From a virus, in the IMG/VR virus record IMGVR_UViG_3300030107_000395, positions 1 through 26,094 of that record: a stretch of DNA of 26,094 nucleotides; one strand, 5' to 3'. This document shows positions 1 to 26,094 of the stretch, piece after piece; positions within the stretch are counted from its first letter, which is position 1, and each line of letters begins with the position of its first letter. Under the pieces are notes generated by a model. That model saw only the letters and a program-made list of their open reading frames with translations. It was not told where the DNA came from and made no database searches. A program made the position numbers and the translations under genes.

Positions 1-66
1 GATGATGGTAAAAAATGGATAGCTGACCAAGAAAAGTTAATCGCAGTTGAACGTGCAAAGTTGTAG
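1..66 (+). CDS. 3' end of an upstream gene, probably tail fibre or tail-associated
   Basis: The first frame is open from base 1 and ends at a TAG at 64-66, giving 21 C-terminal residues ending in IAVERAKL. The start lies outside the window. It sits 9 bases before a tail-tip gene on the same strand, so a tail fibre or assembly protein is the natural guess. The residues themselves are too few to assign a family. Confidence 0.5.
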   Translation, partial: DDGKKWIADQEKLIAVERAKL

Positions 67-75
67 GAGAATTTA

Positions 76-726
76 ATGTCGCAAACTAAAATAGACATAG
101 GAATGATAAGTACTACTGGTACTGCCTCAAGTAGTACATTTTTAAGAGGTGATAATGCATGGGCTGCTCCATCAAACCCAATAACACTTATTTCCGACAC
201 TGATATTTCAGACGCAGCTACGTTTAACTTTACTGGCTTCGACTCATCTAAGTACGATAGCTATGAATTTCTTTTTCACAACGTAGTCCCTGCGACAGAT
301 AATGTATATCTATGGTGTAGATTGTCCACAGATGGTGGATCAAGTTACGACAATGGAGCCAGTGATTATGATTGGCGAATTTTAAGTACCAGCCATCACA
401 GTACTAGTGCCAGATTTGATGTGGACACAACGGCTGCTCAAATTTCATTAAATGGGGACGATGTAACTTCTAATCGAAGTCAAGGAAGTGACGCTGATGA
501 AGGTGGGGTAAATGGGAGAGTTGAGATTATGCTCCCTAATAACACAGCCTATCATCCCCGAATTGCTTGGCGAGTGTGGGGATTTGGTCCATCTAATATT
601 CCTAACTCACACATGGGAACAGCGTGTCATCTCACGGCACAAGACACCGATGGCATTCAGTTTTTATTTAGTTCTGGGAATATTGAAAGTGGAACTATTA
701 AAGTCTACGGACGGAACGTAAGTTAG
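76..726 (+). CDS. Tail fibre tip / receptor-binding-like protein 1
   Basis: 216 residues. The N-terminus (TKIDIG, then GTASSSTFLRGDNAW at about 15-29) carries the GxxSxSTFLRGDxxW linker common in phage tail fibres and other exposed virion proteins. The remainder is Ser/Thr/Asp/Gly-rich and looks like a beta-rich tip, ending in QFLFSSGNIESG. It aligns along its length with the next gene, sharing SDAAT, PATDN and STDGGSSY and the same ending. The start has an AGGAG sequence 7 bases upstream. The likely role is host binding at the end of the tail; the exact receptor and whether it forms a trimer cannot be read from sequence. Confidence 0.6.
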   Translation: MSQTKIDIGMISTTGTASSSTFLRGDNAWAAPSNPITLISDTDISDAATFNFTGFDSSKYDSYEFLFHNVVPATDNVYLWCRLSTDGGSSYDNGASDYDWRILSTSHHSTSARFDVDTTAAQISLNGDDVTSNRSQGSDADEGGVNGRVEIMLPNNTAYHPRIAWRVWGFGPSNIPNSHMGTACHLTAQDTDGIQFLFSSGNIESGTIKVYGRNVS

Positions 727-735
727 GAGATATTA

Positions 736-1377
736 ATGGCAACTACAAAAATAGACGTAGGATTACTTGATGCTTCAGGCACTCCCAGTGCATCTACAGT
801 TTTACTTGGAAATGGCACTTGGGGTTCTGGGAGTCCTATGGAACTTGTTTCGACTTCAGCAGCAAGTGATGCAGCTACTATCGCTTTTACAGGAGTAGAT
901 GATTCTGCTGATGTTTGGGTAATACAAGGTAGTGGAATTAGGCCAGCAACTGACAATGCTAACTTGTATCTAAGGCACAGCACTGATGGAGGAAGCAGCT
1001 ATATTTCGTCTGCGTCTGCTTATGGGTGGATTGTGGATATGGGTTATACAACTACAAACCTTACAACAAAAGGGGATGGAGCAGATACTGAAATCCATAT
1101 GTCTGGTACTGATCCCGGACATATAGATAATACTTTTGCTGGTAGTAATTTTAACTTCACACTGTATATCTATGACCCTTCAGATTCAAATTTATGTACT
1201 ACAATGACTTGGATAGTAGGAAAAGCACACGGATCATCCTCTTTCTCCTCAATTCATGTTATGCATGGCGCTGCAAGTGTAGCTGCTGCTGGAGCGAGTA
1301 ATGCGTTCCAATTTTTAATGTCTAGTGGAAACATTTCTACAGGACGATTTACTTTGTATAAGCTTAAACACGCCTAG
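736..1377 (+). CDS. Tail fibre tip / receptor-binding-like protein 2 (paralogue)
   Basis: 213 residues. It is a diverged tandem copy of the preceding gene, with matching blocks TKIDVG, GTPSASTVLLGNGTW, SDAATIAFTG, PATDNANLYLRHSTDGGSSY and QFLMSSGNISTG. The middle of the protein differs strongly, as expected if the two tips recognise different surface structures. The start follows TAGGAGATATTA, a good ribosome binding site, and lies 9 bases after the previous stop. A structural role in the tail is inferred from the fibre-type linker and position; the binding target is unknown. Confidence 0.58.
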   Translation: MATTKIDVGLLDASGTPSASTVLLGNGTWGSGSPMELVSTSAASDAATIAFTGVDDSADVWVIQGSGIRPATDNANLYLRHSTDGGSSYISSASAYGWIVDMGYTTTNLTTKGDGADTEIHMSGTDPGHIDNTFAGSNFNFTLYIYDPSDSNLCTTMTWIVGKAHGSSSFSSIHVMHGAASVAAAGASNAFQFLMSSGNISTGRFTLYKLKHA

Positions 1378-1379
1378 TT

Positions 1380-1796
1380 ATGGACACAGGTATTGATCTT
1401 AAATTATTACTTCAGATTGGCAGTGTTCTAGTAGCAATAATTGGAGCTATGGCAGTTGCTAGGCAACAGCTTAAAAGTTTATCTGAAGATTTTGATTTAT
1501 TTAGAGAAACTATTACCAAGAAATTAGGAAGTATAGCTAACGATTTAGACAAAGTAGAAAACGCTGGTATTAGTTTTGAAAGTGAAATACGTACAAGACT
1601 TAAAGTAATATCAGGAATTTTATCAGTAGAAAGATTAGAGTCACAACATAGAGAATTAGAAAAACTTCACGCTGCTGATGATGTAGCACAAATAAGATTA
1701 GACAGGTTAAGAAGCGATTTAGAAAACTTTAGAGGAGAGTATTTATCTTCTCACAACAACGCACATAAATATGTCCCTCCTCCAAAGTATGACTAA
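1380..1796 (+). CDS. Membrane-anchored coiled-coil protein of the lysis cassette (spanin-like?)
   Basis: 138 residues. One hydrophobic segment at about 8-26 (LLLQIGSVLVAIIGAMAVA) is followed by a long charged region, about 30-125, with heptad-like spacing of Leu/Ile typical of a coiled coil, and a Pro/Lys-rich tail. This layout matches an inner-membrane spanin (Rz-type) or another small lysis accessory protein. The ATG lies two bases after the previous stop without a clear ribosome binding site, so translation is probably coupled. The next genes are a holin-like protein and a lysozyme, which is the main argument for a lysis role. No outer spanin was recognised. Confidence 0.45.
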   Translation: MDTGIDLKLLLQIGSVLVAIIGAMAVARQQLKSLSEDFDLFRETITKKLGSIANDLDKVENAGISFESEIRTRLKVISGILSVERLESQHRELEKLHAADDVAQIRLDRLRSDLENFRGEYLSSHNNAHKYVPPPKYD

Positions 1797-1804
1797 GGTA
1801 TAAC

Positions 1805-2239
1805 ATGATTTCACTTTTAGGCAGTTTACTAGGTTTTGTTACTTCTACAGGTCCTTCCATATTTAAACAGTATATGGATGCCAAGCAGGATGCAAGAGAT
1901 AAAGAACATGAGCTAAAGATAATGGCTCAACAATCTCAGGATAGAAGAGATGAGGCCATAATCACTAGTGTAGGCGAAGCTAATGTAGCAGTACATAAGA
2001 ACGCTGATGAGCAAACTAAGAGAGCAAGCACTTGGGTAGTTAACCTGTCAGCGACAGTTAGACCAGTAATAACATATTTTTTCTTTTTGGAATTTGTTCT
2101 GTTAACTTTTCTGTCTGCTTTTGACATGATTAGTGTAGAGCTTTTTAAATACCTTTGGTCAGATGAAATAGTAAGTATATTTTCCGTGATAATTTCTTTC
2201 TGGTTTGGTCAAAGATTAGTAAGTAAATGGTCAAAGTAA
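1805..2239 (+). CDS. Holin-like membrane protein
   Basis: 144 residues. The N-terminal hydrophobic stretch (about 2-22) is followed by a charged helix (about 26-75). Two strong membrane segments then occur at about 93-112 (VITYFFFLEFVLLTFLSAF) and 118-138. The arrangement resembles the three-segment holin family found in gene transfer agents and marine phages. The stop overlaps the lysozyme start by 13 bases, so the two proteins are probably made together. Its expected job is to permeabilise the inner membrane and release or activate the lysozyme. The family assignment rests on topology and position. Confidence 0.6.
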   Translation: MISLLGSLLGFVTSTGPSIFKQYMDAKQDARDKEHELKIMAQQSQDRRDEAIITSVGEANVAVHKNADEQTKRASTWVVNLSATVRPVITYFFFLEFVLLTFLSAFDMISVELFKYLWSDEIVSIFSVIISFWFGQRLVSKWSK

Positions 2240-2682
2240 TAAATGATAAAGGGTTAGATTTAATAAAGAGCTTTGAAGGATTTTCTTCTGACCCATACAA
2301 GTGCGTAGCTGGAATCTGGACAATAGGTTTTGGATCTATATACGGAGAAGATAACAAAAGAGTAACACCAGATCATCCTTCTGTGACAGAAAGTAAAGCT
2401 ACAGAATTGATGAAGAGAGACTTAGGAGCAATAGAATATAAAGTAAGCAGATTAGTTAAGGTTCCAATATCTTCTAACCAATTTTCAGCAATATGTAGTT
2501 TTGTATATAACGTAGGTTCAGGGGCTTTCCAACGAAGTACAGCAAGAATGAAGTTAAATAGGGAAGATTATCAAGGCTGTGCTGATGAGTTTTTAAAGTG
2601 GAAGTATGCAAATAAGAAAGTAATTCCCGGTCTTCTCAGGCGAAGATATGCAGAAAGAGATTTATTTTTAAGTGAGGATTAG
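2227..2682 (+). CDS. Endolysin, T4-type lysozyme (glycoside hydrolase family 24)
   Basis: 151 residues, a normal length for a phage GH24 lysozyme. The catalytic signature E-x8-(D/C)-x5-T is present as E17, C26 and T32, followed by GFGS. The family tail is seen in FSAICSFVYNVGSGAF (about 79-94) and LLRRRYAERDLF near the C-terminus. It should cut the N-acetylmuramic acid to N-acetylglucosamine bond in peptidoglycan at the end of infection. The Cys in place of the second acidic residue is an accepted variant in this family. No signal peptide is evident, so release would depend on the holin encoded just before. Confidence 0.9.
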   Translation: MVKVINDKGLDLIKSFEGFSSDPYKCVAGIWTIGFGSIYGEDNKRVTPDHPSVTESKATELMKRDLGAIEYKVSRLVKVPISSNQFSAICSFVYNVGSGAFQRSTARMKLNREDYQGCADEFLKWKYANKKVIPGLLRRRYAERDLFLSED

Positions 2683-2687
2683 CTATA

Positions 2688-3341
2688 ATGGCATATAGAA
2701 CAATTATTAATAAGGTACTAAGAAGGTTAAGGGAAGATACTGTAGCAGCAGATTGGATAGGAGACTTAGCTGATTCTGATGCCGATGATTACCAAAAGTT
2801 AATAGGTGATTTTGTTAATGAGGCTAAACAAATAGTAGAAGACGCATGGTCTTGGAGTTTCTTAAGATCACTTCAGACAATAACTACAAGCGCATCTACA
2901 GCTACATATGCTATACCCTCAGCTACAAATCGTACTACAATACTGCAAGTAATAGATGACTCAAATGACTTTGTAATTCCTCAGATGTCAGATGCAGACT
3001 TCTATAATTTTACTTTTGTAGGTACTACACAAAATGGATCTCCATTGTTTTACAGGCTAAACGGTACTGACATATCTTTTTACCCTACTCCTGACGCAGC
3101 TTATACAATCAAGGTACACATGGTTTTACCTCAGGATGATTTAACAGAAGCTACTACTACTCTTACTGTACCGGAGCAACCTGTAGTATTAGGAGCATAC
3201 TCCTTAGCATTAGCTGAACGAGGAGAAGATGGAGGAACAACTGCAAGTATAGCTGGCGGTAGATTTGAAAAAGCATTAGCTGATTTTATTAGTAAAGACT
3301 CAAATAGAACTTTAAACGAGACTGTTTGGTATGCCACCTAA
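2688..3341 (+). CDS. Head-to-tail adaptor (tail tubular protein A / gp4-like)
   Basis: 217 residues. The N-terminal helical part (VLRRLREDTV, then DFVNEAKQIVEDAWSW at about 41-56) and the following beta-rich region (SLQTITT through YAIPSA) match the pattern of podovirus adaptor proteins that form the ring between portal and nozzle. It is followed, with an 11-base overlap, by a large nozzle-like protein, the usual order in T7- and P22-like phages. The start follows a GAGGA sequence. The adaptor assignment is by resemblance and gene order. Confidence 0.6.
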   Translation: MAYRTIINKVLRRLREDTVAADWIGDLADSDADDYQKLIGDFVNEAKQIVEDAWSWSFLRSLQTITTSASTATYAIPSATNRTTILQVIDDSNDFVIPQMSDADFYNFTFVGTTQNGSPLFYRLNGTDISFYPTPDAAYTIKVHMVLPQDDLTEATTTLTVPEQPVVLGAYSLALAERGEDGGTTASIAGGRFEKALADFISKDSNRTLNETVWYAT

Positions 3342-4974
3342 ACCGCTTAGACCCACAAGATTAGACGGCATGGGAAGAGCCGGACTTAATACTCAGGGAA
3401 GTGCAGCTACTCTAGGTCCTGAGTGGCTTACTGAGTCCAGTAATGTAGTCTTTGACTTCCAAGGACGCATAGGACCACGTAAGGGTATTAAGGCTGTATC
3501 TAAAACTGTAGCAAGTCCTATTAAATCTGTAGGAGAGTTTGTTAAATCAGACAGGACTACAGAATACTACGTAGCATCCGGGGCATACATTTATAAAAGA
3601 GATACATCTACTACACCAGAGACACTTACGGCACAATCATTTTCAGGATCTCCACAGACTATTTCAAATTCTAATTGGCAGTGGATAAATTTTAATAATG
3701 AGTTCTGGGGTGTTCAGTCGGGCCACAAACCTATTAATTATGATGGTACTAACTGGTATGATGTAGAAGACTTGGGAGCTTATGTTGCTCCTTCAGGAGT
3801 AACTACATTTAATCCATCGTGTGCTTTAGGAAACTTTGGACGTATGTGGTACGGAGGTATTACTGAAGATCCGGGGGTTTTGTTATACTCAGATAACCTT
3901 ATAGGTGAGAAATTAAATACAGGGGCTGCTGGTCAACTAGACTTAAGGACTGTATGGGGAGCAGATGAGATTGTAGGCTTAGGTGCTCTTATGGATAAAA
4001 TAGTTATCTTTGGTAAGAACAATATAGCTATTTATTCTGGTGCATCCAACCCTGCTACAATGGTCCTAGACGAGCTTATACAGGGCGTAGGATTAGCAGG
4101 TAGAGATAACATAGTATATGTAGGCGCAGAGCTTTTATTTATGAGCTACGAGGGTCTACAGTCCTTAGGACGTATTACAGAGACAGATGGTAAAGCTCCT
4201 GTATCTGATTTATCTATAGCTGTTCGTAACAGTTTATCCTTCTTTTTGTCTACAGCAGATTTGTCTACAATAAAATCTGTATATCATCAGGAAGAAGGCT
4301 TATTAATAATGATGGTTCCGGCTAATAAGCTGGCTTATGTATTTGATTTTTCTGCTTCAAATAAAATAACTGTACCAAAGATTACTACATGGTATTTTGC
4401 AGATGCTCCTCTGTGTGGAGTAAGTACAATAAGTGGTGATCTTATACTAGGATTAGATGCTAATATAGCCTTGTATGAAGGATGGTATGACGTATCTATA
4501 AAAGATACTACATCTACTAATGCAACCTCAGGAGCCTGTAGCACAGCAGGTGGAACATGGGATGGATCAAAGTGTTGGAGTACAACTAATAACTTATACA
4601 ACTACGCATGGGCAACTCCTTGGTTAGACTTTGGTGAGCCTACAATAACTAAAATATTAAAACAGGCTATCTTTAATTACTCAGGTGGAAGAGGGTGTTC
4701 CACTACACTACAGGTTTTTGTAGACTATGACTCTATTAATCCACTTAGAAAGGTGTTTAATTTAGCAGCAGACGATGACTTTGCACTATACGGAGCATCT
4801 ACATCTTTATACGGAACAGCTAAGTTCAGTTCTAAGATAGGCCCTGCTGAATATAAAGTACCATTATCAAGAACAGCTAAAGTAGTAAGATTAAAAATGA
4901 TTACTGAAGTAGTTGGTGATTTTTCAAGTTTAGTGTCTACAACATTATTAACAAAGCAAGGAAAAACGAGGTAA
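3331..4974 (+). CDS. Tail nozzle / tail tubular protein B-like (P22 gp10-like) protein
   Basis: 547 residues, beta-rich throughout. The N-terminus carries LNTQGSAATLGPEWLTESSNVVFDFQGRIGPRKG with an apparent GRIxxRKG element; such openings recur in podovirus tail nozzle and DNA-stabilisation proteins. Repeated strands such as WQWINFNNEFWGVQSG and ALMDKIVIFGKNNIAIYSG suggest a propeller-like body. It follows the adaptor gene and precedes the ejection proteins, as expected for the protein that closes the head and forms the tail tube. The two cysteine-containing loops near residues 400-415 are unusual for the region. The assignment is by pattern and context. Confidence 0.6.
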   Translation: MPPKPLRPTRLDGMGRAGLNTQGSAATLGPEWLTESSNVVFDFQGRIGPRKGIKAVSKTVASPIKSVGEFVKSDRTTEYYVASGAYIYKRDTSTTPETLTAQSFSGSPQTISNSNWQWINFNNEFWGVQSGHKPINYDGTNWYDVEDLGAYVAPSGVTTFNPSCALGNFGRMWYGGITEDPGVLLYSDNLIGEKLNTGAAGQLDLRTVWGADEIVGLGALMDKIVIFGKNNIAIYSGASNPATMVLDELIQGVGLAGRDNIVYVGAELLFMSYEGLQSLGRITETDGKAPVSDLSIAVRNSLSFFLSTADLSTIKSVYHQEEGLLIMMVPANKLAYVFDFSASNKITVPKITTWYFADAPLCGVSTISGDLILGLDANIALYEGWYDVSIKDTTSTNATSGACSTAGGTWDGSKCWSTTNNLYNYAWATPWLDFGEPTITKILKQAIFNYSGGRGCSTTLQVFVDYDSINPLRKVFNLAADDDFALYGASTSLYGTAKFSSKIGPAEYKVPLSRTAKVVRLKMITEVVGDFSSLVSTTLLTKQGKTR

Positions 4975-4978
4975 GATT

Positions 4979-5803
4979 ATGAGTATTTTTGATACAATAG
5001 GTCAAGCACTGGGAGGAGCAACTGGAGTTGGTGGTCTTCTTGGAGCAGGTTTAGGATTCTTAGGGTCTAGGTCAAATGCTTCAAATGCTTTACAGGCAGC
5101 AGAAACTCAGGCACAGGCTTTAAGACAAAATGCTAAGGATGCAATAGCAGCAGGAGCACCCTTTGGTATTGGAGGTCTTGGAGGTACAGCAGATTTTGAT
5201 ATGGATAGTCGTACTGGACTTCTTAACTTATCTCCTCAGTTAGCTAATATATACCAAGGAGCTTTAGACAGGAGTGGTTTATTTGGAGGACAGGCTATGC
5301 AATATGCAGGACTAGATCCTTTTGAAGCTGGTGATTTATTTTATCAACAAGAACAACCTCTAGTAGACAAAGAAAGAAATTTACGTAGAACAGACTTAGA
5401 GACACGTTTACTTGCTCAGGGACGCTTAGGTGGTTCTGGTGGAGCATTAGAAAGAGAAGCACTAGAGACTGCATTTGAAACAGCAGATATGGGCAGAAGA
5501 CAACAAGCTTTTTCTAGAGCACAGGATTTAATATCTGGTTTACTGGGTAGAGAAAAAGGAGACTTGGCTACTGCTACTGGACTTCTTGATGTTCCTATAC
5601 AAATGGCTAATGTGGGTAGAGGTCTAGGAGGAAGCTTAGGGAATATAGCAGCTTCAGGATTAGCTTCTCAACAGGCAGGAGAAGCTCTGTTAGCTAACTC
5701 TAGAGCAGCAGCAGGTACACCTCTAGGATCGTTTGGTAATGCAGTATCAGGATTATTTAGACCACAAAAACCTGCTACTGTTATACAAGTTAAATCTGCT
5801 TAA
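4979..5803 (+). CDS. Internal virion / DNA ejection protein (T7 gp14-like)
   Basis: 274 residues. The first 30 residues are Gly/Ala/Leu-rich (GGATGVGGLLGAGLGFLGS) and could insert in a membrane. A long helical region follows (NASNALQAAETQAQALRQNAK), then a charged helical middle (DKERNLRRTDLETRLLAQGRLGGSGGALEREALETAFETA). This mix is typical of small ejection proteins in podoviruses that leave the virion and help build a channel across the envelope. It begins the ejection-protein block. The start follows a GAGG sequence. Membrane insertion is an inference. Confidence 0.55.
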   Translation: MSIFDTIGQALGGATGVGGLLGAGLGFLGSRSNASNALQAAETQAQALRQNAKDAIAAGAPFGIGGLGGTADFDMDSRTGLLNLSPQLANIYQGALDRSGLFGGQAMQYAGLDPFEAGDLFYQQEQPLVDKERNLRRTDLETRLLAQGRLGGSGGALEREALETAFETADMGRRQQAFSRAQDLISGLLGREKGDLATATGLLDVPIQMANVGRGLGGSLGNIAASGLASQQAGEALLANSRAAAGTPLGSFGNAVSGLFRPQKPATVIQVKSA

Positions 5804-5820
5804 TACAATAAGGAACTGTT

Positions 5821-7617
5821 ATGGCTATTACAATAAGAGATGATTTACCTGAATTTTTAGTTGAGTGGTTAAAAGACAGAGGGGCTGTTGCTGTTGTAGA
5901 TGATGAGACAGGAAAACCCGGAGTTGTTCCCTTAGGTAAAAAACGTAAACGTAAAGCCTCAGGTGAAGATACTTATACCAGTGCTGATATGGACGTAGAT
6001 CCAGCAGCAGATATACAATTTGATCCTAGTTTTTTAAATAACATTATAGGTAATATTACTGGATTATTTAATACTTCTAAAGGTAATACAGAATTATCAG
6101 ATATTGAAGAACTTTCTGGTGTTTATGGTCTAAACTCTTATGATAAAGAATTTACTTATCCTAATGTCAATGAGTTTGTAAATGCTCCTGTAACAAGAGG
6201 GGAACTATATGCTGCTGATGTTCTTAATAAAAAAGGTATTGATGAAGAAGCATCTAAACAATTACAAAAAGACACTGCTAAAGGAATTTCTTATGAAGGA
6301 ATACCTAAAGAACGAACTGAAAGATTTACAGGAAGTCAAAATTTTACAGGAAATCAGAGGTATAAAGGTGGAGAAAAATTTAGAGGGACTAAAGAGTTTG
6401 TAGGTACTGAAAGATTTTTTCCAAATTTCGTTCCGGGTCCAATAGGTCCACAATCCGCTTCTTCTAATAAACAAGAAAGATCATTTTTTGGATTTGGTCC
6501 CTATAAAAATATTACAAGCAGGAAGTTATTTAGCTTAGATCCTGTAAATGCTGGTGCTGCTTTATCTCCTCTTAATCCTTCAAGATCAAGATGGGAAGTA
6601 GATGAATCAGGTTTCACACGAAACTCTGTACCTGCTCCGTTACCTTCTTTTGGTGGTATGTTTTCTAAAGATAGAGATTTCAGCTATGGTCCCTCTTTAC
6701 CAGCATCCGTAAGCCAAGCACTACCCGGTAGAAAACCTACGAACCCAGTACAAGAGTATATAGAAACTAACCAAGCACAAGCAAAAGATGGATGGAAGTT
6801 TAATGATAATACAGGTTTAGATAGGGCTGGAAGATCTTTTCAAAACAGGCTTATAAGGGGAGGAACAGATTTTCTTTATGATCCTAATTTAACTGGGGGA
6901 GAAAAGATGGGATTTGGTTTAAGTAAATTAGCACCCTCTATACTAAGTGCTGCTGGTGTAGCTGGTGCTCCGCTTATAGGACTCTTTGGAGCTATTGGTC
7001 AAGCAATGGGTGGCTACCATCCTCTTAACCAAGCATCAAATATATTTATGGACCCCTTTGTAGGAACTTCTAGGTGGGAGTCTCCAGAAGCCGGAGGAGG
7101 AGGTGCTCAGACAGGCATCTTAAATCTTGATAATCAAATAGAAGATTTAGCTCAGTCTGATCCCGGTAGATATATAGAGACACCTTACGGATATATAACT
7201 GCTGGCGAGTTAAACAATGCTATTAAGTCAGGTGCTTTACATTTCGGAGCAGACGAATTTCCAACACAAGTAACTACCGAAGACATGGGCTTTAGACAGG
7301 ATAAACCTTTTATGCTTCAAAATGTAGGAGATTCTAATATTACAAATCAACAAGCAGTACAGGATCTTGCCAATACCAATGCAGGAGCATTTTTAAACAG
7401 AGCAGCAGAATTATTGCCTGATGCTGGATATAACGAAATTAGAGATGTAGCAGAAGGGATGTCACAGGTAGCACAAATTACTGATAATATGTCTAATATC
7501 TATGATTTTGATTTTGACTATGGCGATATTGGCATAGACGAAGATTTTGGTGGTGCTGTTGATGATGGTATGGGAATGTATGATGATTTTGGTTTAGATG
7601 ACGAAGGAGTTTACTGA
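5821..7617 (+). CDS. Large internal virion protein of unknown function with hexapeptide repeats
   Basis: 598 residues, not matched to a known family. A Lys/Arg patch (KKRKRK, about 40-45) follows the N-terminal domain. Residues 167-202 form six consecutive six-residue units of the form xx(F/Y)xG(S/N/G/T), such as ERFTGS, QNFTGN, QRYKGG, EKFRGT and KEFVGT, with the last (ERFFPN) diverged. Residues about 365-400 are hydrophobic and Gly-rich (APSILSAAGVAGAPLIGLFGAIG), possibly membrane-active. The last 45 residues are strongly acidic with many Asp and aromatic residues. It lies between two probable ejection proteins and its stop overlaps the next start (TGATG). A virion role is inferred from position. 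Confidence 0.6.
   Translation: MAITIRDDLPEFLVEWLKDRGAVAVVDDETGKPGVVPLGKKRKRKASGEDTYTSADMDVDPAADIQFDPSFLNNIIGNITGLFNTSKGNTELSDIEELSGVYGLNSYDKEFTYPNVNEFVNAPVTRGELYAADVLNKKGIDEEASKQLQKDTAKGISYEGIPKERTERFTGSQNFTGNQRYKGGEKFRGTKEFVGTERFFPNFVPGPIGPQSASSNKQERSFFGFGPYKNITSRKLFSLDPVNAGAALSPLNPSRSRWEVDESGFTRNSVPAPLPSFGGMFSKDRDFSYGPSLPASVSQALPGRKPTNPVQEYIETNQAQAKDGWKFNDNTGLDRAGRSFQNRLIRGGTDFLYDPNLTGGEKMGFGLSKLAPSILSAAGVAGAPLIGLFGAIGQAMGGYHPLNQASNIFMDPFVGTSRWESPEAGGGGAQTGILNLDNQIEDLAQSDPGRYIETPYGYITAGELNNAIKSGALHFGADEFPTQVTTEDMGFRQDKPFMLQNVGDSNITNQQAVQDLANTNAGAFLNRAAELLPDAGYNEIRDVAEGMSQVAQITDNMSNIYDFDFDYGDIGIDEDFGGAVDDGMGMYDDFGLDDEGVY
6319..6426 (+). repeat. Tandem six-residue protein repeat within the 598-residue virion protein
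   Basis: This part of the coding sequence encodes six back-to-back six-residue units with an aromatic residue at position 3 and Gly at position 5 in five of the six. The DNA copies have diverged, so the repeat is visible in protein rather than as exact DNA repetition. That suggests an old expansion kept by selection on structure. Confidence 0.75.
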
Positions 7618-8462
7618 TGGCTAGAGAAGGTTTATTTAAAAGCATGGGTACTGGTTATGATGATCTACAAAATCAAATGTACGCTCAAGATCAAGCATCA
7701 GTCCAGAAAGCAAGGTTTGGTAGCATACCTGACTACATAAGTAGGAACGTAAGACAGGGAGAACTTGCATTACAAGGGGGTCTTGAGCAGGGTGCTGGTA
7801 TGTTAGGGATAGAGACACCCAGAGGAAAGCAACTTGCAAAAGCAGCTAAAATAGATAACGATAGAAAAATAATGATGGAGAAATATAAGGACGCATCAAA
7901 AGATGGTAAGATAACTGAAGCTGAATATGATTCATTAGCAGCCGACTTTGCATCTATGGGCTATGGTAATGCTGCTGACACTGTTATGAAAATGAAACGT
8001 GCAGAGTATGGAAGCAAGCTTGAACAAAGAAAACTTGATGTTGAGGAAACATACAAAAAGGGACTGGTTTCAGCAAAAGAAAAAGCAGCAATAGCAAAAG
8101 AAAGAAAACGTATTTTAGATTTAATTCCAAAGATGAACGATGAGAATGTTAAAGCGGTTAAGGACTTTGTTAGCGGTGGGGGATCTAGGTGGCTTGGGCA
8201 TACTTCAACATGGTTAGGAGATAGTGAGTTAGGAGATGCCCTACAAAAAAGATTTAATTTTAATGGGGAGCCAAATAAAGAAGAAGCTGCTAGAATTACT
8301 CAAGCTGCTATACTTTATATGCAAAAAAACGAAAAACCTATGTACTTACCAGACGCAATAAAAGAAATGATGAGTGTTTATAAGAAACCTAAGGGTAATA
8401 CAGGAAAAATAAAGACGGGGGATAGATTTGGTCATGTAGGTAGAGCTAGGCCAAAGAATTAA
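7617..8462 (+). CDS. Virion-associated helical protein with an EF-hand-like loop
   Basis: 281 residues, family not recognised. It is mostly charged and helical, with a Lys/Glu-rich stretch at about 125-170 that could be a coiled coil. Residues 92-103 (DASKDGKITEAE) fit the 12-residue EF-hand calcium loop exactly at positions 1, 3, 5, 6, 8 and 12, and flanking residues can form helices (IMMEKY before, YDSLAADFASMG after). Only one such loop is seen. The start shares a base with the previous stop (TGATG), so translation is probably coupled. It sits in the ejection-protein block, so a virion role is likely but not shown. Confidence 0.6.
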   Translation: MAREGLFKSMGTGYDDLQNQMYAQDQASVQKARFGSIPDYISRNVRQGELALQGGLEQGAGMLGIETPRGKQLAKAAKIDNDRKIMMEKYKDASKDGKITEAEYDSLAADFASMGYGNAADTVMKMKRAEYGSKLEQRKLDVEETYKKGLVSAKEKAAIAKERKRILDLIPKMNDENVKAVKDFVSGGGSRWLGHTSTWLGDSELGDALQKRFNFNGEPNKEEAARITQAAILYMQKNEKPMYLPDAIKEMMSVYKKPKGNTGKIKTGDRFGHVGRARPKN

Positions 8463-8465
8463 CTC

Positions 8466-11354
8466 ATGGATAACGGTAGAACAGTTCTTACCCTAAATGA
8501 TATTCAGGGTAGCAAGACACTACAGGAATGGGGTGCAAAACCCGGAGATCATATTGAAGGAGATTCTCTTGTACGTAACTACTCAGAGGATCAAGAACGT
8601 CAAGACTTAGGTATTAGATTAACCGAAGAAGACGTTGCCAATAGTCCCAATCTACAGTCTATTGAAGCAGAACCCGGAGATAGAGTAGTAAACGGTGAGC
8701 TAGTCAAAGATAGAAGTAGTTCTTCTTGGGAACAATTTAAGTATCACTACGATAAAACTGGTGGATTAACAGGGTATCTTATGGATACTGCTACAATCTA
8801 TACAGGAATTGACTTCAATGCTTTAGGAGAAACGGCTCCTATGGAATCTTCAAAAAAATATGGGGAAAACTGGGATACAGCTACTTCAGAAGAACGTAGG
8901 GAAATGCTCTGGAGATATAAAGAGCGACAGCTACAAGAAGAGTACGGCCCTTCCTTTGTTCCACAAGCAGGAGGCGCAGCTACGGCTGGAAGTATAGTAG
9001 GTGAGCTGGTTGACCCCACGACTTTAATACCCCTACCTGCATTTGGAGCATTTAAGTTAGCTAATATAGCTAAGGCTGCTGGTGCTGGTGGAATAATAGG
9101 GGGAACTTATAGCGTAGCAGAAGATTTATCTAAAACTGGCAAGGTAGACCCTCTTAAACTTGCTGGATATACAGTTATGGGAGGAGCAATACCCGGAGCT
9201 ATAGGGGCTATCGGTAGTAAGGTAGCTAAGATTGGAGCAGGGAAAGTAATAAATAGAGTACAAAGAGTGGTAGATGAGGAGTTTGCTGAAAGACCCTCAT
9301 TAACGTCCTTATCTGCTGAAGATTTGCCACGTATAGCAGAAAAAGCAGGACTGACTGAAGATACTGTTCTTAATGCTTTTAAGAGAGTCAAGGTAAAAGG
9401 AAAATATCTTAATGCACAGGAGTTAGCAGATCAATACTGGAAAAGAAATTCTAATGTAAAGGCTGTAGTAGAAGACAGTGCATTGTCCAGACTTTACTCT
9501 AAGAATTTAGACAGGTACTTAGGCTCTATGTCCACAAGAATTAAAAATATATCTGAGGAAGCTTTTATAAGATTAAGGTGGTATGAACATAAAATACAGG
9601 CAGATACTATGAAGTACATGGATGGCATAAGACCATTTGCCCAAGGATTAAGTCAGGTACAAGGTCATGCTAAGAACCAGATAAGTAGGCATTTGTTTAA
9701 TGGAGATTTTGAGGTTGCTGAATCACTAATGGCAAGAGAAGCTCCTGAGCTTGTAGAAAACTTTAAAGGTGTAAAAGAAATATTAGCTGAATTGCACGAT
9801 GGTTTAAAAAACACACATGATTTTAAAGATGTAATGAATTATTTTCCCAGAGTAGTAAAAGACAGGGATGCTCTTTTAGAAGATATATACGGAGCAGGTC
9901 ATAAAGAAGGGAACATGATAGAAAAAGCTCACAAACATTATTATGAGACAGTTTTAAAAAAGAAAAGACAGCTTACTGACGCTGAAAAAACTGATATAGC
10001 AAACAAAGTATTAAGAGGACACGGCCCGAGCTTAGATGAACCCCTTCCTCGTTTTGTATTAGACAGGACAATGACTAAGATTAAAGAAAATCATGTTCAA
10101 TTTTATGATGCACCTGAGGCAGCTCTGGAAAAATACATACGTGGTGCTGTAAACAGTATTGAGCGTAGAAAGTTTTTTGGTAAGGGTAAGTTTTCTGGTA
10201 AACAAAAAGATTATGCAGTTATGTCTAGAGAGAAAGATGATTTAGATTTATCGTCTTCTATTGGTTCATTTGTTGAGGATCAAAATTTAACTCAAACACA
10301 ACTAAGTGAATTAAAAGAATTATTAGAGGCTCGCTTTATCTACGGTGAAAAACCTATGGGTCGTATTATGTCAAAAATTCGTGACGTAGGTTATGCTTAT
10401 ACAATAGCAAACCCCGGTTCTGCTTTAGTACAGCTAGGCGATGTAGCCACTGTTTCAGCATTAAAGGGATCACTAAACGGTTTAACTTCTTTAGTTCTTC
10501 CTAAGAAAATTAAGATGACGGACGTAGTTGCTGATAGAATAGGTGCTGAATTTGATAACCCCAGTGTCTATGCAAAAGCATTAGAAAAATTATTTAAGTA
10601 TTCAGGGTTTAAAAGGGCAGACAGGCTTGGTAAAGAGACTCTTTTAAATGCTTCGTTTAAACAACACCAAAGATGGGCATTAAAAAATCCTCAAAAGATT
10701 AAAGATAAGTGGGGTAAAATATTTGGCAAAGAAACAGATTCTATAATAGAGGATCTTAAAGCAGGTAACGTAACAGAAAATGTAAAGTTTATGATGTTTA
10801 ATGAGTTAGCAGATATACAACCCATAGCTTTATCAGAAATGCCTGAGATGTACTTAAGACATCCCAACGGAAGAATATGGTATATGCTTAAATCTTTTAC
10901 TCTCAAACAATATGATATAGTCAGAAACAAGATTATAGGGGAATATAAAAAGGGCAATACTATGGAAGCCACAATGAACGCTGCTCGTTTAGCGTCTTAT
11001 TTAACACTGGCAAACTTAGGAGTAAGGGAAACAAAGAACATACTTTCAGGTACTCCTACTAGTCCAGAAGATTTGCCAGAAGAAGCAGTGTGGTCTTTAA
11101 TGGGGGTATACGGTCTAAATAAGTATACATATCAAAAACATCTTGTAAGCCAAGATATATCAGAATTAGTAGCTAGTCAAATTCCCCCACTTGGTCTTGC
11201 TGAAGGTGCGTTAAAAACTGTGGCAAAAGTAGCAGAAGATCCAGATGAAAATAAAGGGAGATTGCTTAAGGCTGTTCCCATATTTGGTAAAATACTCTAC
11301 CACTGGTTTGGAGGTGGTTTAGAAAAAGCACAAGAATATAAAGACAGGCAATAA
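8466..11354 (+). CDS. Largest ejection / internal virion protein
   Basis: 962 residues, the longest gene in the window and the last of the ejection block, the place of the T7 gp16-like protein. The N-terminus holds two diverged copies of a roughly 31-residue unit (8-38 and 52-82) with the shared core LQxxxAxPGDxxxxxxLV. A Gly/Ala-rich hydrophobic region follows at about 165-265 (GGAATAGSIVGELVDP, LAGYTVMGGAIPGAIGAIGSKV), suitable for membrane insertion. The remaining 700 residues are highly helical and charged. No lytic transglycosylase signature was recognised. Its likely role is to form part of the periplasm-spanning conduit for DNA entry; this is inferred from size, order and composition. 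Confidence 0.6.
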   Translation: MDNGRTVLTLNDIQGSKTLQEWGAKPGDHIEGDSLVRNYSEDQERQDLGIRLTEEDVANSPNLQSIEAEPGDRVVNGELVKDRSSSSWEQFKYHYDKTGGLTGYLMDTATIYTGIDFNALGETAPMESSKKYGENWDTATSEERREMLWRYKERQLQEEYGPSFVPQAGGAATAGSIVGELVDPTTLIPLPAFGAFKLANIAKAAGAGGIIGGTYSVAEDLSKTGKVDPLKLAGYTVMGGAIPGAIGAIGSKVAKIGAGKVINRVQRVVDEEFAERPSLTSLSAEDLPRIAEKAGLTEDTVLNAFKRVKVKGKYLNAQELADQYWKRNSNVKAVVEDSALSRLYSKNLDRYLGSMSTRIKNISEEAFIRLRWYEHKIQADTMKYMDGIRPFAQGLSQVQGHAKNQISRHLFNGDFEVAESLMAREAPELVENFKGVKEILAELHDGLKNTHDFKDVMNYFPRVVKDRDALLEDIYGAGHKEGNMIEKAHKHYYETVLKKKRQLTDAEKTDIANKVLRGHGPSLDEPLPRFVLDRTMTKIKENHVQFYDAPEAALEKYIRGAVNSIERRKFFGKGKFSGKQKDYAVMSREKDDLDLSSSIGSFVEDQNLTQTQLSELKELLEARFIYGEKPMGRIMSKIRDVGYAYTIANPGSALVQLGDVATVSALKGSLNGLTSLVLPKKIKMTDVVADRIGAEFDNPSVYAKALEKLFKYSGFKRADRLGKETLLNASFKQHQRWALKNPQKIKDKWGKIFGKETDSIIEDLKAGNVTENVKFMMFNELADIQPIALSEMPEMYLRHPNGRIWYMLKSFTLKQYDIVRNKIIGEYKKGNTMEATMNAARLASYLTLANLGVRETKNILSGTPTSPEDLPEEAVWSLMGVYGLNKYTYQKHLVSQDISELVASQIPPLGLAEGALKTVAKVAEDPDENKGRLLKAVPIFGKILYHWFGGGLEKAQEYKDRQ

Positions 11355-11367
11355 ATAGGAGGTAACA

Positions 11368-11427
11368 ATGAAAGTAGCTAAAATGAAATCCAAAAAGAAA
11401 TACAAAAAGAAAAAGAAAAAATATTAG
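11368..11427 (+). CDS. 19-residue polylysine peptide
   Basis: A short reading frame encodes MKVAKMKSKKKYKKKKKKY, with 12 lysines in 19 residues. It starts 14 bases after the stop of the large ejection protein and has a near-perfect ribosome binding site (AGGAGG, 5 bases from the ATG). The strong binding site and complete frame are the case for a real gene; the sequence is too short and biased for a family search to help. Such a peptide would bind nucleic acid or other polyanions. The A-rich DNA could also arise by slippage, so the length may vary between relatives. Confidence 0.6.
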   Translation: MKVAKMKSKKKYKKKKKKY

Positions 11428-11429
11428 GA

Positions 11430-11458
11430 TTGATTTTAACCTAAAATTGTAGTATAAT
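11430..11458 (+). promoter_or_regulatory. Sigma-70-type promoter for Hsp20
   Basis: TTGATT at 11430-11435 and TATAAT at 11453-11458 are separated by 17 bases, the ideal spacing. The -10 box is perfect and the -35 matches four of six positions (TTGAca consensus). It would start transcription near 11465, about 50 bases before the Hsp20 start codon, and lies just after the stop of the lysine peptide. Confidence 0.7.
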
Positions 11459-11516
11459 ATTATAAGGGATGCCAATAATGGGTTCCTTAATTCTTGCTTA
11501 ATAAAGGAGAAATACT

Positions 11517-11966
11517 ATGAATGTTTCACTAGAAGGTGATTGGAAAATCTTTAGTACACCATCGTTATCTAATTTTGATAGATGGTCAGTAGGTTATAGT
11601 AATCTATTTGATACACTTAGGGCAATACCTGAGAAGAGTCCAGCCACCTACCCCCCACACAACATCATTAAGAAATCTGATAATGAGTTCTCTATAGAAT
11701 TAGCACTAGCTGGATTTAAAAAAGAGGATGTGGAAGTAGTTCTTAAGGAAGATAGACTTACTGTTAGCGGTGATAATTCTTCTAAGGAAAACGAAAAGGA
11801 AACCGTTCTTTATAAAGGGGTTGCAAGCAGATCCTTTAATAAAACTTTTTACTTAGCCGAAACAATAGAGGTCAGTGATGCAGTTTTTAAAGATGGTATG
11901 GTCATTATCAATCTTAAGCAAAATATTCCTGAAAATAAAAAACCTAAGGTTATTCCTCTTAAGTAA
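11517..11966 (+). CDS. Small heat shock protein, Hsp20 / alpha-crystallin family
   Basis: 149 residues, a usual length. An N-terminal arm (1-45) is followed by the alpha-crystallin domain at about 46-138, seen in IIKKSDNEFSIELALAGFKK and the conserved AxFxDGMVIINL near 122-133. The C-terminal tail ends in VIPLK, which contains an I-x-L form of the I-x-I/V anchor that links subunits. The family acts as an ATP-independent holdase that keeps unfolding proteins soluble, and Hsp20 genes are known from marine phages, especially cyanophages. It has its own promoter (11430-11458) and a GGAG ribosome binding site. It may assist virion assembly or stressed host proteins; the client is unknown. Confidence 0.92.
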   Translation: MNVSLEGDWKIFSTPSLSNFDRWSVGYSNLFDTLRAIPEKSPATYPPHNIIKKSDNEFSIELALAGFKKEDVEVVLKEDRLTVSGDNSSKENEKETVLYKGVASRSFNKTFYLAETIEVSDAVFKDGMVIINLKQNIPENKKPKVIPLK

Positions 11967-12050
11967 ACTAGAAAATAATTCTGAAATACCTCAGTATCTA
12001 TCTGGTAAAAACAGGGAACTATCTGAGTTTACTTGGAAGAACAGGCAATA

Positions 12051-12224
12051 ATGTTAGGCATTGTGTATTCATATACTTCTAGATATGAACCATATGAGTT
12101 TAAAAGGAGAGGCAATTTGACTCAATTTTTAAAGTCTATTATCTGTGCGCTTATAGGACATAAAGAAGGTAACATAGCAAACTACTGTAGTAGATGCCAA
12201 AAGATACACTACCCTATCCGATAA
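12051..12224 (+). CDS. Small zinc-binding protein (DUF1660-like)
   Basis: 57 residues from the ATG; an upstream in-frame TTG at 12033 would add six residues but has no better binding site. The second half reads LIGHK then 8 residues then CSRCQK, close to the pattern of small phage proteins grouped as DUF1660, with the His and the CxxC pair able to bind one zinc ion. It is the last rightward gene and its 3' end overlaps the leftward gene that starts at 12528. Its function is unknown. Confidence 0.55.
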   Translation: MLGIVYSYTSRYEPYEFKRRGNLTQFLKSIICALIGHKEGNIANYCSRCQKIHYPIR

Positions 12225-12528
12225 TCTTTACAAAGTAAGCAATCAAACCATTTATAAAAATACACAGGGCCACACTATTTATAACTATTAAGGCTCTGTC
12301 ATTCCACACAATAGATACATAAGTCCAACCTATAGTCCCTATAATATGAAACACTAGATTATAGGGATATAGGTTTTGGCTTGTGAGTGTCATGCCGAAT
12401 ATAAGGATTAGCGTAGAAACCCACTTGACTTTCCACGTTAGATCCTTAGGTTTACTCGCAGGATTTCTGGCCTGTTTGTGGGTCAATGAAACAAGCTTCC
12501 GCTTTTGTATCTTCCTTGGTAACTTCAT
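12214..12528 (-). CDS. Small membrane protein (DUF6552-like?)
   Basis: 104 residues. A basic N-terminus is followed by three hydrophobic segments at about 36-50 (VSTLILIFGMTLTS), 58-73 (LVFHIIGTIGWTYVSI) and 79-98 (ALIVINSVALCIFINGLIAY). The spacing and the NxYPxN and NDRALIVIN elements resemble small membrane proteins common in marine phages and alphaproteobacteria, which I associate with DUF6552 without certainty. The ATG lies 77 bases inside the ribonucleotide reductase gene in another frame. The true start could be further in, such as an in-frame TTG at codon 15, which would shorten the overlap. The stop overlaps the facing gene by 11 bases. Confidence 0.55.
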   Translation of the reverse strand: MKLPRKIQKRKLVSLTHKQARNPASKPKDLTWKVKWVSTLILIFGMTLTSQNLYPYNLVFHIIGTIGWTYVSIVWNDRALIVINSVALCIFINGLIAYFVKIIG

Positions 12529-14146
12529 TTAAAATACCATACCTTTTACCTGATGCTCTGAAGGTAGTAATACCTTTGCATCCCATCTTCCACGCATCAC
12601 TATATAAGTTTTTAAATTCTTCATAATCTACACTATCTCCCACATTACAAGTTTTAGATACTGCACTGTCTATGTACTCAGATGCCATAGCCAGTACCTT
12701 TAGGTGATCCTGAGCACTGATCTCGTTAGCAGTCTTACCTGATACACCCTGTCTATAGGCATAGTCCTCTACCCTCTGTATCTGGTGTCCATCAAACTCC
12801 TGTATAGTCCTGTCATAAAATAAACTATAAGGAGGTTCTATGCCAGAGCTTACGTTATCCGCAGTTAAACTTATTGTACCTGTGGGGGCTATAGAAGTGA
12901 GGTGAGAATTTCTCATGCCATTCTTTTTAATCTTACGTTTTACCCAAGCAGATAAGGTAGCATAAAACTTACCCTTAGTGTACTGGTATTCATCATATAA
13001 AGGGAAAGATCCTTTCTCAGCAGCTAAGTCAGAACTGGCAGCATATGAGTAGTCCCTAAGAACTTTAAATATCTCTCTAGAAAATTCTATGAACTCCTCA
13101 GAAGCATAGGGTTTACCACACATCTCACCAGCATTGGCAAGTCCTGTCACACCTAGCCCCATCCTACGCTTGTTCTTGGCTTCCTGCTCTTGCTCCTTAA
13201 GAGGGTATATAGTCCTATCAATAATATTATCCATAGCCCTGACTACGTTGTTTATATCACCAGTAAACAAACCAAAGTCAAATGCTCCTGCTCCTACATA
13301 CTTAGTCAGGTTAAAACTACCTAGTAAACAAGCACCGTAAGGTGGTAGTGGTTGCTCACCACATGGATTAGTAGCCTCAATAGTCTCACAGTAATGGAGG
13401 TTATTCATCCTGTTAATGGTATCAATAAACAACACTCCGGGTTCTGCCCAGTCCCATGTGCTTCTCATAATTATATCCCATAAAGCTACAGGGTCTATCT
13501 CATCATAAGTTTCCCCCTCAAACCTTAGCTTAAAAGGTTTCTTTTCTTCTAGGCACTGCATAAAATCATCAGTAACACCTACGGAAATATTAAACCCTGT
13601 GAGGGAAGTGCCATCATTCTTAGCAGTAATAAACTGTTCAATGTCTGGATGGTCTACTCGTAAGACACCCATCTGTGCTCCTCTCCTGTGACCACTGGAG
13701 GCTATTGTCTGGCACACTGCATCATATATCTGCATAAAGCTTACTGCTCCAGACGCTTTAGAATCTAAGGACTTAATCCTGTTTCCTCTAGGACGTAGCC
13801 TACTGAAGTCATAGCCTATACCACCGCCTCTTCTCATAGTCTCAGCGGCTTCTGTAGCCCTGCCCATGATAGAGTCCATGCTGTCATCTATAGCTCCACT
13901 CACGAAGCAGTTAAACGCTGTGGTCTGCCTAGTGGCTCCTATGGCGTTCTGTACCCTACCTGCTGGAAGAAACCTCATATGTCTCAGTGCATCTTTAAAA
14001 GACTCAAAGTGATCTGGGGAATCCTTAAGTGCTCCTGCTATCCTTACTACCTTACCATAAAAATCTTCCCCACTCTGGCGATACTTAATTGAATCAATCT
14101 CGTCTGATATAGGCACAACCATTCCATACTTAGTTTCATTTTCCAT
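12452..14146 (-). CDS. nrdJ: Class II (adenosylcobalamin-dependent) ribonucleotide reductase
   Basis: 564 residues from the chosen ATG, shorter than most bacterial NrdJ. Key elements are FNCFVSG with the first active-site Cys, the finger loop NPCGEQPLPPYGACLLGS typical of class II, and APTGTISL. The C-terminus has two Cys (ACFIDPQTGQKSCE) that would pass electrons from a thioredoxin or glutaredoxin. It converts ribonucleotides to deoxyribonucleotides using vitamin B12 and needs no small subunit, which fits the lack of an nrdB gene. An upstream ATG at 14179 is in frame, but the ATG at 14146 follows AAAGGG at good spacing and overlaps the previous stop. It feeds phage DNA synthesis. Confidence 0.9.
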   Translation of the reverse strand: MENETKYGMVVPISDEIDSIKYRQSGEDFYGKVVRIAGALKDSPDHFESFKDALRHMRFLPAGRVQNAIGATRQTTAFNCFVSGAIDDSMDSIMGRATEAAETMRRGGGIGYDFSRLRPRGNRIKSLDSKASGAVSFMQIYDAVCQTIASSGHRRGAQMGVLRVDHPDIEQFITAKNDGTSLTGFNISVGVTDDFMQCLEEKKPFKLRFEGETYDEIDPVALWDIIMRSTWDWAEPGVLFIDTINRMNNLHYCETIEATNPCGEQPLPPYGACLLGSFNLTKYVGAGAFDFGLFTGDINNVVRAMDNIIDRTIYPLKEQEQEAKNKRRMGLGVTGLANAGEMCGKPYASEEFIEFSREIFKVLRDYSYAASSDLAAEKGSFPLYDEYQYTKGKFYATLSAWVKRKIKKNGMRNSHLTSIAPTGTISLTADNVSSGIEPPYSLFYDRTIQEFDGHQIQRVEDYAYRQGVSGKTANEISAQDHLKVLAMASEYIDSAVSKTCNVGDSVDYEEFKNLYSDAWKMGCKGITTFRASGKRYGILNEVTKEDTKAEACFIDPQTGQKSCE

Positions 14147-14573
14147 TCTTTTTCCCTTTATAATATAAGTGACTGCCAATTTGTTTTATAAACACTTTCT
14201 GTTTAACCCACTTAGGTTTAACATAATATGCGTGATAGTGTGTCGCTCCTTCAGTTACATCCTCTATACCTCCAGTAATTACTAACTCAGCTATTCTCTG
14301 TGACCATCTCCACGCCACCATATCTTTAGGCTTGTCAGATTTACCGTCACAGTACCAGCTAAACTGGCATTTGTTTTTCTTAGGGAATCCGTTGTGGTAT
14401 GTTTCGCTTTGTTTAACCACATCACAGACATGATTAGGGTAGTCTTTATGTTTAACCCTATTTAAAACAACTAAAGCAGGAGCAGCCAAAGCATATATAC
14501 CATGTTTAGCGTCCTCACTTCTGGCCTCCCAGTATATATTTAAAGCAAGGCAGATTACTAACGGAGAAAGCAT
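14136..14573 (-). CDS. Cell wall hydrolase, SleB type (Hydrolase_2)
   Basis: 145 residues, about the size of the domain. It opens with CLALNIYWEARSE, where the Glu at 16 is the expected catalytic acid. The family pattern continues with ALVVLNRV, YPNHVCDVV, CQFSWYCDGK and GATHYHAYYVKPKW. SleB-type enzymes cut peptidoglycan glycan strands. It has no obvious signal peptide beyond a mildly hydrophobic start. It is encoded among nucleotide and replication genes, far from the lysozyme in the late arm, so its timing may differ from lysis. The stop overlaps the ribonucleotide reductase start. Confidence 0.82.
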   Translation of the reverse strand: MLSPLVICLALNIYWEARSEDAKHGIYALAAPALVVLNRVKHKDYPNHVCDVVKQSETYHNGFPKKNKCQFSWYCDGKSDKPKDMVAWRWSQRIAELVITGGIEDVTEGATHYHAYYVKPKWVKQKVFIKQIGSHLYYKGKKNGK

Positions 14574-14575
14574 TA

Positions 14576-14791
14576 CTACTTCTTGCCGTAGTAAAGTTCT
14601 TTTGCTAGTTCTGCATAGTGAATGACTTTATCTATGTCAGAGGCTTGACCCTTTTGCTGGTGTCGGGTTATGTACTTGACAATGTTACCCTCACACCACC
14701 CCAGTTTATTCTTAACTATATACTCTGTAGGTTGTATCTCTAGTTTAGCGTAATGATCTCCACCTACTTGCTTAGTAAATACATCAGGCAT
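14576..14791 (-). CDS. DUF3310 protein (relative of T7 gp1.7 nucleotide kinase)
   Basis: 71 residues. The motif series GGDHYAKLEIQPTEYIVKNKLGWCEGNIVKYITRH is the hallmark of DUF3310, followed by a helical tail. The domain is widespread in phages, and part of T7 gp1.7, a nucleotide kinase, is related; activity for this short version is an inference. Its place next to ribonucleotide reductase fits nucleotide metabolism. The ATG shares a base with the previous stop (TAATG). Confidence 0.8.
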   Translation of the reverse strand: MPDVFTKQVGGDHYAKLEIQPTEYIVKNKLGWCEGNIVKYITRHQQKGQASDIDKVIHYAELAKELYYGKK

Positions 14792-15030
14792 TAGACACCT
14801 CTTCCTTTCGGTTTTTTGTTTTCTTTCTTATTTTCATCAAGTGGTACTGTTAGTGTAACACATATAGTGCTTACGTCAAGGACTGGTTGTGTTGTATGTA
14901 AATAAATTTTTAAATTTTCTGCCTCTTCTTGGCATTGTTCAACAGATGTCCCTAGTGGTGCTTTATACCCCTGAGAAGTTACTGTTCCATCTATCAACAA
15001 CATAGTAACTATTAAAGCTATTATGTCCAT
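14791..15030 (-). CDS. Small protein with N-terminal hydrophobic (signal-like) segment
   Basis: 79 residues, not recognised. Residues 2-15 are hydrophobic (DIIALIVTMLLIDG) and could act as a signal or anchor, the middle contains two Cys (33 and 57) that might form a disulfide, and the tail is Lys-rich. The ribosome binding site AGGGGG is 7 bases before the ATG. It is encoded two genes before the SleB-type hydrolase, so an envelope role is possible but unsupported otherwise. Confidence 0.5.
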   Translation of the reverse strand: MDIIALIVTMLLIDGTVTSQGYKAPLGTSVEQCQEEAENLKIYLHTTQPVLDVSTICVTLTVPLDENKKENKKPKGRGV

Positions 15031-15041
15031 AGCTACGCCCC

Positions 15042-15272
15042 CTAGTTTATTGGTGTTACGTTATCTCGTTTCATCATATTAACACCGTAGTATCTTGGAT
15101 CACAACTGTCCAGTAGAAGAGTAGCTCCCTTAACTAGAAAATCTTTTTGCTGTTGATCCGCAGATTTCATATCCTTTATAAGTCTTCTGACTTGTTCCAT
15201 TCTGGCTACTAAAATATCAGGAACCATGAACATCATGTTGTCTTGGTTTTCGTCTCCGTCATTTTCATCCAT
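15042..15272 (-). CDS. Hypothetical protein
   Basis: 76 residues, not recognised. A Met/Asp/Asn-rich start (first 15 residues) is followed by a helical, charged region (about 20-50) and a short C-terminal part with one Cys. The ATG overlaps the previous stop by 8 bases, so translation is probably coupled. Membership of the replication operon is the only hint of its role. Confidence 0.55.
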   Translation of the reverse strand: MDENDGDENQDNMMFMVPDILVARMEQVRRLIKDMKSADQQQKDFLVKGATLLLDSCDPRYYGVNMMKRDNVTPIN

Positions 15273-15456
15273 CGTCTTCCTCCCCTAAGTTTAAATCTAT
15301 ATCGTAAACTTCTCTAAGGACTTCCTCATTCTCTTCTACTAGGTGTTTAAATTCCTCTATTATATCTTCAGAAGTTATACCTAATATTTCACAAAGAAAA
15401 GCTGGTTCGGCTAGATTAGCCAGTCTTTTAATAAATTGATTATGAGGCAAAGACAT
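15265..15456 (-). CDS. Hypothetical acidic protein
   Basis: 63 residues, not recognised. It is helical in appearance with a strongly acidic second half (EEFKHLVEENEEVLREVYDIDLNLGEEDDG). The start overlaps the endonuclease I gene by 17 bases and the stop overlaps the next gene. A small acidic partner or DNA-mimic role is possible but there is no direct evidence. Confidence 0.5.
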   Translation of the reverse strand: MSLPHNQFIKRLANLAEPAFLCEILGITSEDIIEEFKHLVEENEEVLREVYDIDLNLGEEDDG

Positions 15457-15826
15457 TAAACAACTCCTCTATAGTACACCATCCGATTCCTTCCTTATCA
15501 CACCACTCAGACATAGAGATGTTACCGCCTTTCCTGACTTTCTTCTTAGGATTATACAGAACAAAAAATAATCTCTGGTCTTTGGTTAGGCAATCCCTTA
15601 TGGCCTTGTACTTCTGTGTGTCTCCTACTCTAAAGAACCCTTTAGACTCCAAAAGAATTTCTACGTAACCTTCTTTAACGGAGTGTGTAAAAACAAAGTC
15701 AGGGATATAGTTTTTCTTAATGATGTAGGGGAGTTTATACTTTTCGTACTCAGAATAAATCCCCATATCATCAAGCTTATTAGCTACATCCTCCTCAAAC
15801 TTATTTCTGTACTTGTTTTTCTGCAT
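15440..15826 (-). CDS. Endonuclease I, Holliday-junction resolvase (T7 gp3-like)
   Basis: 128 residues, near the T7 gp3 length of 149. The nuclease core is PDF at 42-44 with catalytic D43, followed by LLESKG with E60 and K62; the Glu near 11-12 could be the fourth metal ligand. The later segment MSEWCDKEGIGW matches the YGEFCEKHGI region of T7 endonuclease I. The T7 enzyme resolves branched DNA and helps degrade host DNA for reuse of nucleotides. The ATG overlaps the previous gene by 26 bases. Homodimer formation as in T7 is expected. Confidence 0.88.
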   Translation of the reverse strand: MQKNKYRNKFEEDVANKLDDMGIYSEYEKYKLPYIIKKNYIPDFVFTHSVKEGYVEILLESKGFFRVGDTQKYKAIRDCLTKDQRLFFVLYNPKKKVRKGGNISMSEWCDKEGIGWCTIEELFNVFAS

Positions 15827-16001
15827 CTTTAGAAACTTTTTTAGATGGCTTAACTTCTCTCGTAAGAGCCTGAGTCATGCCTCCTGTTTGAGATACAAAG
15901 GGACTGCCATGTAGCACCCACCCATCATTAAGCAAAGCTGTAATGCCTTCCTCAAACCTGTCATGTCTTGGTGTGCTAATAACTTTAAATTCTAGAGCCA
16001 T
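15801..16001 (-). CDS. DUF1737-like small protein
   Basis: 66 residues. FKVISTPRHDRFEEGITALLNDGWVLHGSPFVSQTGGMTQALTRE follows the DUF1737 pattern (a short alpha-beta protein with GWxLxGxP). The C-terminus is Lys-rich. The start has GGAGG at 5 bases. The function of this family is unknown. It begins the tight run of overlapping genes that leads through endonuclease I. Confidence 0.65.
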   Translation of the reverse strand: MALEFKVISTPRHDRFEEGITALLNDGWVLHGSPFVSQTGGMTQALTREVKPSKKVSKDAEKQVQK

Positions 16002-16010
16002 AGTTTCCTC

Positions 16011-16088
16011 CTATTTTAAAAAGTGGGCTGTTAATTCAACGACCTTTAGGCCAGTCATTATACAAAATATGATGGTCACGAAGTCCAT
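16011..16088 (-). CDS. 25-residue one-helix membrane peptide
   Basis: The frame encodes 25 residues, starting MDFVTIIFCIMTGLKVVE, with a hydrophobic stretch over residues 3-14. An AGGAGG ribosome binding site lies 5 bases before the ATG and overlaps the stop of the nuclease gene; a second ATG one base after the AGGAGG is too close to be used. The next gene begins 10 bases after its stop. The strong binding site supports real translation; the function is unknown. Confidence 0.6.
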   Translation of the reverse strand: MDFVTIIFCIMTGLKVVELTAHFLK

Positions 16089-16097
16089 TCATACCTC

Positions 16098-16967
16098 CTA
16101 TAATCTAATTTCAGGAACCTTAGGTTTATTCTTTACCTTTGTTAAAAACTTTGGCCCTGTAGAATATGCGAAAGCTCTTACTTCTGGATAACAATGTTTC
16201 TTGTAACGACAATAAGAGCAAGTTGTAGATAGTTTTAAATTTCCAGACTGCCCATCTGGTACTGGAGAAGAGCATGGAGCAGGAAGGTCTTCTTGCTTCA
16301 CGGACTTTTTTACATGGGAAATACGCTCCTCTATATCTTCTGAATAATGTTTGTACATAGGATGAGTTGTATCATCTAGATCATACTGAAGCAATGCAAG
16401 GTTTCCATTCTGTTTATCCATAGCTAACCATGCAAACTTTCTTTTTCCCTCTGCATGGGCATATGCCTTTAGCTGGTCTACATAACCAAAGTCATCTGAC
16501 ATAGCTAATGTACCATTCTTAAATTTCTTTAGGCCATAAGGAGAAGTAGACTTAATATCCACCACTGTACCATCAATCTTACAATCCATGTGTCCCTTAA
16601 TGCCACCCACTGACACTTGCTTCTGTTCATCGGTAACTTCATGTCCAGACATTCTAATTAGAAAGAGCATCATCTCTTCTATTAAATGACCGTACATAAA
16701 TTTTATAAGGGTATGGGGTTGTATTTTTTCCCCTGTCCACTTATTAAAACTATACCATTGTTGACGGTCAGGTTTACCTATAGAAGAAAGTCTAAGTTTT
16801 CTTCCGTCATGTCCTGTTTTACTAGGAAGAAACTCCTTCTTCATTAGTTCCTTAATTGCTTCCCCAAATTTCTCTATCTCTTCTTCAGGGTTTACACCGT
16901 GAGCACTGTTTCTGTCCTTCATTAAGGCGTAAATGTCGTCTACTAAACTTTCAATACGTGTACTCAT
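16098..16967 (-). CDS. PD-(D/E)XK exonuclease with iron-sulfur-type cysteines (RecB/Cas4-like)
   Basis: 289 residues. The nuclease core shows GHLIEE (His 94, Glu 97), GHMDCKID with D128, VVDIKS with D137 and K139, and a later YVDQLKAY motif (Q165) as in RecB-type nucleases. Four Cys at 232, 250, 253 and 259 are placed like the iron-sulfur cluster of AddB and Cas4. It probably acts as a 5' or 3' exonuclease on DNA ends, replacing the T7 gp6 exonuclease in recombination and host DNA breakdown. It lies directly after DNA polymerase with a GGAGG site before the start. No CRISPR genes are nearby, so a Cas4 role is not suggested. Confidence 0.82.
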   Translation of the reverse strand: MSTRIESLVDDIYALMKDRNSAHGVNPEEEIEKFGEAIKELMKKEFLPSKTGHDGRKLRLSSIGKPDRQQWYSFNKWTGEKIQPHTLIKFMYGHLIEEMMLFLIRMSGHEVTDEQKQVSVGGIKGHMDCKIDGTVVDIKSTSPYGLKKFKNGTLAMSDDFGYVDQLKAYAHAEGKRKFAWLAMDKQNGNLALLQYDLDDTTHPMYKHYSEDIEERISHVKKSVKQEDLPAPCSSPVPDGQSGNLKLSTTCSYCRYKKHCYPEVRAFAYSTGPKFLTKVKNKPKVPEIRL

Positions 16968-16976
16968 AATGCCTCC

Positions 16977-18707
16977 TTAGTGGGTTTCAGCCCACGTTGA
17001 ACCTACTTTAAACTCCCCATCTAAGGGGCATCTTAAATCAAACTTAAGTCCTGCTGATTTAATACACTCCACAGCTAACCAACCAAACTTATCTGCTTGA
17101 TCTTCTCTAACCTCTGCCTGAAATTCATCGTGTATATTACCTACAAATTTAAAGTCTATACTATGTAGTGTACCATACTGATTTAACAGTGTCAAAGATT
17201 TCTTCATAATAATTGCTCCGGCAGACTGAAGCAGTGTATTCAGTGCTGAGTGTGCTGACCTTATGACAAGTCTTCTTCCGTCAAGACCTCTGAGATGTCC
17301 TCTTGCACAGGCTCTCTCAACTCTTTCTCGTAAATTTCTAAGAGAAGGGATGTTGCTGAAAAAAAGCTCTTTAAGCTTTGCTCCATCTCTTTTACTGCCC
17401 CCAATAATACTTCCGATCTTTGCATCTCCCGCACCGTAGATGAGAGCATAGATAAATGTCTTAGCAGTGTCTCTTGTTGCGATTCCTGAAGCTTTTTGAT
17501 TATAAGTATGGATGTCTCCGTTGATGATTTCATTTGTATACTCCCCATCGTTCATATAGTGTGCTAACATTCTAAGTTCCAGACCTGAGGCATCTATACC
17601 TACTAATCTATAACCATCTGGAACACTCCAACATGATCTACAGTCTTCACCATAGGGCGAGTAGCCAGCAGGAACTTGAGCCATATTAGGATTGCTATGG
17701 GTCATCCTGCCAGTTACTGCACCTATCGTGTTAACATTACCGTGAACTCTACCGTCCTCCCCTACTTCTTCAAGCCATGAGTCTACCTGTGCCATGCGCT
17801 TTTGCAGTAGCAGATACTCTGCAATAAGTTTCGCTTCAGGTATGTCCTCCACCTTTCTGAGCACAGCTTCGTCCACAATAATGTTACCCTTCTCAGTGTA
17901 AGTCTCTGGTTCCCATCCGTAAAACTGTAGGTGTCTAGCTATCTGCTGTCTAGAACCTAAGTTAAACTCCGGCCAGTCTATACGGCTTAGAGTACCGCAT
18001 ACATTAGTCCAACTATCACCAAGAAACTTAAGCCCCACGTTGCTAAGTCTACCGTCCTTGTTGTACTTAGGCGTGATCTCCTTAACAAAAACAGGTAACG
18101 CTTTAAACCTTTGGTGTACCTCATCCTCCACCTCCATCTTACGTTGCTTAAGTCGTGCCAACAGATCATAACACTTGTCTTGATCCAGTAGCCATCCATC
18201 CTGTATCTGCTTAGTCACTACAGTCTGAACCTCGTGTTCCAGTGCTACACTGGTGTCTCCAAATTTCTCCAGTCTCTCGCTAAGAGAGTCATAGACCTTG
18301 TGAGTTAGGTCACAGTCTTGTCTACAGTATTCTATCATCTCAGGCGTAACCTTACTCCAGTCATCATGCTCTCCCTTAGGAAACTTTAATCTCTCTCCCC
18401 ATGCCTTAAGAGAGTGGCCTCCCTCTAGCTGAGGATTGTATAACCTAGATAGTATTAACGTGTCTACAATCTTATGGTTGCTGAATGACAGCCCTAAAAA
18501 CTTCTCTAGAATAGGGGAGTCGAACCCAATAATATTGTGACCAAGTATAATATTATATCCATTTAAAAACTCCTGTATCTCATCGGTGTCAAAAGGGTAT
18601 ACAAATTCCTTCTTGTTCTGTGTCTGAAGGTCTTTCGTTCCGATCATCCACACTTGGCTCACCGGAAAATCGTTTGTTTCTATATCTACTATAAGCTTCT
18701 TTGTCAT
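16977..18707 (-). CDS. DNA polymerase, family A (T7 type) with 3'-5' exonuclease
   Basis: 576 residues; T7 DNA polymerase has 704. The proofreading domain has D8/E10 (DIET), N58-D63 (NIIGFD) and Y127xxxD131. The polymerase has motif A IDASGLELR (D372), motif B RDTAKTFIY (K416, Y420) and motif C HDE (H526-E528), all close to T7. Y420 is at the position of E. coli F762, as in T7. The segment where T7 holds the thioredoxin-binding loop is about 30 residues shorter and not similar, so host thioredoxin may not be its clamp. The ATG lies inside the HNH gene; DIET near the N-terminus supports this start. Confidence 0.95.
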   Translation of the reverse strand: MTKKLIVDIETNDFPVSQVWMIGTKDLQTQNKKEFVYPFDTDEIQEFLNGYNIILGHNIIGFDSPILEKFLGLSFSNHKIVDTLILSRLYNPQLEGGHSLKAWGERLKFPKGEHDDWSKVTPEMIEYCRQDCDLTHKVYDSLSERLEKFGDTSVALEHEVQTVVTKQIQDGWLLDQDKCYDLLARLKQRKMEVEDEVHQRFKALPVFVKEITPKYNKDGRLSNVGLKFLGDSWTNVCGTLSRIDWPEFNLGSRQQIARHLQFYGWEPETYTEKGNIIVDEAVLRKVEDIPEAKLIAEYLLLQKRMAQVDSWLEEVGEDGRVHGNVNTIGAVTGRMTHSNPNMAQVPAGYSPYGEDCRSCWSVPDGYRLVGIDASGLELRMLAHYMNDGEYTNEIINGDIHTYNQKASGIATRDTAKTFIYALIYGAGDAKIGSIIGGSKRDGAKLKELFFSNIPSLRNLRERVERACARGHLRGLDGRRLVIRSAHSALNTLLQSAGAIIMKKSLTLLNQYGTLHSIDFKFVGNIHDEFQAEVREDQADKFGWLAVECIKSAGLKFDLRCPLDGEFKVGSTWAETH

Positions 18708-19008
18708 TTAATAAAGTCTCACCTCTGTTTAAAGCTTTGTGTTCTAGAGCGTGACAGTTCATACATAGGATAGCACACTTATCTGCTTCCTCCAAGGCTT
18801 TATTTAAATTTTTATTGCCCCAACTCCTTACGGATAAATTAAATTCTTTTTCTTTAGGGTCAAGGTGGTGGAAACAAAGTATATCTGAAGGCCAGTGTTG
18901 CTCACATAACTGACACTTTCCTCCAGTCTTATTTAAAATGTAAGCTTCTCTTCTTGCTCTCACTTTAGTATGATACTTAATATCATATGGGTTCTTAGAA
19001 TTCTTCAT
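18589..19008 (-). CDS. HNH endonuclease overlapping helicase and polymerase genes
   Basis: 139 residues. The zinc site CxxC at 32/35 and CxxC at 82/85, with His 47-48 and His 86, forms the HNH fold (KCQLCEQ, CFHHLDP, CMNCHALEH). HNH proteins nick or cut DNA and are often mobile, though some help in packaging. The start overlaps the helicase stop by 14 bases. The last 39 residues lie over the first 119 bases of polymerase in another frame, beyond the HNH core. This looks like a free-standing endonuclease inserted at the junction and then extended into polymerase. Confidence 0.8.
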   Translation of the reverse strand: MKNSKNPYDIKYHTKVRARREAYILNKTGGKCQLCEQHWPSDILCFHHLDPKEKEFNLSVRSWGNKNLNKALEEADKCAILCMNCHALEHKALNRGETLLNDKEAYSRYRNKRFSGEPSVDDRNERPSDTEQEGICIPF

Positions 19009-20632
19009 CTTCTACCGCCCTAACTTGAGGTTCAACACCAGCCACCATACGGCCTGTGCTCTCTTCATAGTACATCCAGCCAGCAGATCCAGTCCTGCCA
19101 GTCCTACGGCACTTCACTAGCTGTACCTTAGTTGAGTTCCTAGTGTACTCATCATCAGAAAGCTTGTCCCTACTGAGAAGTATAGTATTAAAGGCTATCT
19201 GATTAATGGAACCAGACCCCTTAAGATCATACTCGTTGACATCATGAGGATCTTTACCTGCTGGTTTCCTCATGTGGGATATGATGATAATGGATACCCC
19301 TGTCTCCTTAGCTAACTTAAGGCAACGATCCATGAACTCATCTATCTGTCCGTTCTCATTAGACCGCACACAGGCATGGAGAGGATCTAGTATTATAACA
19401 TCACAGTCCTCACCTACTGCCATCCACCGCATCTTAGAGAACAGGGCATCAACATCAGAGAACCCTAGATGCTTTAGTATGTGGACATTAGACTTGTCCT
19501 TAAAGTCATCATAGTATTCCCTGTATAGAGAGTTGTCTCTATTCTTGTGGGGAACCAGACTTATGTTCTCGCCACTGTGAAGGGATACTATCTTCTCTAT
19601 AGTCTCACCTAAGTCTGACTCAAGAAACACAGCACCTATCTTCTTAGAGGACTGAAGCACCATGTCGTATAGCAGATTGAATACCATAGTGGTCTTACCT
19701 ATAGACGTAAGCGCACCTATCACAGTAACCTCACCAGAAGCCAGACCACCATTCATCATGGCATTAAGAGAGCCATAGGCATTAGGCAGAGGGATGATCT
19801 CCTCTGTACCCCTAGTCACAAAGGCATCCCAACACTCCTCATCACCGAAGGACACCACGCCTACTGGACGATATGGCCTAGCATCCCACCAGCACTTGAC
19901 GAACTCTTGTATCTTCTTCTCCTTAAGCATATCCCCTGCATCCTTCATAGGAAGGTCAACAATCTTTGCTTTGTTGTGAGAGAACAGGGGAAGTATACTA
20001 TCTACTGCTTTCTTACCAGCTTCATCCTGATCGAAACAGATAACAATATTCTCAAAAGTTTCAAGCCACTCTAGGTTGGCCTTAATATCTTTAGACGCAC
20101 CTGCTGATCCTGTCTTAATAGATACTACAGGCCACTTGCCGTCAAACATTTCTGCCACTGCCATCGCATCCAGTTCACCCTCAGTGATGGTCACGTACTT
20201 ACCACCCTCACGCCATAGATGCTGACCAAACAAGCACGACTCCTCAAAGTTACCTGTAGTATGAAAACCTTTTGACGCTACATCCCTAACCTTAGATGCA
20301 ATAACGTTACCATTCTTATCAGAGTATGGGTAGTGATGTTTGCTTATGGAATTATCCTTATTGTACTCAACTGTAACTCCAAATTTAGAAGTTATCGCAG
20401 AGGAAATACGTCTGTCTCTTATAGCACCGCTAGTTCCTGACATTTCAAACTCCGTTTTTAAATCAGACAGTGTAATAGTCTGCCCATCTGAAAATTCTGT
20501 GTAAGTACAGGCGAAACAATACTTATGACCATCATCATACAAGGCCAGATTGTCTCCCTTAGTATCTCTACCCTCTTCCCTACACTTAGGGCATGGGATT
20601 TTTTTAACTACCTTTGACTTTTCTTTTAACAT
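18995..20632 (-). CDS. Primase-helicase (T7 gp4-like)
   Basis: 545 residues. The primase zinc finger has Cys 14, 17, 39 and 42 (CPKC, CFAC). The TOPRIM domain follows with E151 (ITEGELD) and D201/D203 (CFDQDEAG). The RecA-like helicase has Walker A at 307-314 (ALTSIGKT), Walker B at 411-416 (DVIILD), the ISHMRKP sensor near H453, and basic residues at 509-513. It should unwind DNA and make primers at the fork. The last nine residues, VRAVEDEEF, are acidic and end in Phe, like the T7 helicase tail that docks on polymerase. The gene follows a terminator-like hairpin. Confidence 0.95.
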   Translation of the reverse strand: MLKEKSKVVKKIPCPKCREEGRDTKGDNLALYDDGHKYCFACTYTEFSDGQTITLSDLKTEFEMSGTSGAIRDRRISSAITSKFGVTVEYNKDNSISKHHYPYSDKNGNVIASKVRDVASKGFHTTGNFEESCLFGQHLWREGGKYVTITEGELDAMAVAEMFDGKWPVVSIKTGSAGASKDIKANLEWLETFENIVICFDQDEAGKKAVDSILPLFSHNKAKIVDLPMKDAGDMLKEKKIQEFVKCWWDARPYRPVGVVSFGDEECWDAFVTRGTEEIIPLPNAYGSLNAMMNGGLASGEVTVIGALTSIGKTTMVFNLLYDMVLQSSKKIGAVFLESDLGETIEKIVSLHSGENISLVPHKNRDNSLYREYYDDFKDKSNVHILKHLGFSDVDALFSKMRWMAVGEDCDVIILDPLHACVRSNENGQIDEFMDRCLKLAKETGVSIIIISHMRKPAGKDPHDVNEYDLKGSGSINQIAFNTILLSRDKLSDDEYTRNSTKVQLVKCRRTGRTGSAGWMYYEESTGRMVAGVEPQVRAVEDEEF

Positions 20633-20645
20633 AAAGATACCTCTG

Positions 20646-20684
20646 AAAAAATAGGGGACTCAGAATAATTCCCAAGCCCCCTAT
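20646..20684 (-). terminator. Factor-independent terminator between SSB and primase-helicase
   Basis: On the - strand ATAGGGG (20684-20678) can pair with CCCCTAT (20657-20651), followed at once by a run of T to 20646. The loop is about 20 bases with a possible small inner stem (GAAT/ATTC). The pattern of GC stem plus T tract supports partial or full termination after the SSB gene. It lies 13 bases before the helicase start. Confidence 0.65.
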
Positions 20685-20697
20685 ACACTTTCAACAA

Positions 20698-21075
20698 CTA
20701 GAAGTCCTCATCATCAATAGATGAGTCGTCATGCTGTGCCATCTCAAGAACTTTAATCTTCTTGAAATAAGGCGCAACACCATGAGTCGGGTGAGGTTTA
20801 CCCGGTTCCCACAGTACCCTGACTTTGGAACCATAGGGAATATACTTATCAATAGTATCACCCTCAGTATCCATCACAGGAAAGTTAGGAAACTTAGTCA
20901 CAAACTTACGCTGTGGCTGGTTCTTATATTCCTTAACAATAATACCAGCATCAGAGAGCTTGTCAGCTTCCTCCTGTTCTAGGGTAAGAACAATGGAATA
21001 CTTACCAGTGTCCTGACCATTGAACTTTTCTGTCTCAGCCAAATTGCTGAACGCTACTACACCTTCTGTTATCAT
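20698..21075 (-). CDS. Single-stranded DNA-binding protein (T7 gp2.5-like)
   Basis: 125 residues; T7 gp2.5 has 232. The body has the mixed-charge beta pattern of an OB fold (EGVVAFSNLAETEKFNGQDTG, GSKVRVLWEPG, FKKIKVLEM). The C-terminal tail DDSSIDDEDF is acidic and ends in Phe, the signature by which gp2.5 contacts polymerase and helicase. It likely coats single strands during replication and recombination. A promoter lies just upstream (21108-21136) and a terminator just downstream. The ribosome binding site CGGAGG is adjacent to a 12-base palindrome. Call by tail, size and position next to the helicase. Confidence 0.75.
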   Translation of the reverse strand: MITEGVVAFSNLAETEKFNGQDTGKYSIVLTLEQEEADKLSDAGIIVKEYKNQPQRKFVTKFPNFPVMDTEGDTIDKYIPYGSKVRVLWEPGKPHPTHGVAPYFKKIKVLEMAQHDDSSIDDEDF

Positions 21076-21084
21076 ACGAACCTC

Positions 21085-21096
21085 CGTTAATTAACG
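21085..21096. repeat. 12-base palindrome CGTTAATTAACG upstream of SSB
   Basis: A perfect palindrome lies between the predicted start of transcription and the SSB ribosome binding site. On its upstream side GACTA and TAGTC (21095-21111 region) form a further short inverted repeat. Such placement would suit an operator or an RNA stem that affects access to the binding site. Confidence 0.5.
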
Positions 21097-21107
21097 ACTA
21101 CTACTAT

Positions 21108-21136
21108 AGTCTAGTTTAAATTAAATATCCTGTCAA
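21108..21136 (-). promoter_or_regulatory. Sigma-70-like promoter upstream of SSB
   Basis: On the - strand TTGACA (21136-21131) is followed after 17 bases by TAGACT (21113-21108). The -35 box is perfect and the -10 box matches four of six. It overlaps the end of the preceding gene and would start near 21101, feeding SSB. The first ten bases, TTGACAGGAT, are the same as in the promoter at 23849-23877. Confidence 0.55.
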
Positions 21137-21344
21137 CAACTTTATTCACAGGATACTTTTTGTAATAGTGATTGTAGAAAACACCACGCTCATCCTCAGT
21201 TAGTTTATCTACTAACTCCTCAGCAGATTTCTTAGTGCTAAATACACCCACTACATTACTGTATTCATAGCCATCATGCTGGAATACAATAAACACTTCG
21301 TCTATGCCAGACTTCATTAGGTTTAAATCTAATTGCTCTTTCAC
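21111..21344 (-). CDS. Hypothetical protein (DUF7336-like?)
   Basis: 77 residues from a GTG start, chosen because AGGAGG lies 7 bases upstream; an in-frame ATG at 21380 would lie upstream of that site and inside the previous gene. The core EVFIVFQHDGYEYSNVVGVFSTKKSAEELVDKL has the short beta-beta-helix pattern I associate with small proteins such as DUF7336. The function is unknown. Its stop lies inside the SSB promoter. Confidence 0.5.
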   Translation of the reverse strand: MKEQLDLNLMKSGIDEVFIVFQHDGYEYSNVVGVFSTKKSAEELVDKLTEDERGVFYNHYYKKYPVNKVVDRIFNLN

Positions 21345-21355
21345 TACACTACCTC

Positions 21356-21544
21356 CTATGCTACTACGGCTATGCCCCATGACCTGTCTGGGATCTCAAT
21401 TAAATTACCATGCTTATCATAGACCAGTAGTGGTTGAACAGATATAGACATAGTCCTACTCCCCTCACTACTGCCACCTATCCTGTTCTCCCAGTATACT
21501 GAAGTAGGAGCTACTGGGTATAAGGATGCTATCGGCTCAACCAT
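21356..21544 (-). CDS. Hypothetical protein
   Basis: 62 residues, not recognised. It has a Pro/Ser-rich first half and a short hydrophobic beta-like segment (MSISVQPLLVYDKHGNLIEI). The ATG overlaps the previous stop by 8 bases, which suggests coupled translation. No motif points to a function. Confidence 0.45.
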   Translation of the reverse strand: MVEPIASLYPVAPTSVYWENRIGGSSEGSRTMSISVQPLLVYDKHGNLIEIPDRSWGIAVVA

Positions 21545-21674
21545 ATTCTGGCTCCTCCCATACCCTCAGTCGAATATAAAATCCACCTTCTTCACTGTCC
21601 CAGTTATAGTCAAAGTTCTTACCATAATGTTCTTGCAGAACTCCAATCAAGTCGTGTTCAAATTCTTCAGGCAT
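21537..21674 (-). CDS. Hypothetical small acidic protein
   Basis: 45 residues, starting MPEEFEHDL. I chose this ATG over an upstream one at 21740 because AGGAGGGAAGAAG stands directly before it and the upstream part overlaps the neighbouring gene. It is acidic and aromatic (FDYNWDSEEGGFYIRLRVWEE). The function is unknown; its neighbour at 21691 has similar composition. Confidence 0.5.
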   Translation of the reverse strand: MPEEFEHDLIGVLQEHYGKNFDYNWDSEEGGFYIRLRVWEEPEYG

Positions 21675-21690
21675 CTTCTTCCCTCCTAGA

Positions 21691-21912
21691 TTAATAATAA
21701 AGTCTACCCCCAGATTCTCTCTCAGATACAGGCAGATCATCAGGGACTATAGACACAGCCCATGCGAACTCACCTTCATTGCTCTCATAGTCCTCTATGA
21801 ATTGTAACTTAACTCTTAACTCATGCTTCTCTAATTTCTTATTGATTAGAGCAACACCTTGTTCAAAGCCATCACTCTTATGGCTATCATTAAACACTAC
21901 CAAGTTACTCAT
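21691..21912 (-). CDS. Hypothetical protein
   Basis: 73 residues, not recognised. It has a helical part (FEQGVALINKKLEKHELRV) and an acidic beta part (DYESNEGEFAWAVSIVPDD). The last shares the E-G-x-F/Y-x-hydrophobic pattern with the downstream 45-residue protein, so the two may be distant relatives. The ribosome binding site AGGAGG lies 6 bases before the ATG. Confidence 0.5.
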   Translation of the reverse strand: MSNLVVFNDSHKSDGFEQGVALINKKLEKHELRVKLQFIEDYESNEGEFAWAVSIVPDDLPVSERESGGRLYY

Positions 21913-21924
21913 CCTGTCCCTCCT

Positions 21925-22287
21925 TTACTTTAAAGTGTTACCTGACTTTACGTTTCTCCATTTCTCAGCTATAAAGAGTTCAACTTCAATCTCTTCAAGT
22001 TTCTCTGCTAGATCAGTCTGCTTGTTATCATACAAATCAAATAGCACCTCCTGTAATTTTGTTTGTACAGGATTCTCACTATGGTGTGTATTTGAACTGT
22101 ACTCTAGTTCCTCCATTTCTATCAAGTCATCAGGATCAATTCCACTAGCCCAGTAGCCAGCATCTATGTTATTAGAGTAGAATACTTTTGTTGTACCATC
22201 CTCGTTTTGTAATGGCTCGTCAGTTTCTGCATCAATCTTGTAGAATGTCATGTCCCATACACCTACAGTATATTCTGGATTACTCAT
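21925..22287 (-). CDS. Hypothetical acidic protein
   Basis: 120 residues, not recognised. It begins with a beta-like part (YTVGVWDMTFYKIDAETDEPL) and continues with an acidic helical half (about 75-105). The start has AAGGAG and overlaps the stop of the zinc-ribbon gene by 8 bases, so translation is likely coupled. Net charge is negative. Confidence 0.55.
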   Translation of the reverse strand: MSNPEYTVGVWDMTFYKIDAETDEPLQNEDGTTKVFYSNNIDAGYWASGIDPDDLIEMEELEYSSNTHHSENPVQTKLQEVLFDLYDNKQTDLAEKLEEIEVELFIAEKWRNVKSGNTLK

Positions 22288-22435
22288 CTTCTGTCTCCTT
22301 TGGATAATAAACGTCTACTATACTCCCACAATTAGGACAACTCAGGTTAGTGACTATACTATAGTTCTCATCTTCCTCATCTATATCGTGATCACCTCCC
22401 CAGATTAATCTGGTATGACAGTGCCAGCAGTTCAT
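22280..22435 (-). CDS. 51-residue zinc-ribbon protein
   Basis: Starts MNCWHCHTRLIWGGDHD and has two CxxC pairs, C3/C6 and C33/C36 (LSCPNC), spaced for one zinc ion. The middle is acidic. Small proteins opening with NCWHC and WGGDHD recur in marine phages, so the frame is real in my view. Its ATG overlaps the stop of the upstream membrane peptide (ATGA), with no separate strong ribosome binding site. It may bind a protein or nucleic acid; no function is known. Confidence 0.72.
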   Translation of the reverse strand: MNCWHCHTRLIWGGDHDIDEEDENYSIVTNLSCPNCGSIVDVYYPKETEDE

Positions 22436-22521
22436 CCTGCAATACTAACTACAAAAAATACAAAACCTATTATAACTGCTACACCTGTAAATAATATGAC
22501 CCAATCCTTAAATGGTGGCAT
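22432..22521 (-). CDS. 29-residue one-helix membrane peptide
   Basis: Starts MPPFKDWVILFTGVAV, followed by a fully hydrophobic stretch over residues 8-28. The ribosome binding site AGGAGGG is 5 bases before the ATG. The stop overlaps the start of the zinc-ribbon gene (ATGA), which suggests the two are made in fixed ratio. A single membrane helix is expected; the role is unknown. Confidence 0.65.
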   Translation of the reverse strand: MPPFKDWVILFTGVAVIIGFVFFVVSIAG

Positions 22522-22522
22522 T

Positions 22523-22672
22523 TTACCCTCCTAACGCCAGTTTTGCTAAAATTCGATCCATTTTAAGAGCCACTGAGTAGCCATCTCTATATGCTCTGGG
22601 GGGTAAGTACCCTAGAAAAAGACGGCTCTCAGTGAGGCTTAAAATTATGCTACTGATTCCAACTCCTTCCAC
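22523..22672 (-). CDS. Possible 49-residue reading frame over the inverted repeat
   Basis: A frame open from a GTG inside the end of the DUF932 gene to a TAA just before the membrane peptide encodes 49 residues ending GYSVALKMDRILAKLALGG. The second half looks protein-like. There is no good ribosome binding site for the GTG, so the true start is unclear and the frame may be chance. It covers the long inverted repeat at 22561-22644, which could instead be a noncoding structure. Confidence 0.25.
   Translation of the reverse strand: MEGVGISSIILSLTESRLFLGYLPPRAYRDGYSVALKMDRILAKLALGG
22561..22644. repeat. Long imperfect inverted repeat
   Basis: On the + strand TTTTAAG, AGC, CACTGAG, T, AGCC faces GGCT, CTCAGTG, AGG, CTTAAAA. 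This gives stems of 7, 7 and 4 base pairs separated by a 3x3 internal loop and a one-base bulge. The enclosed 40 bases contain a further small stem (GGGT/ACCC at 22601-22612). No T run follows on either strand, so it does not look like a terminator. It lies directly after the DUF932 stop. Confidence 0.6.
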
Positions 22673-23568
22673 TCAGGTGATGTAATCATCTTCTTAACCT
22701 TGTCCTCTCTGGACACCCTGACATTGTGGAACTTACCCTTGCACCCATGAGAGTGAGAAGACCAGTCAGTGCCAGCTTGGTAGGCAGTCCATAGTGTACC
22801 AGACTGCCATGAGTAGTCCTTACTGTCGCTAGACCTCTTGTGTAGGTGGTCGTTCTCTTGGTCAAAAATACGCATAAGGTTAGACAACATAACTTTATTG
22901 GCTACCTTTTTACCTGTGATATTGTCGGTGCGTTTAGCGAGTGTCTTAGTGAACAGGTCTATAGCCTGATCCCTAGTAATCCTAGTGTCGAACCAGTTAC
23001 GCATCTGCTCCAGACCCTCACCAGATATATATTCTCCAGCAGTCCTGACCTTGTTGGCAAACAAGTCTACATTAAAATGTTTGGTGTGTCTGCCGTAGAC
23101 ATACGCCAGCTTACTGCCGTTGACCAGAGTGTTAAAGCACACTGAACGCCAGTATCCTATCATGCCGTTGTTAGCCCATGTCCTGTTGTGGGAAGTACGA
23201 AATACAAACTCAGGAATTATATATCCCCTGTCTCCTACTACCTCTGTCTCATGGGCTGGAAACTTTGCTCTTAATTCTAACTGAGCACCATTGGCATAGG
23301 TGTTAGTAGTGAACTCAGCATCAGTAGTATCTAGGCCAGACTTAACTAGTGCCTGTTCTACTCCGTCTACTATTTCTGCATACTGAACAGGGAAGTAGTC
23401 ATCAGAGACTATGCCTAGTGGTTCCTTAGTATCCTTACGTCTGATACCTACGCCCACACTGCTAGGAACTGTTTCCTCTTTATGATAACCTAGATCCTCA
23501 GTCCATTGGTTCACCAGTGGGAACTTCTCGACTTTAAAATTAATCTTGTCGTGGTCAAAGAATAACAT
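22645..23568 (-). CDS. DUF932 / phage-plasmid-like protein
   Basis: 307 residues. GVGIRRKDTKEPLGIVSDDYFPVQYAEIVD near 40-70 and VVGDRGYIIPEFVFRTSHNRTWANNGMIGYWRSVCFNTLV near 109-150 are the recognisable core of the DUF932 family found in phages and plasmids. The C-terminal third is charged and helical with a His/Cys cluster (SSHSHGCKGKFH). The biochemical role of DUF932 is unknown. It is encoded right after the 61-residue basic protein, two bases apart, and shares its promoter at 23849-23877. It is by far the largest gene in this early cluster. Confidence 0.78.
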   Translation of the reverse strand: MLFFDHDKINFKVEKFPLVNQWTEDLGYHKEETVPSSVGVGIRRKDTKEPLGIVSDDYFPVQYAEIVDGVEQALVKSGLDTTDAEFTTNTYANGAQLELRAKFPAHETEVVGDRGYIIPEFVFRTSHNRTWANNGMIGYWRSVCFNTLVNGSKLAYVYGRHTKHFNVDLFANKVRTAGEYISGEGLEQMRNWFDTRITRDQAIDLFTKTLAKRTDNITGKKVANKVMLSNLMRIFDQENDHLHKRSSDSKDYSWQSGTLWTAYQAGTDWSSHSHGCKGKFHNVRVSREDKVKKMITSPEWKELESVA

Positions 23569-23569
23569 A

Positions 23570-23755
23570 CTACACCTCGTCTTGTTTGTTGTTGAAATAT
23601 TCTGTTATCTCCTGTAGGGCTACCTTGTCCAACAGGTCGTTACGTCTAGACCTAAAAACCTTTGGTTTACAGACCATATCCATACCCTTCTTGATGGGGT
23701 TTCTACTTAAGAAATTTTTTCTATTCCTTAACTTAGACTTTTGTCTCTTTAGCAC
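23570..23755 (-). CDS. 61-residue basic protein, possible DNA-binding regulator
   Basis: Starts from GTG with AAGGAGG five bases upstream, so the start is well supported. The first 40 residues are very basic (KRQKSKLRNRKNFLSRNP, later KVFRSRRN), and the rest is a helical stretch (DLLDKVALQEITEYF) with an acidic end. Nothing identifies a family. A basic protein first in the operon behind an array of palindromes could regulate that region, but this is an inference. It precedes DUF932. Confidence 0.6.
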   Translation of the reverse strand: MLKRQKSKLRNRKNFLSRNPIKKGMDMVCKPKVFRSRRNDLLDKVALQEITEYFNNKQDEV

Positions 23756-23764
23756 AACTACCTC

Positions 23765-23782
23765 CTTAGGTATCTTAGGTAT
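23765..23782. repeat. Tandem repeat of 9 bases (CTTAGGTAT twice)
   Basis: Two exact copies of CTTAGGTAT lie back to back directly before the ribosome binding site of the 61-residue gene (on the - strand ATACCTAAG twice, the second running into AAGGAGG). This may be a binding site array or control of translation. It touches the left arm of the 14-base inverted repeat. Confidence 0.7.
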
Positions 23783-23850
23783 ACTTAAGTAGTCTTAAGT
23801 TTTTAACTTAAAGAATAACATATAATGTTATCTCCTGACTACTTAAGTAT
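23781..23850. repeat. Inverted repeat enclosing two perfect hairpins (three-way junction geometry)
   Basis: The 14-base arms ATACTTAAGTAGTC (23781-23794) and GACTACTTAAGTAT (23837-23850) are perfect reverse complements. Between them are two hairpins with 7-base stems and 3-base loops: TTAAGTT/AACTTAA at 23795-23811 and ATAACAT/ATGTTAT at 23815-23831. Each arm also contains the palindrome ACTTAAGT. The right arm overlaps the -10 box of the promoter, so protein binding or cruciform formation there would block or modulate transcription. Confidence 0.8.
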
Positions 23851-23877
23851 TCTAATGAGTAAAAATAATCCTGTCAA
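23849..23877 (-). promoter_or_regulatory. Strong sigma-70 promoter for the 61-residue protein and DUF932
   Basis: On the - strand TTGACA (23877-23872) is perfect and TAGAAT (23854-23849) matches five of six, with 17 bases between. It lies just after the stop of the zinc-ribbon gene at 23879. Predicted transcription begins near 23842, inside the right arm of the inverted repeat, leaving a leader of nearly 90 bases that holds both hairpins and the 9-base tandem repeat. Confidence 0.72.
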
Positions 23878-23878
23878 G

Positions 23879-24076
23879 TTATTTATTTTCATCGTTGCTA
23901 AAGTAGTCATCAGCAACCATCTTTAACCCGACTACATTCTGCATCAACTCGAACTCTGTAGTCACCTCATACACACTAGCCATACAATTTCTACAAGTGT
24001 CCAGAAAAGATCCGTGTCTATCTTTCTTAGACAACTCACCTTGCTCAAGTCTTTTGTCGCAAACTTTACAACGCAT
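23879..24076 (-). CDS. 65-residue zinc-ribbon protein
   Basis: CxxC pairs at C3/C6 (CKVC) and C28/C31 (CRNC) fit one zinc ion; between them is a charged strand region. The second half is helical (FELMQNVVGLKMVADDYF). The start is the ATG with AGGAGGG upstream. The gene ends two bases before the strong promoter. A role in protein or nucleic-acid binding is plausible but no family was recognised. Confidence 0.65.
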   Translation of the reverse strand: MRCKVCDKRLEQGELSKKDRHGSFLDTCRNCMASVYEVTTEFELMQNVVGLKMVADDYFSNDENK

Positions 24077-24137
24077 CCTTATACCCTCCTGTTCTCTATT
24101 AAAAAGTCCGTAAGTAATGGTGGTGGTGTCGGTAGTA

Positions 24138-24323
24138 TTAGGTTCCTAGTAACTGTCTCAACTCAGCAAGTTTATGAGCCTTATACAACTCAATATTACC
24201 TTTACCTTCTACTTCATGCATCCAGTGGGCGTACTCTTTAGCACCCTCTTCACTGAACCCATGACCCAGAGCCTCCTCATACCTGTCTTCAAGAAAACTC
24301 ATAACTACATTAGGTAAACTCAT
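24138..24323 (-). CDS. Hypothetical 61-residue helical protein
   Basis: Starts MSLPNVVMSFLEDRYEEAL. I chose this ATG because it overlaps the stop of the upstream membrane peptide (ATGA) and follows GGAG. The in-frame ATG at 24377 would lie over the peptide gene. The protein is helical and charged (EEGAKEYAHWMHEVEG); no family was recognised. Confidence 0.55.
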   Translation of the reverse strand: MSLPNVVMSFLEDRYEEALGHGFSEEGAKEYAHWMHEVEGKGNIELYKAHKLAELRQLLGT

Positions 24324-24415
24324 AGCGCAATTACTCCATGTAAAATTAACACAACAGACACCATGCCCATTAGCCAACAGGATAGTGCCACTAATTCTAT
24401 TATAAATCTGGACAT
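24320..24415 (-). CDS. 31-residue one-helix membrane peptide
   Basis: Starts MSRFIIELVALSCWLMGMVS, with a hydrophobic stretch from about residue 4 to 31. It begins one base after the previous stop (24417) with TAGGG nearby, and its stop overlaps the next start (ATGA). Tight overlaps on both sides support translation. Function is unknown. Confidence 0.58.
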   Translation of the reverse strand: MSRFIIELVALSCWLMGMVSVVLILHGVIAL

Positions 24416-24416
24416 A

Positions 24417-24620
24417 CTACCCTACCATTTCCTCATAAGTATTACATCCAGTAATGCCAAAAGCATCAGCGAATCTACTCACTAGTCTATCATCATCTAG
24501 CTTATTCAACTCTCTCTTATATGCTACCTTAGCAATCGAGAGAATTTCCTTGTCAGACATACTAGCAAAGTCTCTTTCTACTATGTCGTTCAACATGGTT
24601 ATTCTTGCATTGTATTTCAT
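24417..24620 (-). CDS. Hypothetical 67-residue protein
   Basis: 67 residues, not recognised. A helical pattern runs through the sequence (ERDFASMSDKEILSIAKVAYKRELNKL), ending in an acidic part (NTYEEMVG). It is preceded by a 17-base sequence that also stands before the gene at 25711 and by a promoter candidate at 24654-24683. No functional motif is visible. Confidence 0.55.
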   Translation of the reverse strand: MKYNARITMLNDIVERDFASMSDKEILSIAKVAYKRELNKLDDDRLVSRFADAFGITGCNTYEEMVG

Positions 24621-24627
24621 TAGTTTT

Positions 24628-24644
24628 TACTCCTATGTTGTTTA
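24628..24644. repeat. Direct repeat copy 1 (TACTCCTATGTTGTTTA)
   Basis: This 17-base sequence is identical at 25719-25735. On the - strand it reads TAAACAACATAGGAGTA and contains the ribosome binding site AGGAG of the gene that follows. The two copies share the leader rather than only the binding site. Confidence 0.7.
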
Positions 24645-24653
24645 ACTTGTTTA

Positions 24654-24683
24654 TTTATAGCAAAATAAAACAGCCTTTTCCAA
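24654..24683 (-). promoter_or_regulatory. Candidate sigma-70 promoter for the 24417-24620 gene cluster
   Basis: On the - strand TTGGAA (24683-24678) and TATAAA (24659-24654) are 18 bases apart, each matching consensus at four or five positions. It would start transcription about 30 bases before the first gene of the cluster and lies after the terminator at 24802-24840, which is where a new promoter is expected. Confidence 0.45.
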
Positions 24684-24739
24684 TGATACTTTTGCATACC
24701 TGATATGCACTACACGCACAACTAACCTACATTTTTTGC

Positions 24740-24768
24740 TTGACACTACTAATTGTGTTGCATATATG
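24740..24768 (+). promoter_or_regulatory. Possible opposing (+ strand) promoter
   Basis: TTGACA (24740-24745) and TATATG (24763-24768) are 17 bases apart on the + strand. No + strand gene follows; a transcript would run into the hairpin at 24809-24840 and be antisense to the small membrane peptide. The -35 is perfect but the -10 is weaker, so chance is possible. The region also has inverted elements TGCATA/TATGCA (24693-24709). Confidence 0.3.
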
Positions 24769-24801
24769 TCACACATTGCTGCAATTTTCTAGGATAAATA
24801 G

Positions 24802-24840
24802 AAAAAAAATAGGCCAGCTACTTAACTATAGCCAGCCTAT
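24802..24840 (-). terminator. Factor-independent terminator after the 199-residue and 26-residue genes
   Basis: On the - strand ATAGGC (24840-24835) pairs with GCCTAT (24814-24809), and inside it GCTA pairs with TAGC (24832-24829 with 24820-24817), with a 2x2 mismatch between. A run of eight T (24809-24802) follows. The stem and T tract fit a classical terminator. It closes the transcription unit that begins beyond the window edge. Confidence 0.72.
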
Positions 24841-24845
24841 CAAGT

Positions 24846-24926
24846 TTAACTATTAAGAGTCGAGAGTATTAAAGCAAAAGTAAACAAAAAGAAAACCAAA
24901 TTAAATATAAAAATATAACTATTCAT
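24846..24926 (-). CDS. 26-residue one-helix membrane peptide
   Basis: Starts MNSYIFIFNLVFFLFTFAL and is almost wholly hydrophobic with a Ser/Asn end. TAGGGG, which includes the stop of the upstream gene, lies 6 bases before the ATG. It is the last gene before the terminator. The DNA is very AT-rich, which favours Phe/Ile codons by chance, so support rests on the binding site and position. Confidence 0.5.
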   Translation of the reverse strand: MNSYIFIFNLVFFLFTFALILSTLNS

Positions 24927-24935
24927 TTTAAACCC

Positions 24936-25535
24936 CTAAGTTATGTTGTGAATTCTTCTCCATGTTACCCATGTAATCGCCTGAATTTCAAAAGCTTTTA
25001 ATGGTCTCCCATTTAACCTAACTTTTTTACCAGCCTGTACATAGGCGTTAGAAATAATGATATACTCTTTTTTACCCACGTTAGTTTTATCGGACGTTAG
25101 ACCATGCCTCTCCCCATAGTAAATATTTTTTGCGTGTCCGTCTACTGTACACGTATCGTCACCCATAATATTTCTATAGAATGAGGTTATTTTCTGACCA
25201 TTCAATATCTTAATTACGCCACTATGGTCAGGCATTTTTTCAAGTATAGACCAAGCTTTAATTTTCATAGCGTTATAGGTGGATACTTTAACACTATCTA
25301 TACCATCACCATTTAAAAACGCAACGATTAAATCCCTAGCGTTTATAATATTCCTATCCCATTTATTATTCGGCGATAGTGCGGATATAACACCAGTTAC
25401 AATATGACAAGGTACGTCCAGATCAATTGAGATTCTGGTACAGTCTGATAATGCTTTAGCATACCAGACTACACCATTTTTCTTCTCTTCCGGCGTGGAT
25501 AACCGATAGATTTTTACAATATTTTCTACTGACAT
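24936..25535 (-). CDS. Putative DNA glycosylase-like (helix-hairpin-helix) phage protein
   Basis: 199 residues. The pattern ISALSPNNKWDRNIINARDLI (about 50-70), STYNAMKIKAWSIL, ILNGQKITSFYRNIMGD, TVDGHAKNI (about 129-137) and QAITWVTWRRIH at the end recurs in a family of phage proteins that I relate to helix-hairpin-helix base-excision glycosylases. The Asp in TVDGHA would be the candidate catalytic residue. Substrate and activity are unknown; it could act on modified or damaged bases. The ATG shares a base with the stop of the 58-residue gene (TAATG), so the two are probably coupled. Confidence 0.55.
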   Translation of the reverse strand: MSVENIVKIYRLSTPEEKKNGVVWYAKALSDCTRISIDLDVPCHIVTGVISALSPNNKWDRNIINARDLIVAFLNGDGIDSVKVSTYNAMKIKAWSILEKMPDHSGVIKILNGQKITSFYRNIMGDDTCTVDGHAKNIYYGERHGLTSDKTNVGKKEYIIISNAYVQAGKKVRLNGRPLKAFEIQAITWVTWRRIHNIT

Positions 25536-25711
25536 TATGTCCAGCGTTTAACTTGAGCGTGCTTATCTATCGCATCATAAAACCTATTATAATCAAAACG
25601 TGGGTTTTCTTGAGCAAAGAATTGCCCAAATTCCTCAATCGTTTTTTCTGGAACATTAGTTGTTCCTAATATCTCCGCTACTCTTTCAAAGTGTTTTCTA
25701 CTTAGTGCCAT
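25535..25711 (-). CDS. 58-residue small phage protein
   Basis: Starts MALSRKHFERVAEILG and ends with FFAQENPRFDYNRFYDAI, a C-terminal NPRFDxxRF pattern seen in small phage proteins. It looks helical. AGGAG lies 9 bases before the ATG within the repeated 17-base leader. Its stop overlaps the start of the glycosylase-like gene. The function is unknown. Confidence 0.65.
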   Translation of the reverse strand: MALSRKHFERVAEILGTTNVPEKTIEEFGQFFAQENPRFDYNRFYDAIDKHAQVKRWT

Positions 25712-25718
25712 TTTAAAA

Positions 25719-25735
25719 TACTCCTATGTTGTTTA
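25719..25735. repeat. Direct repeat copy 2 (TACTCCTATGTTGTTTA)
   Basis: Identical to 24628-24644. It holds the ribosome binding site for the 58-residue gene. The matching leaders suggest shared control of translation or copying of a small gene cassette with its leader. Confidence 0.7.
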
Positions 25736-25740
25736 TCTAC

Positions 25741-25790
25741 CCCTTAAGGGTCGTACTAGATTTAACTAGTCACGACCCTGTTGGGTTAGG
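25741..25790. repeat. Hairpin with competing palindromes
   Basis: AGGGTCGT and ACTAG (25747-25759) pair with CTAGT and ACGACCCT (25766-25779), giving 13 base pairs with one bulged C. The left arm overlaps the palindrome CCCTTAAGGG (25741-25750), and the right arm overlaps ACCC/GGGT (25775-25786), so at most one or two of the three stems can form at once. No T tract follows, so it is not a standard terminator. It lies in the leader of the 58-residue gene. Confidence 0.6.
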
Positions 25791-25799
25791 TAGGATTAT

Positions 25800-26078
25800 C
25801 TAGATTATATTGGTTGGGATTGCTTCCCAATTATACAATTCCCTATTTTCTTTAGGTATTCTCTTTTCAATACCTATGGTGAAACAGATAAAGTGTACTT
25901 GTTTAAATGTATCACCGCTAGAAAACCCAAATAAAACCTTATAGGATTGCTTACTAGTTTTAATCCTATGTAGTTTCAAGCCCTTCCGTTTTCTAAATAG
26001 TCCGTTTACTAAAGTCTTACCTTTGCGACTAATAGAAAAAATTCTGGTTCCGTTGCTTTTTCTAGATTGTATTTTCAT
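25800..26078 (-). CDS. Hypothetical basic protein
   Basis: 92 residues from the ATG with GGAG 6 bases upstream; a TTG four codons earlier is also in frame but less likely. The first 50 residues are Lys/Arg-rich (MKIQSRKSNGTRIFSISRKG, LFRKRKGLKLHRIKTSKQ). The rest is beta-like with one Cys, followed by a polar tail. No family was recognised. It could bind nucleic acid. Its upstream context lies outside the window. Confidence 0.5.
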   Translation of the reverse strand: MKIQSRKSNGTRIFSISRKGKTLVNGLFRKRKGLKLHRIKTSKQSYKVLFGFSSGDTFKQVHFICFTIGIEKRIPKENRELYNWEAIPTNII

Positions 26079-26094
26079 TCTTAACTCCAATAGT

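Follow-up and report, generated by a model that had tools for sequence, protein, structure and literature searches.

In phage lambda, nutL and nutR are two copies of a site placed at two operons and acting with the N protein, while OL and OR carry repeated palindromic operator sites at the two main promoters. To our knowledge, RNA elements that reprogramme RNA polymerase independently of proteins are known from few phages. According to excerpts of one report (PMC9378689), the putL and putR sites of phage HK022 are RNAs of ~70 nt located near operon 5' ends, two per genome, one of them directly after its promoter and the other further downstream.

Here, we describe repeats that, as judged by sequence comparison, are part of a conserved leader following the promoters of early and packaging operons, and that look like an undescribed control element; the literature searched contained nothing on it. 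The leader, of ~60 nt, begins at the predicted +1 of a near-consensus sigma-70 promoter and consists of two arms, forming a 5' helix (P1) that encloses a CUUUAA/UUAAAG motif, followed by ACYTAAG boxes. Like put, it lies early in the transcript and occurs twice per genome in relatives; however, put is made of two successive stem-loops, whereas P1 is nested around a core, and the excerpts on put describe no box arrays of the kind found here. Moreover, put acts through RNA polymerase to suppress pausing and termination, an effect that for the present leader is a conjecture. With lambda nut it shares its location at two operons and, in many early operons, a small basic protein encoded first. It differs in that no boxA/boxB pair was recognised (CUUUAA resembles part of boxA by eye only, the preceding bases vary among lineages, and nothing like boxB was seen) and in that the basic protein is not beside every copy. 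Its repeated palindromic boxes at two main promoters recall OL/OR, but its arms covary with a G-U bias and no candidate repressor was identified.

In the LUZ24-like Pseudomonas phages (Bruynoghevirus, e.g., phage TL), TTGACA-17-TATAAT precedes CCTTAAGG and a leader with a short hairpin, and each genome has two such sites. This arrangement resembles ours in the succession of promoter, box-type sequence and hairpin, and in its two copies, but it is shorter and lacks a match to our covariance model R1; it may be convergent with the present element. In two of these phages (L184 and L185, position 1501), the second CCTTAAGG promoter-leader lies ~13 kb from the first; the first ~25 nt are common to both copies, and a short hairpin then precedes an ATG.

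The window and its genetic setting

The window, i.e., the whole stretch of DNA analysed, is a 26.1-kb virus record (IMG/VR IMGVR_UViG_3300030107_000395) and a partial contig. It encodes a primase-helicase, a family-A DNA polymerase, whose closest relatives are those of the Pelagibacter phages HTVC103P, HTVC104P and HTVC115P (~51% identity), and a ribonucleotide reductase; no phage RNA polymerase gene was noticed among the ORFs searched in this partial contig. Replication genes are on the minus strand and structural genes on the plus strand, and GC skew flips near 12 kb, at the gene-strand boundary, with no change at the leader. Two other genes were noticed in passing. The 139-aa ORF at 18589-19008 has HNH-endonuclease-like Cys/His motifs and overlaps the 5' end of the DNA polymerase gene, an arrangement similar to that at 5619-6074 in the relative L007. 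The 149-aa protein encoded at 11517-11966 resembles Hsp20-type small heat-shock proteins, and a gene annotated as Hsp20 is similarly placed in HTVC103P.

The promoter lies directly 3' of the stop codon of a gene for a CxxC protein, and the leader is followed by genes for a 61-residue basic protein and a DUF932 protein, in that order. The basic protein has no Pfam or PHROG match; its predicted structure (pTM 0.38) gave no PDB match in a fold search. Among known isolates, neither the leader region, as DNA, nor the DUF932, basic or SSB proteins found a match. The features of the region are as follows.

23879-24076, minus strand: gene for a 65-aa CxxC-pair protein, immediately 5' of the promoter and kept in relatives
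23849-23877, minus strand: sigma-70 promoter, with -35 TTGACA at 23877-23872, a 17-nt spacer and -10 TAGAAT at 23854-23849
23842-23848, minus strand: left ACTTAAG box, between the -10 hexamer and the predicted start (~23842-23843)
23784-23843, minus strand: leader element matching R1 with 62.6 bits, the window being among the training sequences
23837-23843, minus strand: P1 5' arm AGUAGUC, pairing with 23788-23794; the arms covary
23788-23794, minus strand: P1 3' arm GACUACU, pairing with 23837-23843; the arms covary
23815-23831, minus strand: inner hairpin a, AUAACAU-UAU-AUGUUAU, in the window clade only (not seen in L006 or L163)
23795-23811, minus strand: inner hairpin b, UUAAGUU-AAA-AACUUAA, overlapping the conserved CUUUAA motif; A-C mismatch in L008
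23794-23800, 23784-23790, 23774-23780 and 23765-23771, minus strand: ACYTAAG boxes, spaced 10, 10 and 9 nt
23760-23767, minus strand: Shine-Dalgarno AAGGAGGT, assigned from its sequence and overlapping the last ACYTAAG box
23570-23755, minus strand: gene for the 61-aa basic protein, GTG start, first gene 3' of the leader; relatives aligned

Promoter and repeats

A sequence-only reading of this DNA had described a strong minus-strand sigma-70 promoter within nested repeats, and these components are indeed present where it had placed them. The promoter (23877-23849) matches the consensus at 11 of 12 positions and is the best promoter-like site within 19000-26094, where such sites as a class are in slight excess (25 vs 18.9 by chance); the transcript start at ~23842-23843 is predicted from the spacing to the -10 hexamer. 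The arms of the 14-nt perfect inverted repeat (23781-23794 and 23837-23850) are separated by 42 nt; the two 7-bp hairpins, each with a 3-nt loop, occupy 23815-23831 and 23795-23811, and a 9-nt unit is repeated in tandem at 23765-23782. The window has a single 14-nt inverted repeat whose gap does not exceed 100 nt, and 6 of 300 dinucleotide shuffles have one as well; five same-strand ACYTAAG boxes within 90 nt were reached in none of 300 shuffles (maximum 3).

Folded as DNA, the region 23760-23870 has a z-score of -5.4. The predicted transcript 23843-23784, folded as RNA, is more stable than all 200 shuffles (z = -3.5). For a longer RNA reaching the start codon the z-score is only -1.75, so the window by itself would not settle the matter. 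Since the left CTTAAG box is mostly upstream of the predicted start, no more than ~7-8 of the 14 bp of the repeat could pair in the RNA. Scanning promoters generically for 5'-terminal stems has no discriminating power, as ~10% of random positions have at least 8 pairs. A putative leader peptide, MLFFKLKT (ATG at ~23826), was rejected, as L006 and L163 have no counterpart. About 13 nt (TATGTTATTCTTT, minus strand) are common to the leader (23814-23826) and the DUF932 gene start (~23557-23569); this TATGTTATTCTTT match is not exact in L008 and may be due to chance.

Conservation and distribution of the leader

Relatives with the same genes keep the repeats, whose absence from them would have spoken against the sequence-only reading. 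In two close relatives, the leader is almost unchanged and the -35 and -10 hexamers are kept, while the promoter spacer varies; a T-to-C substitution in a close relative (L002/L008; AACTTAAG to AACCTAAG in L008) breaks the second inner hairpin and leaves the ACYTAAG box consensus intact. The more distant L006 and L007, found via the repeat itself, have the same flanking genes as the window; their stem measures 18 bp and their interior differs. In L007, the leader is the sole part of the neighbourhood still alignable as DNA. L163, found by protein only, shows the full leader plan, the 10-nt unit being present four times in tandem, once as a variant. The three-way junction formed by the two inner hairpins, proposed from the window, was rejected as the conserved form, not having been seen outside the window clade; in most lineages, P1 encloses a single interior hairpin. 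Fold z-scores are low in most lineages, down to -7.

The pattern TTGACA-17-TANNAT-(0-3)-CTTAAG-(35-65)-CTTAAG was found in 64 viral contigs, nearly all with the same leader plan, compared with 7 for a GTTAAC control hexamer in the same pattern. In 257 Gb of cellular genomes there were 9 scattered matches, none of which matches the covariance model. Because the pattern itself selects for CTTAAG, relatives were also fetched by protein. The leader thus defined is carried by many phages that are uncultured and mostly marine. The genes 3' of it fall into four groups, namely, the basic-protein family, an SSB-primase-polymerase operon, a small protein with terminase, and those of the LUZ24-like Pseudomonas phages. 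In the SSB-operon leaders, P1 is weak or absent and the left box often departs from this form: in the 150 nt upstream, 17 of 78 retain C[TC]TAAG no more than 4 nt away from a -10-like hexamer. Most of them have UUAAAG and, on the 3' side, a hairpin whose stem varies (GATAC/GTATC, GATCC/GGATC, GCTAC/GTAGC). A search with R1 gave no match at E<=1 in the DNA-polymerase relatives HTVC103P, Slicky01, CRP-143, HTVC109P, SIO1 and S45-C18. In Rfam, 12 loci gave no match at the gathering score, and the window region, with E up to 10, gave sub-threshold matches to unrelated families only.

A second copy at the terminase operon

The covariance model R1, built from alignment A11 (alignment A6 was too divergent for searching), detects additional copies in related phages, located before small-terminase-like genes (E ~5e-6 to 0.04), and none in control loci or six distant phages. 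Two copies per genome are present in L008, L091, L080, L045, L010 and others. The late copies are preceded by TTGAC[AT]-17-TATAAT and start ~15-35 nt downstream of the start predicted for this terminase-operon promoter, with boxes near +31, +41, +101 and +111 (+16, +76, +86 and +96 in L008). As L008 is close to the window, a second copy is expected beyond the right end of the latter, ~1 kb past 26094 to judge by L008, in front of terminase genes. In L006, a similar promoter with boxes precedes a small-terminase-like gene, and the R1 match there is poor. Upstream of this late promoter (7040-7265), ACTTAGGTCT recurs in tandem every 10 nt, along with a longer repeat, CTATGTAGTTACTTAGGACACCTATGTTGACCTATGTAACTAC; both are CTTAAG-box-like. 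In L011, L014, L024 and L051, the terminase-operon leader has two successive box-hairpin modules, and a similar leader is found on the opposite strand.

Covariation of the arms

Alignment across related phages, which the sequence-only reading had proposed as a check, reveals paired substitutions in the P1 arms on the transcribed side. With boxes excluded, the variable arm segments pair better with their cognate than with non-cognate arms, none of 20,000 permutations reaching the observed value when the best box was allowed for both alike. For the inner (transcribed) side of the arms in 17 lineages, none of 50,000 permutations did so, the partner box being picked by hand where several exist. 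The outer (promoter-side) flanks, of which the left one is constrained by the -10 box, gave p = 0.05 in the 17 lineages and 0.21 in the 11 basic-protein lineages. In A11 (12 sequences), the P1-plus-core structure, drawn by hand from some of them, has 82% paired cells and covariation above 500 of 500 shuffles, which drops when the structure is slid; RNAalifold alone returned no structure for A11. An extended core helix was rejected, as the flanks of CUUUAA/UUAAAG do not covary (p = 0.94). P1 cells contain 12 G-U pairs vs 2 A-C mismatches, a bias that fits a helix in the transcribed strand; together, the transcribed-side covariation and the G-U excess argue for an RNA helix. ACYTAAG boxes are 9-10 bp apart in eight lineages, and TTAA spacing peaks at 10 nt with no overall 10-10.5 period.

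Proposed function and alternatives

The leader is very likely a functional element; it probably folds, and probably also acts, as RNA. A nascent-RNA site is suggested by the distribution over two operons, the position 3' of promoters, the unrelated first genes and the covariation on the RNA side. We propose that host RNA polymerase would start at the sigma-70 promoter near 23842, and that the first ~60 nt of the transcript would fold as a hairpin, in which a variable but complementary P1 surrounds CUUUAA...UUAAAG, with CUUAAG boxes following at ~10-nt spacing. With its second copy ~15-35 nt past the terminase (late) promoter in related phages, the leader may be a nascent-RNA control site marking both main transcripts. 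Its effect would most likely concern RNA polymerase processivity, by put- or nut-like antitermination or anti-polarity. Taken as a whole, this reading of a cis-acting leader that marks both main transcripts and likely alters processivity is a tentative one. What the sequences show directly is the repeats, with their conservation and covariation, and the presence at two operons; the site of transcription initiation, folding in vivo, any factor that binds and antitermination are inferred. The weak or absent P1 of SSB-operon leaders, the lack of covariation in the flanks of CUUUAA/UUAAAG and the RNAalifold outcome on A11 speak against this reading. Antitermination in particular is conceivable yet doubtful as the mechanism. 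Predicted intrinsic terminators were rejected as support for it, since only the window and L050 have them within the early operon (L059 has two ~9-10 kb downstream), which leaves antitermination with little independent support. The strong terminator-like hairpin of the window (20684-20651, minus strand; 15 pairs, then TTTTTT) lies in the early operon between the SSB-like and primase-helicase genes, 3.2 kb downstream of the leader. It is rather unlikely that the leader represents a new class of nascent-RNA elements enabling processive transcription by host RNA polymerase at early and late operons across a large group of uncultured podovirus-like phages. Recurring at both main operons in many environmental phages, it would be a testable candidate for how such phages steer host transcription; even as an operator or mRNA stabiliser, it would be a conserved regulatory site absent from Rfam and now searchable by model.

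The sequence-only reading had offered either an operator array or a leader RNA switch. Covariation, G-U bias and conservation favour the leader RNA, while the operator array still has in its favour the 9-10-bp box spacing seen in many lineages. In that alternative, which we consider unlikely, a phage regulator would bind the palindromic CTTAAG boxes on one helix face, as at lambda OL/OR, and jointly control early and late promoters. The regular 10-nt spacing is not accounted for by an RNA helix and is the best argument for a DNA-binding regulator; moreover, box pairs flank the late element on both sides, the left box of the window overlaps the -10/+1 region, and the L008 change breaks a hairpin yet preserves the box consensus. 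However, the arms covary on the transcribed side and not clearly on the promoter side, P1 is biased towards G-U, the left box is frequently missing from SSB-operon leaders, and early and late copies lie at different distances from the promoter. That the 61-residue protein autoregulates its operon, as also suggested in the sequence-only reading, finds no support as a general rule, because the element also precedes SSB-primase and terminase operons starting with other genes.

A hairpin for RNase III processing or translational control, comparable to the site in the lambda N leader, is a further, improbable alternative, in which cleavage or folding would set expression of the first genes. The length of the duplex in certain lineages (18 bp in L006) and the constant location in the 5' leader, ahead of the ribosome binding site, would suit such a role, but P1 is short in the window clade and the first genes are unrelated. 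Even less probable is a 5'-terminal stem shielding early mRNA from 5'-end-dependent decay (RppH/RNase E). In the basic-protein lineages the predicted 5' end is paired (mean 0.61-0.97 for leader nt 1-8, with predicted starts), and 5'-terminal stem-loops are cited as mRNA stabilisers in the reference list of PMC3997798. Late copies, however, begin past the predicted start, so that this explanation fits early leaders only, and shielding makes a conserved core or box array unnecessary. A replication origin with iteron-like repeats beside the promoter, also raised from the sequence, is hardly credible despite the tandem ~10-bp units (four in L163, one variant) near an AT-rich promoter upstream of replication genes, as the skew flips near 12 kb instead of at the leader, the arms covary on the RNA side, and related phages have copies at two separate operons.
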